In this document: one piece after another, positions 1 through 64,000 of the stretch
How positions within the stretch are numbered: the stretch's first letter is position 1
Layout of the letters: every line of letters begins with the position of its first letter
Source of the DNA: Planctomycetota bacterium
Lineage (GTDB): Bacteria > Planctomycetota > Phycisphaerae > Sedimentisphaerales > Anaerobacaceae
Assembly: GCA_020351025.1 (NCBI GenBank)
Contig: CP070728.1
Location: forward strand, 1,631,533-1,695,532
DNA: 64,000 bases
Direction of reading: 5' to 3'
Made by a program: the position numbers and the translations under genes
The notes under the pieces: generated by a model
Databases searched by the model: none
What the model was told of the DNA's origin: nothing
The model's input: the letters and a program-made list of their open reading frames with translations, nothing else

Positions 1-1
1 C

Positions 2-448
2 GACTGGCAGTGGTCTATGGCTGCGGTTGTTATAGAGCCGGAGCAGGCCATTCTGTATCTTGCCGACTTCAATAACGTCTCCGACGCCAACGATGATGTT
101 CTACGCACGGCGACACATGTATTCACACAAGCGCCGGAAGAGTGGGACGGCATATATGGTATCGCCTGCGATGCAGGTATCATTGACGGCGGCTGGACTG
201 ACAGATTCTTCAGGGGTCAGCTGGATGCTGTCCGCGTCTACGACGTTTCCATGACCCCAGGCGAGATTTTAGGCCTGTCTGAGATGGAAGGAGTGATCTA
301 TCTGCCGCTGAAATCCGATGTTGATTTGTGCGTGGGTAATAAGAACCCCACTGACCCGTGTGCTCCTGTGGATGACCAGATCGACTTATGTGACTATTCC
401 AAGTTTGCGGACGAATGGCTCGAGACCAAACATTGGCCTCTGCCATAG
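2..448 (+). CDS. LamG-domain protein with dockerin-like tail (5' partial)
   Basis: The frame is open to the window edge, so only the C-terminal ~149 residues are visible. They hold the end of a LamG/concanavalin-A-like beta-sandwich (the stretch around FFRGQLDAVRVYD is typical of the last strands), followed by a short tail with DDQIDLCDYSKFADEWL. That tail resembles the second half of a dockerin-type calcium loop plus helix, a common ending of secreted planctomycete carbohydrate-binding proteins. The protein is probably extracellular and binds or cleaves glycans; the catalytic part, if any, lies outside the window. A strong hairpin terminator follows at once. The LamG call is fairly secure; the dockerin relationship is inference from one half-motif. 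Confidence 0.7.
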   Translation, partial: DWQWSMAAVVIEPEQAILYLADFNNVSDANDDVLRTATHVFTQAPEEWDGIYGIACDAGIIDGGWTDRFFRGQLDAVRVYDVSMTPGEILGLSEMEGVIYLPLKSDVDLCVGNKNPTDPCAPVDDQIDLCDYSKFADEWLETKHWPLP

Positions 449-478
449 TCTTTAGCCTGTGAGTTTGCACCAACAATT

Positions 479-522
479 CGGGGCCTATGCTAAATTAAAA
501 GGGCATAGGCCCCGATTCTTTT
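479..522 (+). terminator. Rho-independent terminator after the LamG gene
   Basis: A perfect 12-bp inverted repeat (479-490 with 503-514, CGGGGCCTATGC and its complement) encloses a 12-nt AT-rich loop and is followed by ATTCTTTT. It sits 31 bp past the LamG stop codon and ends that transcript. The stretch 523-714 holds no gene I can support. Confidence 0.85.
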
Positions 523-714
523 GCGCATTGTGCAAAGCACCACACTCATTGACATTCAGAGTTATGATATAAAAAGTAGAGGGGAGATATAACACCCACA
601 AGTATTTAGGTAAGAGGGGCCACACAATAAATGTAAATGAGCGGCTCAAAGCCGGCGCTTGAATATTCGCTGAGAAATATAAGGCAATAAAGAGACCTGG
701 GTATCACATTTCCG

Positions 715-1116
715 TCAATGTCGATATGGCACCTTTCTCACGCTGAAAGGCAAAGAGCCCTCTAAGCGGTTGTCAATTGCCAAATCGATTCTGTATTCTC
801 CATAGTCTTCCAACTTTAGTCTTTGAAGATTCAGAATAAGATTAACGACCGATGAATCAACGCCATCTGGGGCCTTCACTGATATCTTATTTTCTAATCT
901 GGGAGCTACTTCCCTGCCATCCTCGTCGATTACATTGATTCTTATACTGTGCTGGCCTTCTTCAATCTTGGAAAATCTTATTCTTGCTGCAATGGTACAG
1001 GCAGGATAGACGACGGGAACCTGCTTGGCATAAATACTGTCGAAGGCCCCCAAAACATTCAGTTTCCCCTGGCTGTCTGTCGCACAATCACATAACAGAA
1101 ACGCCTCAATGTTCAT
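715..1116 (-). CDS. DUF6941 family protein
   Basis: A 133-residue protein with no signal peptide or membrane segment. The opening (MNIEAFLLCDCATDSQGKL, then a V-L-G-A-F-D segment) and the beta-rich body with a conserved P-A-C-T-I-A-A-R-I-R-F strand match the small DUF6941 family of unknown function as I remember it. Members are predicted all-beta proteins. The start is followed upstream by an AAGGAAAAGAGAAAA-type purine stretch, so the ATG at 1116 is plausible. It lies upstream of nothing obviously related; maf is 57 bp away on the same strand and would be transcribed before it. I cannot assign a function. Confidence 0.6.
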   Translation of the reverse strand: MNIEAFLLCDCATDSQGKLNVLGAFDSIYAKQVPVVYPACTIAARIRFSKIEEGQHSIRINVIDEDGREVAPRLENKISVKAPDGVDSSVVNLILNLQRLKLEDYGEYRIDLAIDNRLEGSLPFSVRKVPYRH

Positions 1117-1173
1117 TTTCTCTTTTCCTTAAATAATCTGTGTGACTTTATCCACTGTTCGTGCGTCCACCAA

Positions 1174-1767
1174 TTATACCTGCTCGCCCATACACTTTTC
1201 CAGCATCTTCTGCAGAAGTTCCATCGGCAAGCCCATTACGTTGGTTAAACTGCCCTCTATTTTTTCAATAAATTCGTCTCCGTTTTCCCTGATAGCGTAA
1301 GCACCCGCCTTACCCTGCCAGGATTCGCTTTTGACGTGTTCGGCAATTTGTTCGGCAGTCATATTTTTAGGATAAATGGTCGTGGTATCACTCTCCACCA
1401 TCTCAATAGCGTCTCTTAATCTGAGAATTGCAACGCCAGTTATAACTTTGTGAGGCTTGCTGAAGAGTTCTCTGGTAATCTGCTCTGCTTCTTTTGCATC
1501 AGCGGCCTTACCGATCCTTTGGCCGCCAAAATCCACAACGGTATCGGAACCAATAACCAAATAGTCCGGAAACTCTGCTGCGACGCTTTTGGCTTTGGTA
1601 AGAGCCAATCGTTTAGCGTACTCAGAACAGCTGAGATGCTGTCCCGAGACACCTGACTCGTCGATATCCGGGACAACGACCTTAAATTCGTAGCCTGCTT
1701 CAGCCAACAACTGCCTCCTACGAGGCGAAGCCGAAGCTAAAATAAGTGGTAACTTAAGATTCAGCAA
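1174..1767 (-). CDS. maf: Maf-like nucleoside triphosphate pyrophosphatase
   Basis: A 197-residue Maf/YhdE protein. The family signature LILASASPRRRQLL sits at residues 8-21, followed by the IGSDTVV segment carrying the metal-binding aspartate near residue 75 and the G-K-A-G-A-Y-A-I-R-E motif near residue 155. Maf proteins hydrolyse non-canonical or methylated nucleotides (dTTP, UTP, m5UTP) to the monophosphate and are linked to septum control. The start is a TTG codon with no clear Shine-Dalgarno, but the family normally begins only a few residues before the signature, so little can be missing. Length and motifs are normal for the family. Confidence 0.93.
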   Translation of the reverse strand: MLNLKLPLILASASPRRRQLLAEAGYEFKVVVPDIDESGVSGQHLSCSEYAKRLALTKAKSVAAEFPDYLVIGSDTVVDFGGQRIGKAADAKEAEQITRELFSKPHKVITGVAILRLRDAIEMVESDTTTIYPKNMTAEQIAEHVKSESWQGKAGAYAIRENGDEFIEKIEGSLTNVMGLPMELLQKMLEKCMGEQV

Positions 1768-1812
1768 TTCAATAACCAGAAATCATCAACCAATACGCCG
1801 TAGGCGTACAAG

Positions 1813-2865
1813 TTACTTCAGGTGCACCTGGTAAACAATCTTTTTGCAAAAAGCCAGGTATTCTTTTTCCAGTTGGTCAAAATCATCGCCTATATATTGC
1901 TTAAATAACTCTGTCCCAACAGCTCGATTCCACTGTATAGTCAATGGTATGTTTCTATCGGCTGCAATTGTCTTACCCTGCTCGCTGAGGGGCCAATCTC
2001 CTCTAAGCCCATCCAGAAGCAAATTATGGAAATTGCGAAGTCGTTTGCCATAGCCTTCCTCGCGCAAAAAACGCACGAGCGCATAAGATTGTCCGTAAAA
2101 TGCCCTCACAGCGGCTTTTTTCTCCGTAGTAAGCAACTCTCCGGGGTTTATAGCTATCAATTCTCTAAGCGGTATCATTTCGTTTTTTATAAGCGTCGTT
2201 TTCAATGCACCTAAGCGGTACATATTCCGCCCCGGCTCAAAATAAAATAGTCCCTGGTCGTATCTGCTGACTTCGAAGAGCATTGCGATACCTTCATCAA
2301 CCCAACTCGGCAGACGAAATCTAAAATGCCTTTTATTGAACTGGTGCCAGCCCTCGTGCCCAATCGCGGAAAAAGTTCGCTCTCTACCAATATTATATGC
2401 TACGCAGACACCGTTAAGATAATAGGCACCCGCCTTTATCTTGCAGAATACTGACGCCTGCGGCCCTGCAAAGCTCTTTGTGAAATCCTCCCAGTGACGG
2501 CGCTGAGCAAAAAGACATATTTTAAATGTGCTCGTCGTTTCAACAGGTTCGGGTAGCTGATTGTTATAGCCCTGATAGGCTGACTCCACAAATCCGGGAA
2601 CCTGTGAAAGCATCAAAGGCTCTAAAAGCGTTGTGAAAATCTCATAGTGCGTGGTTGTAAGCTTTAGGCCGGGGGCATAGTCATTTTGCCAGACTTCGAC
2701 AGACTTCAATGCCGGCAGTTGCGAGTCCTGCAAATAATCAATCATACCGGCGGGTGTATCAATTCCGTGACCTGTCGTCTCTGTTGTCCCAATAGATACG
2801 GGTTCGGAACAGCCGGTTAAACAAAAAATCACAATTATCAAAATTATCGCAAACTTTCGTACCAT
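1813..2865 (-). CDS. DUF1570 lipoprotein, putative metallopeptidase
   Basis: A 350-residue lipoprotein. Residues 4-19 form a short hydrophobic signal ending in the lipobox LTGC, with Cys19 as lipidation site. The zinc-peptidase motif H170-E171-G-W-H174 is followed by a glutamate in PSWVDEG near residue 191, the gluzincin-type arrangement seen in DUF1570, a family abundant in planctomycetes. The protein is predicted to be anchored in a membrane facing the periplasm or outside. Substrate unknown. It ends 46 bp before the maf start and may be co-transcribed with it. Protease activity is inferred from the motif only. Confidence 0.8.
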   Translation of the reverse strand: MVRKFAIILIIVIFCLTGCSEPVSIGTTETTGHGIDTPAGMIDYLQDSQLPALKSVEVWQNDYAPGLKLTTTHYEIFTTLLEPLMLSQVPGFVESAYQGYNNQLPEPVETTSTFKICLFAQRRHWEDFTKSFAGPQASVFCKIKAGAYYLNGVCVAYNIGRERTFSAIGHEGWHQFNKRHFRFRLPSWVDEGIAMLFEVSRYDQGLFYFEPGRNMYRLGALKTTLIKNEMIPLRELIAINPGELLTTEKKAAVRAFYGQSYALVRFLREEGYGKRLRNFHNLLLDGLRGDWPLSEQGKTIAADRNIPLTIQWNRAVGTELFKQYIGDDFDQLEKEYLAFCKKIVYQVHLK

Positions 2866-3089
2866 AATCTTTCCTTAGGTGAAAGAACTGAGAGTATTTA
2901 GAGGGGAAATTGATTGTTTTGTCAAGATAGAGCCGGATGCAAGAGGCATTATTAAAGAATCCCAGTGTTTATATTATCTTGAAAATCGGCACCAAGCAGA
3001 AAAAATATTAGATTATTTGTCCAGGTGGGGGGTATTTTTCGTCTAAACTTATGGCTGGCCAAGAAAAAACAATAAAACGACAGGAAAAT

Positions 3090-3683
3090 ATGAGCAGTAG
3101 AATAAAGAATCTGTGCAGGTGTGTTAAAAAGGGCGATAAGGATGCTGCCTGCGAATTGTTGACGATTTACTACCAAGATATCTTTGGATATTTTAGACGT
3201 CTTTGCGGAAGCAAAGAAGATGCCGAAGACCTGACACAGCAGGCTTTTCTCAAAGTATGGCGCTCGCTTGGCAGTTTCCGAGGCCGAAGCAGTTTTTCGA
3301 CGTGGCTTTACAGAATTGCCTATAACACTTATATCGACCGGCATCGCAGAAACAGGCAGACTAAATCCTGCACAGACCAATGGTGGCAGCAGTGCATAGA
3401 TACAAGTCCGGGGCCCTTTGCCAATGCCGCCGAACGGCAAATGGCTAAACGCTTATACACTGCTGTAGAGCAACTCGACGATGGCAAAAAACACTTGGTA
3501 CACCTGCACTACTATCAGGGATTGTCTCTGAGGCAAACAGCCAAAGTATTAAATATCTCAACGAGCACGGTAAAGTACAGACTTCGCGAAGTCATTAAAC
3601 TGCTGCGGGAACAACTTGGTGTTGAAGAAAATGGACTTAGTCAAAAAGAATCCATCCCAATTGCAAAAGGAGAACCAATATGA
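3090..3683 (+). CDS. ECF-type RNA polymerase sigma factor
   Basis: A sigma-70 family ECF factor of ~197 residues. Region 2 is visible in the part with YYQDIFGYFRRL, the D-A-E-D-L-T-Q-Q-A-F stretch and FSTWLYRIAYN; region 4 carries the helix-turn-helix with LSLRQTAKVLNISTSTVKYRL near the C-terminus. I prefer the ATG at 3090, preceded by AGGAAAAT at good spacing, over an in-frame ATG at 3051 with no nearby ribosome site. It overlaps the next gene by 4 bp (ATGA), so the two are translationally coupled; that partner is probably its anti-sigma factor. The signal is not evident from the sequence. Confidence 0.92.
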   Translation: MSSRIKNLCRCVKKGDKDAACELLTIYYQDIFGYFRRLCGSKEDAEDLTQQAFLKVWRSLGSFRGRSSFSTWLYRIAYNTYIDRHRRNRQTKSCTDQWWQQCIDTSPGPFANAAERQMAKRLYTAVEQLDDGKKHLVHLHYYQGLSLRQTAKVLNISTSTVKYRLREVIKLLREQLGVEENGLSQKESIPIAKGEPI

Positions 3684-4369
3684 ATACAAAAAAGAAAATA
3701 GAGCGGTATTTGCACAATGCTCCAAAACCACCGGCACCGGATGGTTTGCTGGATAGATTGAAAGAGGATGCCTCCACAACAGAGGTTGAAACACAGAGTT
3801 GGGGCTTACGCAGATGGTTTGCCCCCCCCGGTGGGGCGGTATCGCCTCGGCGGATAGCAATTGCGGCGGCAATTGTAATTATGATTATGCTCCCTCTGAG
3901 CTACGGTGCGGTCAGAGTGATAAAATATTGTATAACGGAGGTTACGTTTGAGTATCCTGAAGATAATATAACATTTGGAGTTTCAAGCACCTTCGAAGGT
4001 AATGGCAAAGAAGACGTCAGGGAAACTTTAGAGGAATTTCGTAAGCTCTATAATGAAGGCAAGGCCGAAGAGGTTAAACCGGGCGTGTGGGTAGTTACTC
4101 TTTCCAGCGGTGAAAAATTTGCTTTAGCCGGCGATAATCCTGAATGGGCAGGACTTTTAGAGACAGAGGAAGTACAAGAGCTGATGAAGGAGCAGTTTGA
4201 TGAGATTCTCGAACTGAGAAAGGCTGGCGATTTTGAGAAAATCTACAAACCCGAACATGATTTTGAAATCGATGGAGTAAAGTACAGGTACTTTGAAGCC
4301 CACTACACGCTATCCAATGGCAAGGTCGTAAGTGTCGGCGACTCTGAGCCGGCAGAAGACGAAGATTAG
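3680..4369 (+). CDS. Membrane-anchored protein, probable anti-sigma factor
   Basis: A 229-residue protein with a ~58-residue cytoplasmic N-terminal part, one membrane segment (about residues 59-80, IAIAAAIVIMIMLPLSYGAV) and an acidic ~150-residue outer domain with no family I recognise. Overlap with the sigma gene, size and topology fit an anti-sigma factor, although no zinc-binding HxxxCxxC motif is present, so it is not a classic ZAS-type protein. A run of eight C at 3822-3829 lies just before the membrane segment; slippage there would cut off the outer domain. The function is inferred from position and topology alone. Confidence 0.65.
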   Translation: MNTKKKIERYLHNAPKPPAPDGLLDRLKEDASTTEVETQSWGLRRWFAPPGGAVSPRRIAIAAAIVIMIMLPLSYGAVRVIKYCITEVTFEYPEDNITFGVSSTFEGNGKEDVRETLEEFRKLYNEGKAEEVKPGVWVVTLSSGEKFALAGDNPEWAGLLETEEVQELMKEQFDEILELRKAGDFEKIYKPEHDFEIDGVKYRYFEAHYTLSNGKVVSVGDSEPAEDED

Positions 4370-4405
4370 TAAAAAAAGACAAGGATAAATAACTTAGCAC
4401 GTGGC

Positions 4406-4429
4406 AAGCGGGGTCTAATGGCCCCGCTT
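4406..4429. terminator. Bidirectional terminator between converging genes
   Basis: The inverted repeat AAGCGGGG/CCCCGCTT (8 bp, 8-nt loop) lies between the converging sigma/anti-sigma operon and the AMMECR1 gene. The flanks are AT-rich on both sides but lack a long T run, so termination may be partial. It could serve both strands. Confidence 0.6.
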
Positions 4430-4462
4430 ATTACTTAATTCAAGCGGCTGTAATAGGGAGAG

Positions 4463-5026
4463 CTATATATCTTTGAAATCTGCGCCGAATACCTCGGCGG
4501 TGAAAAGATAGACTTCGGTCTTCGGGTCTTTCCAGGCATCGGCAGGCAGGCCTGCTTTGTGTGCGCAGCAATATGACAGAAATTCCTCTTTGCTCCAGCC
4601 GGTCTCTGTGGCAACCTGTGGTAGAAAGCAGCCTGATGTGCAGCCTCTTTTTATATAGATGCCGTCAACACCAAGACGCAGACCCAAGGGGTCATCGGTA
4701 CGTTTCAAAGGTGAAAGAACGGATATTTCTATATCTAATTGTTCAAGCTCATCAGCAGTTATCCGGTCGGCGAAGAACCGGGGGTCGCCGGTAGCAGATG
4801 CCTTTGCCATATCGACGACCAGTTCAATCAAGGGGCTTTCAGAGGTAAACTGGCCGATACAGCCTCGCAATCTTCCCTGATTTTTCAAGGTTACAAAGCA
4901 GCCGCAGGGAGCATTCAGATGCGGGTCATCTGATTTGGGCTTTGGAAGCGACCTACCGGTTAAGCAGGCCTCAACGGTATCGCGGGCGGTCCTTAGCAGA
5001 ATTTGCTTCTGGGTATCGTCCATCAT
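4463..5026 (-). CDS. AMMECR1 domain protein (AmmeMemoRadiSam system protein A-like)
   Basis: A 187-residue AMMECR1-fold protein. The family hallmark L-R-G-C-I-G sits near residues 54-59 in GRLRGCIGQF, and the downstream segment with I-E-I-S-V-L-S-P-L is also typical. The family is found in all domains; in bacteria it often accompanies a Memo-like protein and a radical SAM enzyme, neither of which is next to it here. The biochemical role is unknown. Its ATG overlaps the stop of the VTT gene by one base (TAATG), so the two form an operon. Length matches the family. Confidence 0.9.
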   Translation of the reverse strand: MMDDTQKQILLRTARDTVEACLTGRSLPKPKSDDPHLNAPCGCFVTLKNQGRLRGCIGQFTSESPLIELVVDMAKASATGDPRFFADRITADELEQLDIEISVLSPLKRTDDPLGLRLGVDGIYIKRGCTSGCFLPQVATETGWSKEEFLSYCCAHKAGLPADAWKDPKTEVYLFTAEVFGADFKDI

Positions 5027-5703
5027 TAGCCGGCGAAAAGTCGTCCTAACAGCTTCATTAAATAGGCAAGAACCATTAACAATATAATAACCACTACCGT
5101 TGCGATATTGAAATATTTTTCTATCAAGCGTCGGGCTTTCTCGCCGAGGAAATAAAAGAGCAACGCCTCACCGCCAAATCGCATCGTCCTGAAAACAACA
5201 CTTATACCGACAAATTTAAGCAAAGAAACCTCCGCCATTCCGCCGACCCAACTGAAAATCATATAAGGGACCGGCGTCAGAGCTGAAATGGCAATTGCCC
5301 AAAAATCATATCTGCGATAAAGCTCCAGCGCCTGCTGTGCTTTATCCGCCAAATGAATCGGGCCAAAGCTTAACTGCTCAAAGAAATTAACGACCCTTTC
5401 CGGCCCGATTGCCAGGCCGAGCGAGAAGGCGATTGTTCCTCCGAGAACGGAAAAAAATGCACAGGTAAGGCCATATCTTATCGAGCGCTTCGGTTTGCCC
5501 AGGCAGAGTCCAATTACCAGAACATCCGCCGGTATCGGCACACAAATCGGCTCAGTCAGAGCAAGTATAATGAGAGCCAGCATCCCGAAACGCGTATCAG
5601 CCCAGTGAACAACCCAGTTGTACAACCGCCTGTGCAAGTGCCAGAAGGCAACATTCTCGCCGCTCGCTTTACCGTTTGAATCATTCATTCTATCATCGTT
5701 CAT
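5026..5703 (-). CDS. VTT/DedA-like membrane protein (YqaA type)
   Basis: A polytopic protein of ~225 residues with four to five hydrophobic segments. The part with LTEPICVPIPADVLVIGLCLG and the later SALTPVPYMIFSWVGG match the VTT (SNARE-associated, YqaA) family, whose members are proposed lipid scramblases or transporters. A longer open frame to 5865 exists, but it would overlap the divergent ispE and adds residues unlike the family; the ATG at 5703 or 5688 is more likely. It is coupled to the AMMECR1 gene by a one-base overlap. The membrane family call is secure; the substrate is unknown. Confidence 0.82.
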   Translation of the reverse strand: MNDDRMNDSNGKASGENVAFWHLHRRLYNWVVHWADTRFGMLALIILALTEPICVPIPADVLVIGLCLGKPKRSIRYGLTCAFFSVLGGTIAFSLGLAIGPERVVNFFEQLSFGPIHLADKAQQALELYRRYDFWAIAISALTPVPYMIFSWVGGMAEVSLLKFVGISVVFRTMRFGGEALLFYFLGEKARRLIEKYFNIATVVVIILLMVLAYLMKLLGRLFAG

Positions 5704-5737
5704 AATTTTGCAGTCAACATAAGGATAATCTGTTATA

Positions 5738-6676
5738 ATGTCAACAAACATTATCAAAGCAACCTCGACAGCTATGGTTGGCAAAGAAAAAATCACCATT
5801 GTCGACGACGAATTATTAGTACTGGCACCGGCCAAAATCAATCTGTCTTTGCTTGTGGCTGGCAAGCGTCCCGACGGCTTTCACGAAATAGAAACTATAA
5901 TGGCCAAGGTAAACTGGTATGACGAAATACTCATCCAGCGAGGCGTAAGGTCCGGCATAGAACTTGTATGTAAGGGCCCGTACTGGGCACCACAGGGGAG
6001 AGAGAATTTAGCCTACAAGGCCTGTGAAATGCTCCTGAAAAGCTGCGGCTCAAAAGCCAATATCAAAATCACCCTGACAAAGAATATTCCAGCCGGAGCC
6101 GGTCTCGGTTCAGCCAGCAGCGATGCCGCAGCAACACTAATAGGTGTCAGAAAATTTCTTCAATTGCCTCTTCAACCACAGAAGCTGCACGAAACGGCAA
6201 CAGCTTTGGGCAGCGACGTACCGTTCTTTCTCAACGGGCCATTGGCTCTTTGCACAGGAAAAGGTGAAAAAATTAAAAAATTAGAAAAATTTTTTGATTT
6301 TTCGGCCCTTTTAATACTACCGAATGTAAGTGTCTCTACAAAAAGGGTTTATGCTAATTATAAGGACAACAGAGCTTATTACGAAAAGCTCAGAGGCCAA
6401 ATAAACAGCTATATTGAAAAAAACAGGATTGATTTGGTACCAAGGATGTGCGCAAATATGTTAGAGAAAAGTTGTTTTAGTTTATACAGAGAAATTGCGG
6501 AACTGAAGGCCGAAATTGAGTCATCAGAGAGTTTGCTTGTATGTTTGAGCGGTAGCGGTTCCGCTATGTTTTGTATTATTGACAATAAGGATCTGGAAGA
6601 AGTCGGAGAAATCCAACATAATCTTCAGAAAAAGTACGGTTGCAACAGCCTTATCGTGAGCAACAACAGATGGTAA
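5738..6676 (+). CDS. ispE: 4-diphosphocytidyl-2-C-methyl-D-erythritol kinase
   Basis: A GHMP-family kinase of ~312 residues that phosphorylates CDP-ME on the 2-hydroxyl in the MEP isoprenoid pathway. APAKINLSLLV gives the substrate-side motif, PAGAGLGSASSDAA (from about residue 118) is the ATP loop, and LSGSGSAMF near the C-terminus is GHMP motif 3. The first ATG (5738) has no close ribosome site; an in-frame ATG at 5774 would trim 12 residues and fit the family length as well. dxr, another gene of the pathway, lies at 26.4 kb. The next gene is a spoVG variant, an ispE-spoVG proximity also known in Firmicutes. Confidence 0.95.
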   Translation: MSTNIIKATSTAMVGKEKITIVDDELLVLAPAKINLSLLVAGKRPDGFHEIETIMAKVNWYDEILIQRGVRSGIELVCKGPYWAPQGRENLAYKACEMLLKSCGSKANIKITLTKNIPAGAGLGSASSDAAATLIGVRKFLQLPLQPQKLHETATALGSDVPFFLNGPLALCTGKGEKIKKLEKFFDFSALLILPNVSVSTKRVYANYKDNRAYYEKLRGQINSYIEKNRIDLVPRMCANMLEKSCFSLYREIAELKAEIESSESLLVCLSGSGSAMFCIIDNKDLEEVGEIQHNLQKKYGCNSLIVSNNRW

Positions 6677-6697
6677 ACTTTTAGGCGAGGCAAAAAA

Positions 6698-7138
6698 ATG
6701 GAAATCAGTGAGGTCAGAGTCAAATTAGTAGACAACAAGGATGATAGGTTAAAAGCTTTTTGCTCGGTGACGATGGACAATGAGTTTGTGATTCGCGACA
6801 TCAAGATTATCGAAGGTGCGGGTGGTCTTTTTGTCGCCATGCCGTCACGAAAAATGAGCGACCACTGCCCAAAGTGCGGAGGCAAAAATCATCTCAGAGC
6901 CAAATTCTGCAATAACTGTGGTGCAGCACTACCTGAAAACCGGGCCAAGAAAGATATGAAAGGCAGAATGAAGCTGCACGCCGATATCGCGCACCCAATT
7001 AACGCAGAATGCAGACAAAAAATCCAAGAAAAAGTTATAGCCGCTTTCAAGGAAGAAGTCGAAAAATCCAAAGAACCGGGATACAAACCTGTTGAGATGG
7101 ATGAGCCGGACGATGAAGTCCCTGAAATAGTTACGTAG
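6698..7138 (+). CDS. spoVG: SpoVG-like protein with an inserted zinc ribbon
   Basis: A 146-residue protein. Residues 1-51 follow SpoVG closely (I-S-E-V-R-V-K-L, then I-R-D-I-K-I-I-E-G, then F-V-A-M-P-S-R-K), and residues 90-108 resume it ([12 protein letters not shown]). Between the halves, residues 53-88 insert a four-cysteine ribbon (C57-P-K-C60 and C71-N-N-C74) plus a basic linker. SpoVG is a small site-specific DNA/RNA-binding regulator; the ribbon would add a metal-binding, probably nucleic-acid-contacting module. It lies 21 bp after ispE and is probably co-transcribed. The C-terminal tail is acidic. The SpoVG relationship is secure; the ribbon's role is inference. Confidence 0.88.
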
Positions 7139-7328
7139 TTTAAGGCCGGACCACCTTTAGCAGGGTCCCCCTAAATGTAAAAAACACGATTAGATGTTCC
7201 CTGCATCAAACTACAATAGGGAACTAAAAAAACAACCAACGCACACCTATTGTCGGCTAAAAGGGCTCGATAATGGGTTTTGATTTAATATAAAGACTAC
7301 CATCTATGGTATAAGCAGATTCATCGCT

Positions 7329-7354
7329 GGTCTCAAATTGGAGCGACTGAGACC
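7329..7354 (-). terminator. Hairpin after the FlgM-like gene
   Basis: A perfect 7-bp inverted repeat (GGTCTCA/TGAGACC, 12-nt loop) starts 15 bp beyond the stop of the FlgM-like gene on the minus strand. It lacks a T run, so I call it a candidate only. The region 7139-7328 otherwise holds a short GGACC/GGTCC hairpin (7148-7168) and no gene. Confidence 0.4.
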
Positions 7355-7368
7355 CTCCTTAATCGTTT

Positions 7369-7650
7369 TTAGGTAGTAAGTTCATCAAGAACTTTATCAA
7401 GAGCAACATCTAAACGTTCGTTGAGATTATATTTACCTTCGGTAAGCTGCCGGCGAATATCAAGAACTTTCTCCCTGCGAACCTCCGGCAGCGAGGCAAT
7501 TTTTTTTAACACCTGGCCAACAGGCGTAGTGTTAATATTCTCAAGGATTTGCTCCATAATCAAATCCTCATCCGAAATCACATTTTCATCAATTCTTCCC
7601 TCTCCTTGGTCTTGGCCTTCAACGCAGTCGTCGGAACGCACATTCGACAT
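7369..7650 (-). CDS. FlgM-like anti-sigma-28 family protein
   Basis: A ~93-residue soluble protein. The C-terminal half, with V-L-K-K-I-A-S-L-P-E-V-R-R-E-K-V then I-R-R-Q-L-T-E-G-K-Y and a final L-D-K-V-L-D-E-L, resembles the helical sigma-binding part of FlgM: the pattern of a V-x-x-I-R-x-x-I-x-x-G-x-Y turn followed by a helix with Ala/Leu spacing. The acidic N-terminal part would be disordered, as in FlgM. I chose the ATG at 7650, which has AGGA 9 bases upstream; the frame also opens to 7719. No flagellar genes are in the window. The family call is a motif judgement, not a search. Confidence 0.55.
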   Translation of the reverse strand: MSNVRSDDCVEGQDQGEGRIDENVISDEDLIMEQILENINTTPVGQVLKKIASLPEVRREKVLDIRRQLTEGKYNLNERLDVALDKVLDELTT

Positions 7651-8060
7651 TTTAACCAATCCTGATTGATAAGCTGCAGGCGAAAACCTCCGTATTTCCG
7701 TCTCAGAACTAATAACCACTATATATTGTATGCCCCCAAATCCTTTCGAGGAACAAAACCACTTTTACAATGTTGGTATCGACAGGAGCAGGCCGAAAAC
7801 TTTAGAAAAGTTTGGTTTTGCCCTAACTGGCTCAATGATATACGATTACATCAATGCAACAGCCAAACACGCCTTGTCAGTATTAAAATCTACGTTTTGA
7901 ACAAGCCCATCTTCACACCAAAAGGTGCCTAAGAATTCTATTTGGGCAAAATAGGTAATACACAACATATAGTGATATGCAAAAATTTTTGAAGAAAACA
8001 AAAACCAAAATGCCAGAATTGAATCAGCCGATAATATACTCAATAAACAATCGGTTAACC
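7651..8060. other. 410-bp gap without a supported gene
   Basis: Between gspM and the FlgM-like gene there are only short open frames with no family resemblance and no ribosome sites of note (for example 7846-8064 minus, 72 codons, hydrophobic). The sequence is AT-rich. It probably holds the end of the secretion-system transcript and a promoter for the FlgM-like gene, but I cannot point to either. Confidence 0.4.
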
Positions 8061-8561
8061 TCAATAGTAATATTTGAACTCCAAATCTATGTCCCAGGCA
8101 TCAGGCAAGCCTTTCTTTTTGGTCAGTTTAACCTTCACACATTGCAATCCCGCCCAGCGAAGTTGAATTGTGGAGAGAAACTTGGCAAATTTTGTTATAT
8201 CAACATTTTTTAGAGCCACGTGGGCACTTTGACTTTTCTGTCCCCCCGAATCAACGATTGGCCTGGAACTTAGTTTATAATCACGCGATGGTATCTTACA
8301 CAAGCTGGCTATGTTCTCGACAGCTTTTGCATAATCAAACTCAGCGGCAGTGGCTTTCGAATCAGCAAACTCAATCCGGTCAGGGTCAAGCGCTAATATA
8401 TCTGCCATTATCTCTTGGGCTTTATTATATTGCGATTTTTCAGCCCGCCACTTGCCTTCGGCCCCTGGCAGATAGACACCCCAGACAACTAAAGACCATA
8501 GAGCAACTACAATTGGAGCAAGTATATAATACAAAGTTTGATTTTTATATATGTCCTTCAT
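8061..8561 (-). CDS. gspM: Type II secretion protein M (GspM/PilO-like)
   Basis: A 166-residue protein with a short cytoplasmic start, one membrane segment (about residues 10-30, YYILAPIVVALWSLVVWGV), a coiled stretch and a small C-terminal alpha/beta domain that fits the ferredoxin-like fold of GspM/PilO. It is the last gene of the secretion operon, 16 bp after gspL, with AGGTGA as ribosome site. GspM pairs with GspL in the inner-membrane platform that links the ATPase GspE to the pseudopilus. Primary sequence is poorly conserved in this family; the call rests on topology and position. Confidence 0.75.
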   Translation of the reverse strand: MKDIYKNQTLYYILAPIVVALWSLVVWGVYLPGAEGKWRAEKSQYNKAQEIMADILALDPDRIEFADSKATAAEFDYAKAVENIASLCKIPSRDYKLSSRPIVDSGGQKSQSAHVALKNVDITKFAKFLSTIQLRWAGLQCVKVKLTKKKGLPDAWDIDLEFKYYY

Positions 8562-8577
8562 AAAAGTTTTTCGTCAC

Positions 8578-10032
8578 CTATTTTCTCGGCTCAGCCGTTA
8601 TGTGAAAGTTGTCACGTCCACCCTTGGCATCGAGACGCTGTTGTAATATCTCAAGTCCACTTTTTCTGACTGCTTCGAACAAATCCAGCGTGTTTTTTCG
8701 GCTGGACGTATCACCCGTAACACTGATGGTTTTGGCAGTAATGGAAACCGAATCTATATTTAAATTCGTCTTTGCTGCGCACCGGTTAAATGCCTCAAGT
8801 ACCAGAGTTAACTTTGCCGATATAGATTCCTCTCCGGTAACACTCAACAGACCTTTCTTCACACTCTCGATGCGTCTTATTTCACCCTTGAGCTTATTAA
8901 TGGGATTCAAACGAGCCGGTGGTTTTTCCCCGAACATAACGGATGCGTACTCTTTCTCAAATTTCCTGTGCAGCTGGCCGCGGTATTTGTCCTTCTGGAA
9001 CAATTGCAATTGAAAATACGTGCCTAAAGCAAGCATAAAAGCAACCAAGGCTATACTGGAGAATTTTATTGCTTTTTGCAGCCGGACCTTTTTGCCCTGA
9101 TATGGCATAAAATCATTACGGAAATTCACACTTCGGGCCTTTTCCAAACGGGATAAGGCCGCACCATAGGCAAGCACAAAACCAAGCGGATCCGCTAAAT
9201 CAGCCAAGCCCGAAGGCTCAGTCCCAACAGCAGAAATCAAATCTACCGATTCAGCTTCAACGCTGAGTTTTTCGCCAAGCTGTTGACAATCCACAGAATT
9301 AGTAGGGTCGAACACCTTTATGCTACTTATCGGCTTGTCAATTCCAACCAAAGCGGCGGTCATCGGCACCTCCCTCGCAAGCAGCTCACCTTTGTCTTGT
9401 GTCGGGCTGACCAAGAATGTCCGCATGGATACCGTTTCTTGTAATCCTTCAAAAGCAACAAAATAACCACCGGAGCCCGAAAGTACACAGAATAGAGATC
9501 GTGAATCCTCCGGCAGGGATACATTTTGCAAAACAAATCTTGATAGACAACAAATATCCGGCTCTACGCTTACCGGGTCGATGTTGTTACTCTGTAAACC
9601 AAGAAGAATATCAGACAATTGCTTTCGCTCGGTGGTAAAAACAAGCAGATCTGAACCGCTCTGGTCGCTCGAAATTATTCTAAAAGCCACCGCAAGGTCG
9701 CTTATGTCCATAGCAAGAGCTTCCTCAGCGTCGAACCTGATGGTTTGACCAATTTGCTTCGGGTCACTAAACTCGCTGTGGACACTATGCTGCATAAACC
9801 TCGCACAATCCAAGGCTACCACAACCTCAGAAAATTTCAATTCCCTCTCGGCACAACCTTCTGCGATAAGTCCTGCTAACTCCCAGGGATTTTGTTTCTC
9901 TGTTTCTTCAACACCGACGCTAAAGCAAGCCAAGACATCATGGTCCTTGCCTTTCGAACCGAGGCATACCACGGTCGCAGTGTCTTTGCTTAAATAAATC
10001 CCCAAATATCTGTGACCTTCCACTTCGAGCAA
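8578..10032 (-). CDS. gspL: Type II secretion protein L (GspL; PilM/PilN-like)
   Basis: A 484-residue protein. Residues 1-~280 form an actin-like PilM/GspL cytoplasmic domain (start YLGIYLSKDTATVV; IRFDAEEALAM motif near 125-135). A membrane segment follows at about residues 326-345 (KFSSIALVAFMLALGTYF), then a coiled stretch and a small PilN-like periplasmic domain. GspL recruits the ATPase GspE to the membrane and binds GspM. The start is TTG at 10032; a GTG three codons later has a better-spaced AGGGG. It lies between gspK and gspM in canonical order. Confidence 0.85.
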   Translation of the reverse strand: MLEVEGHRYLGIYLSKDTATVVCLGSKGKDHDVLACFSVGVEETEKQNPWELAGLIAEGCAERELKFSEVVVALDCARFMQHSVHSEFSDPKQIGQTIRFDAEEALAMDISDLAVAFRIISSDQSGSDLLVFTTERKQLSDILLGLQSNNIDPVSVEPDICCLSRFVLQNVSLPEDSRSLFCVLSGSGGYFVAFEGLQETVSMRTFLVSPTQDKGELLAREVPMTAALVGIDKPISSIKVFDPTNSVDCQQLGEKLSVEAESVDLISAVGTEPSGLADLADPLGFVLAYGAALSRLEKARSVNFRNDFMPYQGKKVRLQKAIKFSSIALVAFMLALGTYFQLQLFQKDKYRGQLHRKFEKEYASVMFGEKPPARLNPINKLKGEIRRIESVKKGLLSVTGEESISAKLTLVLEAFNRCAAKTNLNIDSVSITAKTISVTGDTSSRKNTLDLFEAVRKSGLEILQQRLDAKGGRDNFHITAEPRK

Positions 10033-10051
10033 ACCCCTAAATGTTGCACTT

Positions 10052-11347
10052 TCAACTCGAAATTATACCAATTCGTTCTATTTTCCCACCATCTTTAGTT
10101 ACTGCTATAATGGCTGACGCCTTTGCCACGCCACTTATCGCAGTTACTCTAATCGTGAAAAATCTACTGACAGTCGTGATATATTTTTCGCACTTCTCTA
10201 TTGAGCTGGAATACCTAAAAACTGATTTCCTCAAATCATCTATATCCTTAAAAGGCGTTATCCGCCTTCGCTGTATAATCACTTCGGCAATTCTGCCTGC
10301 GTCGCCTCCGAAAGTAAAAGCCGCTTCCAATACATGTCGCGGGGCGGTATTTATATTAACTTGTCTCGAGGCCCACATTCCCATATATTTCAGAGTCGAT
10401 TCCTTCCTGCTTTCGCTGACTATAGTTGGCCGGGCAAGGCTCTCGGTATCAATTATCGAGCCGTGAAAAAGCTTTGCAAAATCCGCTCTTTGCCGGGCTA
10501 TCTGCTGGGCGGCGGATACAGTGGTTGTTTTGTATCGAGCGGTTCTTCCCGACCTTCTTCCTCTGCGAGACCTTCTTGCACTTGTATCTATGGGCGCTTT
10601 TTTCTTTATCGGCTTGAAATCGAGTTTGAACGGTTTGATTTCGCTCATCTGCTCTAACTGTCGTTTTAGCAAATCAATCTCCCTGCTGCCCATGCCCATC
10701 CATTCACAGAAAGTCTCCAATGCCGCCTCAGCTTCCCGCTTTACCTCTCCTTCTTCCAGCATCGCCCAGCCAAGGGGGTATTTTGCATTTTCGTCCTCGA
10801 TTTCAATCTTAACCGTCGCTGAACCAATCTTGAGCTCAACCGGCTCGACTACAAATGGCCAGGACGGACCATATGGGCCCCGAACCGTCGAAGAATTTGG
10901 CTCGTTAACATCAATAACACCAAGAGCAGATTCTAATATATCAACGTCATTAAAATCGTTAACATCATTGATATCATTCGTATCAGGAAGGTTTATGTCC
11001 TCGTCAAAAGTTCTTTTAGCAGCCCAATCAGCCAAGTATTCGTTGTATTCGGACTCACTATAGTAAAATAAATCGGAAAAATCCGGCTCATTCGAACGGG
11101 CAATCAATTTAAGGTCTTCAATCTCTTCCAGTATAGCAAGTGCATACTTCATTGCTGAATCACAACCATAGCGGGCAGCCTGATAATCTATGATGTAATG
11201 GTCGCGATGACGTCGGGAAGCAAGACGGACAGATAAGGTATAGCCCAGCATAGAAAGAACAACCAATAGTACCAACGTCACCAACAGCACAATGCCCCGG
11301 TGAGCCCGTGTACCAACGTTATTCTTAGTCTCATTCGTCACTCTCAT
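10052..11347 (-). CDS. gspK: Type II secretion minor pseudopilin K
   Basis: A 431-residue GspK. The leader ends at residue ~19 (TRAHRG then IVLLVTLVLLVVLSMLGYTL, a class-III prepilin segment), and the large globular domain includes the N-I-N-T-A-P motif near residue 345 typical of GspK. GspK caps the pseudopilus tip with I and J. A patch of Arg/Lys at about residues 260-280 (SARRSRRGRRSGRTARYK) is unusual and faces the acidic tails of GspI and GspJ encoded next door. The ATG overlaps the gspJ stop by one base. Confidence 0.93.
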   Translation of the reverse strand: MRVTNETKNNVGTRAHRGIVLLVTLVLLVVLSMLGYTLSVRLASRRHRDHYIIDYQAARYGCDSAMKYALAILEEIEDLKLIARSNEPDFSDLFYYSESEYNEYLADWAAKRTFDEDINLPDTNDINDVNDFNDVDILESALGVIDVNEPNSSTVRGPYGPSWPFVVEPVELKIGSATVKIEIEDENAKYPLGWAMLEEGEVKREAEAALETFCEWMGMGSREIDLLKRQLEQMSEIKPFKLDFKPIKKKAPIDTSARRSRRGRRSGRTARYKTTTVSAAQQIARQRADFAKLFHGSIIDTESLARPTIVSESRKESTLKYMGMWASRQVNINTAPRHVLEAAFTFGGDAGRIAEVIIQRRRITPFKDIDDLRKSVFRYSSSIEKCEKYITTVSRFFTIRVTAISGVAKASAIIAVTKDGGKIERIGIISS

Positions 11348-12192
11348 TATTCTTCTACCCTGTCTTCTTCGTCGCTGCCTTCTTCACCTTCAGTTTCTCC
11401 ACTTTCGTCGTCCTGGTTTTCGCCCTGTCCACCACGACTTTCTTCTTCCACCTGTTCTTCGTCTTCGTCTTTATCGGTTTTATCTTCTTCGTACTGACTT
11501 TTTACAATGTTGAACTTTATTTTTCTAATCCTGTTAATAGCTATAGATCGAACGATTTTTTCCTCTTCCGGCACATCCCAGGTACCGTTCCGCTTCTTAA
11601 AGGGCTCAGCAAAGGAAATCGTCACCGTAATGCCGTTAGGCAATGAATTACCTCTCCAACTATCTTGAAAATCGGCACTGGCTGGAACTTGAATCTTGAA
11701 AAAAGTAACACCTGTACAAACTGGCACAAAAAGCTCTCGCTCCCAACTTTCCTTCTGCTCATCGAGCAGTTTATCTTCCAAGGCTATTCCACTGTGACTT
11801 CGATATAAAACAAGACTGTCCGTGTTCCGGTCGTAATTGGTCTGCCAAATGATTTTTTCAAATGTTTGCTCCTCATCCCTACGGTCATTAATGGTTGTTT
11901 GAATCACCAACCGGGCAGTCGGGAGGCTGTTGATAAATTTATTATCAATTGTAACTTTAGCATCAGCTCCTGACCCAACCGCTCTGTCAATGTCCTCTGC
12001 AATGGCCTGCAAAATCTCAAATGGCAGCTGTGAACTCTCAAGCTTGCGCGTTATTGCAGCAGCCGATCTCTCGGCCCGACTGTAAACACCCATAACCGCA
12101 ACCAAAACCATTGCCCCGATTGTAAGGGCCGCAAGCACTTCAGCCAGTGTAAAAGCCCGCAGCTTCCCGGATATGTTAAAAACCTTCTTCAT
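11347..12192 (-). CDS. gspJ: Type II secretion minor pseudopilin J
   Basis: About 281 residues. The N-terminus has a short basic leader with cleavage after Ala (KLRA then FTLAEVLAALTIGAMVLVAVMGVY), Glu5 of the mature form being the conserved one. The rest is the GspJ beta-rich domain, then a long, very acidic C-terminal tail (last ~45 residues, mostly Asp/Glu). I take the ATG at 12192; a GTG five codons earlier is possible. GspJ forms the tip complex with GspI and GspK. The tail is not part of the usual family and is probably disordered. Confidence 0.9.
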   Translation of the reverse strand: MKKVFNISGKLRAFTLAEVLAALTIGAMVLVAVMGVYSRAERSAAAITRKLESSQLPFEILQAIAEDIDRAVGSGADAKVTIDNKFINSLPTARLVIQTTINDRRDEEQTFEKIIWQTNYDRNTDSLVLYRSHSGIALEDKLLDEQKESWERELFVPVCTGVTFFKIQVPASADFQDSWRGNSLPNGITVTISFAEPFKKRNGTWDVPEEEKIVRSIAINRIRKIKFNIVKSQYEEDKTDKDEDEEQVEEESRGGQGENQDDESGETEGEEGSDEEDRVEE

Positions 12193-12216
12193 ATCATTTA
12201 ATCCCACTTGATTCCA

Positions 12217-13149
12217 TCAGCGTCCAGCTTGGTCACAGTTGGATATTATTTCCCAGATTTGCTCGAAGTCCATTTGCATAAGCTCTTCTACGGTGTAACC
12301 GCATATTAGAGCCGTGTCAGATTCCTCCGTTTCGTCCTCTGTCGGTTCTGCTACATCTCGCTGTTCCTCTTCAGTCTGTTCATCCTGTTCCTTTGTTGAC
12401 TCTCTTAAATCCGCATCAGCTTGCGCCACTCGGTTTATGTCCTCGATGCTGGGATTGCCTTCGTTGTCCTTATAAAGATCAACCATATTCTTAATATAAT
12501 AGCCGTCCTCGGTCACGGGCATACCATTCTCAACCCATTGCTCGATAGTCTCCACATCGACACCAGCGTACTCAGCGGCTTCCTCAATAGTTTCAATAAT
12601 CTGCTCAGCCGATAATTCTTTCTCCTGCTGCTGAAGAATTTCAAGCATTTGCTCCTTGGTTAAATCGGTCAGCCAGTGTGTTAGTTCAACTGTTTGCTGT
12701 TCACCTGCTGAGTCGGTATATTCAGCAGAGCAGGTCGCCTGAACCCACATCCTCGTCGTCACCGGCTCATAAAACGCCCCAACAATCGTTTGCCACTGAA
12801 TCTGTGAATATTTATCACTTGTGCCATACTCGGTTGTCTCCGACACCGAATCCGAAGTAAGAAGTTTTTCCATATTCTCACGTGCAACCTCAAAGGCCTG
12901 CATACGTAATGCCGAATCTGCCGCCGAGGCCATACAGCGGTTTATAACAACCAATGCACTTGAACTCACAATTGCCAGTATAACCAAGGCAGCTATGACT
13001 TCAAGCAGACTAAAAGCAGGCTTGGGGCATAGCACATAACACCCGGCACTTAGTTGATTTCTGATTCCCAATCGACGCCTTATGGTTCTAAACCGCCGCT
13101 CAGAAGTTAGGATTTGACAATTGTTATTTCTTTTCTGCTTGCAATCCAT
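12217..13149 (-). CDS. gspI: Type II secretion minor pseudopilin I, with long acidic extension
   Basis: 310 residues, about twice the usual GspI length. The prepilin segment is KPA then FSLLEVIAALVILAIVSSSALVV; the leader before it would be ~45 residues, unusually long, so a downstream non-ATG start is possible. Residues ~45-165 are the GspI domain. After that comes a helical region (EQMLEILQQQEKELSAEQ) and a Glu/Asp-rich stretch ending in a small helical tail. GspI starts assembly of the pseudopilus tip with J and K. The extension is not in the family as I know it. Position between gspH and gspJ is canonical. Confidence 0.85.
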   Translation of the reverse strand: MDCKQKRNNNCQILTSERRFRTIRRRLGIRNQLSAGCYVLCPKPAFSLLEVIAALVILAIVSSSALVVINRCMASAADSALRMQAFEVARENMEKLLTSDSVSETTEYGTSDKYSQIQWQTIVGAFYEPVTTRMWVQATCSAEYTDSAGEQQTVELTHWLTDLTKEQMLEILQQQEKELSAEQIIETIEEAAEYAGVDVETIEQWVENGMPVTEDGYYIKNMVDLYKDNEGNPSIEDINRVAQADADLRESTKEQDEQTEEEQRDVAEPTEDETEESDTALICGYTVEELMQMDFEQIWEIISNCDQAGR

Positions 13150-13177
13150 TATTTAACTATCCGCTATTTACTATTCT

Positions 13178-13747
13178 TCAAAAGAACAATTCATCGTCTC
13201 TTTGAGGCACCAGAAGCTCGATATAGCCCCGTTCTAAGGTAATAATTCTACTCAGTCGGTTGATAACAACCGAATATTCATTTTCATCCGAATCCAGCAA
13301 AACAATCTTGCCGCCGTATTGCCAACCCAAGCGCCCAGCCCGAAATTTCGCTCTGCCCTCATTGGCGTAGTCCCCATCATCAAACAAAACGTAATAAAGG
13401 CGGCAATTATCCGAAAAATCACTTTTAATAATGATCTCTTCCTCCAGAACCTGCGACAAATCAGGCGTGGTTATCTGGCGAAGCGTATAGCTCTGTTCCG
13501 TTATATCAATAATAACTTCATATCTTCTATCGCTCTGGGCAGCCGCATTGCACGCCATCTGCATTGTCGAAACAAATTCCTGCGCTTGTACCTTAAAGGT
13601 GTTCTTTGTAAGTAATCCAAAAAGATTCATCGGCACCAAAAGTATAAAAAGCGAAATTATTACTATCACGATTATCAGCTCGGTCATGGTAAAAGCTGAA
13701 TTAGTCTTTGGCGTATGGCGTTCAGCGTATAGTTTGATTTTGGCCAT
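13178..13747 (-). CDS. gspH: Type II secretion minor pseudopilin H
   Basis: About 189 residues. The prepilin segment is NSA then FTMTELIIVIVIISLFILLVP, with the conserved Glu5, followed by a GspH/FimT-like beta domain. I choose the ATG at 13747, which has TTGGAG ten bases upstream; a TTG start at 13762 uses that same stretch as coding sequence. The leader (MAKIKLYAERHTPKT) is encoded by DNA that resembles the intergenic words found elsewhere in this window, discussed under findings. GspH joins the major pseudopilin to the I-J-K tip. Confidence 0.87.
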   Translation of the reverse strand: MAKIKLYAERHTPKTNSAFTMTELIIVIVIISLFILLVPMNLFGLLTKNTFKVQAQEFVSTMQMACNAAAQSDRRYEVIIDITEQSYTLRQITTPDLSQVLEEEIIIKSDFSDNCRLYYVLFDDGDYANEGRAKFRAGRLGWQYGGKIVLLDSDENEYSVVINRLSRIITLERGYIELLVPQRDDELFF

Positions 13748-13762
13748 TATTATGAACTCCAA

Positions 13763-13832
13763 TCGTTTTTAGCTTTCAGCGCATAGTTTTATTTTCACAT
13801 CCACTATACGCTATTCCTATACGCTATTTTTG
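13763..13832. repeat. Intergenic word repeat between gspG and gspH
   Basis: The 70-bp gap contains a tandem 13-mer, CTATACGCTATTC at 13804-13816 and CTATACGCTATTT at 13817-13829, and a related CAGCGCATAGTTTTATTTT at about 13778-13796. Similar words occur in the gspD-gspE and gspH-gspI gaps. Confidence 0.6.
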
Positions 13833-14276
13833 TCAGTAAGCATCAGTGCTGTACAGGTCAGCATCGTAGGCCTCGCCACCTTCCTCGCCATCAGCACCCA
13901 AGCTTTTTATTACAAATGGCTTGCCGCTTTCAGGATATTGCTCGTAGATAAAATCACGGCCCCAGCCGTCCTTCGGTATCTCTGTAGTATCTAAATAACC
14001 GCCCGGCTCGTAGTTCTCAACATCACTCGGCGGCACAACAAGAGCCTCAAGTCCCTCATCCTCGCTTAGAAATCTACCAGTGTCCATCTTAAACTGATTA
14101 ACCGCCGAATGAAGAAGCCTAAGATTAACCTTTGTGGTCGTAACCCGGGCTTTATCAGTCTGGCCCATGAAATTACGCACAAGCACAGTAGCAAGCAAAC
14201 CAAGGATAATAAGCACAGCCATAAGCTCAATCATCGTAAAACCATACCTGACCCTTTCTGTTCTTCTTTTTCCCAT
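13833..14276 (-). CDS. gspG: Type II secretion major pseudopilin G
   Basis: 147 residues, normal length. The prepilin segment is VRYG then FTMIELMAVLIILGLLATVLV, with leader of 12 residues and Glu5. The central part has the L-L-H-S-A-V-N-Q-F-K-M-D-T-G-R-F and D-G-W-G-R-D motifs, and the C-terminus has G-A-D-G-E-E-G-G-E with D residues of the calcium site. GspG polymerises into the pseudopilus that pushes substrates through the secretin. AAGGAG lies 11 bases before the ATG. Confidence 0.96.
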   Translation of the reverse strand: MGKRRTERVRYGFTMIELMAVLIILGLLATVLVRNFMGQTDKARVTTTKVNLRLLHSAVNQFKMDTGRFLSEDEGLEALVVPPSDVENYEPGGYLDTTEIPKDGWGRDFIYEQYPESGKPFVIKSLGADGEEGGEAYDADLYSTDAY

Positions 14277-14368
14277 CTGTCGTCAAACTCCTTAAAATAA
14301 TCATCCAAGTTTATTACAAGCAAGTTCTGCAACAGGATGTCCCGCGTACGATAACCACTTTCGACGAT

Positions 14369-15586
14369 TCAGAATTCCCCCGCTGAAATCTTCAAAATCG
14401 GCAATATCGTCGCATAAGCAATCACACCTATTATTGCAGCCATAATAATTATAATCAGCGGCTCAAGCGCGGCACTTAATCTTTCAATAACTATGTCTGT
14501 TGAGCCTTCGAGATTCTCGCTGATGTCTTTAAGCATCTTCTCCAGCTCACCGCTTTTTTCGCCAACAGAAACCATATGAGCAATTGCAGGGCTGATAACA
14601 CCGCTGTCTCTGAGCGGCGTAGCAATATCGGCACCGGCAAGGATTCTCTCCCTCGCCTGCTGAACAGCCTGCTTCATTAAACTATTGCCTGTAACTTCCG
14701 CCACTACTCGAAGAGACTCAGCCATCGCAAGTCCTGAACCAAGGAGAGTTGAAAGAGTGGAGGCAAATCGCGCAACAACCCGCTGTTTTATAAGCGGACC
14801 AAACAAAGGCATCGCCAGCAAAAGTTTATCACGCAAATACGCACCCCGACCGGTCCTGAGAAATCGCTTTAGACCCCAAACAATCCCAAACAATGCCGCC
14901 AAAACTACCAATAACCACCAACTGGTCAGAACGTAACTAACGTTCATCAACTGCCTGGTAATCCAGGGCAGCTCCTGCCCCGTCCTTGCAATCTGTTCAG
15001 CTATCTTCGGAATGACCATAGTTGTCAAAACCATAACCGCTACAAGGCAAAATATGAGCAGAACAATCGGGTATATCATCGCTGTTATTACTTTGGATTC
15101 GACCCGTTGACGTTTTTCCATAAAGTTTGAAATCGTCGAAAGGCTCAAACTCAAAGAGCCTGTTACCTCACCGACTCGCACCATACTTACATATATAACA
15201 TCAAAATAATCACTGTAATCACTCATCGCATCGGTAAAAGACTCCCCAGTGACGACCCTGTCACGAATATCAATAAGGGCGTTTTTGAATCGCACATCAG
15301 ACGTTTGCAAAGTGAGGACCGAAAGCGCTTCAGTCAGCTTAATACCTGAATTAAGCAGCGTGGCCATCTGCTTGGTAAAATCGATTATCTGAGACTTGCT
15401 GGCTTTGGCAAAAATCGAAAACAACGCAGCCTTACCTTCGGCAGCAGTACTCACTTCAGCAATTGAGGTAGGGTGAATACTTCGGACCCTTAGCTGTTTT
15501 CGCGCAGCATACGGGTTCTCAGCCGTAACCGTGCCTTTGACTTTCTTGCCATTTGCTACGATCGCTATATAGTTATACCTTGGCAT
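14369..15586 (-). CDS. gspF: Type II secretion inner-membrane protein F
   Basis: 405 residues with two repeated GspF domains (about residues 70-195 and 272-395) and three membrane segments near residues 170-190, 220-240 and 375-395. FTKQMATLLNSGIKLTEAL and the later F-A-S-T-L-S-T-L-L-G-S-G-L are the paired family motifs. GspF is the multipass platform protein contacted by GspE. Spacing to gspE is 13 bp. Confidence 0.96.
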   Translation of the reverse strand: MPRYNYIAIVANGKKVKGTVTAENPYAARKQLRVRSIHPTSIAEVSTAAEGKAALFSIFAKASKSQIIDFTKQMATLLNSGIKLTEALSVLTLQTSDVRFKNALIDIRDRVVTGESFTDAMSDYSDYFDVIYVSMVRVGEVTGSLSLSLSTISNFMEKRQRVESKVITAMIYPIVLLIFCLVAVMVLTTMVIPKIAEQIARTGQELPWITRQLMNVSYVLTSWWLLVVLAALFGIVWGLKRFLRTGRGAYLRDKLLLAMPLFGPLIKQRVVARFASTLSTLLGSGLAMAESLRVVAEVTGNSLMKQAVQQARERILAGADIATPLRDSGVISPAIAHMVSVGEKSGELEKMLKDISENLEGSTDIVIERLSAALEPLIIIIMAAIIGVIAYATILPILKISAGEF

Positions 15587-15599
15587 AAGCGAGCACCTG

Positions 15600-17315
15600 T
15601 TACATCACATCGGCCTGTGTTACTCTCAATACTTCAGCAATGGTAGTTATGCCTCCAAGTACTTTCCTGGCTCCATCCATTCTCAGCGTTTGCAGACCTG
15701 CGTTAAGGGCCGCTTTCTTTACTTTTCCAGCACTTTCCCTTTTGTATATCATCTCCTGTATTTCTTCGTTAATCAGCATAAGCTCATATACACCTGTTCT
15801 GCCGCGATAGCCGGTTTGAAAACACTTATCGCAGCCTGCCCCAACAGAAAACTTAGCCCCGTTTCCAGCTAAGCCAGCCGACCCGACTTCTCCCAATCCA
15901 AGTTCTCTCAATTCGTGAGGCTTCGGTTCATACGATTGTCTACAGTCCGGACAAACCTTTCGAACCAATCGCTGGGCCAATACCGCAATCAGGGACGAAC
16001 TCACCAAGTACGGCTCGACGCCTAAATCCAATAGTCGGCTCACCGTCCCCGCCGAGTCATTCGTATGCACAGTGCTGAAAACCAAATGGCCCGTCAGAGA
16101 TGATTGTATCACCATACGGGCAGTTTCGATATCTCTAACTTCGCCAACCATTATAACGTCCGGGTCCTGCCGAAGCACGTGTCGCAACGCATTGGCAAAT
16201 GTTACACCTTTCTTTGAGGCAACCTGCATCTGGCTTATGCCTTCAAGTTGATACTCAATGGGGTCTTCTATAGTCATAACATTTTTCTCTGCTGAATTTA
16301 TCCTGTTAAGGCATGCATAAAGAGTGGTGCTTTTGCCGCTTCCCGTCGGGCCCGTTACGAAGATAACACCGTGTGAGCGGTTAAGCAGCGTATCAAATTT
16401 CTTCAAATCCTCCTCCCACAAGCCCAGTTCATCGAGTGCAAACAGGCCTGTGCTTTTATCCAGCAGACGCAAGACGCTCCGCTCACCAAAGCTTGTCGGC
16501 ACGGTGCTGATGCGTAAATCAATTTCCCGCTGGCCCAGACGAACGCTGCATCTGCCATCCTGGGGCATCCGGCGCTCAGCAATATCCATACCCGCCATAA
16601 CCTTGATACGAGAGATAACTAACGGTAAGACATTCCTGTTCAAGCTAAGAACATCATATAAAATGCCGTCGATTCGGTAACGAATTTGAATCTTTGCTTC
16701 GTAAGGATGAACGTGAATATCACTTGCACGCAATTGAAGTGCACGAAAAAGAATATCATTAACCAACCTGATAACAGGGGGGCGATTGACAACATCAAGC
16801 AAATCATCTGAAGTTGTCACTTCGTCAATAAGCTGGTCAAGATTTTGCGAATCAAGCTCTTCCGCTACTTCCTCGATGACAGTTGTCCTCTGCTCATAGG
16901 CAACATCTATCACAGCGGTAATCGCGGCACGTGTAGATATTGCAGGTCTCACCGGCATGCCGGTCATCTTTGAGATATTATCCAGAGCATTCGTATCCAA
17001 TGGCTTCGACAAAACTACAGTAAGTGCACCGTCATCCTTGCCTCTTATGCCTATAAGATAATGCTGCTGAGCGTACGTTGCGGGAATAGTTTCCACGAAT
17101 TCTGCCGGCACTGCCTTCGGAGACATTTCGGCTAAAAACTCCCAGCCAAGTGCGGCAGCAAACAGTTTCAAGACCGCTTCTTCAGTAAAATACGGACAGC
17201 GAAGCAAAAGCTCATCAAGCCGCTCACGACCGCCATTTTCTTCAAGAAACCGGGCCAGCTGCTCAGCGTCAACCAGGCCTGTACGCTTAGCAATTTGTAT
17301 CAATAAATCTTTCAT
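15600..17315 (-). CDS. gspE: Type II secretion ATPase E
   Basis: 571 residues. An N-terminal GspE N1-type domain (residues 1-~150) precedes the RecA-like ATPase: Walker A GPTGSGKST near residue 325, Asp box and Walker B around RQDPDVIMVGEVRD near 388, and the four-cysteine zinc module with CPDC near 453 and CDKC near 493. It hydrolyses ATP in the cytoplasm to drive pseudopilus assembly. All catalytic motifs are intact. Confidence 0.97.
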   Translation of the reverse strand: MKDLLIQIAKRTGLVDAEQLARFLEENGGRERLDELLLRCPYFTEEAVLKLFAAALGWEFLAEMSPKAVPAEFVETIPATYAQQHYLIGIRGKDDGALTVVLSKPLDTNALDNISKMTGMPVRPAISTRAAITAVIDVAYEQRTTVIEEVAEELDSQNLDQLIDEVTTSDDLLDVVNRPPVIRLVNDILFRALQLRASDIHVHPYEAKIQIRYRIDGILYDVLSLNRNVLPLVISRIKVMAGMDIAERRMPQDGRCSVRLGQREIDLRISTVPTSFGERSVLRLLDKSTGLFALDELGLWEEDLKKFDTLLNRSHGVIFVTGPTGSGKSTTLYACLNRINSAEKNVMTIEDPIEYQLEGISQMQVASKKGVTFANALRHVLRQDPDVIMVGEVRDIETARMVIQSSLTGHLVFSTVHTNDSAGTVSRLLDLGVEPYLVSSSLIAVLAQRLVRKVCPDCRQSYEPKPHELRELGLGEVGSAGLAGNGAKFSVGAGCDKCFQTGYRGRTGVYELMLINEEIQEMIYKRESAGKVKKAALNAGLQTLRMDGARKVLGGITTIAEVLRVTQADVM

Positions 17316-17394
17316 GAAAAATAAAAACGTAAAGATTGAAACTAAAAACTATAATTCAAGGTCTCAAATCTAATTTTATATTTTACGCTTTTTA
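17316..17394. repeat. Intergenic AT-rich words between gspD and gspE
   Basis: On the minus strand the 79-bp gap begins directly at the gspD stop with AATAGTAAAAAGCGTAAAAT and continues with words such as TATAGTTTTTAGTTTCAATC. The opening resembles the start of the gspH-gspI gap (AGAATAGTAAATAGCGGATAG). No gene. Confidence 0.5.
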
Positions 17395-20300
17395 CTATTC
17401 TGCGTCCAGAACACGCAGAGGTTCCATCGGCTCCGGCTCTATGCCTGGCCAGTCCTCTTTGGCCTGGAACTTACGCTCAGCCTCTTCAAAGGCGGTTCTG
17501 TCGCTTTCAGAGATTCGTCGAAGTTGCGCAAGACCTTCGGCGGTCTCATCAGGGCGCAGGATGTTGGCCTTCACAAAGATATATAGTTTGCTTGTCTTGT
17601 CATTGTTGGAAATAGTCCTGAATAATCCTCCGACAAGCGGAACATCTCCCAACAAAGGTACTTTGCTTCCTCCTTTCGTCTGGTTGAGTTTTGTCAGGCC
17701 GCCGAGAATGATAGTGCTGCCGTCTGGAACAGTGACAATCGTCTTAACATCACTCGTCCTGTAATCCGGCGGGCCCACGTCCTGTCTCTGGAAATCCTCT
17801 CGAACCATACTTATTTCCAGACGCAACAAATCACCCTCGCTAATATTGGGTGTGATGGACAGTTCTATCTTGGCTTCATAAGGGACCCATTTAATACTTT
17901 TGACCGGTATTGGTGTCGTACCTGTGGTCGTCCCTGGATAGGTCATAGTCTCCTCTTCTACAAATGTTTTCTCAGTAGTTTTTATTATACCTTCTTCATT
18001 ATCATTGACCAGAATCCTAGGTTTGGCGAGGATTCGGCCATAATCTTTCTTAGCCATTACTGTAAGCAGAGCCTGAATCTTATCCTCACCCAAAAACCCC
18101 CTGAAGCCCGTATGACTGGTACTATCACCCACGCTAATTACCTGGTTCCATCCACTTTCAAGCTCGTTGCCTTTTGAGTCCGGGTTAGGTAAAAAATCGC
18201 CACTTATTTGAATATTGCCCGTTACCAAGCCTTTGGCATTTGCTATGAGGTTCAAGTCATAAGCAAATGTATCATCTCGTGTTATTTCAACAAGTGATAC
18301 ATCGATAAGCACCTGTGGTCTTCTCTTATCCAAATCCTTTATTAACTTCCTTACCCATTCCTGATTTTTCTTACTGGCATAAACAATAAGCGAAAAAGTG
18401 CTTGTGTCAGGAATTACAATAATTTCTTCTTCTCTCTTTATGACCTTCTCAATTTTACCTTCTTTGTCCTTGATAGTTTCCTTAATTAGTTGGTTTAGAA
18501 CATTAGATAAGTCCTCCGGGTCCTGGTTCTCAAGCGCGTAAATCTCATAAGGTATGGCTTCTTCAAGTGTCACGCTGTCCACGTACCCAATAATCATAGC
18601 TACCTGAACGTGCTGCTCGGGTGTTGCATTAACCAGAAGCGAATTCGTCGCCTCAATTATCACTACCTGCGGCTCTTCTACAAGAACCTCTTGTGTTGGA
18701 CCCCTTGCCGTAGGCTTCGCAGCAGCTTCGGGCTTAGCTGCAGAAGTAATTCGCGTAGTTGGACCAAGACCGCCGCCAATTATACCAAGCTCTTGCAGCT
18801 TCTTCACTACCTCATCTGCCCCAACATTCTGTATCTCGTACAATCGTAGTGTTCGCAGGTCCTGCTGCTCCACGTCAAGAGCATCAACCAACCCCTCAAC
18901 AATATCTATTTCATCCTCAAAGCCTATCATCAGGATTCTATTTGTTCTCTCATCGGCATCGAGATACACCGTTGGTCCTGTCGGCTCAGCCGCAGCTGGC
19001 GTAGGTCTCCTTGGAGGAGGGCCTCTCCGCGGGGCCCGGCTCGGTGGCTCCGCTGCTAACTCCGGTCTGGCAATTGTAACCGATACAGTTCCAAGCTGTT
19101 CAACAAGTGTTTTGATTTTCGGAGCAAGCGTCTTTGCCATCGTATATCTTAACTGCCTGAACCTGAACTGTCTTGGCGCACCCGGTTTATCAACCATCCT
19201 CAACACCTCTTCTATACGCGCCATACGATAAGCGTATCCAGTAACGATAAGTATCCCCGTCTCCTCAACCGGTGTAATATTTACACTAAGTTTCATACCG
19301 GTCAAAAGGTTTGTTGCGCTGGCTGTATTAATATGCTTTAACGAAAAGATACGTGTTATTATTACATCGCCAAACTTAATGTCGCCCCTTTCAGGATGCA
19401 AAGCAGGGTCGATATTCAACGCCTCTTCCATGGGAGCAATGGTTACAAGATTCCCCTTGCGGGTCATCACAAAGCCCCTGAACTTCAACACAGATTCAAG
19501 AAGTGGATACAAATCTCTTACCTTGATAGGTCCCTGTAGCCGCAGCGATACCTCCTTGCCCAAAAGAACCTTCTCATCATACATATAGTCCAGATGCAAA
19601 TACTTACCAATCAAATCCAGCAAATCGATGATATTAAGCTTCTCAGGCAAATCCAGCTCCAGCATTTCCTCGCCGATAGGAAGAGCCTCCGGCACGTAAG
19701 GCTGGACTCTCGTGACTATCTCATTAACCTCACTGGGCTGACCAATTTCAAGCACCACTTGGCTAATTTCAGGAGATGGCTCCGCTTTTAGACCTTCAGT
19801 AACACCTTGAGTCTCTACACCTTCTACAATAGTAGGTATATTTGGCTCCCGAAGCTGCTTGACAACCGGAATAATGGATTCCTTTAAAGCGGGCAATTCA
19901 GCTGCAGATTCACTCGGCACCTTCTGCTCCGGCGGACGCGCAACTGCGTTCGGCTCACTTGGCTTCTGGGCCGCCAACTCTGCTGCTACCTGCTCAGCTT
20001 CAGCGAGAGAACCAAGGAGCTTATCGAAAAACTCGTCCGACTTGGCTGCTTCTGCGGGTTCGAGGCTCGTTTCGCTACCTTTGATATCCTTTTCACCTGC
20101 CTGCAGTTGCTCAATAGCAGAAATAATCCTCTCAAGCTGATTTACGGGCGTAACAGCTATCACCGCACCTTCGTGAATGTCTATAATCGATTTGCTTGAT
20201 GCACCTCCGCGCGGTGGATGGGAAAAGGTCCCGATTGATATATCACCAACTTCCGCAGCAATCTGCTCATTTGAGGGCAGATTCTCAACCTCTGATGCGG

Positions 20301-20631
20301 GAAAAATCGCTTTTATATAAAATTGTTCCTCGGCATCGACAAGACTTAAAATCGCGCTTGCCTTGATTAAGTCAGCTGGCTCTGCTGTCACCAAAAGCGA
20401 ATTGGCGCCGGGAAGCTGCGAAACCGTGCCAAGGTCGGCCTGGGCCAGATAATCCTTGCCCTGCTCGGCTGATATGTGCCTTAAAGAAAAAACCCTGTAG
20501 CGCTTCAACTCAGGAACAGCTTCTTGCTCAGCAGCAAAAGCAAAGGGAATGCTCAAAGCAACAATTACCGCACAGACAAAAATTAATACTCTCGCCTGCA
20601 CCCAAAAAGAAAATAACCGTTTAACCACCAT
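17395..20631 (-). CDS. gspD: Type II secretion secretin D
   Basis: About 1,078 residues, much longer than typical GspD (~650-700). A signal peptide (residues ~12-32, VLIFVCAVIVALSIPFAFA) leads to a ~330-residue N-terminal part rich in Glu/Pro/Ala, then N0 and several N1-type KH-like domains (sequences such as EIQNVGADEVVKKLQELG and IFSLKHINTASATNLL), with a Pro/Arg linker (RAPRRGPPPRRPTPAAAEP). The secretin beta-barrel domain covers roughly the last 300 residues (RRPQVLIDVSLVEI; VPDGSTIILGGLTK; VPLLGDVPLVGGLF). The ATG at 20631 has GGAG at 6 bases; 20643 is an alternative. It forms the outer-membrane channel. Confidence 0.96.
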   Translation of the reverse strand: MVVKRLFSFWVQARVLIFVCAVIVALSIPFAFAAEQEAVPELKRYRVFSLRHISAEQGKDYLAQADLGTVSQLPGANSLLVTAEPADLIKASAILSLVDAEEQFYIKAIFPASEVENLPSNEQIAAEVGDISIGTFSHPPRGGASSKSIIDIHEGAVIAVTPVNQLERIISAIEQLQAGEKDIKGSETSLEPAEAAKSDEFFDKLLGSLAEAEQVAAELAAQKPSEPNAVARPPEQKVPSESAAELPALKESIIPVVKQLREPNIPTIVEGVETQGVTEGLKAEPSPEISQVVLEIGQPSEVNEIVTRVQPYVPEALPIGEEMLELDLPEKLNIIDLLDLIGKYLHLDYMYDEKVLLGKEVSLRLQGPIKVRDLYPLLESVLKFRGFVMTRKGNLVTIAPMEEALNIDPALHPERGDIKFGDVIITRIFSLKHINTASATNLLTGMKLSVNITPVEETGILIVTGYAYRMARIEEVLRMVDKPGAPRQFRFRQLRYTMAKTLAPKIKTLVEQLGTVSVTIARPELAAEPPSRAPRRGPPPRRPTPAAAEPTGPTVYLDADERTNRILMIGFEDEIDIVEGLVDALDVEQQDLRTLRLYEIQNVGADEVVKKLQELGIIGGGLGPTTRITSAAKPEAAAKPTARGPTQEVLVEEPQVVIIEATNSLLVNATPEQHVQVAMIIGYVDSVTLEEAIPYEIYALENQDPEDLSNVLNQLIKETIKDKEGKIEKVIKREEEIIVIPDTSTFSLIVYASKKNQEWVRKLIKDLDKRRPQVLIDVSLVEITRDDTFAYDLNLIANAKGLVTGNIQISGDFLPNPDSKGNELESGWNQVISVGDSTSHTGFRGFLGEDKIQALLTVMAKKDYGRILAKPRILVNDNEEGIIKTTEKTFVEEETMTYPGTTTGTTPIPVKSIKWVPYEAKIELSITPNISEGDLLRLEISMVREDFQRQDVGPPDYRTSDVKTIVTVPDGSTIILGGLTKLNQTKGGSKVPLLGDVPLVGGLFRTISNNDKTSKLYIFVKANILRPDETAEGLAQLRRISESDRTAFEEAERKFQAKEDWPGIEPEPMEPLRVLDAE

Positions 20632-20643
20632 AGCTCGCTCCAT

Positions 20644-21114
20644 AACCTCGCAAAACCAAAAATCTGCATATCTACAACACAGTTCGTTATTTATCGGACA
20701 TTCTGCTTGAAAATTACCAACTTAAATCTTTCTTCTTAAAGCACTTACGTAAATATTCGCTTAAATTATCAACTTACACATAACCACCTATCACCTATAC
20801 TAATCAGACACAGAAAACGCCCAAAAGTTCCTTATTTTCACCGAAGAATCATAGGATTTCTTGCCAAAAAACCCCAAAAGCTCCTCAAAAATAAAGGCGA
20901 ACAGTTAAAATCGAGCAAGCTCAAATCAGGTAAAAAATCATCAGGATGAAACTGCTGAAAGGGAAATCTCTAAGGTGGGCCTTTGCATCGCGGTAGCAAA
21001 GCAGGCCGACACCTATGACAGACAATTAACTGTTCGGCACCTGCCTCACTAACACTAACAGAAAAGACAGCCTATATAGGCCTTTTCGCTATCCGAGGCA
21101 TCGTGGAGTTATTT
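20644..21114. other. 470-bp gspC-gspD spacer
   Basis: No gene is visible. Apart from the two competing hairpins there is a 12-bp palindrome GCCTATATAGGC at about 21070-21081, followed on the minus strand by TGTCTTTT, a weak terminator candidate for gspC. The remaining ~330 bp next to gspD are AT-rich and presumably hold its promoter. In most bacteria gspC and gspD are nearly adjacent, so the spacer is long. Confidence 0.5.
20973..21044 (-). promoter_or_regulatory. Two competing hairpins in the gspD leader
   Basis: The 470-bp gap between gspC and gspD holds two strong, mutually exclusive stem-loops. One spans 20973-21014: arms AGGTG/CACCT outside, GGCC/GGCC, and TTTGC/GCAAA around a 9-nt loop. 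The other spans 21001-21044: GCAG-GCCGA pairs with TCGGC-CTGC, with ACAG/CTGT inside. They share 21001-21014. The transcript would come from the minus strand and lead to gspD about 340 bp downstream. I cannot assign a known riboswitch class. Confidence 0.45.
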
Positions 21115-22119
21115 TCACCCTCGGCTATTCGCCCCACTCAAATTTGCATCGCTAACGTTTGCATCACTAACGTTTGCATCGCTAAAGTTTGCATCACTAA
21201 CGTTTGCATCGCTAAAGTTTGCATCGCTAAAGTTTGCATCGCTTTCAATCCCCTCATCTCCGGCTCTATTTGGGTCTTGGTTAATATCATTCAAGTCTTC
21301 GCCTAACTGCTCGAGCCTCCTCGCCTCTTGGTCAGTTATACGCATAGCTTTAAATTCGGACATAATCTTTTCCAGCTTCGCACTTTGCTCAGCGTCGTAC
21401 TCCGCATCATTTCCATCAGGCTCAAACTCTGTCTGTATAGTCTCCAGCATGGACAAAATCTCTTCTGGTGGCACCTCAATTGCCTTGCGGCTTGGCGGTA
21501 CCTTCTTGCTTAGCGGCTCTTCACTGCTTAGCGGCACCTTCCTGCTTAGCGGCTCTTCACTGCTTGTCGTATCGGAGCTAATAGGAAACGTCCCTTTAAC
21601 AAGCTCAGTTTTTTCCGGCCTCTCAGCCACAAGCTCGAATGTCCTCTTGCCGTCTCGAACAACAACAACGCCATCTTTTACCTGCTCAATAATTAAATGG
21701 CCAACCTCACTCGCTTGCCTAACCCAGCGAAACCCCTTGCCCGGCTCATCAACCAATGCCAGCGACAGTTCCGGATGTGATGCGTAGAAACTCGTGCCAA
21801 TAAGCTCGAATTTAGGCGAAACAGTCTTCGGTCTGCGCTCACTTTTGACCGTACGAGACGGCGCCGTCGGCTCCTTCGGCTTAGGCGGATTTAGATACAG
21901 CGCAAAGGCCTCTGCCTGCTTTACAAGCGGTGAGACCTGGTCTCCGCTCTTTGCTCTTTTCTGGCCTTTGGCCTTGCTAAAGCCCTCTATCACGCCTGGC
22001 GATTTGAGAAACTGCTCGGCCTGTTCATCGCGGCGAACACCAAAAACCACAGGAAAAACAAAGAAAACAGCCGCCAAAACCACCGCTATAATACTTGCTA
22101 TTCGCAAAGTTTTTATCAT
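21115..22119 (-). CDS. gspC: GspC-like protein with pentapeptide-type repeat tail
   Basis: 334 residues. One membrane segment (about residues 6-27, ASIIAVVLAAVFFVFPVVFGV), a linker, then a ~90-residue HR-type domain (FELIGTSFYASHPELSLALV, GHLIIEQVKDGVVVV) resembling the homology region of GspC/PulC that contacts the secretin. Position upstream of gspD agrees. A Pro/Ser/Glu linker with its own short repeat (SSEEPLS-K/R-KVP) and an acidic helix follow. The last ~45 residues are repeats of S-D-A-N-F/V, encoded by near-identical 15-bp DNA units. No PDZ domain is present. Confidence 0.75.
   Translation of the reverse strand: MIKTLRIASIIAVVLAAVFFVFPVVFGVRRDEQAEQFLKSPGVIEGFSKAKGQKRAKSGDQVSPLVKQAEAFALYLNPPKPKEPTAPSRTVKSERRPKTVSPKFELIGTSFYASHPELSLALVDEPGKGFRWVRQASEVGHLIIEQVKDGVVVVRDGKRTFELVAERPEKTELVKGTFPISSDTTSSEEPLSRKVPLSSEEPLSKKVPPSRKAIEVPPEEILSMLETIQTEFEPDGNDAEYDAEQSAKLEKIMSEFKAMRITDQEARRLEQLGEDLNDINQDPNRAGDEGIESDANFSDANFSDANVSDANFSDANVSDANVSDANLSGANSRG
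21146..21235. repeat. Six 15-bp tandem repeats in the gspC 3' end
   Basis: Six consecutive 15-bp units (GCATCGCTAACGTTT and variants) differ at only two positions, G/A at base 6 and C/A at base 11, with degenerate units on both sides. They encode S-D-A-N-F/V, in frame, so copy number can change without frameshift. Confidence 0.9.
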
Positions 22120-22139
22120 AATTCGCCCTTTGAGCCTCT

Positions 22140-23477
22140 TTACTTTTTGACACCACCGACACTATTTGGTTCCATCCAATGAACTATTTTCTGAAAATAA
22201 AGCTGCTCATTTTCTGCGTAGTCGGCGCTGCGCTCAGAGGTATGGCAATCAGTACAATCCGACATCGGCTCTGTTGTTAATGCCTGTCCCAGAGTTCTTA
22301 TATGTTCCGAGCCCGGACCATGACAGTTCTCACAGCCGACGTTTCTCAAATCCTCGCCGCTCTTCTGCTCTGAAACAAAGCCGCTCTCATATTCAAAGCC
22401 AACCACATGGCATATAATACACTCCGGGTCATAATGCGACCCAACCCTCTCAAGCGTAGCATAAGCGTGTGCATGGGCTCGACCGCTCCACTTTTTGTAT
22501 TCGTACTCGTGACAAGACTTACACGACTTCGAGCCCGTATACTCCAAGCCGTTCGAGAGTGTAAAACGCGGTTGTCTCTCGAGAAGATTTTCCTCTTTAA
22601 CAAGCTGCTGATAGGCCTTGTACACTTCAACAAGTGACTTCTCTTGTGTCAAATCTTCCGTTACCGGAACAGGCAAAAAACTATAGCTAAGCTCATTCAC
22701 ATCTTCGGCAGCTGTTATCTGCAATCTGCCTACATATTTGCCGAAGCGCCCAACCGAGATAACCAAAGGCCTGTCATACTGCCCGCTCATTACTTCCGGC
22801 TCGTCGGATTCAGGCGGACAAACTATACAGTCAACAATCTCCATCTCCGCGATAGAACCAACAATTTCAAGAGTACAACTGTTCAAAATGAGCATGTTAA
22901 CTGTCTGATGACCGGGCTGTGAGACAAAAAGTTCACCTATTTGTTCGATTGGCATCGATTCTGGGTCAAAGGCGGCAACTGTCACGGCCACCACTTTTTC
23001 TTTCAATAAAAACTGTTTGGTAAATCTCGTCGGCAGGTCTGTTTCATCGTCGACTTGAGAACTTATAACATCAAAAACAGAAGCTATATTATCAAGCACC
23101 CCATGACTCTTGGCTATCTCAATATCTTCTCCGCTTAGATTGACTAAATCATAATCCAGCAGGTTAAACGCCTGGACCACTATATCAAACTTGATTAGGT
23201 CCTGCTCATTATCACCATCCACCAATGAGCCTGTGTCGACAATCAGCCTTCTTTCCGCAGGCACAGAGTTAAATATTGCCGGGCGTCTGTCGAGCCCACC
23301 AAGTTGTCCGCTTGAACAGCCGCAGGGCTGCAATGCTCCAAGCTCATTGCCCGTTAGAAAAATTGTAACACAATCTGTACTGGGAGCCGACCTCAACGGC
23401 AATCTTGCTGACATAGCCAACAGGCATGAAACCCCGATTGTCAATACGCAAATGCAAGTCGCTAATCGCTGCATCAT
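22140..23477 (-). CDS. Metallophosphatase-like / tetrahaem cytochrome c fusion
   Basis: 445 residues with an N-terminal signal segment (about residues 5-23). Residues ~35-260 resemble the UshA/5'-nucleotidase-type metallophosphatase fold, with the Q-P-C-G-C-S-S-G-Q-L-G-G-L-D-R-R and V-D-T-G-S-L motifs, but the usual metal-binding DxH start is not obvious. Residues ~310-430 have four CxxCH haem sites (CKSCH, CIICH, CENCH, CTDCH) like cytochrome c-554. The protein is periplasmic. It sits between the DUF1573 gene and gspC with 18-20 bp gaps, suggesting one transcript. Redox partner and substrate unknown. Confidence 0.82.
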   Translation of the reverse strand: MMQRLATCICVLTIGVSCLLAMSARLPLRSAPSTDCVTIFLTGNELGALQPCGCSSGQLGGLDRRPAIFNSVPAERRLIVDTGSLVDGDNEQDLIKFDIVVQAFNLLDYDLVNLSGEDIEIAKSHGVLDNIASVFDVISSQVDDETDLPTRFTKQFLLKEKVVAVTVAAFDPESMPIEQIGELFVSQPGHQTVNMLILNSCTLEIVGSIAEMEIVDCIVCPPESDEPEVMSGQYDRPLVISVGRFGKYVGRLQITAAEDVNELSYSFLPVPVTEDLTQEKSLVEVYKAYQQLVKEENLLERQPRFTLSNGLEYTGSKSCKSCHEYEYKKWSGRAHAHAYATLERVGSHYDPECIICHVVGFEYESGFVSEQKSGEDLRNVGCENCHGPGSEHIRTLGQALTTEPMSDCTDCHTSERSADYAENEQLYFQKIVHWMEPNSVGGVKK

Positions 23478-23495
23478 ATACTGGATTGGTTTCTC

Positions 23496-24584
23496 TCAGT
23501 CCGACGAACTTGAAGCTTCTCTCGTATAATATCCGCGACAATTAATTTTCAGCTCCTCGCCGTCCTTCATATTCACAAATAACACATCCGTAAAGACTTT
23601 CTTCTTACCTTTGGCGGTCGGCGGTGTTATTTCCAGCTCAAACTTGCAATGTTTGTCTTCTTTTTCCTGACTCAATACCTTTATGCTACCTTTTTGCGAT
23701 GATGTCGATTCAATCTCGAAATCCTCACCATAGTTATTGACTATCCAGACTTCCCTTGTTACTGATTTGCCCGCCTCAGCATTGAAAATGGATATCGAGC
23801 GCGGGTCAACCTTAAATTTCGGCAGCACCTTAAAGGGGATAGATATCACATGCTTCTGTGGACAAGCCAAGGTAATTGAAAGCCTTCCACTCGTTCCTCT
23901 TTTCAGCTTTCCCACATCGACCTTCGGCTGGATAACAAATTCCGTCGCCTTAACCGAAGGATTATAATCAGCAGTTATACTATTTTCAGTGGATTTGAAC
24001 CGCCCGGTCGTTTTGAAGCCCTTTATTGAAAATGGCTGAGCGTCAAGGCTCCTAATAGTAATCTCAGGACAAACCGCATTTTCCTTATTAAGTACGAGGT
24101 TCAGCTTCTTCGGCTCGTAAGAAACCACCTCTGTAATCCTGCCCTTTACCGTCAATTTAATCTCAGGATTTGCCTTGTCATTGCTGTATACTCGCAGATG
24201 CTTCGTTATTGGACCGGCTCGGCTGCTCGCATTATAGCTCACTTTCAACGTCCCGCTCTCGCCGGGCGCATATTCTCTCTTCTTTAAGGTAAATGGCGTA
24301 CAGCCACAGGTCTTGCTGATATTTTTTATCTTCAACAAGCCATCTCCGACGCTTGTGAATTTAAAATTACAAACGTTCTTTGTCCCCGGACCGATTTCGC
24401 CTAAGTCGCACACCACATCTTCAAACTGAATTTGCGGTGCCAGCACCTCCACCACAGGAGCTTCCAAGAGCTCTTCCCTCTCACTTGGAACCGGAGCAGT
24501 CTGCTCTTGACAACCAATCTGCAAAAAGCAAACAAAAGCGACAATACACATAATTTCGAATCTACGCAAACCTTGGCACTTCAT
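23496..24584 (-). CDS. DUF1573 lipoprotein
   Basis: 362 residues with a signal peptide ending at a lipobox (LQIGC, Cys ~25). Residues ~50-150 are a DUF1573 domain: V-C-D-L-G-E-I, C-N-F-K-F-T, K-T-C-G-C-T-P and Y-A-P-G-E-S-G-T-L. A second Ig-like repeat follows, with weaker matches. DUF1573 proteins are beta-sandwich proteins of the cell envelope, often next to multihaem cytochromes in planctomycetes, as here. First gene of the minus-strand run leading into the secretion locus. The intergenic 24585-24872 would contain divergent promoters for this gene and the GH4 gene. Confidence 0.85.
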   Translation of the reverse strand: MKCQGLRRFEIMCIVAFVCFLQIGCQEQTAPVPSEREELLEAPVVEVLAPQIQFEDVVCDLGEIGPGTKNVCNFKFTSVGDGLLKIKNISKTCGCTPFTLKKREYAPGESGTLKVSYNASSRAGPITKHLRVYSNDKANPEIKLTVKGRITEVVSYEPKKLNLVLNKENAVCPEITIRSLDAQPFSIKGFKTTGRFKSTENSITADYNPSVKATEFVIQPKVDVGKLKRGTSGRLSITLACPQKHVISIPFKVLPKFKVDPRSISIFNAEAGKSVTREVWIVNNYGEDFEIESTSSQKGSIKVLSQEKEDKHCKFELEITPPTAKGKKKVFTDVLFVNMKDGEELKINCRGYYTREASSSSD

Positions 24585-24872
24585 ATTCTCATCTCCAAAT
24601 CAAATCGTGACAGACCAAACGGCTTTTTGCAAAGCAGACCCCATTAATGGACAATCTTGGCCTATATTGGTGAAACTTTCATTTAACTTACCATAAAAAC
24701 CTGAATATAACAAAAAAAACAACCTAAAGCAAGCATTTTTCGACCTATGCTTTTAAAGACATCGCCGCCAAGAACTGCTTGAAATAGGCAATTTTGTCTA
24801 TAAAATAAACAAGACTCATTTGACAAATCGGATAATAACCTTAACGGCACCAAAAACATAGGAGACCAGGAA

Positions 24873-26306
24873 ATGAGTAAAAAAATTGCGATGATTGGTG
24901 CAGGAAGTATCGTTTTCTGCAAAACGCTTATGAGCGACATCATGGCTACGCCCGCCCTAACAGACAGCGAATTCGCTCTAATGTCTCTCACCGAGCCAAA
25001 GCTCCGCCGAATGGAAACCTTCGCCAATCGAATGTTAAAAGACAACAACCTCCCAGGTAAGGCCTGGGCGACTCTGGACCGACAACAAGTCATTAAAGAT
25101 GCCGACTTCGTCATCATAATGATTCAGGTCGGCGGGGTAGATGCGTTCGGCATCGATTACAGGATTCCACTGAAATACGGCGTAGACCAGTGCATCGGCG
25201 ATTCACTCGGACCGGGCGGAGTCTTTCGAGGCCTGCGAACTATCCCCATACTCGTCGATATTGCCCGTGATATGGAGCAACTTGCAAAGCCAGGTGCAGT
25301 TATGCTGCAGTATGCTAATCCAATGGCAGCTAACTGCCTGGCACTCGGCAAAGCCGCTAACGTCTCATTCGTTGGTTTGTGCCATGGTGTCCAAACTACA
25401 TTAGACCTCATAGCTCGTTATTGTGGGGTCCCAAAGAATGAAATCACTTACCTATGTGGTGGTATCAACCATATGGACTGGTTCTGCAAACTCGAGCACA
25501 AAGGACGTGACCTCTACCCCAAGCTGCGTGAGGTCTTCGAGAAACCTGAGTACTATAAAAATGAAAAGGTCCGCGGCGAAGTATTCCGCCACTTCGGTTA
25601 TTTTATGACCGAAAGCACTGGACACCTCAGCGAATACGTACCGTGGTTCCGCAAGAATAAAGAAGCGCTCGAATTGTACTGTGACGAACCAAGCTTCGGC
25701 GGCGAAAGCGGCGCCTATTATAACTGGTGCAAAACCATCGCCGAAAAATATGCAAAACACGACCCTCTCAAGTACGAATCCACCAAAATCGAAAAACGCA
25801 GTGTCGAATACTGCTCATATATCATCGAAGCTGTCGTAACAGGCAAGCCCTTCCGTTTTATGGGTAATGTACGCAACGACGGCTACATTACCAATTTGCC
25901 AAACGGCTGCTGTGTCGAAGTGCCAACCATCGCTGACGGCTCCGGACTGCACCCGACAAAGATAGGCAACCTGCCGTCTCAATGTGCTGCCGCCTGCATG
26001 ACAAACATCAATGTGCAGTCCCTCGCTGCCGAGGCCGCACTTAACAGCGACACTGAAAAAATCATACATGCCGTCGCGATGGACCCCTTGACCTCGGCAG
26101 TTTGTACTCTAAAACAAATACGCGAAATGTGCAGTGAAATGCTCGAGGCCCAGCGAAAATGGCTGCCCCGGTTCGAAGGCAAAAAAATCGCACAAAAACC
26201 GACCATCAGTATCCCGAAAGACTGTAAGCCCGTCGACGTGCCCTTGGACCCAGCCTTAGCCATTGGAAAACGCTTCGGAACCTTGATAGAGCAAAAGACC
26301 GATTGA
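24873..26306 (+). CDS. Glycoside hydrolase family 4 (alpha-glucosidase/galactosidase type)
   Basis: 477 residues, the usual GH4 length. NAD-binding loop at residues 8-12 (GAGS), then a TEPKLRRME segment, the catalytic-metal cysteine in GLCHGVQ near residue 170 and the metal-binding His in GINHMDWF near residue 199. GH4 enzymes are cytoplasmic and cleave glycosides by an NAD- and Mn-dependent oxidation-elimination mechanism; the aglycone and sugar (glucose, galactose or uronic acid) cannot be read from the sequence. No signal peptide, so the substrate must be imported. It stands alone, with AGGA before the ATG. Confidence 0.92.
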   Translation: MSKKIAMIGAGSIVFCKTLMSDIMATPALTDSEFALMSLTEPKLRRMETFANRMLKDNNLPGKAWATLDRQQVIKDADFVIIMIQVGGVDAFGIDYRIPLKYGVDQCIGDSLGPGGVFRGLRTIPILVDIARDMEQLAKPGAVMLQYANPMAANCLALGKAANVSFVGLCHGVQTTLDLIARYCGVPKNEITYLCGGINHMDWFCKLEHKGRDLYPKLREVFEKPEYYKNEKVRGEVFRHFGYFMTESTGHLSEYVPWFRKNKEALELYCDEPSFGGESGAYYNWCKTIAEKYAKHDPLKYESTKIEKRSVEYCSYIIEAVVTGKPFRFMGNVRNDGYITNLPNGCCVEVPTIADGSGLHPTKIGNLPSQCAAACMTNINVQSLAAEAALNSDTEKIIHAVAMDPLTSAVCTLKQIREMCSEMLEAQRKWLPRFEGKKIAQKPTISIPKDCKPVDVPLDPALAIGKRFGTLIEQKTD

Positions 26307-26382
26307 ATTGATTCGATTCTTCTATAGTAGCTAAGGCAAACAGTTGAATACTTGCATTACAACCGGGTGTTTAACTCATTCC

Positions 26383-26412
26383 TTGACAGATACACATTTC
26401 CTGCAATACTAT
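26383..26412 (+). promoter_or_regulatory. Sigma-70 type promoter placed for a leaderless dxr mRNA
   Basis: TTGACA (26383-26388) and TACTAT (26407-26412) are separated by 18 bp. The dxr ATG begins at 26419, six bases past the -10 box, where transcription would normally start, and no ribosome site lies between. Confidence 0.65.
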
Positions 26413-26418
26413 TAGCCT

Positions 26419-27582
26419 ATGGCAAAGTATATTGCTATCTTGGGTTCAACAGGCTCGATAGGCAAAAATGCGCTGAGGGTAATCGATGCACTTGGTCCGG
26501 AGTACAAAGTCGCCGCATTGAGCGCTCACAGTAGTACCGAGTTGTTGGCCCAGCAAGCCATGCAGTACAAACCGCAGGTTATTGCTATCACAAATCCTGA
26601 ACTTTACAAGCAGCTTCACGAGTTAACCGGTGATTTGGACATCGAGATTTTAGCTGGACCTGACAGCCTGATAAAAATCGCACAGCTTGACCAGGTCGAT
26701 ATTGTCCTTGCCGCAATTGTTGGGGCAGCTGGTCTACCCGCCGTTCTTGCTGCTGCAAAAAAAGGCAAAGCCCTTGCCATTGCAAACAAGGAGCCACTCG
26801 TTATTGCAGGCGAATTGCTCACAGCAGCTGCAAAGAAAAGCGGCAGCACCATCTTGCCGGTAGATAGTGAGCATTCAGCAATTTTTCAGGCTATCCAGGC
26901 CGGCTGCCGGGAAGAAGTCAGTAAAATCATTCTAACCGGTTCCGGCGGTCCCTTAAGAAACGTAAGTTCTCAGGATATCCAAAATGTAACACCCCAGCAG
27001 GCTCTCTCGCATCCCGTTTGGGACATGGGACCAAAAATCACCATCGACTCGGCAACGATGATGAACAAGGCCCTTGAAGTCATCGAAGCTCACTGGCTCT
27101 TTAATATCCCCGTAGATATAATAGATGTCCTAATTCACCCTGAATCGATAGTTCACTCGCTTGTCGAATTTGTTGACGGCTCGGTAATAGCTCAACTCGG
27201 TACTCCTGATATGTGTCTGCCGATTCAGTATGCTTTGACGTACCCCCGGCGCGTAGCTGGAATTGCAAAGCACCTGAAACTCGAGGAACTGGGACAGCTT
27301 ACATTTGAAAAACCTAATTTAGAAAAGTTTCGTGCTTTGTCGCTGGGTTATCAAGTCGCTCGTACACCCGGCACAGCTGCTGCTGTCTTCAACGCAGCAA
27401 ACGAAGCTGCTGTCCAGCAGTTTCTGGAAGGGAGAATTAAATTCATTAGTATAGTCGAACTAATCGAACATTGCCTAAATGTTCATAATGTCAGCACAAA
27501 CGCATCACTCGAGGAATTATTTGAAGCAGATGCCTGGGCAAGAAAAGAGGTTAGCGAATGCCTAAACCAAAAAGTTTTCTGA
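26419..27582 (+). CDS. dxr: 1-deoxy-D-xylulose 5-phosphate reductoisomerase
   Basis: 387 residues. NADPH-binding GSTGSIGKNALRVI at residues 8-21, the I-A-N-K-E-P-L-V motif near residue 120, metal/substrate-binding PVDSEHSAIFQ near 148-158 and H-P-V-W-D-M-G-P-K-I-T-I-D-S-A-T-M-M-N-K near 198-217. It converts DXP to MEP, the committed step of the MEP isoprenoid pathway, linked with ispE elsewhere in the window. The 3' end overlaps the rseP start by 25 bp. The start appears to be leaderless. Confidence 0.97.
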   Translation: MAKYIAILGSTGSIGKNALRVIDALGPEYKVAALSAHSSTELLAQQAMQYKPQVIAITNPELYKQLHELTGDLDIEILAGPDSLIKIAQLDQVDIVLAAIVGAAGLPAVLAAAKKGKALAIANKEPLVIAGELLTAAAKKSGSTILPVDSEHSAIFQAIQAGCREEVSKIILTGSGGPLRNVSSQDIQNVTPQQALSHPVWDMGPKITIDSATMMNKALEVIEAHWLFNIPVDIIDVLIHPESIVHSLVEFVDGSVIAQLGTPDMCLPIQYALTYPRRVAGIAKHLKLEELGQLTFEKPNLEKFRALSLGYQVARTPGTAAAVFNAANEAAVQQFLEGRIKFISIVELIEHCLNVHNVSTNASLEELFEADAWARKEVSECLNQKVF

Positions 27583-29681
27583 GAAAACATTCTAATGTAT
27601 TGTTTTGGACCGTCGCTTCCGTCGTAGTTATTTATCTGATTGCAAGGAACATTAGTTTTTTAGCTAATCTGCTGGTGGTTGCCATCGGCTTCGGGGCGGT
27701 GATTGTAGTGCACGAATTCGGGCATTTCATCCTCGCCAAACTCTCCGGTATAAAGGTTGAAGCCTTCTCAATCGGTTTTGTCCCAATTCTCGCTGGCTTT
27801 TTAAGAACCGAACAAGGCTGGCGCATTCGTATCCTGCCCGGGTTCTTTCCAAAGGAAAACGACGAGTCAGGCGAGGGTCGGCTGAGCTTTACACTCGGCA
27901 AAAAAACCAAGCCCGGTGAGACCGAATATCGCATCGGCCTTCTTCCCTTCGGCGGTTTTGTCAGAATGCTTGGCCAGGATGATATCGGCCCAGTCAAATC
28001 CACTGACGACCCACGCTCATATTCCAACAAGCCCGCCTTAACCCGCATGGCTGTCATAGCAGCAGGCGTCTTTTTTAACGCCATAAGCGCCATCGTTATA
28101 TTAATGATTATTTTTTTAATCGGCATCGAGCGAGTTCCTCCTGTAGTCGGTGGTGTAGTCCCGAAGTCGCCAGCAGCACACGCAGGACTCACACCCGGCG
28201 ATGAAATAATCGAACTTGCAGGCAAAAGTCAAGTCCTGGATTATTACGATATTGCCGTAGCTGAAGCCCTTTCGGGCAAAAACGAAATAGTCACGTTAAA
28301 GGTCAGACACGAAGACGCAACCATCGAAGATTACTCCCTTGTTGCCGAACAAAAAAAACCCGGTGAAACGAAAACCTTTGGTATTACTCTGCCTTACAAT
28401 TTGACCATCGCAGAGGTCTCCGACGCTAATGAATTATTCGCAAAAATAGGCTTGCTCCCCGGCGACCACATTAAAGCTGTCAACGGCAAGAGCGTTCAGA
28501 CACAATGGGAACTCGAGAAAATAGTTGAAAATGCCCTCGTACCTGAAGTCGCTATCCTGGCTGAGCGCTCCGACCCTGCTTCAAAGCAACCCCAACTGAT
28601 TGATTCAAAGATTAAGCTAAACCTGACTGCCGTAAACATAACAAAAGAAACTGACTTAGTGCCTGCCCATATATATTCTATCGTGCCACGTTTACGAATA
28701 ACCGCTGTTGCAGAAAAACAAACCTCCTTTACTGGCAAGAAAAAAGATACCATAAGAAAACTCCAAAGTGGTGATATAATCCTGGCAATAGGTCCTGTTG
28801 AAAACCCTACATACAAACAGATGCGCGACGTTACCACAGATTACGAGGACAAGGAGTTAACCATTAAGGTATTACGGTCTGATTACAAAGCGGCCCCAAA
28901 AACCATCACAGCCACCGTCGTGCCTCAGCGGCATCCTGATGTTAACGAAGTGCTGATTGGTATCGGTGTTGCCCTCGATGCTGAGCATCCCGTTGTTGCC
29001 CAAACCATTGCTACAGAAGATGGTCCGGCAAGGTTGGCAATCCCCAACGGCGCTACGATAACGGCCGTTAACCAAACCATAGTATCCACCTTCTACGATG
29101 TAATCCGTGAAATTCGCCGAAATGACGGTCAGCGCATTACGATTGATTATCGCCTCGATGACAAAATAACAGGTAGTGTAGTTACCGATGTCGGCACGAC
29201 ACAAAACCCAATTACTGTCAAATCCACCCTTGCTGAATTTATTCCGTTGGAACCTTTAGTAAGACTTTACAAAGCCAGTGGACCAATCGACGCAATCCGG
29301 ATGGGATATGCAAAAACCCTTACGTTTATTGCTCAGGCATACATTACCTTAAAATGTCTGGTTAGCGGACTGGTTAGCCCGAAGGATCTTATGGGCCCTG
29401 TCGGCATCATTACGCTTAGCTATCGGATTGTTGCTGAGCGGCCTCCTATTGAATACGCTTACTTCCTCGGACTGATAAGTGCGATGCTTGCCGTTTTCAA
29501 CTTTATACCACTGCTGCCTTTTGACGGGGGACAATTTGTGTTTCTGCTGGTCGAGAAAATCAAAGGCTCAGCAGTAAGCGAGCTGGTGCAGGGAACCATA
29601 GCTTATGCCGGCTGGATACTTGTAATAGTGCTTATTCTTTACGTGACATTCAACGATATCATCAGAAGTCTTTTCAGGTAA
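27558..29681 (+). CDS. rseP: RseP-type site-2 metalloprotease with extra PDZ modules
   Basis: 707 residues, against about 450 for E. coli RseP. Zinc motif H52-E53-F-G-H56 in the first core membrane segment; the second motif, N-F-I-P-L-L-P-F-D-G-G, has Asp near residue 656, followed by a last membrane helix. Between them I count four PDZ-like units, each with a gly-pro-gly style turn: GLTPGDEI (~residue 213), GLLPGDHI (~302), KLQSGDII (~401) and AIPNGATI (~497). RseP cleaves anti-sigma factors within the membrane. It overlaps dxr, an adjacency common in bacteria. The protease call is secure; the PDZ count is by eye. Confidence 0.93.
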   Translation: MPKPKSFLRKHSNVLFWTVASVVVIYLIARNISFLANLLVVAIGFGAVIVVHEFGHFILAKLSGIKVEAFSIGFVPILAGFLRTEQGWRIRILPGFFPKENDESGEGRLSFTLGKKTKPGETEYRIGLLPFGGFVRMLGQDDIGPVKSTDDPRSYSNKPALTRMAVIAAGVFFNAISAIVILMIIFLIGIERVPPVVGGVVPKSPAAHAGLTPGDEIIELAGKSQVLDYYDIAVAEALSGKNEIVTLKVRHEDATIEDYSLVAEQKKPGETKTFGITLPYNLTIAEVSDANELFAKIGLLPGDHIKAVNGKSVQTQWELEKIVENALVPEVAILAERSDPASKQPQLIDSKIKLNLTAVNITKETDLVPAHIYSIVPRLRITAVAEKQTSFTGKKKDTIRKLQSGDIILAIGPVENPTYKQMRDVTTDYEDKELTIKVLRSDYKAAPKTITATVVPQRHPDVNEVLIGIGVALDAEHPVVAQTIATEDGPARLAIPNGATITAVNQTIVSTFYDVIREIRRNDGQRITIDYRLDDKITGSVVTDVGTTQNPITVKSTLAEFIPLEPLVRLYKASGPIDAIRMGYAKTLTFIAQAYITLKCLVSGLVSPKDLMGPVGIITLSYRIVAERPPIEYAYFLGLISAMLAVFNFIPLLPFDGGQFVFLLVEKIKGSAVSELVQGTIAYAGWILVIVLILYVTFNDIIRSLFR

Positions 29682-29698
29682 GCGATTAGAGGATTTTA

Positions 29699-31045
29699 AT
29701 GCCCTCGAATAAAACAAACTTCAAAGAATATCACGAGAAGCAACTTCATGCTCTAAAAACAAAAGACGAGCAAGTCTACGAGCTTATAGCAAAAGAGTAC
29801 CAAAGACTACAGAACACCATTCAGCTTCTCGCCGCGGAGAATCAATGCTCGCCGGCAGTATTAGCGGCCCTCGGCTCAGTTCTTCAGAACAAAACCGCCG
29901 AAGGCTTCCCAGCAGCCAGACTGCATGGCGGCTGCGAAGTGGTTGACGACGTGGAGAGACTCGCTGTGGCCAGAGCAAAAGAGGCCTTCGTCGCAAAATA
30001 CGCAAATGTCCAGCCTCATTCCGGCACCCAGGCCAACCAAATCGTCATAACCGCCTTGTTGGAAACAGGGGATAAGATTTTGAGTCTGGGCTTAGAGCAG
30101 GGCGGTCATTACTCCCACGGCTCACATGTCTCTTTCACCGGCAAATTCTTTAATGTAGAAAATTATTATGTTAATAGAGAAACTTTTCTGCTGGATTATG
30201 ACTCCATTTGCGAAAAGGCAGTAAAAGTAAAACCCAAACTCATTATATGCGGCGCCTCTGCCTACTCCAGAACCATAGATTTTAAAAAGTTCAGAAAAAT
30301 AGCTGATGAAGTCGATGCATATCTTTTAGCCGATATTTCTCACATATCCGGCTTGGTAATAGCCTCCGCCCATCCCTCACCTGTAGACTTTGCCCACTTT
30401 ACAACAACAAGCACCTATAAACCAGGCGGGCCAAGAGGTGGCTTGATACTGATGGGGAATGACTACAACCGAAAAATAAAAGTCCAACGCAAGGACAAAC
30501 TACTTTGCAAGCAAATCGAAGAGTCAACTTTCCCAGGTGTCCAGGGAACGCCCTATTTGAATCATATAGCAGCTAAAGCGGTTTTCCTAAAAGAAACACT
30601 TACAGATGAATACAGCGCCAGGCAATTTAAAATCGTAGAAAACGCCAAAAGACTTGCAGACAGATTAGTAGACTTGGGGCTCGACGTGCTTACAAAAGGA
30701 ACAGATAACCACATGATTCTGGTAAATGCAGCTAACTCGCGCGAGGGTTTGACCGGCGTTACATCACAAAAGTCCCTTGAAGACTGTGGCATAATCACCG
30801 ACAAAATCCATCTGCCTTACGATGAAAAACCATCCTCAATTACCAGCGGCATACGTCTTGGCACACCCATCGTTACAAAAAGAGCAATGGGCACAGAAGA
30901 AATGGATACTATATCCGCACTGATAGATGCAACACTGAAAAATGTAAAAATAGTAAGTGACAGCGAATACAAAATAGACGAACCCTTCAAGCAACAAACC
31001 AAAAAACAGGTAAAGGATTTGTGCAGCAACTTTCCCATACATTAA
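29699..31045 (+). CDS. glyA: Divergent serine hydroxymethyltransferase homologue
   Basis: 448 residues with an SHMT fold: ANVQPHSG near residue 100, GGHYSHGSHVSF near 138, L-A-D-I-S-H and PLP lysine K241 followed by G-G-P-R-G-G. It would normally interconvert serine and glycine with tetrahydrofolate. Several residues that are catalytic in E. coli GlyA are different: the ASEN serine is Ala (LLAAEN), the tyrosines of KYAEGYPGKRYY are replaced (NKTAEGFPAARLH), and the His before the PLP lysine is Tyr (T-Y-K). The gene is intact and 17 bp after rseP. It may act on another amino acid. Confidence 0.82.
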   Translation: MPSNKTNFKEYHEKQLHALKTKDEQVYELIAKEYQRLQNTIQLLAAENQCSPAVLAALGSVLQNKTAEGFPAARLHGGCEVVDDVERLAVARAKEAFVAKYANVQPHSGTQANQIVITALLETGDKILSLGLEQGGHYSHGSHVSFTGKFFNVENYYVNRETFLLDYDSICEKAVKVKPKLIICGASAYSRTIDFKKFRKIADEVDAYLLADISHISGLVIASAHPSPVDFAHFTTTSTYKPGGPRGGLILMGNDYNRKIKVQRKDKLLCKQIEESTFPGVQGTPYLNHIAAKAVFLKETLTDEYSARQFKIVENAKRLADRLVDLGLDVLTKGTDNHMILVNAANSREGLTGVTSQKSLEDCGIITDKIHLPYDEKPSSITSGIRLGTPIVTKRAMGTEEMDTISALIDATLKNVKIVSDSEYKIDEPFKQQTKKQVKDLCSNFPIH

Positions 31046-31131
31046 ACACTTGGCCCGATAGTAGCTCAGCTTTGCTCCGAGAGCATATCGAGCATAATTC
31101 AGCGGCTTTAAACGTGCCGGTCAGATAAAGT

Positions 31132-32076
31132 ATGAGTAAGAAAAAAATAACCAGGAATATCTTGCTGCTTCTTGTAGGCGTCTCAATATTTGTTTTTTTG
31201 ATAGCATTTAAACTTGATATTGCAAGTTTTGTTTCAACAATCTCTGGTAAAATCTCATGGGGCTTTTATGTTTTCATATCTTTGCTGATCATACTGCAGC
31301 TTATCCTGCGTTCGCTTAGATTTAACCTGCTTTTTAACCGTGTATTCGAGGATAAAATATCTTTGAAAGATTCTTTCCTTTTAACAGGTGCAAGTTTCTT
31401 TGTGGCTCTGGCAACGCCGGGCAAATTAGGCGATACAACACGCGGATTATTTTTCAGGAAAAAGGGCATCGAGATTACTGCAATTACACTCGTCGAGTAC
31501 TCGTTCGACGCCTTCGTCATTGTTGGCATAGCCCTCTGGGGGTCCGCATTTATATACCGACAACATCTAAGTAAAATCCTTCTTGCCCCTGCCCTTTTAG
31601 TTGTAGGTTTGGGTTCGCTATTTTTCTTGTTGAAATACAGCAAAATTGAAAATCTTGTAAAGAAATTTAGCTGGTACGAAAAAATCCGAGGCAAAATAAA
31701 ATTGTTAGTATCCCATATCAAAACAGGCATCAAAAGCAGATTCGTTTTGTCCATAGGATTTATTTTTAGTTGCTTGTTTATCTCAATTTACTTTCTAATT
31801 TTTTATCTCGTGCTTTGTCGACTCGGTGCCAATATCTCAATAACTGATGTCTTATTTTGCGCTGGTGTTGGGATGCTTATTGGGACTCTTACCTTTATCC
31901 CCATGGGAATGGGCACCAGAGATGCATCAACATACGGGCTTCTGTGCTTGATAGGAATCGAGCCGGAGATTGCAATTTCCTCTGTAGTCATCATGCGCAG
32001 TCTCACCATCCCGCTTATACTGGTATGCAGCCTATGTTATCTGCTGGCGATTAATAGATTTGCTGACAAAGAATGA
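31132..32076 (+). CDS. Lysylphosphatidylglycerol synthase-TM/flippase-like membrane protein
   Basis: 314 residues with about eight hydrophobic segments, from residue ~8 on. The motif with L-G-D-T-T-R-G (near residue 100) and the G-M-G-T-R-D-A-S segment near 262 are typical of the LPG_synthase_TM/UPF0104 family (AglD/YbhN type), inner-membrane proteins often encoded beside glycosyltransferases and suggested to move lipid-linked substrates. It lies upstream of a run of glycan genes. The substrate is not visible. The 86 bp before it hold no ribosome site of note. Confidence 0.8.
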   Translation: MSKKKITRNILLLLVGVSIFVFLIAFKLDIASFVSTISGKISWGFYVFISLLIILQLILRSLRFNLLFNRVFEDKISLKDSFLLTGASFFVALATPGKLGDTTRGLFFRKKGIEITAITLVEYSFDAFVIVGIALWGSAFIYRQHLSKILLAPALLVVGLGSLFFLLKYSKIENLVKKFSWYEKIRGKIKLLVSHIKTGIKSRFVLSIGFIFSCLFISIYFLIFYLVLCRLGANISITDVLFCAGVGMLIGTLTFIPMGMGTRDASTYGLLCLIGIEPEIAISSVVIMRSLTIPLILVCSLCYLLAINRFADKE

Positions 32077-32163
32077 ACCGCAACTTGCAATTTTAAGAGC
32101 CAGCTGACAAAAATCACCCAAGGTCAAATTAAACCCCACTGTCGCAGTTTGCCTGCTACAGGT

Positions 32164-33816
32164 TCAGTTGCCCTTTACAGAGCTGTTCAAATCAAAAATA
32201 AAATACGCCCTCATACCTGCTGTTAGAAATCTGTCTTTCTTGTCTTTTGTCGGCTCCTCACCGGGAACATATTCATACTCATACCGCTTGCTTAACTGGT
32301 TTATAATAGGCCGAGTGGGACCCGCTAACGGAATTAAATAATGCGAATATCTTCCAGTCTCAGTTTTCCGTTCCATATTTTCTATCGTCCGGACAACTTC
32401 AATGTCTCGATCCAGATACCAGGCAATCTCCGGCCGATAATGAGGTCCTTTCACAGGATGCTGATTAACTACAAAGTCTTCAAAGCTCAATAGTGTTTTA
32501 TCCGGCGGTATTTTCTTATTAAGGTCTTTGAACATCGCAATCTTATTAGGTGACTGCCAACGGATGCTGTAATAGTAGTTTACTCCCCCCATGCATGCTG
32601 CAAAGATTACCACTAAAAGCAACAAAACGCCCACACTCGCTGCCAAACGATGGATTTTGCCAAGCAAATCGCCCAGCAGCATAATTCCTAACGCCGTAGC
32701 TATAGCGATAAACGGTATTAGTGGAAATTCCCAATATTGATGCTGCCAAAGCGACCCTCTTAAGACCAATAGCTGAAATACCGCCGGCATCAGGAATAGC
32801 CAAAATTGCGGGAATCGCCTTGACGGTGTCGCAGAAGCTGTCTTTACAGTACCTGTTGTGAATACAAGCAATTGTCCAAATGTCAAATACCCTATTGCTG
32901 TAATTAAAACCGGCAATGTAAAATTAGTAACTGCATACTCCCAAAACCTCTTAAACCAAAGGCTCCAAACAAATTCCCTTAACTCCCCCTTTGCAGCACG
33001 CCATTGGTAGAGCGAAATTATCTTTCGCCAATCCCATTCAAATCCAGCTGACATAATCACAAAATTAAGCATGAGACTTAAAAGAGGAGCAAAAATCAAT
33101 ATTGCCAGCAAGCCCATTTCCGGCTTTTTTCTGCGGGCAATGCAGTGGAAAACATAATGAACGCCTATGGCGGCCGCAAAGAAAAAACCACACCAGCTTA
33201 TTTGAAGGGCAAGAAAAAGGCTTGCCCCCAGCAACCATTTATGAATCTTTTTGGTTTCATTGTCCTTCTTTAGTGCCCTTATGAGCACAAGGTAGCACCA
33301 GACTGCTAACAGGCTGAGCGGAAAATCCCAGCCTAATTCACCGACAAGACCGGTCCCGAAATATCCGGTAATCGGAAACAAAGCATACAAAAGACCCGCT
33401 AACAAGGCAGTTTTTTCATCCAGCAATCCCCGCACAATTTGCAAAAATATCAGCAAACCGACAACTGCTCTTATTACTCCTCCGATGCGCAAGCCCCTTT
33501 CATTTATCCCAAAAATCGCCATCTCAACCGCCGGCAGAAATCGCCCAAGCTGAGGATGGTCAAGCGCCCGGTTGGGCTTCTCCCTCGGAGGGTTACCAAC
33601 AGCCCATACAGCAAAGCCATTTGTATATTCCAGGTCGTATTTTAAGTAACATCTGGCTTTCCATGCGCCCCCGGCCTCCCCCCAACTGTGCAGGCCGTAA
33701 AACGGCCTGGTAATATCGCGTGATAATATTGAAGCGAGCAATACGGCAAGTAATCCCGAACAAAGCCAGAAATTAATAGCTTCCTTTGATTGGTCTAAAA
33801 CACCTTCTTTCTTCAT
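32164..33816 (-). CDS. GT39-type membrane glycosyltransferase (ArnT/PMT-like)
   Basis: About 550 residues with around ten membrane segments and a C-terminal soluble part. The first loop, after about residue 40, has the H-S-W-G-E and H-P-Q-L-G segments; acidic residues in the first outer loop are typical of GT-C enzymes that use lipid-linked sugars. The family adds sugars to lipids or proteins on the outer face of the membrane. I take the ATG at 33816 with GGTGGAAG upstream; 33837 is the alternative. It is opposite in strand to its neighbours, so it has its own promoter in 33838-34093. Specific substrate unknown. Confidence 0.8.
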   Translation of the reverse strand: MKKEGVLDQSKEAINFWLCSGLLAVLLASILSRDITRPFYGLHSWGEAGGAWKARCYLKYDLEYTNGFAVWAVGNPPREKPNRALDHPQLGRFLPAVEMAIFGINERGLRIGGVIRAVVGLLIFLQIVRGLLDEKTALLAGLLYALFPITGYFGTGLVGELGWDFPLSLLAVWCYLVLIRALKKDNETKKIHKWLLGASLFLALQISWCGFFFAAAIGVHYVFHCIARRKKPEMGLLAILIFAPLLSLMLNFVIMSAGFEWDWRKIISLYQWRAAKGELREFVWSLWFKRFWEYAVTNFTLPVLITAIGYLTFGQLLVFTTGTVKTASATPSRRFPQFWLFLMPAVFQLLVLRGSLWQHQYWEFPLIPFIAIATALGIMLLGDLLGKIHRLAASVGVLLLLVVIFAACMGGVNYYYSIRWQSPNKIAMFKDLNKKIPPDKTLLSFEDFVVNQHPVKGPHYRPEIAWYLDRDIEVVRTIENMERKTETGRYSHYLIPLAGPTRPIINQLSKRYEYEYVPGEEPTKDKKDRFLTAGMRAYFIFDLNSSVKGN

Positions 33817-34093
33817 GAAAAACTTCCACCAACCCATTTATAGCGTCTAATCTGGCAAAGCTCTGGCTTTGGTGTGATATAATAATAACAGAAATATCGG
33901 TTGTAAAGCTATATTCGCTCAGTTAGAATTTCAAAAAGTACGATAATTTTTCATATAGGAAGGTTTTTGTCCTTCCTTGCTTTTTCGCTAACTCTATGGT
34001 ACCTTTACCTGCAGTTGATATAAAAGCTCTCAGCACCGAGCGGACGATGGTTTTACTTTGGGTGCCGAGTTCTATTTTTTTCCTACTATATAG

Positions 34094-34975
34094 ATGAGTG
34101 TGACTGAAGAAGAAAAAATTTGCATTATTTTGCCAGCTTATAATGAAGCAAGCTCCATTGGTGAAGTGCTTACTAAACTCATGCCAATGGCCGCTGAGCA
34201 GGGATGGGAAGTGACAGTCGTTGATGATGGCTCGAGTGACGATACAGGCAAGATTACAGGAGAGCATGGAGCTAAACTAATAACACACTCGCACAACCGT
34301 GGCTATGGCGCCAGTCTCACAACCGGTGCCAGAGCAACAGATGCCAATATCGTCGTATTCATCGATTCCGACGGCCAACAAGACCAAAATGATATACCAC
34401 GCCTTCTGGAACATATTGGCCAGTACGATATGGTGGTTGGTGCCCGGACGAAGGACTCTTACACTGATCCTTACCGTAGGGTGGGAAAAAAGCTGCTTAA
34501 ATGGTTTGCCAACTACTTAGCTAAAGAAAAAATCCCCGATATAAATTCCGGTTTTCGGGCATTTAAACGTGAAGTTTTGCTGCGTTATCTTCATCTGATG
34601 CCGCAAGGCTTTTCGTTTTCGACCACTTCCACATTAGCCATGCTAAAAGGCGGCCATCAGATAAAATGGATTCCCATCAAAACCACCAAACGCATAGGAA
34701 CCAGCACAGTTAAACAACTCAAGCACGGACCGGAGACTATGATGTTGATGTTGAGACTGACCGTGCTTTTTGATCCGTTGCGTGTATTTCTACCGGTCAG
34801 CGGCATTTTAATATTTCTTGCAGTCCTTATGACCACCCTTAACTTTATTTTGTACCGAAGGGCAGTCCCTGCCAGTGCCATCTTCCTTGGTATTTCGGCC
34901 GTCATCATCTTTATGCTCGGATTGTTGACAGACCAGGTATCTGCTATCCGCAGAGAACAGCATAAGCGGTTGTAA
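34094..34975 (+). CDS. GT2 family glycosyltransferase (DPM/polyprenyl-phosphate type)
   Basis: 293 residues. The GT-A core has ILPAYNEASSIGEV at the start, VVDDGSSDDT (nucleotide-binding aspartates) near residues 42-51 and the D-S-D-G-Q-Q-D metal motif near 92-98. Two C-terminal membrane segments (about residues 235-285) anchor it. This arrangement matches dolichol/polyprenyl-phosphate sugar synthases, which feed GT39-type enzymes such as the one just upstream. The ATG follows a TACTATATAG stretch with no ribosome site. Sugar specificity unknown. Confidence 0.88.
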   Translation: MSVTEEEKICIILPAYNEASSIGEVLTKLMPMAAEQGWEVTVVDDGSSDDTGKITGEHGAKLITHSHNRGYGASLTTGARATDANIVVFIDSDGQQDQNDIPRLLEHIGQYDMVVGARTKDSYTDPYRRVGKKLLKWFANYLAKEKIPDINSGFRAFKREVLLRYLHLMPQGFSFSTTSTLAMLKGGHQIKWIPIKTTKRIGTSTVKQLKHGPETMMLMLRLTVLFDPLRVFLPVSGILIFLAVLMTTLNFILYRRAVPASAIFLGISAVIIFMLGLLTDQVSAIRREQHKRL

Positions 34976-34998
34976 ATACGACACGTCTATGTTATAAT
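34970..34998 (+). promoter_or_regulatory. Sigma-70 type promoter before the radical SAM gene
   Basis: TTGTAA (34970-34975) and a perfect TATAAT (34993-34998), spaced by 17 bp, overlap the end of the GT2 gene and lie 63 bp before the radical SAM start. Confidence 0.65.
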
Positions 34999-35061
34999 CC
35001 AATAATCGGTCACAGATTTGAGCCTAAGGATATATATTCAACAATTACTCGGGAATACGTT

Positions 35062-36477
35062 ATGAAAGTACTGCTCATTCGTCCTCCACACGACCATATG
35101 ATTACCACCAACGTGCCCAAGTCTGTTGACACCGAAACCGGTATGTACCCACCGCTGGGTTTGCTTTATGTCGCAGCCAGCCTCAAGGCCTGGACAGATG
35201 CCCAGGTTGAATTACTTGACACCCCGGCTCTGCACCTGGACCAGAAGGGTATTGCAGAGCGTATAGCCCGGACCCAGCCCGACATTGTGGGTATACAGGC
35301 TATGACTTTTACGCTCATTGATGCCATTGCCACTGTTCGAACTGCAAAGTCAACCTACCCCAGCACCCATGTCTGCCTCGGTGGCCCTCATGTAAACCTC
35401 TACCCGGAAGAGACACTTTCTATCGAGGGTGTAGATTCATTAGTATTGGGAGAAGGGGAGCGGCCTTTTGCTGATATGGTAAATGCTCTTTCCAGAGGAA
35501 CCAATATAGCTGATGTTAAGGGAGTGGCGGTGATGCGCAATGGCAAACCCATCACGACAGAAGCCAGAGCTCTGGAAGAAAATCTGGATAGCCTGCCACA
35601 GCCTGCCCGTGATTTGCTCGACAGCTCCCTGTATTGGTCCGTGTTGGCAAAACGTAATCCTGTTACCACTGCGATGACCAGCCGCGGCTGCCCTATGAAG
35701 TGCATCTTCTGTGACCGACCGCACCTCGGTAAAATCTTCCGCTATCGAAGCGCCAAAAGCGTAGTCGATGAGATGGAAGATTGCGTAAACCGGGGCATCC
35801 AGGAAATTTTCCTATATGATGATACATTTACCATCAGACGCGAAAGGATTTTTGAAATCCGGGATGAGATTAAGCATCGTGGCCTTGATGTGCAGTGGGA
35901 CATTCGAGCTCGCGCAAATACGCTGGATGCCGAGGTTGTCAAAGCGATGAAGGAAGCTGGTGTCGCTCGCATTCATATCGGCGTCGAAAGTGGCAGTCCC
36001 AGAATCCTTAAGGTAATGAAGAAAGGTATTTCCATCGAACAGGCTCATAATGCCTTCGAGCTGTGCCGCAAGTTTGGAATAACTAGTCTGTCCTATTTTA
36101 TGTTGGGCAATCCAACTGAAACACGGGAAGATATTGAAATGACCATGCAGTTCATACGCAAATGCTATGCAGACTATGCCCATATTTCCATAACAACCCC
36201 CTTTCCAGGCACTGAACTGTATCGTATGGGCCTGGAGCAGGGTCTTTTCGTGCGCGACTATTGGCGAGACTTCGCTGCCAATCCGGATGAGAATTTTCAA
36301 CCTCCTGCATGGACGGAAAATTTTACACAAGAGCAACTCGAGGACATGCGGCAGCAGGCATACCGGGCATTTTATGGCCGTCCAAGTCGTCTTGGTCGCC
36401 AGCTACTTGCTGTCCGATCTTTCAAGGAACTTTGGACGAAGGCCCGTGTCGGAGTAGGATTATTGTTCTCAAAATAA
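35062..36477 (+). CDS. B12-binding-domain radical SAM protein
   Basis: 471 residues. An N-terminal cobalamin-binding-like Rossmann domain (MKVLLIRPPHDH... YPPLGLLYVAASLKAW; residues 1-~170) is followed by the radical SAM core, with the 4Fe-4S cysteines in RGCPMKCIFCDRP (CxxxCxxC near residue 212). Members of this large class (HpnJ/BchE-like) methylate or rearrange unactivated carbons; the target is not readable. A well-formed promoter precedes it. The C-terminal ~30 residues have a decayed copy 900 bp downstream (37393-37488). Confidence 0.9.
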   Translation: MKVLLIRPPHDHMITTNVPKSVDTETGMYPPLGLLYVAASLKAWTDAQVELLDTPALHLDQKGIAERIARTQPDIVGIQAMTFTLIDAIATVRTAKSTYPSTHVCLGGPHVNLYPEETLSIEGVDSLVLGEGERPFADMVNALSRGTNIADVKGVAVMRNGKPITTEARALEENLDSLPQPARDLLDSSLYWSVLAKRNPVTTAMTSRGCPMKCIFCDRPHLGKIFRYRSAKSVVDEMEDCVNRGIQEIFLYDDTFTIRRERIFEIRDEIKHRGLDVQWDIRARANTLDAEVVKAMKEAGVARIHIGVESGSPRILKVMKKGISIEQAHNAFELCRKFGITSLSYFMLGNPTETREDIEMTMQFIRKCYADYAHISITTPFPGTELYRMGLEQGLFVRDYWRDFAANPDENFQPPAWTENFTQEQLEDMRQQAYRAFYGRPSRLGRQLLAVRSFKELWTKARVGVGLLFSK

Positions 36478-36652
36478 ACCAAGGATGCGTTAAACCCTAT
36501 GAATGTTTCTCCAGTTCACACTTGTCGCTCGATAGCAAGCGCCAACAATGTGCTGGTCAAAGCTAACCAGCCAAAAAAACGCGTGCCGAAAAGCAAAAAT
36601 ACTTTTAATTTTAGGTGTATTTTTCAACGCTCACCTTTATAAAGATACCGTC

Positions 36653-37264
36653 ATGTTTTCAAGAATATTAAATGCCATTTTCCTTCCTCTTCGAATTATC
36701 TGTTCGCACGAATTCGTAAATAAGCTTGGACTTCGTTCCTTGCGCGATGAGCGGTGTGACAAAGTTATGGAGCACTGCCGAGGACGCTTGCTTGACATCG
36801 GATGCGGCAACAATCAACTGGTAAGGAAATACGGTCATGATAGCGTCGGAGTGGATGTTTATGATTTTGGAGGCGGTGCCATTATCGTCCAAGACACATC
36901 CAAACTCCCATTCGACGACGGATCTTTTGACACCGTTAGCTTTGTCGCAAGCTTGAATCACATACCAAACCGCCATGAAGTCCTTACAGAAGTCCTCCGT
37001 ATACTGTCAGAGAACGGAAGAATTGTCCTGACAATGATCTCACCGTTTATTGGAACTCTTCGGCACAAACTGGCATGGTGGGACAAGGATCAGGACGAAA
37101 GAGGATTGAAAAAAGGTGAAGAGCTTGGATTGTCACATGAGTATATCGTTTCCCTTGCCGAAAACAAGGGCTTTCGACTTGTCAAAAAAAAGAGGATTAT
37201 GTGTTGCCTTAATAATATTTATGTTTTTGAGAAGCGGCACGAGAAATGTTCCGAGGCCAATTAG
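36653..37264 (+). CDS. Class I SAM-dependent methyltransferase
   Basis: About 203 residues. LLDIGCGNNQL near residue 45 is the SAM-binding motif I, with an acidic end of strand 2 (GVDVYDFGG) and F-D-D-G-S-F-D-T-V-S-F motif after it, a methyltransferase type 11 pattern. I take the ATG at 36653; the frame opens to 36548 but the extension looks non-coding. The substrate is probably a sugar or lipid in this glycan region, by neighbourhood only. 175 bp before it and 128 bp after it have no gene except the pseudogene fragment. Confidence 0.82.
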   Translation: MFSRILNAIFLPLRIICSHEFVNKLGLRSLRDERCDKVMEHCRGRLLDIGCGNNQLVRKYGHDSVGVDVYDFGGGAIIVQDTSKLPFDDGSFDTVSFVASLNHIPNRHEVLTEVLRILSENGRIVLTMISPFIGTLRHKLAWWDKDQDERGLKKGEELGLSHEYIVSLAENKGFRLVKKKRIMCCLNNIYVFEKRHEKCSEAN

Positions 37265-37392
37265 GCTATTGTTTTACCGATGAGTTGTTGGAACAAGTGA
37301 CGGTTGAATATGCAATTCAAGTCGTTGCCAAAAATTTCGTTATGGCATTTGACAGGCTCAGTAATTATGATGGTTGCCATATATCAGGCTAG

Positions 37393-37488
37393 CCGAGTTT
37401 TCTTATTCGACAATTATTTGCCGCTTGATCTTGCAAAGAATTACCGACAAAGGCCTCTGTAGGAGCAAGATCATTGTTTTCCAAATAG
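37393..37488 (+). pseudogene. Decayed 3' end of a radical SAM gene copy
   Basis: In the frame starting at 37393 these 32 codons align with the last 32 codons of the gene at 35062-36477, including the stop: P-S-x-L-x-R-Q-L, then K-E-L-x-T-K-A-x-V-G and L-F-S-K-stop are kept. About 20 of the 31 residues agree. One internal CGA is TGA here, so it cannot be expressed. The two DNA copies are about three quarters identical over the last 63 bases. Upstream, 37272-37300 may encode F-T-D-E-L-L-E, like F-T-Q-E-Q-L-E, less certain. Confidence 0.75.
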
Positions 37489-37503
37489 CAGTTGGGAGTC
37501 GAC

Positions 37504-39219
37504 ATGCCCTCAAAAGGCCGTCGTATAAACAGACTACAGATTACAAAAAAAGATGCCGCCGAAGACGCTTTTTTTGGAATTGATGAGCAACAACATTTGC
37601 CACATTGGAGCTTGCACGTTTTGGCAGGTGTGGTGTGCTTTGTCTTTGCAATGTGGGTCTGGTTGCTGAACCCGATACCGCAGATACATCCCGACCAGAT
37701 AAATATAGTTACTATGATTCTTTCAAAACAGTACACCGATAATTTTGCCCGGGATCCGATTTACACCGGTAAAGCAGGTGATTTTTATCCCCCTTTATGG
37801 CGTGGCATAATTGGCAGTTTTATTAAAAAGTTCGGTATCATTGGGGGACATCGAGTGTTGCAACTGCTGCTTTCGATTACATATATGCTTGTTATGTACG
37901 GTGTATTGCACCGTCTTACTCGCTCTATACCGGCGGCTCTTTTGGTTACGTTGGCTTCCATAATATGGCGGTGGAGTTTCGGCGAAACATATTGGGGTCT
38001 AGACCGCTTACAGGCCGTTCAGCCCCGAAGCTTTGCACTTATTGTTATGCCACTACTATTTGTTTTGTTTTGGAAGCTGCGCAATAATTGGCGACTGTTA
38101 ATCCCTTTTTTTGTTGCAGGATTGTTATTTAACTTTCATCCGCCAAGCGCCTTGTTCTTTGTTTCCTTGGCCTGGTTGTCATTATTTCTAGTCAGCCTGC
38201 TTAACATCGATAAAATTCCGCCTTTACGCGATAAAATTCTGCGTCTAATTGGTGCAGTCGTGGCATTTATCGCAGGGGCATCACCTTACGTTTATATCAA
38301 TATGGCTACCAGAAGCCGAATTGCAGTTGAGCTATCACAACAGGCGCTACAGGAATATATCAACGCACTGCAATACCTTTACAATATGATGTCATATCTA
38401 CCTTTATCCGGGACCACTTTGGCCAAAGTGTTACTGTCTGGTTTCTCTGTACTGATTTTGCTGGCTACAACAGCTTGGTGCTTGAGAAGTAAAAAACGGA
38501 ATGCGTTCGACAGCTGGTTGCTGTGTTTTTTCCTGTTAGCCTTTCTGGGCCCAGTGATGGTTCAATATACAATGCAGAAAATTTACTTCCATTTTAAAAT
38601 TATGCCAATTTTTCTTGATTGTATGCGGGCGCATAAATTTGCATACCTTATATTATATATATATGTTGCCTGGCTTTTTGCCGAATTACTAAGGCGCTTC
38701 GTCCCGCGAGAACGATTCGTTCTGATTATTGTAGCTGCTATGATAGTAGCTATTACGCCACTATTTGGAAACAATCCAAATGATCCATGGGGCCAGTGGC
38801 AGTACAATGTTGCGCAAATGAATACACTGCTTCAAGGGGAAAAAATAGATATCGCTGGCTGGCACAACCGCATCGCAGATGTGTGTGCCTGGGTTCGACA
38901 AAATACACCAAAGGATTCTCTCTTTCTCTTCGCGCATCGTTATATGTCCCCATTTCGTATATACGCTCTGCGCAGTCTGGTAAATTCGCGCGGAGGTGGG
39001 GGTACAGCATACTATAATGGGCCCAAAACTGCGACCACTTGGGCCAAATATCAACTGGAGCTCGAATGGATTACAGCCAGAAGGGACGTGTCAAGGTTGC
39101 TGAAATTAGCTAACCATTCCGGAGCGGACTTCATAATTGTAACTAATGATTTTCCTGAGGTGACTCAATGGACGCCAGTAATGCGCGATCGCCTCTGGAC
39201 GATTTATAAAAAGCCATAG
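37504..39219 (+). CDS. Polytopic membrane protein, probable GT-C glycosyltransferase
   Basis: About 571 residues with around ten membrane segments, the first near residues 35-55 (LHVLAGVVCFVFAMWVWLL). No family signature I recognise with confidence; the first outer loop has an H-P-D-Q-I stretch, and the C-terminal ~120 residues are a soluble domain, as in GT-C enzymes and the neighbouring GT39-type proteins. The ATG at 37504 has GGGAG five bases upstream. It lies right after the radical SAM remnant and before another membrane glycosyltransferase. Function by analogy only. Confidence 0.65.
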   Translation: MPSKGRRINRLQITKKDAAEDAFFGIDEQQHLPHWSLHVLAGVVCFVFAMWVWLLNPIPQIHPDQINIVTMILSKQYTDNFARDPIYTGKAGDFYPPLWRGIIGSFIKKFGIIGGHRVLQLLLSITYMLVMYGVLHRLTRSIPAALLVTLASIIWRWSFGETYWGLDRLQAVQPRSFALIVMPLLFVLFWKLRNNWRLLIPFFVAGLLFNFHPPSALFFVSLAWLSLFLVSLLNIDKIPPLRDKILRLIGAVVAFIAGASPYVYINMATRSRIAVELSQQALQEYINALQYLYNMMSYLPLSGTTLAKVLLSGFSVLILLATTAWCLRSKKRNAFDSWLLCFFLLAFLGPVMVQYTMQKIYFHFKIMPIFLDCMRAHKFAYLILYIYVAWLFAELLRRFVPRERFVLIIVAAMIVAITPLFGNNPNDPWGQWQYNVAQMNTLLQGEKIDIAGWHNRIADVCAWVRQNTPKDSLFLFAHRYMSPFRIYALRSLVNSRGGGGTAYYNGPKTATTWAKYQLELEWITARRDVSRLLKLANHSGADFIIVTNDFPEVTQWTPVMRDRLWTIYKKP

Positions 39220-39348
39220 TGAACCTTTGCCAAGTGCTCAGCACTCTTTGGAAAGTTAAGCTCCCGAACCTGTTGTTTTCCTTGAATTTTCTGTAGCTGC
39301 CAGGTGTAGGGCTTTGAGAAGATATATTATCCTAAAAACGATAGAAAA

Positions 39349-41121
39349 ATGAAAGCTAAGAAGAGCAGAGTTTCTGATAAGAGCTTGCGGCAGAAGTCAC
39401 TAGGCTCCACATATGAGGCTGAACTGGCCCTAAAACAGGACCAGTTTAAGCTGACCCGGCTTGACTACTTTTTAGCCCCGCTAGTTGCCACGCTGGCATG
39501 TGTATGGGCTTTCCCCTATGTTGGCACTGCAGTCAATTGGGATGACCTGCTTTATATGAATCTTTCACAGTACACAACGCCGTATCCTTTTTACCTGAAT
39601 CGTTATGGGCATGTATATCTTCAGAAGTTTTTCTTTTGGCTCACTCGTGACGCCATAACCGGAGGCAGAGTGTACTGGTGTTTCTTGTTTTTCGCTACGT
39701 GCGTGTTAGTTTATTGGTGTGCGAAAATTATAGCTGGCAGAAAAAACTATCTCACTGGCTTGGTAGCAGTGTTACTGTTTTGTATGCAACCAATTTTGAT
39801 GAGACATCTGGGATGTCCGCTCGCAGATTTTACTATAGCGTTCTTGGTTATGCTGGGAACTTTTGTGTACTTGACGTTTATCGCCAGAAAACAAAAGGGT
39901 CGCCACCTTGCCATTATGATATTAGGCTTAATATTCTTTTGGACTGTTAAATCAAAGGAAATCGGGCTTTGGATGGGCGTATTGTTCTTGGGACTTGGTG
40001 AAAACGAGCAAGGAGCCCGCAGCCTGCATCGATTTATCAAGGATATCGGCTGGGTCTGCGTCGGCATGATTACCGGTTTTGTGCTGTTAATGACACTTGA
40101 TCTGTTCTTTATGGGTGATGCCTGGTTCTCCATGCGCCCCTCGAGTATCAGAGATTTGTTCCGATTTAACATAGCATCGCTTGGTCACCCCCAAAAAAAT
40201 TTGTCATGGTACATAATTCTCTCTTCAGGACCTATTTTGCCAGTTTTCCTGTTGTATTTGCTTAAAGGACATAACTTGTCAAAAGGCGAGCTTATGCCAT
40301 GGTTAATTCCTTTGTTGATGGTGTCCTTCCTAACTGCTGTTACTATTAGAGTGAATTGGGACTTTCCTGTTCGTTTTCTCATACCTGCAATGGCAGGTAT
40401 GAGCGTATGGGCGGCACAGTTCTTCCGACTTGAAGTAGCCGCCCCAAAAAAACTTAGTTGGCTTCCAAAATCGTTAATAGGCTCTATATCAATATTATTC
40501 GCATTCCTCATAACTTTATTTATCATGCATAGATTAGAAGCCCTAATCGAAGCAGATGGATGGCTAAAAGTACATGAATGGAAGTCCCTTGACGCATTAT
40601 ATAACTGCGTGATATTACCATTGTCCACTTCCTTCCTTCTCATATATGTAATCGCCCTAAAAAAACGCGGACCTCTGGCACTTTTCTTTCTGTCACTATG
40701 CTTGTTTTTCATCATTTATTTCCCACTTAAAAACAACATGACCCTACTGAAGCAGAGGGTCGTGGCAAAAAAAGGTGAATGGCGATTCACACCCTATCGT
40801 GTTTTTAAAGATGAGCTTCGGTTCGATAAGGACAAAAAGATATTGGTTTCGAAAGATGTCCACGCCCGTTCCTGGATGTTGGGGCGAAATCAAAACTCAC
40901 ATTGTTGGATGTTCAACATATTCTTCAATCAAAAGTTTGATTATGTCCAGTTTATTGACGGAAGCCGGGAGGATATTCTCAAAGGCAACTATACTTATGC
41001 TTTTCTAACCTGGGGGGATTGGAATGCCATCCAAGAAAAGCACAATGTTGAGCACCTGACAAAGAACTATGATATTAAGTCTCATAAAGAAACTCAATTA
41101 ATTCTGCTTAAAAAACGTTGA
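39349..41121 (+). CDS. Polytopic membrane protein, GT39-like
   Basis: 590 residues. A ~40-residue charged N-terminal part, then about eleven membrane segments and a soluble C-terminal domain of ~130 residues. The first outer loop contains N-W-D-D-L-L-Y (about residues 63-69), an acidic pair in the place where GT-C enzymes of the PMT/ArnT type have their catalytic Asp. It probably transfers a sugar from a lipid carrier on the outer face. Last gene of the plus-strand run; the gap to the converging operon (41122-41292) has no visible terminator hairpin. Confidence 0.68.
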   Translation: MKAKKSRVSDKSLRQKSLGSTYEAELALKQDQFKLTRLDYFLAPLVATLACVWAFPYVGTAVNWDDLLYMNLSQYTTPYPFYLNRYGHVYLQKFFFWLTRDAITGGRVYWCFLFFATCVLVYWCAKIIAGRKNYLTGLVAVLLFCMQPILMRHLGCPLADFTIAFLVMLGTFVYLTFIARKQKGRHLAIMILGLIFFWTVKSKEIGLWMGVLFLGLGENEQGARSLHRFIKDIGWVCVGMITGFVLLMTLDLFFMGDAWFSMRPSSIRDLFRFNIASLGHPQKNLSWYIILSSGPILPVFLLYLLKGHNLSKGELMPWLIPLLMVSFLTAVTIRVNWDFPVRFLIPAMAGMSVWAAQFFRLEVAAPKKLSWLPKSLIGSISILFAFLITLFIMHRLEALIEADGWLKVHEWKSLDALYNCVILPLSTSFLLIYVIALKKRGPLALFFLSLCLFFIIYFPLKNNMTLLKQRVVAKKGEWRFTPYRVFKDELRFDKDKKILVSKDVHARSWMLGRNQNSHCWMFNIFFNQKFDYVQFIDGSREDILKGNYTYAFLTWGDWNAIQEKHNVEHLTKNYDIKSHKETQLILLKKR

Positions 41122-41292
41122 GCCCCTTAACCATTTGATTACACCCTCGACACAACCGCTCTTGCCTAAAATTCTTTGAGAGATTAGCACAGCATCTTAA
41201 CTAAAGATCATTAGCATTAATTGGAAGACTTTTTAGGACATTAGCTAATACAACTGTTTAAAATCGAAGCTACACCAAAAACCTCAGGCGAA

Positions 41293-42576
41293 CTAAGTCC
41301 GGCCCTTATTTTTCTCCGCTATGCCTTTTATATCCATAACTGTAGGCACTTCTGGAACGATGCCTTCGTCTGAAAGCCCCCTTATCGCCAAAAAAGCACT
41401 GTCCTGCGTATGCTTGCCGGTGAAAATGGCTTTATCAGCCAGCTTATCAGCTTTTACATTCGCCCTGAGATTGAAACCTTCAGCCCCAACCAATACCAAA
41501 TCCGGCGCATTGACAAGATATGGCCCGCTATAAAGCTGACCCTTTCTATATATATCTCTTATTACCCTCTTACCCTCTACCTTTAAAGAACCAAACAGCT
41601 CTTCCAATTGGCACAAAAGCTCCTCACCCTCACCGTCCTTAACCGTCCCACAAGGATACTTGCCCTCAAAGTTCAGGTAAATCCTCGCTGGGTCAAGAAC
41701 AAACGCCTTCGTACCATAACAGATATTATTCAAGGCAACCTCTTGGCCTTTTTTGAACTGCAGAAACCCATTCTCGGAAAGAACATAACTGATATAAACA
41801 TCCTTATCCAACCTTTCAAAACCATGGTCGGAGTGTATTATCAATAAATCGCTATCGCCAATCCTGCCACTTATCTCACCGATGACCTCGTCAATTTTCC
41901 TAAAGTGCTCGACGAAGTAATTATGCCACTTATGGCCTTTATCCTCGTAAGCATCCCATAAAAAGTGCATCAGCCTGTCCGTGCCGGTAAATACAAACAT
42001 AAAGCTTTGCCACTCTACCTCCTTCCAAAGGTACCGGAACGCCTTGATTCTCGCCTCAAGGGTCTTATCCAAATCCGCCAAGAAAAGCTCCATGGAACTA
42101 TGGGCCTTCTGAGAATCCACATCCAACCGATAATCGAAATTCTTTAGTTGCGGTATCAGAGACTTCGGATAAACACTCTTCTCAAAATCTATTGACACAA
42201 AACCAGAAATGATTACACCATTCATCTCACGAACCGGATAAGTGGAAGGCACGTTAACTACAACGCATTTCCCCTCCCACTGGTCCCAAAATGGCGGTGC
42301 CTTCAAATCATTGAAATTCGGAAATCTCATCTTATAGGATTCACTGAATAAATCCATAAAGCCGAAGATTCCATGCGCCCCAGGGTTCTCGCCCGTAATC
42401 ATCGATGACCACGCTACTGAAGAGACCTCCGGAATAGACGAACGAATTTGCTTAAATACACCCTGCGAAATCAATTTGCTGATATTAGGCATAACACCGG
42501 CTGCGGCGAAACCCTCAATCATGCCAGAAGGTACGCCATCCATCCCTATTATTATTGTCTTTGCCTCTTTAGCCAC
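41293..42576 (-). CDS. Alkaline-phosphatase superfamily phosphodiesterase
   Basis: 427 residues, cytoplasmic (no signal peptide). The first metal site is IIIGMDGVPS (Asp near residue 13); the nucleophile region is P-E-V-S-S-V-A-W-S-S-M-I-T-G, in which Ser takes the place of the usual Thr, followed by N-P-G-A-H-G-I-F; a second metal site is I-I-H-S-D-H-G-F. This matches type I phosphodiesterase/nucleotide pyrophosphatases. It follows cysN by 4 bp, so it is the last gene of the cysD operon; a role in nucleotide sulfate turnover is inference from position. Confidence 0.82.
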   Translation of the reverse strand: MAKEAKTIIIGMDGVPSGMIEGFAAAGVMPNISKLISQGVFKQIRSSIPEVSSVAWSSMITGENPGAHGIFGFMDLFSESYKMRFPNFNDLKAPPFWDQWEGKCVVVNVPSTYPVREMNGVIISGFVSIDFEKSVYPKSLIPQLKNFDYRLDVDSQKAHSSMELFLADLDKTLEARIKAFRYLWKEVEWQSFMFVFTGTDRLMHFLWDAYEDKGHKWHNYFVEHFRKIDEVIGEISGRIGDSDLLIIHSDHGFERLDKDVYISYVLSENGFLQFKKGQEVALNNICYGTKAFVLDPARIYLNFEGKYPCGTVKDGEGEELLCQLEELFGSLKVEGKRVIRDIYRKGQLYSGPYLVNAPDLVLVGAEGFNLRANVKADKLADKAIFTGKHTQDSAFLAIRGLSDEGIVPEVPTVMDIKGIAEKNKGRT

Positions 42577-42580
42577 AATC

Positions 42581-43810
42581 TCAGTTCGCTGCGCTAATTA
42601 TCCCGCCGGCACATATATTGCCATCCCGGACAAGAACAAACCGCCCCAGCTCTTGAACATCGTTGAAGTCTTTGATTACCAGAGCTTTCTTAGTCTTGAT
42701 AATCACTTCTGCTACCTCGAGATTTTTCAACACCTCAGCGTTCTCTTCAATAACTTCAAGCGTCGAGGAGTTAATCCTTTTGTTAATGCTCTCTACTTTG
42801 CAGCTCGTCTCCTGCGTGGCACACCGGATGCTTAATTTCTGATCTTTGACAAGCTCTTGTTTCGTCATCCAAAAAATATTCGCCGCAATTCTATCGGTTA
42901 CAGTCGGCTCGTCACTCGGCAGACACATTACGTTGCCGCGCTCCAGAAAAACAGAATCCGAAGTCGTCATACCGATACATTCACTGGCAACAGCTCTGTC
43001 ACTGTCCTCCAGAAATCTCTCAATCGAGTTGACCTTTGTCGTCTCGCCTGTCGGTAGTACTTTTATTTCAAGACCTTTTTCAATAACACCTGACTCTACC
43101 CTGCCAGCGTTAATCCTCTTATCTTCTATCTTGTATACATCCTGAATCGGGAAAAGCAGGGATTTGTCCTCAGGCGGTTGCCTGTTCTGCAAAGTGTCCA
43201 TACTTTCCAAAAATGTCGGGCCCGTATACCAGCCTAAACTATCAGATTTTGTCGCAATGTTATCTCCCCTGATTGCAGAAATCGGAATGTAAAAAATCGG
43301 CTCAATATTTATTGATTTAAGCCACGCGCCTGCATCCTTCCTAACAGCGTCGAAACGCTCCTGTGAAAAATCAACAAGGTCCATCTTATTAAGAACTACT
43401 ACCACCTGTTCCAGGCCTAACATCGATAACATATACGAATGCCGCTTGGTTTGTTCCTTGACACCTTCAACAACATCAATAATTAATACAGCAGCCTCCG
43501 CCTGAGATGCGCCCGTAATCATATTCTTGACAAATTCCACATGACCTGGCGCATCGATTATCACGTAACGCCTATTGTCCGTCTTGAAAAAAACCTGCGT
43601 CGTATCAATAGTAATGCCTTGTTTGCGCTCCTCCTCCAGATGGTCTAAAAGAAACGCAAACTCAGTATCCCTGCCCGCCTCTGCCGAAGCCTTCTTAATC
43701 TCTTCTATCTTGTCAGGTGCAAGAGAGTCTGTGTCATAAAGCAATCTTCCTATCAACGTCGATTTCCCATGGTCAACATGGCCTACAATAACAAAGCTAA
43801 GTACGTCCAT
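42581..43810 (-). CDS. cysN: Sulfate adenylyltransferase subunit 1 (GTPase)
   Basis: 409 residues, an EF-Tu-like GTPase with G1 GHVDHGKS at residues 9-16, D-A-P-G-H near 86 and N-K-M-D near 141, and two beta-barrel domains after it. With CysD it makes adenylyl sulfate (APS) from sulfate and ATP, driven by GTP. It lacks the C-terminal APS kinase domain that some CysN proteins carry, and no cysC lies in the window. It is one base away from the DUF2061 gene. Confidence 0.94.
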
Positions 43811-43811
43811 C

Positions 43812-44129
43812 TTATTCCTCGCTAAGATAACCCAACTCTTTAAGTTTCTTCTTAATCTCCTCCATATCTTTTTCCTCTATAGGCCTATTTACCGGCAAAG
43901 ACGACAGCGGGTGTTTCTTCTGCCCAAATTTTATAAATGACCAGAATCTCTCGTGAATATAATAGCAGATTATCTTGGCAACCGCCTCCACAGATGCTAT
44001 CCCAAGAGATATACTTAATCTTCTGGTAAAAGCATAGGCAATTGAGCCTGTAGCAATAGCCGCAAGGAACCGATAGCTTACCGCCTTAAGTATCGAACGC
44101 AGGTGGGCCTCCTTATTATAATCTTTCAT
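43812..44129 (-). CDS. DUF2061 membrane protein
   Basis: 105 residues with two membrane segments (about residues 15-32 and 35-55) and the [11 protein letters not shown] and Y-Y-I-H-E-R-F-W motifs of DUF2061. The family is of unknown function. The gene fits between cysD and cysN with one-base gaps on both sides, so all three are co-translated. As I recall, DUF2061 genes are found near sulfate-activation genes elsewhere; a role in sulfate handling is inference. Confidence 0.85.
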
Positions 44130-44130
44130 C

Positions 44131-44943
44131 CTACATATACCCCAATGACCTTAACTTCTGCATCATATAGTCATCTTCCTTATCCTGTGCTCGGCCGCTT
44201 CTTTCCGAAATCTTAGAGACCTTCAACTCCTCCACAACCTTCTCTATAGTGTCAGCATCTGAATCAATAGGGTTGCAGCACGTCTCACATCCGATACTTC
44301 TATATCGCTTCCCTCCCTCGGCAAAGTATAGTTTCACAACAGGAATCTTTTCCCTTTTGACATACTCCCAAACATCAACCTCTCGCCAGCCAAGCAAAGG
44401 ATGCACCCTAAGGTGCTCTTCTTCTGTAGCTTTAGTCTTATACTGGTCCCACAACTCCGGAGGCTGATTCTTATAATCCCACTCAAAATCCTCATCTCGA
44501 GGACTAAATACCCGCTCCTTCGCACGGATACCGTGCTCATCTCTTCTGATTCCAAGATACAAAGCTTTGAAACCGTGTTTGGCGATAGCTTTCTTTAGTG
44601 CAACGGTCTTCAGTTCATTACAACACTGGAACTTGCCTTTTTTAGGCCCCATCTTCTTGCCGATTGCATCCTCATTCTTGGCAATGATAAGATTCAATCC
44701 CCATTCCTTGGCGTATTTATCCCTGAAATCATAGATCTCTTTGAACTTATACGTCGTGTCAATGTGCATGACGGGAAACGGAATCCTGCCGAAAAACGCC
44801 TTCCTGACAAGCCAAAGCAACGTCGTAGAATCTTTGCCTATCGACCACAACATCGCCACATCCCTGAACTCGCTATACGCCTCTCTGATGATAAATATAC
44901 TCTGATTTTCCAACCTATCCAATTGACTAAGACCGGATTTCAT
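44131..44943 (-). CDS. cysD: Sulfate adenylyltransferase subunit 2
   Basis: 270 residues of the PAPS reductase-like/ATP pyrophosphatase fold. The P-loop is S-I-G-K-D-S-T-T near residues 34-41; K-C/Q-C-C-N-E-L-K, F-S-P-R-D and the C-terminal S-E-R-S-G-R-A-Q-D motif are typical of CysD, not of CysH. It transfers AMP to sulfate, with CysN. First gene of the cysD-DUF2061-cysN-phosphodiesterase operon. The cysteine pair C-C near residue 225 (IGCETCC) is a little unusual. Confidence 0.94.
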   Translation of the reverse strand: MKSGLSQLDRLENQSIFIIREAYSEFRDVAMLWSIGKDSTTLLWLVRKAFFGRIPFPVMHIDTTYKFKEIYDFRDKYAKEWGLNLIIAKNEDAIGKKMGPKKGKFQCCNELKTVALKKAIAKHGFKALYLGIRRDEHGIRAKERVFSPRDEDFEWDYKNQPPELWDQYKTKATEEEHLRVHPLLGWREVDVWEYVKREKIPVVKLYFAEGGKRYRSIGCETCCNPIDSDADTIEKVVEELKVSKISERSGRAQDKEDDYMMQKLRSLGYM

Positions 44944-45091
44944 ACTAAAGGCACTCCCACTAAATGACGAACATTTCTCTAATTACGGAAACAACTTATT
45001 ATATCGGAATTATGGACCTCGGTCTACTGAAAAAAGCGATTTTGCCCCTAAACCTGACGTACATCTTCCAGACTTAGCTCCTGTTTTTTCT

Positions 45092-45120
45092 TTGACCGTT
45101 AACCAATATTTTGTTATTCT
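45092..45120 (+). promoter_or_regulatory. Sigma-70 type promoter of the sulfosugar operon
   Basis: TTGACC (45092-45097) and TATTCT (45115-45120) are 17 bp apart, 96 bp before the start of the sulfoquinovose synthase homologue. The intergenic region 44944-45215 separates it from the divergent cysD operon; I see no clear operator. Confidence 0.6.
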
Positions 45121-45215
45121 ATATACAGTCAGCATAAAGTCTTAGCAGCCGCTGACCGGCCTGTTTAGACAAAGGGCAACGAGCAGTTTGCTCTTAATTA
45201 ACCAAGGAGAGAAAA

Positions 45216-46748
45216 ATGCACAATGCAAAATGCACTTGTTGGAACTGCCCCGCGATTGATTTAGCTGGCAAAGTAGACTTCCGTGCCTGCGGCCAATCCG
45301 GCAAACAGTTCGATAAAACCCTCGATTCGACCCAAGAAACACACATTATGGCAGAATGCAAGCGAAGACCCGAACTCGGCCTCTACGACCCAATGGCCAT
45401 CACATTCCAAGAGTGCCCACAGTGGCAAGAAACCCCATACGGATACATCCTCAAAGATATGAGGGTGATGATTCTTGGCATCGACGGCTATCTCGGCTGG
45501 ACTCTCGCTCTCTGGCTCGGCTCTCTCGGCTGTAAGGTTAGCGGTGTCGACAACTACAATCGAAGAAACTGGGTAAAGGAAAGAGGCGCTCACACCATTG
45601 TACCCATCTCCAGAATGAACCAAAGACTTCGCGCAGCAAAAGAGATACTCGACATCGATATTGATTTCCGCCAGATAGACATCTATACCCAACGGGAACG
45701 CCTAAAGGAATTCATCGATGAAGTAAAACCTGAATCAATTATTCACTATGCAGAAAACCCCTCTCCTGCTTTCAGTATGATCGATGTTGAACATGCCATC
45801 GAAGTGCAAAAAAACAATGTCCTCGGAACCCTCGCATTGCTGTTTACAATCCGAGACACCGTACCCGAATCGGCTTTGCTCAAACTTGGAACCATGGGCG
45901 AATATGGAACGCCTCTAACTGGAAGACCGCTCTTCGAGGGAATCTTCCCTGCTGAGGCAATACTTCAGTGGGGTGGACGCGAATGGAGCCTCGGTGGTGA
46001 GCTGACACCGAGAGACCCTGTAAGCTTCTATCACGTCAGTAAAGTTCAGGATACGTTCAACGTCTATGAAGCCTGTAAATACTGGTGGCTGAGGTCCTTC
46101 GACATTATGCAAGGCGTAATCTTCGGTGTCCATACCGACCAGGTAGCCGCTGACCCGCGCCTTCGAACTCGCCTCGACATCGACGAATGGTTCGGAACAA
46201 TTATAAACCGCTTCGTCGCCCAGGCAGTCATTGGTATCCCTTTAACCCTCTACGGACTCGGCAAGCAGATAAGGGGCTTCATCGCCCTCAGAGATGCTAT
46301 GGAATGCATGACAAGGCTAATCTGTGCACCTCCTGAACCAGGCCAATACGCCGTTGTCAACCAAATCTCCGGCATCCACAGCGCAAGACAGCTCGCCTAC
46401 ACCGTCGCAAAAATCGGCAGAGAATATTTCAATCTGCCTGTCCAAATTCAGCGGGTCGAAAACCCAAGAGTTGAAGCCGATGAGCATCCTTTCGAGGCAC
46501 TCTATGAAAAGCTCCCAAAAAGATACGGCTTTAAGCCGAAGGTAACAATAGATGAGGAAATCACCCGGATGTTTGAACTGTTTTTGACACCCGAGGTCAA
46601 AAAGCGAATCGAGGAAAGAAAACAAGTAATAATGCCTAAAACCTGGTGGTCAGGCGTCAAAAAGGAAGTAGAAAGGCTCGAACTGCTGGATTTGAAGGGA
46701 GAAATCGAGGAAGATGAGCGATTGCGAATGTTTAAGGTTCACAGATAA
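45216..46748 (+). CDS. UDP-sulfoquinovose synthase (SQD1/SqdB) homologue with Cys-rich extension
   Basis: 510 residues. Residues ~82-480 match SQD1: M-I-L-G-I-D-G-Y-L-G-W NAD loop near 88, K-L-G-T-M-G-E-Y-G (Thr226), S-F-Y-H-V-S-K (Tyr272, Lys276), N-Q-I-S-G and the C-terminal N-P-R-V-E-A-D-E-H. SQD1 makes UDP-sulfoquinovose from UDP-glucose and sulfite. Near the substrate site the plant E-Q-R-S-A-P-Y-S-M-I-D becomes E-N-P-S-P-A-F-S-M-I-D, so the product may differ. The ~80-residue N-terminal extension holds six Cys (C6, C8, C11 and later). AAGGAG 6 bases before the ATG supports that start. Confidence 0.85.
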   Translation: MHNAKCTCWNCPAIDLAGKVDFRACGQSGKQFDKTLDSTQETHIMAECKRRPELGLYDPMAITFQECPQWQETPYGYILKDMRVMILGIDGYLGWTLALWLGSLGCKVSGVDNYNRRNWVKERGAHTIVPISRMNQRLRAAKEILDIDIDFRQIDIYTQRERLKEFIDEVKPESIIHYAENPSPAFSMIDVEHAIEVQKNNVLGTLALLFTIRDTVPESALLKLGTMGEYGTPLTGRPLFEGIFPAEAILQWGGREWSLGGELTPRDPVSFYHVSKVQDTFNVYEACKYWWLRSFDIMQGVIFGVHTDQVAADPRLRTRLDIDEWFGTIINRFVAQAVIGIPLTLYGLGKQIRGFIALRDAMECMTRLICAPPEPGQYAVVNQISGIHSARQLAYTVAKIGREYFNLPVQIQRVENPRVEADEHPFEALYEKLPKRYGFKPKVTIDEEITRMFELFLTPEVKKRIEERKQVIMPKTWWSGVKKEVERLELLDLKGEIEEDERLRMFKVHR

Positions 46749-47061
46749 AAACTTCAACCAAGAAGTCCTCCAGAGCGATTTGCCCGTCTTCGTTGACTTC
46801 TGGGGCTCCTGGTGCCCGCCGTGCAAAACGGTCGAACCGATAATGGATGAACTGGCTAAGCACTTCGACGGAAAAGTAAAAGTTGGAAAGCTCAACGTAG
46901 ACCAAAATCCCGCAACAAGGTCTCTGTTTAATATATCAGGTGCCCCGACTTTTATCTTATTTAAAGATGGTCAGGCACTTGAAAGAATCGTAGGTGCTCG
47001 CTCAAAAAAACAACTTGTTCTGTTTATTGAAAAAACTCTTGAGTCACAACAGCCAGAATAA
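46714..47061 (+). CDS. Thioredoxin
   Basis: 115 residues, cytoplasmic. Active site W33-C-P-P-C37, a WCPPC variant of WCGPC; the P-T-F-I-L-F-K-D-G cis-Pro region near residue 80 is standard. It overlaps the upstream sulfosugar synthase gene by 35 bp, a long overlap that makes co-translation very likely. With that neighbour, a job in reducing APS to sulfite or in delivering sulfite to the synthase is possible, but this is inference from position. It may also be a general thioredoxin. Confidence 0.93.
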   Translation: MSDCECLRFTDKNFNQEVLQSDLPVFVDFWGSWCPPCKTVEPIMDELAKHFDGKVKVGKLNVDQNPATRSLFNISGAPTFILFKDGQALERIVGARSKKQLVLFIEKTLESQQPE

Positions 47062-47084
47062 CACCAAAATAGCAGCACTAATTT

Positions 47085-48053
47085 ATGCAAAAACAGCCTA
47101 ACATAAAACGCATATTTATCACCGGCGGAGCAGGTTTCATCGGCGCCAACCTCACCAAGTATCTAATCGATAATCTCAAATGCAACGTTACCGTATACGA
47201 CAATCTCACTACAGGCTCAAAGGCTAATCTAGATAGGGCCGTTGCCAATTCCGCAAAAAACGGAGCCGTTGAATTTATTGAAGGTGACATCCTCGACTTT
47301 GACACACTCAATAAAGCTGTCGCCAAACATGATACCGTAGTTCACCTCGCTGCACATACTCGAGTACGCGAATCCATCAAGAACCCCAAGGAAAATCAGA
47401 CGGTAAATTCAATAGGCACATTCAACACCATCGAAGCAGCTCGAAAGCAACGTGTTGATAAATTTGTCTTCGCCTCTTCAAATGCCGCTGTTGGCGAACA
47501 AAAACCACCAATAAACGAAAAGATGATTCCAAAACCACTTTCGCCATATGGCGCCGTAAAGCTCTACGGCGAAGCCATTTGTTCGGCCTACTATCATTCC
47601 TACGGACTCAAGACCGTCTCCCTGCGATTTGCAAACGCCTACGGCCCATATTCAGACCACAAAACCTCGGTCATCGCCAAATTCCTAAAAAGAATAAGAG
47701 ATGGCAAAAAGCTCGAAATATACGGCGATGGCAAACAAACACGAGACTTCATACACGCTCATGACATCTGCCAGGCAATCTACCTTATCATTACTCACGA
47801 TAACTCCAGCCCCAGCCCCTGGGGCCAGGTCTTCCAAATCGCTACCGGCAAAGAAACCGCTATTATCAAATTAGCTCAAATGCTCATTAGCTTTACAGAT
47901 TCTCCGAAAAACCTTATAACCTTCGCTCCACCAATAAAGGGTGAAATAAGAAAAAATTTCTCTGACATAACAAAAGCAAAAGAAATCTTTGGTTTTTCTC
48001 CGAAGATGAATTTAAATACTGAACTGAAGGCATTATGTGAGGAAACAGGCTAA
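47085..48053 (+). CDS. NAD-dependent sugar epimerase/dehydratase (GalE-like)
   Basis: 322 residues of the extended SDR family. G-G-A-G-F-I-G at residues 14-20, Y-G-A-V-K catalytic pair (Tyr and Lys) near residue 155, R-F-A-N-A-Y-G-P and R-D-F-I-H-A-H-D motifs. Members epimerise UDP-glucose/galactose or related nucleotide sugars; the exact substrate is not readable. It is the third gene of the sulfosugar operon, 23 bp after thioredoxin. Confidence 0.88.
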   Translation: MQKQPNIKRIFITGGAGFIGANLTKYLIDNLKCNVTVYDNLTTGSKANLDRAVANSAKNGAVEFIEGDILDFDTLNKAVAKHDTVVHLAAHTRVRESIKNPKENQTVNSIGTFNTIEAARKQRVDKFVFASSNAAVGEQKPPINEKMIPKPLSPYGAVKLYGEAICSAYYHSYGLKTVSLRFANAYGPYSDHKTSVIAKFLKRIRDGKKLEIYGDGKQTRDFIHAHDICQAIYLIITHDNSSPSPWGQVFQIATGKETAIIKLAQMLISFTDSPKNLITFAPPIKGEIRKNFSDITKAKEIFGFSPKMNLNTELKALCEETG

Positions 48054-48056
48054 AAA

Positions 48057-49100
48057 ATGTCAAATTTAAGAATTATTGGTTTAATCATAGGTGTTCTTGG
48101 CTTGATTCTAACCTTTAGAGTTTACCGTGGTCCGCGATGGAGAAGATTAAACTTCGTGCTTTCTGGAATCTTCTCTCTCGCCATTATCGCTGTCTCCCTC
48201 AACCCGGATTTGCTTAATAGAGCCGCGGGAATGCTTGCTCTAAAACAGCAGGAACGCGGACGAATACTTACTCTCCTGATTTTCTCAAGTATTGGCCTGT
48301 GGTTTTTCTTGATCCACTACAGAACCCGGTTAGACGAGCATCGACATCAATTCGACCTCTTAATCCGAAATTTCGGCCATGAAGAAGTAAAACACATATT
48401 AGAACAACAAGTCAAAGAAAAACAAATTATGGTCATCCTTCCCGCTTATAATGAGGGCAAAAATCTCGGCGAGCTTCTAAGAAAAATGCCGCAAAAAATA
48501 AATAATATGAACGTCGGCGCGCTCGTCGTTGATGATGGAAGCGACGATGACACATCCAGCGTCGCAAGACAGGTAGGGGCACTCGTAGTCCGAAATAGAA
48601 TTAACCGCGGCCAAGGAGCTGCTTCCAGATTAGGTTACGATATTCTTCTCAAGCACAATGTACCCTTCGGCGTGACTATGGACTCCGACGGCCAGCACCA
48701 GCATGAAGATGTTGAAAAGGTCATTAGGCCAGTCTTGGATGATAAGTTCGACTTGGTCATCGGGTCGAGAATACTTGGGAAAAGGGAAAAAACCGCTTTC
48801 TTACGTAGCTTCGGTATCACACTCTTTACAAAAATTATTAATGTCTTAACAGGATTGAAATTGACAGATTGCTCCAGCGGCTTCAAGGCATTCAATATCG
48901 CAAAGATGAAGCAACTTGAATTAAGGGAAGACCAGTTCCAGTCTGCCGAAGTCATTATAGAGGCCGCCAAAAAAGGACTCAGAATCGGCGAGGTCCCCAT
49001 AACCATCACAAAAAGAATGCACGGAAAAAGCAAAAAAGGAAAAGACTTCACCTATGGCCTGAACTTCGCAAAAACAATTCTCAGAAGCTGGTGGAGATAA
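48057..49100 (+). CDS. DUF2304-GT2 fusion glycosyltransferase
   Basis: 347 residues. Residues 1-~100 are a DUF2304-like membrane part (three hydrophobic segments), and ~125-345 a GT2 domain with V-I-L-P-A-Y-N-E-G-K-N, V-V-D-D-G-S-D-D-D-T and M-D-S-D-G-Q-H motifs, resembling polyprenyl-phosphate sugar synthases. DUF2304 is normally a separate small protein next to such GT2 genes, so a fusion is plausible. The start is 3 bp after the epimerase stop. It would load a sugar onto a lipid carrier. Confidence 0.85.
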   Translation: MSNLRIIGLIIGVLGLILTFRVYRGPRWRRLNFVLSGIFSLAIIAVSLNPDLLNRAAGMLALKQQERGRILTLLIFSSIGLWFFLIHYRTRLDEHRHQFDLLIRNFGHEEVKHILEQQVKEKQIMVILPAYNEGKNLGELLRKMPQKINNMNVGALVVDDGSDDDTSSVARQVGALVVRNRINRGQGAASRLGYDILLKHNVPFGVTMDSDGQHQHEDVEKVIRPVLDDKFDLVIGSRILGKREKTAFLRSFGITLFTKIINVLTGLKLTDCSSGFKAFNIAKMKQLELREDQFQSAEVIIEAAKKGLRIGEVPITITKRMHGKSKKGKDFTYGLNFAKTILRSWWR

Positions 49101-50536
49101 AGGATAATCTTGTGAGCATTAAGCGTAAACAAAATCCGAACAATAGCCTGAGCCGACGTAATGTCCTAAAATGTGGACTCTACGCCGGTCTATCAGTAAC
49201 CTTACCCAGCAGCCTTTGGCTCAGTGGCTGCAGAAAGAAACAGCAGCGAAAAGCCCCCAATGTTATTCTCATCTCAATCGATACCGCAAGAAGTGACCAC
49301 TGCTCTGCATGTGGCTATCGACGCGATACTACCCCTAACCTTCGCGCCTTTGCAAAGCAAGGTACCAGTTTCACCACGGCATATGCACCATCGGCCGCAA
49401 CAGGGCCATCGCACGCAACAATGCTTACTGCTTTGTATCCTATGGAACACAGGGTCGTCAAAAATGGGTTAAAATTGTCACAAGAATACGACACTCTCGC
49501 AGAGTGCCTAAGTGCCCATGGCTACCAAACTGCTGCCGTAGTTAGTTCTTTTGTCCTAGATTCCAAATTCGGTTACGCGCAAGGATTTTCCTTCTTCGAG
49601 GACAATATAGAACCAGAAGCATCTTCTACCACCAAGGAAACTTGGAAAGGTCATAAGCTTGAGAGCGGCTTCGACCAACGTGCCAATTATACAACACCAA
49701 AGGCAATCAACTGGCTAAAGAACCAACGCGACCCAGCCCAGACGTTCTTCCTATTCCTGCACTACTGGGACCCACACTGGCCATACGACCCACCTGAGCC
49801 TTTTTCCTCCAAGTTTACCCAGGGAAAGCAATGGGGGAGCTTAAACAGAACAATAGCACGCTATGACGCTGAAATTGCATTCGCCGATTATGAAATCAGC
49901 AAACTTCTCACAGTTCTGAAACGAATGAAACTTGAAAAGGATACCCTCATCGTCATTACCTCAGACCATGGCGAAGGGCTTATGCAACATGGTCACATGG
50001 GCCACGGAATTCACCTCTACGAAGAGGCTGTCCGCGTGCCGCTGATATTTCGCTGGCCAAAGCATATCCCAAAAAATCGAACCATCACTGCCCCCGTTGG
50101 ACTAATAAGTCTCACTCCCACTATTCTTGACCTCGTCGGCATATACCCTGGTGATGGGCCCCTCCAGCGTCAAAGCCTCGCAGCTGCCATCCGCGGCCAA
50201 ACCACTCTTGACCCCGCTCAGCCAGTATACCTTTATCGCTCCCATTACGAAGGCTCGAACATCGGGCGGTTTTGGGTTGAGGGCGAAAAGTTCGGCGTCA
50301 GAATTGGGAAATGGAAATACATCGAAGGCAAGGAAGAAAACACAAAAGAACTCTTTGACCTCACCACCGACCCCACAGAGCGCAAAAATCTCTATCCCGC
50401 CACTCCAAAGTTGACAGCACAACTTGCTTCTCTGCTGCAAGAATGGAAACAAGCACACACAAAGACCGATGCCATGCCTGGCAAAATTGCCGAGGAAGAC
50501 CTCGCACCTCTCAAGGCCTTAGGTTACGTCCAGTGA
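49091..50536 (+). CDS. Tat-exported sulfatase-fold protein without the FGly cysteine
   Basis: 481 residues. A twin-arginine signal (SRRNVLK at about residues 20-26, then a hydrophobic stretch ending LSGC) suggests export through Tat as a lipoprotein. I-L-I-S-I-D-T-A-R gives the metal site, and the position of the C/S-x-P-S-R signature reads T-G-P-S-H, with Thr in place of the modified Cys. E-G-L-M-Q-H-G-H and S-D-H-G complete the core. This is the phosphoryl-transferase or sulfatase-like subclass, not an FGly-type sulfatase. It overlaps the GT2 gene by 10 bp; a GTG at 49112 is an alternative start. Confidence 0.82.
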   Translation: MEIKDNLVSIKRKQNPNNSLSRRNVLKCGLYAGLSVTLPSSLWLSGCRKKQQRKAPNVILISIDTARSDHCSACGYRRDTTPNLRAFAKQGTSFTTAYAPSAATGPSHATMLTALYPMEHRVVKNGLKLSQEYDTLAECLSAHGYQTAAVVSSFVLDSKFGYAQGFSFFEDNIEPEASSTTKETWKGHKLESGFDQRANYTTPKAINWLKNQRDPAQTFFLFLHYWDPHWPYDPPEPFSSKFTQGKQWGSLNRTIARYDAEIAFADYEISKLLTVLKRMKLEKDTLIVITSDHGEGLMQHGHMGHGIHLYEEAVRVPLIFRWPKHIPKNRTITAPVGLISLTPTILDLVGIYPGDGPLQRQSLAAAIRGQTTLDPAQPVYLYRSHYEGSNIGRFWVEGEKFGVRIGKWKYIEGKEENTKELFDLTTDPTERKNLYPATPKLTAQLASLLQEWKQAHTKTDAMPGKIAEEDLAPLKALGYVQ

Positions 50537-50578
50537 GAAACATAACCATAACAGCAGACGACCTCTTTAGTGTTCCTA

Positions 50579-51472
50579 TTACCGCTTTTTCTCCGCCGCA
50601 ATACGACGCGAAAGCCGACGCCAAGCTTTCATAGACCGCGCAAGGTTCTCGTGTACATCTCCACCTATCCCCCAGCCCTGCAACCCTATCGGCCCACTGT
50701 AACCAAGCTCATCCAGCTTTCTCAAAAACTTATAAACGTCAAAGTCCCCCTTATCCAGCGTCTCAATTGACCCCTCCCGCGATGAGCCGTTTATCGTCAC
50801 CGTAAATAAATAAGGCATCACTCGCTCCATCAGCTCCTCCATGTTCTCCTCGCCGTCAATCCTAAGCCAGTGATAAAGATTTAAACTCAACCCAATATTC
50901 GCTCGCCCGACCTTCTTAACCACCCGCAGCGCATCGTCTGTCCGCTCCACCCATTCATTTACATGCGGATAAAGTATAACTCTAAGTCCCGCCACCTCCG
51001 CCATATCTGCTATCTCTCTGACAATCTCAACCGCACGTTCATCACCCTCAGGCGAAGAACTCTTATACTTTTCGCTCCAAATATGAAGCCAAATCGCTGT
51101 ATCTCGACCATTCAATAATTCGATTGCCTCTTTCAGCCCCGCTTCATACTTCGGCTTATCCCCATCCAGGCACGCCCCGAAATAAACAGGAAACGCCTTC
51201 AGACCACACCTGTCCAGCTCATCAAGCATCTCAGCTAAACCATAATCCCTTCGCTTCGGATTGCCTTCCCAATAACCTATCCCTGCATAACCTAATTCTT
51301 TGAGCATCTCTACCTGCTCCCTTGCCGTGCGATGTTTCAAATCTATTGTCCCCGTATCCATCGCAAAAAACTCATTAGGCAAGCCTTTTTTCGCAACTCC
51401 CGTGCAGGAATAGAAAAATAAACAACCAACTAATAAAAAAACAGCTCCCACAACCCGTACCTGACGCCGCAT
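50579..51472 (-). CDS. Exported TIM-barrel sugar isomerase/epimerase-like lipoprotein
   Basis: 297 residues with a signal peptide ending at a lipobox (F-F-Y-S-C, Cys ~23). The rest is a xylose-isomerase-like TIM barrel (sugar phosphate isomerase/epimerase, IolE/AP endonuclease 2 family), with V-Y-F-G-A, H-I-W-S-E, L-Y-P-H-V-N-E-W and L-S-L-N-L-Y-H-W segments that carry likely metal ligands. Placement outside the cytoplasm is unusual for the family but common in planctomycetes and Bacteroidetes. Last gene of the sugar operon. Confidence 0.8.
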   Translation of the reverse strand: MRRQVRVVGAVFLLVGCLFFYSCTGVAKKGLPNEFFAMDTGTIDLKHRTAREQVEMLKELGYAGIGYWEGNPKRRDYGLAEMLDELDRCGLKAFPVYFGACLDGDKPKYEAGLKEAIELLNGRDTAIWLHIWSEKYKSSSPEGDERAVEIVREIADMAEVAGLRVILYPHVNEWVERTDDALRVVKKVGRANIGLSLNLYHWLRIDGEENMEELMERVMPYLFTVTINGSSREGSIETLDKGDFDVYKFLRKLDELGYSGPIGLQGWGIGGDVHENLARSMKAWRRLSRRIAAEKKR

Positions 51473-51507
51473 ATTTCGTTCCTTTCTTCTTTTGTTAAAT
51501 TCAGCAA

Positions 51508-52428
51508 CTATACTTTAGGAGGAAAAACACTTCGCAGATACGCAATATTCTTTGCAAAAATCACCTCATCCTCCGCACTCACCGGTTTACTCGGCTCCCA
51601 CTTGCTGCTTTCGAAAACAATCCACCCCCGATACTCAATGTCGTCTATCGCCTCACGAACACGGCGAAAATCTATCTCACCCTTGCCGAACTCCTCATCA
51701 CCGTAATCCTTTGCATGAAACTCACAGATTTGCTTACCTAAAACTCGTATCTCCTTATAAATATCATAACCTTTCTTGTGCGAGTTCCCAACATCGTAGT
51801 AAACCTGCACAGCCGGGCAGCCTACCTTCTCAATTATCTCCATATTTTGCTCGGCGCTCATCCACGACTCCAGACCCAAAACCACTCCCGCCTTCTCAGC
51901 CTTCGGCGCCAGCTGCTTTAGCTTTTCTGCGACAATCGCTCTGCCTTCCGCATCACCCGACAAATCCCTCTCGCCGAAAAACGGCACGAGAATCCTCCCC
52001 ACCCTCATCAAATGTGCAACCTCAATCCCCTCACCAAGCCACTGCTCCCAACGCGGGTCACTCTTGTAAGGTGCCCAACCCAAAGCAACCATCCCAAAAG
52101 AAGCAATCTCAATACCGCTCTCCTCTACTGTCGCCATGTGCTTCTCCTGCAGGCACTTCTTGTGCAAAATAGGTAAATCATCGTCCGCCATCCCAAAATC
52201 CACCTGAACCCCATCTGCCCCTAACCGCCTCGCAACCTCAAACGCCGACACATCCGCTATCCACCCAACTGTCCAGTCACAAATACCTATCTTAAAGCCT
52301 CCCTTGCATAGTTTCTTTTGCGATACCTCGGACTCTAAAGGCTGACACCCGCCTGCCAACGCTAAACCCGCGATAGCTCGGGCCGTACTCAACATCATCT
52401 CACGCCGATTTTGTCTCGAATCTTTCAT
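51508..52428 (-). CDS. Exported TIM-barrel sugar isomerase/epimerase
   Basis: 306 residues. The N-terminus (NRREMML then A-I-A-G-L-A-L-A-G-G-C) is a twin-arginine-like signal with lipobox. A TIM-barrel of the same family as the next gene follows (V-F-E-S-S-K-W-E, E-F-H-A-K-D-Y, Y-Y-D-V-G-N). The gene overlaps the SUMF1-domain gene by 4 bp (ATGA). The two barrels are clearly paralogous in fold but not close in sequence. The reaction is unknown; see the findings for an oxidation-elimination idea. Confidence 0.8.
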   Translation of the reverse strand: MKDSRQNRREMMLSTARAIAGLALAGGCQPLESEVSQKKLCKGGFKIGICDWTVGWIADVSAFEVARRLGADGVQVDFGMADDDLPILHKKCLQEKHMATVEESGIEIASFGMVALGWAPYKSDPRWEQWLGEGIEVAHLMRVGRILVPFFGERDLSGDAEGRAIVAEKLKQLAPKAEKAGVVLGLESWMSAEQNMEIIEKVGCPAVQVYYDVGNSHKKGYDIYKEIRVLGKQICEFHAKDYGDEEFGKGEIDFRRVREAIDDIEYRGWIVFESSKWEPSKPVSAEDEVIFAKNIAYLRSVFPPKV

Positions 52429-53216
52429 TCTGATACCTCCATCAATATACGAAAACCTGTATGTTTAAACTGGTACGAGGCAGGCGCACTGCTCCGTGCC
52501 GCACACCGACAACCTCGTGCAAAATAGCTCCACGAACCTCCTCGAATCACTCGATATGTACCCTCAGCCGGACCAACAGGGTCAACAACTCCCTCCTCCG
52601 GATATTCAGCACCGTATATGTCACTACACCACTCCGAAACATTGCCGTGCATATCGTAAAGACCCCACGCATTCGCCTTCTTACCGGCAACCTCGTGCGT
52701 TTGACCCTCACTATTATCTGCGTACCACCCCATCTCGTCAATATCACCATTTCCCCAAAAAGCACCGGTTGTACCCGCCCGGCAGGCATATTCCCACTCA
52801 GCCTCGGTAGGCAAACGATAACATCTGCCCTCCTTCTCTGATAACTTCTCGCAAAAAGCAACCGCTTCCCTCCAAGATACCTTCTCTACCGGCAAATCCC
52901 CACCCTTAAAATGTGACCGGTTAATGTCCATCACAGAATTCCACTGTGCCTGTGTCACTTCCGTCACACCAATGCGAAACGGCCGCGTTAATTTAACCCT
53001 ATGCTGCAATTCATCTCCCTGCCGACCATCCTCCTCTATCGGGCTGCCCATCACAAATTCCCCCGCCGGTATATACGCCAACTTCATCCCTATAGAATTA
53101 ACCATCACCTCCCCCAGCTCTATATTCGTCCTCTCAGTCTCACCACCCAGCACCAAACACACAGCAGCAAAAACCAATAAAGCCAATACTACTCTTGCAA
53201 ATTCCTTCACAATCAA
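52425..53216 (-). CDS. SUMF1/FGE-fold protein, exported
   Basis: 263 residues with a signal peptide (about residues 8-25). The formylglycine-generating-enzyme-like fold is clear: I-P-A-G-E-F-V-M-G-S, T-E-V-T-Q-A-Q-W, R-L-P-T-E-A-E-W-E-Y-A-C-R-A-G and V-I-R-G-G-S-W. In true FGE the last motif carries two copper-binding Cys; here the first is replaced (S-Y-F-A-R-G-C-R-C), so it is probably not an FGE, and its location outside the cytoplasm also argues against that. Such domains often bind sugars or act in other oxidations. It is co-translated with the TIM-barrel gene. Confidence 0.82.
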   Translation of the reverse strand: MIVKEFARVVLALLVFAAVCLVLGGETERTNIELGEVMVNSIGMKLAYIPAGEFVMGSPIEEDGRQGDELQHRVKLTRPFRIGVTEVTQAQWNSVMDINRSHFKGGDLPVEKVSWREAVAFCEKLSEKEGRCYRLPTEAEWEYACRAGTTGAFWGNGDIDEMGWYADNSEGQTHEVAGKKANAWGLYDMHGNVSEWCSDIYGAEYPEEGVVDPVGPAEGTYRVIRGGSWSYFARGCRCAARSSAPASYQFKHTGFRILMEVSE

Positions 53217-53219
53217 CTC

Positions 53220-54482
53220 CTATGCCTTCAAATCCCTAAGAAAATCTGCTTCTAACTTCTCATTAGCTTTCATCATCTCGTCCCACGTCATTTCACTGTG
53301 CGCATAAGCTGCACTGCGGCCTAAAATAGATGTCAGAACACTGCGAACACTCGGCTGAACCGTCGTATTCGCATACCTGCCGTTTATAATATTGTCATAA
53401 AAGTCCGCGATATTCTTCGATGCTCCTCCCCAATAAATCTCACTCGTCTTACCACCTTTGTATGGTGTATTTCCGCGGATGGAAACCTCACCGCCATAAT
53501 GCGTGTCAATCACACCATCCGTACCGTAAAACCTGCACAAAATCCCGCCATAATCATCCGTGCCGCCTTGCTTGCAGTTAAAACTTAAAACAATATCCTT
53601 CGGAAAGTCATAGACCACAGCAAAGTAGTCCCAAACATTACCGAACTTGCGGCTCGCCAGCCCGCCAGTACCATATGCACTGACTGCATCCTCACCAAGT
53701 ATCCAAGAGGCAACATCAATTGCGTGAATGGCCTGCTCGCTTATAATGTCACCCGAAAGTGCCTTATCCAGACCCCATGCCCGCAAACGTACCTCCGGGT
53801 CGTTCGGCTTCTCCTCGAGATATTTGCCTATAGGATTCCACGTCAGCCAGGTCGGCCCCGTCACAAAATTTGCATCTCCATACATAATACGACCAATATC
53901 CCCGTAATGAACACGCTTTATCGCCTCGCGGTATAATGCATCTGCCCGCGTCTGAAAATCAACAATAAAACATAGCTTATTCGCCGTCGCCCTCCTGCCA
54001 GTCTCAGAAACCGAAACGCACCCCGGAACATCCACCCCAATGGGCTTAGCTAAGTATACGTGAACACCCGCACTAATCGCAGCCGCTGCCTGCTCAGGAT
54101 GAAAATAAGGCGGACTCTCTATCGCCACCGCATCAACTCCCGACTCCAAAACCTTCTTATAACACGATAGGCCGGTAAAACGCTTACTTTGCTCTATACC
54201 AAACTTCTCGCCAAACTCGTCAACCCTGTCCTCGAAATAATCCGCCGCAGCCACAATCTTATACCCGCCGTGTTCAATGAACTTATCCCCTATATCCTTG
54301 CCGCGCATACCGCAGCCAATCATACCTAACCTGACCTTCGAGTTGGCTGCCGTGCCGTAAACAAGCTTGGCCTTTATCGCCGCAAATGATATCGCAGTCG
54401 CACCGGCACCAGCTATAAACTCACGACGGTTCATTTGTTTCCGCTTCTCGCTGACAACCAACTTTCTTTCTTCTTCCAACAT
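53220..54482 (-). CDS. Tat-exported Gfo/Idh/MocA oxidoreductase
   Basis: About 420 residues. A Tat-type signal (MNRREFIAGAGATAISFAAIKA) follows a short charged start, then the Rossmann domain with V-R-L-G-M-I-G-C-G-M-R-G, the E-S-P-P-Y-F-H-P motif and A-K-P-I-G (usual EKP, with Ala for Glu). The C-terminal half is the family's beta domain. Exported family members use tightly bound NAD to oxidise glycosides. The ATG at 54482 has AAGGAGG eight bases upstream, a very good ribosome site; other in-frame ATGs lie at 54521 and 54434. First structural gene of the operon. Confidence 0.88.
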   Translation of the reverse strand: MLEEERKLVVSEKRKQMNRREFIAGAGATAISFAAIKAKLVYGTAANSKVRLGMIGCGMRGKDIGDKFIEHGGYKIVAAADYFEDRVDEFGEKFGIEQSKRFTGLSCYKKVLESGVDAVAIESPPYFHPEQAAAAISAGVHVYLAKPIGVDVPGCVSVSETGRRATANKLCFIVDFQTRADALYREAIKRVHYGDIGRIMYGDANFVTGPTWLTWNPIGKYLEEKPNDPEVRLRAWGLDKALSGDIISEQAIHAIDVASWILGEDAVSAYGTGGLASRKFGNVWDYFAVVYDFPKDIVLSFNCKQGGTDDYGGILCRFYGTDGVIDTHYGGEVSIRGNTPYKGGKTSEIYWGGASKNIADFYDNIINGRYANTTVQPSVRSVLTSILGRSAAYAHSEMTWDEMMKANEKLEADFLRDLKA

Positions 54483-54670
54483 TACATAGGCCTCCTTAAT
54501 TGGCATAAGCTCTGACAACACCCACCGCCATCAGACACGCGAACTATCCATTCAATATTTCCAATAATATATTATCCACTGTCCCCAATAATTTACCGAT
54601 ACACAAAATACTAACTATCGTCTATGCAATCAAATGCAATCCCGATCCATAATGTAGGGCCGCCTCTCTG

Positions 54671-55975
54671 CTATAAAGGTGTCGAAACCTTCTCTCTCCG
54701 AAGGTTCCCATTCCTGAATTGAAGCGGTGTCGTCCCTACAAGCCTCTTAAATGTTCGCGTAAAATAGCTCTGATTATTATAACCAACCTGAAAACATATC
54801 TCCGTACAGCTCTGTTCCGTAGCCAGTAACAGTTGCTTCGCACGCTCTATTCGCACGCCCGTAAGGTAATCTACAAGAGTGATGCCCATTTGTTCCTTGA
54901 ATACGTGGGCCAGCCGCGAAACGCTAAGGTGTGATGCCTTCGCTATGTCCGTAAGGGTCACCGCCTTATCATAGTTGGCATCAATGTAGTTTATCGCAGG
55001 ACTGATTTGTGTCACCTTCCTGGCATCCTGTAATGTATAAACCAATTCGATAAATTCATCCAGCGCCGTGCTAATCCACGCACACAAATCCTCCTGATTG
55101 CTGATTTGCATAACTTTATCTACATAAGCCAAATTCCTTTCCAGCATAACATCGATATCAACCCCGCCTTCTACCGCCGCCCGACTCAAAATACTCAATA
55201 GCTCCAGTAATCGCGCTTTAAGAACACCTAATTCACCAGGGTTATGGAACAATATCGTCCCTAAAATCGAATTCAGTATCTCCTTTGCTCCGGTCCGGTC
55301 CCCTATCTTAACCTTCCCCAACAGCTCCCGTTCGCTTTGCAAAGGATACTCCCAATCCGTGCCCAGTTTTTTCCTTTCCTGAATAAACTCCCCTATTTGC
55401 GATTGCTGTTCCGACCGCTGACGACGCCATCTTATAACACGACCGTCAAGTCCTCCAACTTCGTATAGCAAATCAAATAAAAATTCCGCCGCTCTTTGAA
55501 TTTGTCGACCGTGGATAATCGGCAGCTTACGTATCGACGCTACCAGCTTTTTCCTTTCTTTGCAGATACCTTTCAAACGCTTCTTGATGTCTTCTATCAG
55601 AATTCTCGTCACTGGCTCCCAGAGGCACTTGCCGAAAAACATCCCACCAAGCGCCTTATTCTTATCCATAACCGGAACACAAACCAGAACTATACCTGCA
55701 TGGCAAAGTGAAATATAGGAGTGGCCCGTCTCTATCGCAATCTTGAGGCTTCGCTTACGCTCCTTGTTACACCTTCTAAGACCCGTACTATTACTTCGAA
55801 CAATCTGACAAAATGCCGGATGACAATCCACGCTGCACGTCTGCTTTATCTCTTTGCCGCTAATACCCCTCGTCTCAAGACCAAGCTGAAAATGCTGACG
55901 AAATACCACCTCGATTCTTAAAAATCTCTCCCCAGATAAGACCCTGCTCAACTGCGCTCTACCACCCATCTTCAA
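54671..55975 (-). CDS. PocR-domain AraC-family transcriptional regulator
   Basis: 434 residues. The N-terminal ~180 residues are a PocR-type sensory domain with the conserved Cys/His set (C-x-x-x-x-x-F-C, L-R-R-C, L-C-H-A-G-I), which may bind a metal or a small molecule. The C-terminal ~100 residues are two AraC-type helix-turn-helix motifs (L-T-D-I-A-K-A-S-H-L-S, C-F-Q-V-G-Y-N-N-Q-S-Y-F-T-R-T-F-K-R). It is the first gene in the minus-strand run, 188 bp before the oxidoreductase, so it probably controls that operon. Signal unknown. Confidence 0.88.
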   Translation of the reverse strand: MKMGGRAQLSRVLSGERFLRIEVVFRQHFQLGLETRGISGKEIKQTCSVDCHPAFCQIVRSNSTGLRRCNKERKRSLKIAIETGHSYISLCHAGIVLVCVPVMDKNKALGGMFFGKCLWEPVTRILIEDIKKRLKGICKERKKLVASIRKLPIIHGRQIQRAAEFLFDLLYEVGGLDGRVIRWRRQRSEQQSQIGEFIQERKKLGTDWEYPLQSERELLGKVKIGDRTGAKEILNSILGTILFHNPGELGVLKARLLELLSILSRAAVEGGVDIDVMLERNLAYVDKVMQISNQEDLCAWISTALDEFIELVYTLQDARKVTQISPAINYIDANYDKAVTLTDIAKASHLSVSRLAHVFKEQMGITLVDYLTGVRIERAKQLLLATEQSCTEICFQVGYNNQSYFTRTFKRLVGTTPLQFRNGNLRREKVSTPL

Positions 55976-55990
55976 TCATCTTTATTAATA

Positions 55991-56020
55991 TGTCATTCTG
56001 AGCGAATAGAAGAATCTCAG
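55991..56020. repeat. Dispersed intergenic repeat word
   Basis: TGTCATTCTGAGCGAATAGA and its continuation resemble a dispersed sequence that I remember from many unrelated genomes, though slightly degenerate. It lies in the 228-bp divergent gap between the AraC regulator and the M28 peptidase. Confidence 0.45.
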
Positions 56021-56203
56021 AAAAACCAAATACTATGCACTAACGACTATTAACTAAAATAGCAAGATTGTGCTATTATATCAATCCAGCAAGATAATGC
56101 AAATCAAATCCACCCCATCTCCTCGCAGCTAACTCTCCTGATATCCTGTTCCCCGATAGCCTAATCTTCTTGACCAAAACCTCCCTTTCAGCATAATAAT
56201 GCA

Positions 56204-57241
56204 GTGTCTAAAAGAAGCTTTGCAATAAAATTTATAACCCGGGCTGCAATTATTCGACTTGCCATACTTACTGCAGTCCTTGCATTTGTCTATTTGTGCG
56301 CATATATCACAATGCTAAAAATGCCTGGAAAAAGTTATAAAGGCCCGCTTATGCCCCTAACCGCTGACCAACTTGCACTACGAGACCAGCTCCGCAACGA
56401 CGTCGAAACACTTGCCCGCCAAATCGGCGAACGAAATATCTGGAAATATACTAACCTCACCGCCGCCGCTGATTTTATCGAAAATTCCCTCAACCAAATC
56501 GGCTATAAAACCAGCCGTCAAAACTTCTCCGCCGATGGCAAAACCTGCTCCAATATCGAAGCAGAACTTAAAGGCTCATCTCAACCCGACCGGATTATTA
56601 TTATCGGCGCCCATTACGATACCGTCCTCGGCTCACCAGGCGCAAACGACAATGCCTCCGCCGTCGCCGCTAACCTCGCACTCGCAAGACACTTCAAAGC
56701 TCAATCTCCCACAAAAACACTCCGCTTTGTCTTCTTCGCCAACGAAGAGCCACCATTCTTCCAGACTCTCCAAATGGGAAGCCAGCACTACGCAAAAGCC
56801 TGCCGCCAAAAAAATGAAAATATTATCGCAATGCTCAGCCTCGAAACCATCGGCTATTATACCGATGAGCACAAAACCCAGAATTACCCGCCGCCCCTCA
56901 GTCTGTTCTACCCCTCAACCGGCAATTTCCTCGGCTTCGTCGGCAATCTTTCTTCTCGCAAACTTTTGTACAAAGCCATTGCTTCATTTCGCGATAATTG
57001 TAAGTTCCCATCGGAAGGTGGTGCTTTCCCTTCGTTTGTCCCCGGCATAACCTGGTCCGACCATTATTCCTTCTGGCAGCAAAACTACCCCGCCATCATG
57101 CTAACCGACACCGCACCATTCAGATACCCACATTATCACGGCCATGAGGATACTGTTGATAAAATTTGCTTCGACCACCTCGCCATCGTTACTTCCGGAA
57201 TAAAAACCATCATCTACGGCTTACTTGCTCCTGACTCTTGA
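56204..57241 (+). CDS. M28 family zinc peptidase, membrane-anchored
   Basis: 345 residues starting at GTG. A single N-terminal membrane segment (about residues 12-35, AAIIRLAILTAVLAFVYLCAYITML) puts the enzyme outside the cytoplasm. The M28 metal motifs are present: G-A-H-Y-D-T (~145), A-N-D-N-A-S-A near 155, F-F-A-N-E-E-P and the last H near H-Y-H-G-H-E-D-T. M28 enzymes remove N-terminal residues or act as glutaminyl cyclases; which is not clear. It stands alone on the plus strand. Confidence 0.87.
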   Translation: MSKRSFAIKFITRAAIIRLAILTAVLAFVYLCAYITMLKMPGKSYKGPLMPLTADQLALRDQLRNDVETLARQIGERNIWKYTNLTAAADFIENSLNQIGYKTSRQNFSADGKTCSNIEAELKGSSQPDRIIIIGAHYDTVLGSPGANDNASAVAANLALARHFKAQSPTKTLRFVFFANEEPPFFQTLQMGSQHYAKACRQKNENIIAMLSLETIGYYTDEHKTQNYPPPLSLFYPSTGNFLGFVGNLSSRKLLYKAIASFRDNCKFPSEGGAFPSFVPGITWSDHYSFWQQNYPAIMLTDTAPFRYPHYHGHEDTVDKICFDHLAIVTSGIKTIIYGLLAPDS

Positions 57242-57414
57242 ATTCTGTCTTCTGAACTTTATATTTTTGCATTTTGATTTTTGATTTTGTCTTTGTCCTC
57301 CGCACCCTCTGCGGTTAATCTCTTTGTTTTAAATTTTGCACCATGGTTTTGCACTCTAAGCTTTAACTTTTAAATCCCACGAGATATTAAATGCAAGATA
57401 CGAGATGCGAATTC
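57242..57414. repeat. Gap made of short AT-rich word repeats
   Basis: The gap holds TTTTTGCATTTTGATTTTTG (from 57265), a phrase with CTCTGCGGTTAATCTCTTTG at 57307-57326, and CGAGATATTAAATGCAAGAT followed by ACGAGATGCGA (57380-57411). Similar words are found at 62311-62361. No gene, no clear terminator hairpin. Confidence 0.55.
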
Positions 57415-58683
57415 CTATTCGTGTCGAAGTGCAACTATCGGGTCCACCTTGGCGGCCCGAACCGCAGGATATAACCCGAACACAATACCAACCCCTCCGC
57501 TTATCACCAGTGGCAGCACTATACTTGCCAAAGTGATGACCGTTGCCATGCCGGAAAAAAACGTTATTAAAGATGGCACGATGACACCCAGACCAATACC
57601 GATAAGACCACCAATTATTGAAAGTACAACCGTCTCGATCAGAAACTGCCCGATAATTTGTCTCCTCTTGGCCCCAATGGCACGCCGTATCCCTATCTCA
57701 CGTGTCCGCTCCGTCACAGAAGCCAGCATAATATTCATAATCCCTATCCCGCCCACCAAAAGGCTAATCCCCGCAATCGAACCTAACACAATATTAAACG
57801 TCCGCTTCGTCGCCTCTGCCTGACGCAGCAAAGCTAACGGAACGCTTACAAGGTAATCCTTCTTCTTATGAAACCGCCCTAACATGTGCTCAATACCACC
57901 AGCCGTTGGTTCGACATCCTCAATCGTCTCGACCGCAACTATCATCTGGTGCAGCTCCACCAGCTCCCGCTCTCTCGTACCAGCCGTCCTTCTCGTATTT
58001 ATATCGCCGAAATATGCCTGCGCAACACTGATGGGTATATAAACATCTATCTCCTGGTCGGGTATCTGAATATTACCAGCCTGACCGCTCTCACTCTTGA
58101 CAATCCCCACAACTTCGAAATAGTCACTGCCTATCCGCAGTTTCTGCCCTATAGTACCTTCACCAGCCAAAAGCCTTCGCGCACCAAATTCCGTAAGAAC
58201 CGCCACCGGCAAACTCCCTTTGTCATCGGATGCCAGCAATACACGTCCTGCCATAACAGGTCTGCGAACTAACTCAAACCACACCGCCGTCGTCCCAACT
58301 ATTCTCAGTTCCAGCGACCGCTCTCCAAGTCTGCCTTCTTTACGCATCAGCTTCACCGGTGCCGCTTGCCTTATCGTCCTGAATGTCTCAGCCACACGCC
58401 GATGGTCTTCATATGTCAGCCCGTAGATGCTCATATGCGAATGTGTCGTACTCGCCGCCTCCTCATCAATCGATTTAATCGAGCTGATTATTATATTATT
58501 GCTGCCGAGCTTGCGTATCTGCTCCAGCGCCTCCTTACTCGCGCCTTCGCCAACCGACAGCATCGCTACCACACTGCCAACTCCAAACACAATACCAAGA
58601 GTCGTAAGCAAAGAGCGAAGCTTATGCAGAAGAAGATTCTCAATACCTAACAGAATATTACGAACAACCTTAATCTGGTGCAT
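57415..58683 (-). CDS. MacB-like ABC transporter permease
   Basis: 422 residues with the FtsX/MacB layout: one N-terminal membrane segment (about residues 20-45), a ~230-residue periplasmic domain and three C-terminal membrane segments. The terminal domain has I-A-G-I-S-L-L-V-G-G-I-G-I-M-N-I-M-L and R-E-I-G-I-R-R-A-I-G-A-K-R-R. MacB-type pumps move drugs, lipopeptides or proteins across the outer membrane with a MacA partner. Its start overlaps the ATPase gene stop by one base. Confidence 0.93.
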   Translation of the reverse strand: MHQIKVVRNILLGIENLLLHKLRSLLTTLGIVFGVGSVVAMLSVGEGASKEALEQIRKLGSNNIIISSIKSIDEEAASTTHSHMSIYGLTYEDHRRVAETFRTIRQAAPVKLMRKEGRLGERSLELRIVGTTAVWFELVRRPVMAGRVLLASDDKGSLPVAVLTEFGARRLLAGEGTIGQKLRIGSDYFEVVGIVKSESGQAGNIQIPDQEIDVYIPISVAQAYFGDINTRRTAGTRERELVELHQMIVAVETIEDVEPTAGGIEHMLGRFHKKKDYLVSVPLALLRQAEATKRTFNIVLGSIAGISLLVGGIGIMNIMLASVTERTREIGIRRAIGAKRRQIIGQFLIETVVLSIIGGLIGIGLGVIVPSLITFFSGMATVITLASIVLPLVISGGVGIVFGLYPAVRAAKVDPIVALRHE

Positions 58684-59393
58684 TAGCCGTCCCCCTCAAT
58701 CCGCTCGACCACACCATCAAGCATATGGAGCCGACGCTTTGCATATACCGCCACATGCGATTCGTGTGTCACCATTATTATTGTCTTGCCCTCCTCATTA
58801 AGTTTAACCAAAAGTTGCAGTATCTGCTCTCCCGTCGCCGTATCTAAGTTACCCGTCGGCTCATCTGCAAATATTATCTCCGGGTCGTTCGCCAGCGACC
58901 TTGCAATCGCCACCCGCTGCATCTCCCCGCCCGACAGCTCCGTCGGACGGTGCCCAAGACGCTCCTCAAGCCCTACCTCTTCCGCAAGCTCCCTCGCTCG
59001 CTCAGCGCTTCTGCTGGCATCCCAGCCTAAATAATAAAGCGGCAGCTCGATATTCCTTTGAACCGTAAGTTGTGGAATGAGATTAAAGCTCTGAAAAACA
59101 AATCCAAGATGCCGCAGCCGCAGCTCGCTGAGTGAATCATCATCAAGCTCGCTCACATCTCGGCCTTCAAGAATATATTGCCCCGAAGTCAATCGGTCCA
59201 AACAGCCCAGTATGTTCATCATTGTACTTTTACCTGACCCGCTTGGCCCCATTATCGCCCAAAAGCCCCCACGCCGAAACGTCAACGTTATCCCGTCAAG
59301 AGCCTTGACCTCCTGATGGCCCATCTGGTAAATCTTCCGCGCATTCTCCAACTGCACTATCCCGTCGTTTGCTTTTGCCGCCCCCGCATTCAT
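58683..59393 (-). CDS. MacB/LolD-type ABC transporter ATPase
   Basis: 236 residues with Walker A G-P-S-G-S-G-K-S-T near residue 47, signature L-S-G-G-E-M-Q-R near 150 and Walker B I-I-F-A-D-E-P-T-G-N-L-D near 170. It pairs with the permease next to it. The gene overlaps the adaptor gene by 4 bp, so adaptor, ATPase and permease are co-translated in that order. In MacB proper the ATPase and permease are fused; here they are separate, as in LolCDE and similar systems. Confidence 0.95.
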   Translation of the reverse strand: MNAGAAKANDGIVQLENARKIYQMGHQEVKALDGITLTFRRGGFWAIMGPSGSGKSTMMNILGCLDRLTSGQYILEGRDVSELDDDSLSELRLRHLGFVFQSFNLIPQLTVQRNIELPLYYLGWDASRSAERARELAEEVGLEERLGHRPTELSGGEMQRVAIARSLANDPEIIFADEPTGNLDTATGEQILQLLVKLNEEGKTIIMVTHESHVAVYAKRRLHMLDGVVERIEGDG

Positions 59394-61114
59394 TTACCTC
59401 CCCCTTTTTGCCCTCCACTTTGCCCACGCCTCTCCATAAACTTCTTGCGCATCTCCTCCCTCTCTTCAGGCGTCATCTTCTCATACCTCTCGCGCATCTT
59501 TTCCATCTGCTCAGGCGTTAGCTCCGGCTTCCGGCCCAAATCTTCTTCCTTACCTTCACCCTCATCAATCAAACGTTCTCTTTCACGCCTGTCCTCTTCA
59601 GAGCCACTCATCTCAGTTTCAACCCCGGCTGACGCAAGCGGAGGCGTAAGCAAAACTATTTCTCCCTCCTCCAAACCGCTCTTAATCCTCATCATCCTGT
59701 TATTATCAAGCCCAACCTCTATCCCTCGCGGCTCAAATGCCTTACCATTCCATACATATACCGTCGGCTCACCACCAACTCGAAGCACCGCCTGAACTGG
59801 TATGTATACCGCATCATCATATTCTTCTATTATAATTTCCGCCCTGCAGCTCATCCCCGTACGAAGGTCATCTCCCTCTCCCTCAAGCTCAATCTCAGTA
59901 TTATAAACCTTCAAATCCGGGTTTAGCCAAACCATTTGAGCATCAGGTAATGGGGCTATCTTCGCAACCGTACCGGTAAACTTCCTGCCCGGAAGTGCAT
60001 CAACTGTAACACTCACCGGCAACCCAGGCCTGATTTTCTGAAGACTCGCTTCATGAACCTTCACCTCAGCATTAACTGCCGTTGCCGTCGGCAGATAAAT
60101 AAGTTCCTCTCGTTCGTGTACCTCCCGCCCCTCATCAAGCGGCTCCTCATTGCCACGCCAGTGTTGCGTCTTTGCACTCGTCGCATAAATAACTAATCCG
60201 TCCGCAGGTGCATATATCTTTGTCTTTACAATCTGCTCCTCAAGCTTCGTCAGCTTATCCTGTTGACGCCTGTACTCGGAATCTTTCGCCCGCAGCTCTG
60301 CCTCTGCCTGTACCACATCGGCCTTCGCCTTACGCTTCGTACGCTCCAGTGCCATCTCCGCCTGCCTGACATCGCTCTCCAATTCCGCCAATTTCCTCGG
60401 ATGGCTGAAATCCTTCAGCAAACGAAGCTCATTCTCTGACAGTTCCAAATCCAATTCCTTCTTGTGAGTAGATAATTCGTCTATTTGCAATTCCGTTTGT
60501 GAAATATATTCCCTCTCGAAAAGTTTGCGAGACCAGTTTAACTGCTCCTCTGACGTCTGCAGCTCTTCCTTAGCCAATGTAATCCGAGACTCCGCCTCTG
60601 TAAGTTCATTCAGATATTCTCCCTCTAAATATTTCTTCAAATCCTGCTTGGCGAAATCAAGCGTAAGCTCCGCCAAATCAACATCGCTTAGTGCCTGGTT
60701 CTCAGCCACCGCTAAATTCTCACGTGCCCGGATAAACGCCGCCTCTGCGTTTTGAACCCGAATCTGCTGGTCAATCCGGTCATCTAACAATTGGCTCGAA
60801 TCTAATTCTACCAGAAGCTCCTCCTCCTTGACATGTGTCCCTTCCTCTACTAAAGAAAGTATCGTTGTCCTGCCTTCAACTTCGCACTTGAGAATTATCT
60901 GTTCGCGCGCCTGTATCGTACCAGACTCAGTTACACTAATCCGCAATGGCCCGCGCTTCACCGCAAACCTCGCCGTATCACCCTCCCATATCTCTTTGGA
61001 GCCTGAATCATTAAAAGCTACTACGGCAATCCCTATAAGTAGCAGTACGATAAGCCCTATCAGAAATGAAACCTTCCTACGTAAAAAAGGCAATTTAATT
61101 TTATCGATTTTCAC
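59390..61114 (-). CDS. HlyD/MacA-type efflux adaptor
   Basis: 574 residues. A membrane segment (about residues 13-31) leads into a split lipoyl/barrel-sandwich domain, broken by a long coiled coil (about residues 115-300, rich in E, L, K), then a beta-barrel and membrane-proximal domain. The C-terminal ~70 residues are highly charged, E/K/R-rich (M-R-E-R-Y-E-K-M-T-P-E-E-R-E), and are not part of the usual family. It connects the MacB-like pump to an outer-membrane exit. First gene of the exporter operon. Confidence 0.9.
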   Translation of the reverse strand: MKIDKIKLPFLRRKVSFLIGLIVLLLIGIAVVAFNDSGSKEIWEGDTARFAVKRGPLRISVTESGTIQAREQIILKCEVEGRTTILSLVEEGTHVKEEELLVELDSSQLLDDRIDQQIRVQNAEAAFIRARENLAVAENQALSDVDLAELTLDFAKQDLKKYLEGEYLNELTEAESRITLAKEELQTSEEQLNWSRKLFEREYISQTELQIDELSTHKKELDLELSENELRLLKDFSHPRKLAELESDVRQAEMALERTKRKAKADVVQAEAELRAKDSEYRRQQDKLTKLEEQIVKTKIYAPADGLVIYATSAKTQHWRGNEEPLDEGREVHEREELIYLPTATAVNAEVKVHEASLQKIRPGLPVSVTVDALPGRKFTGTVAKIAPLPDAQMVWLNPDLKVYNTEIELEGEGDDLRTGMSCRAEIIIEEYDDAVYIPVQAVLRVGGEPTVYVWNGKAFEPRGIEVGLDNNRMMRIKSGLEEGEIVLLTPPLASAGVETEMSGSEEDRRERERLIDEGEGKEEDLGRKPELTPEQMEKMRERYEKMTPEEREEMRKKFMERRGQSGGQKGGGK

Positions 61115-61540
61115 TACCTATTCCCTCCGGAAAATATCTCTGTCATAACTCTTCTCATCACCTTTTAATAGCCCTTTTTACTTCTATACGGCCTGGCAGA
61201 CCTGCCGTTACTGGCTCCGCCCCCGTCAAAGAAACACAAATCTGTATTGCACCATTATACCAAATTCACATTCCCCAATTCAACCTTTTTAGGGTTACGC
61301 CGTTTATTTAGCCCCCTGCATCGTAGGGGGTTGTATTTAGCCCCGTACTTTGGGCGGGGGCATCCATTCATTGTAAGACGGACAAAACGCCCGCTTTATT
61401 GCACAAAAGCCAAATTATTATCGGCCACTCCACACTAAACGCTATACGCCACTGCTGTCTTGACTCTGGCGTCTTGTGTCTTTCCTATACCGTACTCCCA
61501 AAGCTTTCTTGGCAAATGCCAATATTTACCTCCAATTTCC
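61115..61540. other. Intergenic region with two G/C hairpins and word repeats
   Basis: No gene. Two neighbouring hairpins share the word TTTAGCCCC: the first has arms CCCCCT/AGGGGG (61312-61330), the second GCCCC paired with a G run (61340-61361). At 61433-61449 CACTAAACGCTATACGC recalls the words in the gspG-gspH gap. The remainder has no feature I can name. Confidence 0.4.
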
Positions 61541-61568
61541 TTGACTGAAAGACTGCAAGTGTTATATT
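61541..61568 (+). promoter_or_regulatory. Sigma-70 type promoter of the ferritin-like gene
   Basis: TTGACT (61541-61546) and TATATT (61563-61568) are 16 bp apart, 120 bp before the ferritin-like gene. No operator or Fur box is obvious. Confidence 0.6.
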
Positions 61569-61687
61569 AAATGCTCTTCGGCGGACTTTATAACGGTACT
61601 CTTGAAATGCTTGAGTTATTGCGCTCGGCCTGATTGTCGTGATGGTGAGAAAAATACGACTTTAGCTCCCTCGAGGGATAACACAGG

Positions 61688-62125
61688 ATGGAAAAAACGG
61701 ATTCCATTGACGAAATCTTGGAGTTTGCAATTGCCAGAGAAGTAGAAGCCAATCAGCTTTATTTATACATGGCAAGATGGATGGAAAATCCCGAGATGAG
61801 TAAGGTATGCGAAGCTCTCGCGAAAGAGGAGTTGGAGCACAAAGAAAAACTCGAACTTGAGGTCATCAAGAGAGGACGTGTTGTATCTGACATTAACATC
61901 TCCGACTATATCATGGATGTCGGCAGCAAGCTCGATATGGATTATCAGGAGATGCTCCTTTACGCGATTAACAAAGAAGGAATTTCGGTCAAGCTCTATA
62001 AAGACCTCGCCGAAGTAGTTAAAGACAAAGACTCTCGTCAAACCCTGCTGACGCTCGCAAAGGAAGAAACTGAGCACAAGCAGAGATTCGAAAAGGAATA
62101 TGATAAGCTGCTAAAGCAAAAATAG
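61688..62125 (+). CDS. Ferritin-like/rubrerythrin-domain protein
   Basis: 145 residues forming four predicted helices with two E-x-x-H motifs (E-E-L-E-H near residue 51 and E-E-T-E-H near 130) and additional helix Glu residues, the diiron pattern of the rubrerythrin ferritin-like domain. It has no rubredoxin domain. Such proteins reduce peroxide or bind iron in anaerobes. The start has an ACAGG purine stretch and a recognisable promoter. It stands alone. Confidence 0.88.
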   Translation: MEKTDSIDEILEFAIAREVEANQLYLYMARWMENPEMSKVCEALAKEELEHKEKLELEVIKRGRVVSDINISDYIMDVGSKLDMDYQEMLLYAINKEGISVKLYKDLAEVVKDKDSRQTLLTLAKEETEHKQRFEKEYDKLLKQK

Positions 62126-62565
62126 CCGCCACCTGATTCTCTGTCCCCCACGAAAACCTCCCCGCTTTGCCTTACCACAGAGAACCTAATCGTAAATCGT
62201 AAATTGATATGCCCCGAATCCCCGCGCAGGTGGAAACCCAGACGTCGTTTCAACCAATTATATCGCAATATAAGTCTCTCCATTCTGGATTGCAGTGATC
62301 AACCAAACTCATTTTTGCATTTTAATCTGTAATTTTGCTCTTTGATTTTTAATATTTGATATGCTTCCCCTGCCCTCTTCATTGTAGAAATCCTGTTCAG
62401 CTTGCCCTGAGCCAGGCCAAAGGAAAACAACTCATCCCGCATCCCCCATGTCTTTACCGAGGTTCCGCCTCAATTTTGTTAATCTGGACAATCCCGCCCT
62501 TGCCCATTTGAACACTTACGCCAAATTTGACCTCGTTATCTTTTATCTCCAAAACAAAATTCCCT
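62126..62565. repeat. Intergenic region rich in degenerate dispersed repeats
   Basis: There is no gene. Visible are TCGTAAATCGTAAATTG (from about 62189), a stretch ATTTTTGCATTTTAATCTGT (62311-62330) that continues with TTTGATTTTTAATATTTG, and GTTCAGCTTGCCCTGAGCC (62394-62412). Each resembles short repeated words in other gaps of the window or dispersed repeats I remember from other genomes. Confidence 0.45.
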
Positions 62566-62593
62566 TTGCAAAAATCCTTTCATCTTGTATAAT
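62566..62593 (+). promoter_or_regulatory. Promoter of the leuA leader
   Basis: TTGCAA (62566-62571) and a perfect TATAAT (62588-62593) are separated by 16 bp. The leader ORF begins 7 bases after the -10 box, so the leader mRNA would itself be nearly leaderless. Confidence 0.65.
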
Positions 62594-62600
62594 TTATTTT

Positions 62601-62684
62601 ATGAGCGAAACTTACACAATTCGTTCCCCGCAGCAGGCCAGCCTGTGCCTCAGCACACTCTTATTGCGCCGCAAGGCGCAATAA
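62601..62684 (+). CDS. Leucine-rich leader peptide upstream of leuA
   Basis: A 27-codon ORF starting with ATG at 62601, eight bases past a good -10 box. Near its end it encodes L-C-L-S-T-L-L-L followed by R-R-K-A-Q and stop: five Leu in eight residues, three in a row (CTC, TTA, TTG). These codons lie in or just before the 5' arm of a perfect hairpin. leuA starts 120 bases later. This matches the layout of leucine-operon leader peptides, where ribosome stalling at Leu codons controls RNA folding. There is no T run after the hairpin, so control may be by Rho or on translation. Confidence 0.7.
   Translation: MSETYTIRSPQQASLCLSTLLLRRKAQ
62661..62684 (+). promoter_or_regulatory. Hairpin in the leuA leader
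   Basis: A perfect 10-bp stem (TTATTGCGCC with GGCGCAATAA) closed by a GCAA tetraloop. Its 5' arm covers the TTA-TTG leucine codons of the leader peptide and its 3' arm ends in the TAA stop codon. No T run follows. Confidence 0.8.
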
Positions 62685-62804
62685 CCCTCACTACACCCTA
62701 AAAATCTATATTTCTAAACATTCGTTTTTTCATAAATTCGTAGCAATTTAATCCTATTTGCTGCATAATTAGCCGAAATCGCCCAAAAAATTTGGAGAAA
62801 ATAA

Positions 62805-64000
62805 ATGATTAAAGAAAAAATCATAATTTTCGATACCACCTTAAGGGACGGCGAGCAATCGCCAGGCGCCTCGCTTTCTATCACTGAAAAGCTCGAAATC
62901 GCCCAGCATCTCGCGGTTTTGGGTGTCGATGTCATTGAAGCCGGCTTTCCGGTCTCCTCGCCTGCGCAATTCGAGGCCACCCACCTTGTCGCCCAGGAGG
63001 TAACTGGTCCGTCCATTGCAGCCCTGGCACGTGCAAATGATAAAGATATAGAAGCTGCCGGTAAAGCCGTCGTCCCAGCTAAGAAAAAACGCATCCACAC
63101 CTTCATCGCAACCTCGCCGATTCATATGGAGTATAAGCTCAAAAAAACAAGCGATGAGGTCCTGAAAATGGCTGTCGAGGCGGTCAAATACGCAAAGACC
63201 TTCACCGACGACGTCGAATTCTCACCGGAAGACGCTTGCAGAAGCGATATGTCGTTTTTGCTCGAAATATTGACCGCCTGCATAGAAGCCGGCGCGACAA
63301 CCTTAAATATCCCAGACACCGTGGGTTACATTCTGCCATATGAGTATGGCAGAATCATCGCCCAGCTCAAAGCTGAAGTCCCCGGGATAGACAAATGCAT
63401 AATCAGCACCCACTGCCACAATGACCTCGGTATGGCTGTGGCGAATTCACTGGCAGGTGTGCGAAACGGCGCTCGACAGGTCGAATGCACCGTCAACGGC
63501 CTCGGCGAGCGGGCAGGAAATGCAGCGCTTGAAGAAATCGTTATGTCGATACATACAAGGAGTGACTTTTTCGGCAAAACCGCTGAAAATCCACTTACTA
63601 CAAACATCAATAAAAAGGAAATATATCGTACGAGCCAATTAGTCTCACGGCTGACCGGCTTTGTGATTCAGCCAAACAAGGCAATTGTCGGTGCAAACGC
63701 CTTTGCACACGAGGCCGGCGTCCATGTTGATGGTATGTTAAAGGAACGCTTAACCTATGAGATTATGACGCCGGAGAGTATCGGCCTGGGCGGCTCGCGT
63801 ATGGTGCTTGGACGACACACGGGCAGACACGGCTTCGTCGATAGATGCAAACAGCTCGGCTTCAAACTTACCGAAACTGAAATTGAGCACGCATATAACA
63901 GATTTCTGGAAATAGCTGACAAGAAAAAAGAGGTCTTTGACGAAGATATCGCCGCGATAATAAATGACGAAATCCGTGTCGTAGTGGAGAAAATTTACGG
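62805..64000 (+). CDS. leuA: 2-isopropylmalate synthase (3' partial)
   Basis: The frame runs off the window; 398 codons are visible. [13 protein letters not shown] at residues 9-21 is the alpha-IPM synthase/homocitrate synthase signature with the metal Asp; C-H-N-D-L-G-M-A near 205 and G-L-G-E-R-A-G-N-A near 230 follow, then the linker with E-A-G-V-H-V-D-G. It condenses acetyl-CoA with 2-ketoisovalerate, the first step of leucine synthesis. GGAG lies 7 bases before the ATG. Regulation by the leader upstream is likely; the regulatory C-terminal domain is beyond the edge. The related enzymes citramalate and homocitrate synthase are alternatives, less likely with this leader. Confidence 0.93.

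Follow-up and report, generated by a model that had tools for sequence, protein, structure and literature searches.

The global regulator SpoVG is widespread, and its nucleic-acid specificity is still poorly understood. In the Staphylococcus aureus protein K50 and R51 are each needed for DNA binding, this basic doublet being likewise required in SpoVG of B. burgdorferi, and the DNA sequence preference of the S. aureus protein is set by a hexamer of the helix, SDMRQE (S66-E71) (PMC3688583). SpoVG also binds RNA, with an apparent Kd of 129-273 nM for several sRNAs (PMC4959528). The S. aureus and B. burgdorferi proteins bind DNA, and the one from L. monocytogenes prefers RNA over DNA (PMC3688583, PMC4959528). 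The SpoVGs of Bacillus subtilis and Staphylococcus (2IA9, 2I9X, 2I9Z; PF04026) share fold, motifs, basic doublet, helix and ispE linkage with the planctomycete form, but they measure 85-105 aa and carry a five-residue tip without cysteine pairs where the latter has a zinc ribbon.

An insert in SpoVG was described by Gupta, Bhandari and Naushad (2012) as a Planctomycetes-specific conserved signature indel (PMC3444138, Fig. A3), with 36 aa in all sequenced Planctomycetes according to the text and 32-36 aa according to the legend. The insert described here concerns the same protein and phylum and has the same length. However, it was treated in 2012 as a taxonomic marker only, while here it is recognized as a C4 ribbon, mapped onto SpoVG function and followed through ~170 loci and phage contigs. 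The terms 'zinc', 'cystein', 'ribbon' and 'CxxC' are absent from the main text of that paper (PMC3444138), and in the open-access literature we found no paper naming the insert as a zinc ribbon between nucleic-acid-contacting regions, and we came across no experimental work on a planctomycete SpoVG. What is new is the identity of the insert as a zinc ribbon, supported by Pfam, AlphaFold2 and Foldseek, and a marker in use since 2012 without a function now gains a functional hypothesis.

The spoVG gene and its zinc-ribbon insert

The window, a stretch of 64,000 nucleotides from a planctomycete genome, contains the only spoVG copy of this genome (Table 1). Residues 1-119 of the product match the Pfam SpoVG family (PF04026) over all 82 model positions (1-82; 1.8e-29), with 102.2 bits against a curated cut-off of 29.6. 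The NCBIfam SpoVG equivalog NF009749/PRK13259 gives 97.5 bits, below its cut-off of 108, and its best stretch stops at the insert. The PDB matches 2i9z, 2i9x and 2ia9 are B. subtilis or S. epidermidis SpoVG and represent the sole solved relatives. Where 700 nt or more of upstream sequence were available, ispE is found directly upstream of spoVG in 146 of 162 planctomycete loci; it occupies the same place in one Fusobacterium record and lies 1.5 kb from spoVG in Heyndrickxia/Weizmannia (Bacillaceae). Since this linkage is kept, the locus can be considered an ordinary spoVG locus, which supports orthology. The window encodes the planctomycete orthologue of SpoVG, a nucleic-acid-binding regulator, and by analogy with other species this protein may bind DNA or RNA; both kinds of target would be possible because SpoVGs elsewhere bind either.

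The downstream neighbours vary by family (FlgM-like, acetolactate synthase, shikimate enzymes) and were rejected as a clue to function, so that ispE alone is informative as a neighbour. In the window, the product of the convergent gene at 7369-7719 (-) is a FlgM-like anti-sigma-28 factor, whose Pfam match (3.9e-6) lies just above the cut-off, and a FlgM-like gene is kept next to spoVG in loci of the same order.

Table 1. Features of the spoVG locus and ribbon-bearing viral copies (positions in the window unless a viral contig is named)
Feature	Position	Strand	Basis or context
ispE	5738-6676	+	Conserved neighbour; 21 nt separate it from spoVG downstream
spoVG with zinc-ribbon insert, 146 aa + stop	6698-7138	+	Pfam SpoVG and DZR matches, PDB SpoVG matches
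N-terminal SpoVG beta part, residues 1-52, ending in MPSRK	6698-6853	+	F45, A47, M48, P49 invariant
Basic doublet R51-K52 (K50-R51 of S. aureus SpoVG)	6848-6853	+	Alignment; PMC3688583
C4 zinc ribbon, residues 53-78	6854-6931	+	Cysteine conservation, invariant spacing, AlphaFold2, Foldseek
Basic linker, residues 79-93, ending GRxKL	6932-6976	+	GRxKL conservation, charge
Return strand 94-96, D-x-AHPI motif, C-terminal helix 103-124; residues 94-124	6977-7069	+	AlphaFold2; H99, P100, R106 invariant
Residues 103-108, AECRQK (helix hexamer SDMRQE, S66-E71, of S. aureus SpoVG)	7004-7021	+	Alignment; PMC3688583
Ribbon SpoVG, viral contig L223	8001-8429		Directly after portal and head-morphogenesis genes
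Ribbon SpoVG, viral contig L230	7548-8060		After terminase
Ribbon SpoVG, viral contig L227	8001-8456		1.5-5 kb after terminase
Ribbon SpoVG, viral contig L229	from 8001		1.5-5 kb after terminase
Ribbon SpoVG, viral contig L226	5083-5490		About 1.5 kb after major head gene
Ribbon SpoVG, viral contig L201	3144-3551		No ispE

The insert consists of a C4 ribbon (CPKC-x10-CNNC) and a basic linker between MPSRK and DIAHPIN. It extends the interval from MPSRK to D-x-AHP to 41 residues, compared with 5 in Bacillota SpoVG, and the net gain of 36 aa is that of the published indel, the insert being present in every intact planctomycete orthologue examined. The predicted zinc ligands are C57, C60, C71 and C74, with codons within 6866-6919. 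Residues 53-75 match the Pfam DZR zinc ribbon (PF12773; 1.9e-7, 31.5 bits, cut-off 27.3), covering only positions 22-45 of its 45, which corresponds to a single CxxC-x10-CxxC with one zinc site and no tandem. The CxxCGxxN...FCxxCG consensus is shared with the DZR and zinc_ribbon families (PF12773, PF13240) and the DZR cut-off is exceeded, but the planctomycete ribbon is nested within another domain, and of the two ribbons in the DZR model it matches just the second. Counted as K/R minus D/E, the charge in the window protein amounts to +3 for the ribbon part and +4 for the linker part (residues 76-95); a positive net charge of the insert is common to 99% of the planctomycete representatives, with a mean of +4.8.

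The AlphaFold2 model of the window protein has a mean pLDDT of 93.6, reaching about 96-97 in the ribbon. Strands are predicted in the N-terminal part at residues 3-10, 18-26, 30-40, 43-47 and 50-52, the last of which carries S50-R51-K52 and leads into the ribbon, from where the chain returns as strand 94-96 and continues to helix 103-124. In a model of the insert-less Weizmannia SpoVG, a loop of five residues joins strands 49-51 and 57-59, and in the predicted structures the ribbon takes the place of this beta-hairpin tip. With Foldseek, the whole model matches 2i9z and 2ia9 at E about 1e-6 and a probability of 1.00 (TM by target 0.72-0.88). As R51-K52 and residues 103-108 align with the S. 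aureus sites, the insert is placed exactly between the doublet that grips the backbone and the specificity helix. The initial annotation of this DNA had proposed from the letters alone that a four-cysteine ribbon and a basic linker split SpoVG between its beta part and the DNA-binding helix. Pfam, the alignment, the AlphaFold2 model and the published SpoVG mutagenesis together bear out the ribbon, the linker and their position.

The structural neighbours of the ribbon are NZF/RanBP2 fingers and archaeal L40e (eL40), aligned over 25-27 residues with a best rmsd of 1.0-1.3 A. Searched by itself, the ribbon gives weak matches, with E above 1 and a probability of about 0.9; since they include protein-binding NZF fingers, the fold does not distinguish RNA binding from protein binding. 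The C-x2-C-x3-N-x6-C-x2-C spacing and, for the best matches, a backbone within about 1 A rmsd are common to RanBP2-type/NZF fingers, eL40 and the planctomycete ribbon, but the latter lacks the Trp found two residues before the first Cys in the RanBP2 consensus, W-x-C-x2-4-C-x3-N-x6-C (PMC6384913). An assignment to the RNA-binding RanBP2 finger family (PF00641) was rejected on account of this missing Trp and a Pfam score of 15.7 bits against a cut-off of 27, although spacing and fold fit. DZANK1-type ribbons show the NHL.A.FC pattern as well, and the PDB sequence closest to the ribbon belongs to the double zinc ribbon protein DZANK1, by its name no nucleic-acid binder. For these reasons we claim no RNA recognition from the likeness to RanBP2 fingers.

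Conservation across the Planctomycetota

Among 248 genomes from the same class, 103 have SpoVG; for the phylum the count is 233 of 392. Nearly all of the good-scoring matches listed span 340-370 nt compared with a 246-nt model, which indicates that the insert is near-universal among spoVG-bearing planctomycetes. In some groups of the class (families f9, f19, f21 and f23) spoVG has apparently been lost, near-complete genomes among them.

The CxxC-x10-CxxC pattern is kept in every intact planctomycete orthologue among the ~170 loci compared, the only departures being two frame-broken ORFs in draft metagenome-assembled genomes (L121, L123). Because some species enter these loci twice via two collections, 109 representatives less than 82% identical provide the better count. 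When these were inspected for the CxxC pairs, all four cysteines proved 100% conserved with invariant spacing. The length of the insert is also far from random, with 135 of 172 loci sharing an interval of exactly 41 residues from the doublet to D-x-AHP. This invariance of the cysteines across ~170 loci led us to reject chance or artefact as the origin of the ribbon. Conservation in the representatives extends to non-ligand residues of the ribbon (K63 94%, N64 99%, G75 99%, L78 88%, and likewise H65, L66, R67 and A68), to the linker (G89 80%, R90 86%, K/R92 94%, L93 85%) and to the basic doublet (R51 97%, K52 95%); several surface positions of the ribbon are variable around the fixed zinc core. 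A Pfam scan of 113 members, four insert-less Bacillota included, returned SpoVG for all 113 and DZR for 97 (E up to 1e-3). Two further cysteines, C22 (6761-6763) and C105 (7010-7012), are found in 86% and 72% of planctomycete SpoVGs, respectively, and in none of the Bacillota sequences compared.

Insert-less hits within the phylum (L185-L194) might have pointed to local loss of the ribbon. This was rejected, as they form a separate, very divergent SpoVG-like subfamily and are not orthologues. Its members (L185, L186, L187 and L189-L194, from genomes G564, G257, G302, G338, G345, G546 and G410) are weak matches of about 85-100 aa with the pattern GLLGF...RR..GRL.LSYP.R.DR.GR.H and without the MPSRK motif, and they co-occur with ribbon SpoVG in some planctomycete genomes.

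Possible roles of the ribbon

We consider it probable that a structural zinc ribbon enlarges the nucleic-acid-binding face of SpoVG, with putative zinc binding, direct contacts and a regulatory role. The five-residue hairpin tip would have been replaced by a C4 ribbon (~25 residues) together with a basic linker (~15 residues). Judging from the cysteine conservation and the predicted fold, the ribbon most likely holds one structural Zn2+ via C57, C60, C71 and C74. It would project beside the backbone-gripping basic doublet and the sequence-reading helix and add positive surface to the SpoVG dimer, by which DNA or RNA binding might be widened or retuned. A changed nucleic-acid recognition or target choice through the insert is what we infer from this arrangement, positive charge by itself being a weak argument. 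A phylum-wide ribbon between the doublet and the specificity helix amounts to a natural experiment on SpoVG target choice, and offers an entry point to the way Planctomycetota regulate their genes, their regulators being little characterized.

Alternatively, the ribbon could serve as a protein-docking module that recruits SpoVG to a partner, e.g. RNA polymerase, the ribosome or an RNase, leaving recognition of the nucleic acid to the old surface. The NZF fingers among its nearest structural neighbours, which are bound to Ran-GDP and ubiquitin, and the variable surface around a fixed zinc core would suit such a role. However, the almost invariably positive net charge of the insert and its place right next to the nucleic-acid-binding doublet argue against it and no partner emerged; we think docking rather unlikely. 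Still less probable is a zinc or redox switch, in which SpoVG would be turned on or off through a hairpin altered by loss of the metal or oxidation of the thiols. Four invariant cysteines within the hairpin that bears the essential basic doublet, together with the additional C22, which 86% of the planctomycete representatives have and the Bacillota sequences lack, are compatible with this idea, but short C4 zinc ribbons are mostly structural and bind metal tightly, and a zinc or redox regulatory context was not seen in the gene neighbourhood.

A neutral, purely structural insertion kept by history can hardly be expected. A hairpin tip is a common site for tolerated insertions and the Weizmannia model shows insert-less SpoVG folding without a ribbon; yet loss of an intact ribbon was not seen in about 170 planctomycete loci, and conservation covers, besides the cysteines, the non-ligand residues K63, N64, H65, L66, R67 and A68 and the GRxKL of the linker.

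Origin of the insert and phage copies

In a tree calculated without the insert columns, a branch with an SH-aLRT of 99 sets the ribbon-bearing sequences apart from 17 of the 19 that have no insert; the tree comprises 89 columns, which limits its resolution, and the two exceptions (L215, L220) are long-branch viral rows of unsure placement. None of the Bacillota and Fusobacterium sequences compared has the insert, and for SpoVG hits from the plasmid and cultured-phage collections the spans fit no insert. A search for a donor copy of the ribbon elsewhere in the source genome gave nothing close (second hit E 0.65). Insertion of the ribbon was most likely a single event, before the known Planctomycetota diversified, and phages would have taken up the ribbon-bearing spoVG later. 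The insert had initially been thought to be possibly specific to its lineage. This could hold only if the lineage is taken as the phylum Planctomycetota plus the phages with copies branching among the planctomycete ones, and not for any narrower group, since the insert is phylum-wide.

Several IMG/VR contigs (the six listed in Table 1, together with L224 and L225) carry ribbon SpoVG without ispE. In L223, L226, L227, L229 and L230 the gene is part of a phage terminase/portal/head gene cluster. For L224 and L225 a clear packaging gene was not seen in the stretches scanned. The phage ribbon SpoVGs branch among planctomycete sequences in the tree without insert columns (L230 is not in this tree), which suggests that these phages have planctomycete hosts. 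One could go further and imagine ribbon SpoVG as a zinc-dependent bipartite DNA/RNA regulator with targets unlike those of Firmicute SpoVG, repeatedly captured by phages into the head/packaging cluster, from where it would act on transcripts of the host or the phage, a scenario that we regard as quite doubtful.

A second ribbon SpoVG paralogue, found in two genomes (L156 in G352 and L158 in G381), is likewise without ispE, and the Arg of its doublet is changed to His (MPSHK).

Follow-up and report, generated by a model that had tools for sequence, protein, structure and literature searches.

Seven-base words in gene spacers of a planctomycete: in good part, probably the decayed inverted ends of S23 elements

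What are the odd short words that lie between the genes of a planctomycete secretion operon, and where do they come from? Spacers in bacterial genomes have more than once been found to hold heptamer repeats, for which we know of no agreed cause. The window analyzed here is a stretch of 64,000 nucleotides from a Planctomycetota bacterium. A first-pass annotation had placed minus-strand AATAG/TAGCG-type words in three gaps of its gsp operon and related words in three further gaps, and had taken them for small imperfect tandem units that multiply in non-coding DNA. Missing from that reading were the seven-base main unit, the head-to-head pairs and the S23 genes enclosed by these pairs. A good share of the words, at least, resembles the decayed inverted ends of small elements with S23 as their one gene.

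The claim about the gsp gaps holds for gspG-gspH and gspH-gspI and fails for gspD-gspE. In the gspG-gspH gap (13763-13832, minus strand), the left arm (13804-13828) is an exact 13-bp tandem, AATAGCGTATAGGAATAGCGTATAG, and the inverted right half (13763-13787), ACTATGCGCTGAAAGCTAAAAACGA, is predicted to base-pair with this arm (RNA folding z = -4.64; inverted-repeat p = 0.015; lag-7 p = 0.33). The gspH-gspI gap (13150-13177, minus strand) carries a single array, AATAGTA AATAGCG GATAG (AATAGTAAATAGCGGATAG; lag-7 p = 0.098; RNA folding z = -2.6). The gspD-gspE gap (17316-17394, minus strand) contains neither AATAG nor TAGCG on the minus strand, nor CTATACG on the plus strand; it holds an AT-rich imperfect palindrome, AAAAAGCGTAAAAT ... 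ATCTTTACGTTTTT, which we read as a decayed hairpin (RNA folding z = -2.94; inverted-repeat p = 0.09; lag-7 p = 0.21). In several relatives, this spacer has convergent heptad arms. A heptad string, CTATACG CTGAACG CCATACG CCAAAGA CTAA, also occupies the start of the gspH coding region (13701-13732, minus strand; lag-7 p = 0.032 for 13690-13762). The gspE-gspF spacer (15587-15599, minus strand) is 13 bp long and empty in this genome; elsewhere, it contains an S23-like gene (G009; TIGR02436, E 4e-21) or, in other genera, word arrays. The words often stop right before a start codon, at gspH, gspI and many other loci.

The related words reported for the three other gaps were recovered. The gap at 57242-57414 contains GATTTTT heptads, TTTTGCAC words 13 apart, ACGAGAT-like words and, at 57263-57289, GATTTTTGATTTT (lag-7 p = 0.008). 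Two TAGCG-type heptads, CTAAACGCTATACGCC, lie on the minus strand at 61435-61450 within the gap at 61431-61493 (lag-7 p = 0.010; inverted-repeat p = 0.085), and the gap at 62187-62361 contains 2.4 copies of AATCGTA (62188-62204) together with TTTGATA words (lag-7 p = 0.004). The inverted-repeat test in the window covered gspD-gspE, gspG-gspH and 61431-61493. Taken one by one, the gaps of the window give a modest repeat signal. An Rfam search of the window returned no match, and no S23 hit was found among its ORFs of at least 60 aa at E 1e-5; the one S23 gene of this genome lies outside the window.

Base composition does not explain the words. The TAGCG-type pattern TAGCGNNTAGCGNNTAG occurs 14 times in this genome versus 0 for the reversed pattern, and AATAGCGTATAG occurs 6 times in the 2.27 Mb versus 0 for its reversed control. 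In an 864-kb sample (the window plus 40 stretches) compared with five third-order Markov simulations, 250 12-mers were found three times in gaps, versus a simulated mean of 73. Exact 10-mers alone showed little excess over the model, and therefore an analysis of lags was needed. Near-tandem repeats in gaps exceeded the simulations most at lags 7, 10, 14, 20 and 21, and less at others, e.g., 13, 15 and 33. The claim that the units are tandem and enriched in non-coding DNA was borne out. Lag-7 arrays are denser in gaps than in coding regions: arrays per Mb of gaps, coding regions and shuffled gaps were 86/12/17 in G000, 157/3/16 in G001 and 38/3/13 in G016, and, on contigs mostly picked for TAGCG hits, 976/63/0 in G050 and 1055/88/44 in G004. 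In this genome, the TAGCG-type words greatly exceed chance expectation, yet they are uneven. Its co-directional short gaps are barely enriched (hairpins in 13/165 and lag-7 arrays in 12/165, with 7.9 expected), and G001 and G016 showed no clear enrichment in short gaps; for G050 and G004, most of whose contigs had been fetched for TAGCG hits, lag 7 was enriched in 25/74 and 24/64 short gaps, with about 3 expected.

In relatives, the seven-base repeats stand head to head and flank genes for S23, the 23S-rRNA-intervening-sequence protein (PF05635). S23 has been described chiefly from insertions within rRNA genes, and we know of no function assigned to it since its discovery there. The flanks of 81 unique S23 genes were compared with those of 459 control genes, using gene calls from a home-made caller; a word-independent set of 74 S23 loci leaves out the 7 genes fetched because of their words, and a stricter control set of 456 leaves out 3 controls overlapping S23. 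At lag 7, the upstream and downstream flanks of the 81 genes gave matches of 0.434 and 0.451 (controls, 0.277 and 0.287); lag 14 was raised in the same way, and the remaining lags from 3 to 15 were near control. Lag 7 was the best lag in 58/81 upstream and 57/81 downstream flanks, versus 70/459 and 75/459 in controls. In the word-independent set, only lags 7 and 14 stood out (0.43-0.45 versus 0.28), and lag 7 was best in 51/74 upstream and 52/74 downstream windows.

The two flanks are inverted copies of each other. At a score of at least 14, inverted repeats were found for 45/81 S23 genes versus 9/459 controls, and direct repeats for 4/81 versus 14/459. Terminal inverted repeats able to form a stem enclose 41 of the 74 word-independent genes versus 7/456 controls, with direct repeats in 3/74 and an inverted-repeat score under the threshold in 33/74. 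A later S23 batch on its own gave scores above 13 for inverted repeats in 24/41 and for direct repeats in 2/41. The layout recurs outside the family: inverted flanks were found for 9/15 S23 genes on cyanobacterial plasmids (direct, 3/15) and for 17/22 on viral contigs (direct, 4/22; 12/17 and 3/17 after removal of near-identical contigs), and lag 7 was again the peak. Among 118 array loci from many taxa, fetched by the TAGCG pattern, a convergent partner was present in 42, a divergent one in 2 and both in none; S23 was found within 170 bp of 4 of the 118. The polarity of the convergent arrays had suggested that they arise when break ends are extended at the 3′ side in a telomere-like manner; this idea was dropped once S23 had been found between the arms.

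The full element measures about 450-500 bp. Its left arm typically consists of 4-5 imperfect heptads, and a median spacing of 20 bases separates it from the S23 domain that follows; the gene encodes about 120 aa forming a four-helix bundle related to the retroelement protein Avd; and the right arm repeats the same heptads inverted, starting at a median of 4 bases past the S23 stop codon. Four or five heptads were counted in 100/164 scored arrays. The Pfam S23 match of L309 has an E value of 8e-42, and stems are present in RNA folds of S23 loci (z -2.6, -3.6). Very regular and long arms also exist (L337, with one arm of about 15 near-identical units, and L375). These arms, like sister species that bear different words at the same site, would fit neutral microsatellites, that is, polymerase slippage favoring seven-base units in non-coding DNA; a heptamer excess is a known trend in bacteria, and PMC4692102 quotes the idea of a polymerase footprint. 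Slippage yields direct repeats, however, and not head-to-head pairs such as the 42 convergent versus 2 divergent loci, nor does it account for one gene family tied to arrays on both sides, which makes this explanation unlikely. The first-pass reading is partly supported: slippage must contribute, given the arm of about 15 near-identical units in L337, but the words are better read as element arms or their leftovers than as units multiplying on their own, since the head-to-head pairs in relatives, cyanobacterial plasmids and viral contigs enclose S23.

Comparison of copies and orthologous sites is relevant to mobility. In three pairs of copies from different genera (L337/L339, L314/L345 and L320/L344), gene plus arms are 78-86% identical in nucleotides, and no flank similarity was detectable beyond the arms. 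In L311/L335, the genes are 88% identical at unrelated sites and the arms differ, so arms are either not always carried along or fast-changing. Twelve orthologous sites without S23 comprised 4 solo arrays, of which only 2 reached p < 0.02, 1 weak array and 7 empty sites; one solo array (L007) lies in this genome, and one orthologous site shows all three states. At three sister-species sites, the array was retained with altered words. In G020, S23 directly follows the gspF stop codon at a contig end, so that gspG was not seen beyond it. Target duplication was not established among the elements compared, and no element was seen moving. Arrays could also be older, of another origin, and serve as landing sites for S23 genes. 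Solo arrays are common, e.g., 54 lag-7 arrays in 55 kb of gaps in G050 (mostly TAGCG-picked contigs), some sites recur across genera, and L311/L335 share the gene and not the arms. Insertion into a direct array would, however, produce flanks in the same direction, against the inverted excess in the 74 loci; in addition, certain copies at unrelated sites carry their own arms, and 7 of the 12 S23-less sites are empty. We regard landing sites as quite improbable.

The closest known system is the intervening sequence (IVS) of the Coxiella burnetii 23S rRNA, in which S23 also lies within inverted repeats, with tandem heptamers directly upstream. According to PMC4990558, two or three tandem GACAGAT heptamers and a degenerate one stand right before S23, their number differs between strains, the stem has 28 bp, excision by RNase III was shown in vitro, and S23 is, in the authors' view, probably not expressed there. 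For CPR bacteria, PMC11270868 also reports IVP genes within inserts of both the 16S and the 23S rRNA. The spacer elements likewise encode an S23 protein, which the gaps of the window do not. In contrast to rRNA IVS, they lie between protein or tRNA genes, often in several copies per genome with words differing from copy to copy. No rRNA match was found in 73 S23 loci (L305-L374, L050, L058, L169), and therefore they are called IVS-like and not rRNA IVS. Among the reports listed by searches of the open PMC set, none describes heptad-armed S23 elements located elsewhere than in rRNA.

Their neighbors include gsp genes, tRNA pairs (tRNA genes on either side in L319, L326 and L329) and plasmid transfer genes; dnaJ, hypC and aconitase were recognized by eye. 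A strict sense-in-operon rule was rejected: among the 68 of the 81 loci with both neighbors called, 48 had both on the S23 strand versus 141/230 in controls, and plasmid and viral S23 genes were sense to both neighbors in 10 cases and antisense to both in 14. At a dnaJ-like site with nine orthologous elements, arm pairing was no better within elements (16.6) than between them (15.3), so the arms gave no clear sign of co-evolution and selection for pairing is not shown.

Taken together, we consider it probable that the seven-base words are arms, or remnants of arms, of IVS-like S23 elements living in gene spacers. The element would move, or would have moved, as a unit of arms plus gene; loss of the gene would leave one or two arms behind, and slippage might afterwards reshape their words. 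In RNA, the arms could pair to a stem enclosing the S23 gene. By analogy with the Coxiella rRNA IVS, RNase III may trim this stem from transcripts, and insertions inside operons such as gsp could then be tolerated. The gaps of the window would accordingly be leftovers of such arms, an inference surest for gspG-gspH and gspH-gspI and least sure for gspD-gspE. The gspD-gspE gap, the words spaced by 10 and 13 bp and other text-like strings are not explained by heptad arms. Across 89 genomes, TAGCG words per Mb correlated with S23 genes per Mb (rho 0.33, p 0.0014; for 45 genus means, rho 0.42, p 0.004; for the reversed control, rho 0.07), a correlation shared with genome size; G001 has 157 lag-7 arrays per Mb in gaps, yet no S23 was found in it.

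Intergenic heptamers are also known from elsewhere. Cyanobacterial STRR are intergenic arrays of imperfect heptamers, and tandem seven-base units in intergenic DNA were likewise found here. The accessible text of PMC4692102, which also cites the Calothrix heptanucleotides, describes GGGAATC/GGGGAYT heptamers of Xanthomonas and Nostoc as imperfect intergenic arrays with four units preferred, with length and sequence varying between relatives and with mention of inverted repeats; that text states no link to S23, whereas the arrays here flank S23 on cyanobacterial plasmids. The TAACTGA repeats of Beggiatoaceae, cyanobacteria and Bacteroidetes are direct heptamer repeats near start codons, patchy over phyla; in PMC4679880 (MacGregor 2015), whose text lacks the terms S23 and four helix, they are interpreted as candidate translational regulators. 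The words here could, correspondingly, regulate the gene downstream from within its leader, through translation or mRNA stability, as their frequent end just before a start codon would suggest. Against this, the words and even their presence vary between relatives at the same gene, and no word common to a function was seen; a regulatory origin is very unlikely.

A broader joint reading, tentative and somewhat doubtful to us, would make S23 elements a minimal and widespread mobile class: one Avd-like gene of 120 aa with heptad arms and no recognised transposase, in the spacers of many phyla. It would be the common source of heptamer repeats in cyanobacteria, Xanthomonas, Beggiatoaceae and others, with an S23 pentamer reading the arms and taking one heptad per subunit. 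The frequent arrays of 4 or 5 heptads would fit this, as would the five chains present in each of the homologues 2gsc and 2rld, and such a pentamer would keep the period at exactly seven while the letters were free to drift. Linking heptamers to S23 offers a cause that is open to testing in common cyanobacteria. The link also suggests that, in several phyla, spacers and the gaps of operons have been shaped by mobile elements of a very small kind, which annotations record just as 'four helix bundle protein'.

S23 might alternatively be an accessory part of CRISPR, retroelement or host systems, with the arrays as its private, immobile operators. S23 was found between cas genes, 18 such cases in cas loci are reported in PMC3936711, and S23 resembles Avd, the accessory protein of diversity-generating retroelements (DGR), with matches to bAvd (E 2e-9) and DivGenRetAVD (E 1e-8) that are both below the curated cut-off. 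The neighbors of S23 are of many kinds, however, and, unlike in DGR, a reverse transcriptase is often not found: PF00078 was detected in 38/89 genomes, in neither G000 nor G050, and not in 47/84 S23-positive genomes, all counts being from incomplete genomes. An accessory role is rather unlikely. Reverse transcriptase as a partner of the words was rejected, as its tallies do not follow word density.

REP/BIME repeats, which are associated with RAYT (Y1) transposases, are short extragenic palindromes present in numerous copies. The elements described here resemble them in this respect and differ in their period-7 words with S23 inside and in the lack of a Y1 match in this genome; PF01797 was found in 77/89 genomes and in neither G000 nor G018, the latter with 7 S23 genes. 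Y1 as the partner of the words was rejected (TAGCG versus Y1, rho 0.04). S23 itself correlated with Y1 across genomes (rho 0.29, p 0.006).

The short AT-rich words in the gsp gaps and in three other gaps of the window had been read in the first-pass annotation as small tandem units multiplying in non-coding DNA. The source genome (2.27 Mb, a single contig with the window at 1631533-1695532, 91% complete) was sampled over 864 kb, i.e., the window and 40 stretches of 20 kb, with 760 genes and 86% coding sequence according to home-made gene calls. The words indeed exceeded the expectation from composition, with six occurrences of AATAGCGTATAG in this genome versus none of the reversed word. The count in coding and non-coding DNA agreed, as 21 TAGCG-type arrays lay in gaps, which make up about 14% of the sample, and 11 in called CDS. 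In this sample, repeated 12-mers in gaps exceeded a Markov-3 model, and the excess of near-tandem repeats over simulations was largest at lags of 7, 10, 14, 20, and 21.

For the gsp gaps the claim held only in part. The gsp genes are encoded on the minus strand of the window, and their names were taken from the earlier annotation or assigned by eye. AATAG/TAGCG words were present in the G-H and H-I gaps, while the D-E gap lacked them and contained an AT-rich imperfect palindrome instead. The predicted RNA folds were matched by one of 200 shuffles each for D-E (z -2.9) and G-H (z -4.6), and by 11 of 200 for H-I. In an alignment test of D-E, G-H, the gspH start, and 61431-61493, an inverted repeat was below 0.05 only in G-H (p 0.015). 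The same test yielded matches at seven-base spacing (lag 7) below 0.05 for 57242-57414, 61431-61493, and 62187-62361 (p 0.008, 0.010, and 0.004, respectively), with 0.098 for H-I and 0.21 for D-E.

Within the family, TAGCGNNTAGCGNNTAG was present in 44 of 89 genomes, including 116 copies in G050 and 38 in its congener G004, and amounted to 512 occurrences in total, versus 108 for the reversed pattern. In several genera, the D-E gap contained head-to-head arrays of differing heptads, often with an insert between them (NNNTAGT in G003, NNTAGCG in G004, TTGAT words in G005, ATTGCGT in G018). Pairs of arrays on opposite strands at most 150 bp apart were convergent in nine of nine cases in the samples from G050, G004, and the source genome. 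Among the listed matches to a 24-base TAGCG pattern (118 loci), a partner array lay within 900 bp in convergent orientation at 42 and in divergent orientation at two; the titles of 80 of these loci named many phyla. G050 and G004 were aligned over eight stretches in which they overlap (89–98% identity), and the comparison of gap contents between these sister species showed three spacers that had retained an array or hairpin, with the words replaced outright. One of them contained a gene between the arms in G004 (L169) and a bare TAGCG array in G050 (L155). This gene (G004:C14:6156-6467) encodes a 23S-rRNA-intervening-sequence protein (S23, PF05635, E 1.7e-38).

PF05635 was found in 84 of the 89 family genomes, frequently in multiple copies (397 in total), and in none of 14 control genomes. 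From the PF05635 list, 30 loci and then 40 more were taken by rank and not by words. Together with genes met in other loci, 81 unique S23 genes were scored, after exclusion of 3 of 43 in the first batch because of edges or Ns. Seven of the 81 had been chosen via TAGCG words (L168, L169, L200, L209, L250, L266, L270), and five of these seven do not come from the family. Among the other 74, the flanks had an inverted complementarity score of at least 14 in 41 cases and a direct one in three; the inverted score was reached by 7 of 456 control genes, after removal of three controls overlapping S23. The best lag was seven in the upstream window of 51 and the downstream window of 52 of the 74 genes, with lag-7 matches of 0.431 and 0.452, compared with 0.277 and 0.287 for 459 control genes of 300–700 bp. 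The arrays had a median of 4.6 heptads, and variation was concentrated in three of the seven columns beyond random substitution (variance 0.029 versus 0.018). A single-arm array score was attained by 164 of 235 S23 flanks and also by 115 of 974 control windows, so that a single arm has less diagnostic value than a pair. In L353 (G069), two S23 genes lie near each other at a site that appeared hypC-like by eye.

Three pairs of loci were similar across gene and arms, with flanking proteins without similarity: L337 (G050) and L339 (G003) with 85.5% identity, L314/L345 with 83%, and L320/L344 with 78%. In the counter-case L311/L335, the genes were 88% identical, but the arms differed. Other pairs have their site in common, with dnaJ and hypC among the sites identified by eye. 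Therefore, the loci include both old sites retained by vertical descent and copies whose sites are unrelated. With S23 flanks as probes, stretches of five genomes yielded 12 distinct orthologous sites without S23, of which four had a solo array (L007 in the source genome; L155, L158, and L162 in G050), one a weak array (L024), and seven were empty. The array p values, relative to stretches drawn at random from the respective genome, ranged from 0.010 to 0.053; only L007 and L158 passed the cut-off of 0.02, and the other arrays were called by eye. L007 carries AATAGCGTACAGCGTATAGCGGGTAGCG at a site occupied by S23 in G050, G086, and G007. Another site existed in three states: three genera have S23 there, G050 has an array, and the source genome has neither. 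The gspE-F spacer contained an S23-like gene in G009 and, by eye, arrays in G003, G004, G011, G012, G020, and G022; neither was found in that spacer of the source genome and G001. In G020, S23 directly follows the stop codon of gspF at a contig end and has AGGGTAT-type heptads in both flanks. G001 has arrays, and no S23 was found in it. The weak word signal in the source genome fits, without proving it, a single remaining S23 copy.

No rRNA match to Rfam was obtained in 73 S23 loci (L305-L374, L050, L058, L169). At L319, L326, and L329, the element is flanked by two tRNA genes on its own strand. A tblastn search with one S23 protein matched 40 plasmid records, mostly of Nostoc, Calothrix, and kin; 9 of 15 fetched loci had an inverted score of at least 14 and three a direct one, with a peak at lag 7. 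The respective numbers for viral contigs were 17 and 4 of 22, or 12 and 3 of 17 after near-identical contigs had been merged. Several arms of these plasmid and viral loci are formed by GGGAACA, GGGAAAA, GTAGGGT, and GTCAGGA heptads. S23 was also found between cas6 and cas4 in two cyanobacteria and between cas10 and a cmr3-like gene in another; its presence within cas loci was reported in 2013, with arrays unmentioned in the consulted part of that report (PMC3936711).

In their anatomy, S23 inside inverted repeats, the spacer elements are similar to the intervening sequences (IVS) of rRNA. According to the consulted part of one study, a variable number of tandem GACAGAT heptamers precedes S23 in the Coxiella IVS, the IVS is excised by RNase III in vitro, and the authors doubted S23 expression (PMC4990558). 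By analogy, the spacer elements would act like rRNA IVS at the RNA level. Among the 84 S23-positive genomes, which are incomplete, no reverse transcriptase was found in 47, and neither reverse transcriptase nor Y1 transposase in eight. S23 is similar to Avd, a likeness also noted in the consulted part of PMC10053308. Five chains are present in each of its solved homologues, 2gsc and 2rld, and Lin 2006, as cited in PMC3936711, has five four-helix bundles in its title. As a guess, one heptad might be read per S23 subunit.

An origin from S23, as it stands, does not account for the hairpin in the D-E gap, for the arrays with 10-bp units (GCAAAA and ATTGGGTTTG), or for the 13-bp words. In the sample of the source genome, an element of roughly 120 bp recurs at dispersed loci and has GCAAAA/GCCAAA words every 10–11 bases, in similar order between copies (L044 11539-11650, L024 10034-10120, L028 16437-16560, L038 6500-6600, L031 8885, L032 15305, L021 13304). 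These are perhaps phased A-tracts; the element has no heptad structure and no tie to S23. Ten-base arrays of ATTGGGTTTG/CAAACCCAAT are common to the source genome (L014 18270, L027 15821, L035 6089) and several G001 loci. Some of the word hairpins have other small dispersed repeats, TGTCATTGCGA..GAAGCAATCT and ATTCCTGCTTCCGCAGGAATGACA, at their centre (L077, L083, L054, and other loci). In the comparison of G050 (L147 14121, L150 14619) with G004, insertions of 24 bp (CCTTCGACTTCGCTCAGGGCAGGA type), a multiple of three, were present inside called CDS in one of the two sister species. Within ORF 21115-22119 of the window, a 15-bp unit is repeated 6.7 times (21143-21243) and a 36-bp unit about twice (21490-21565).
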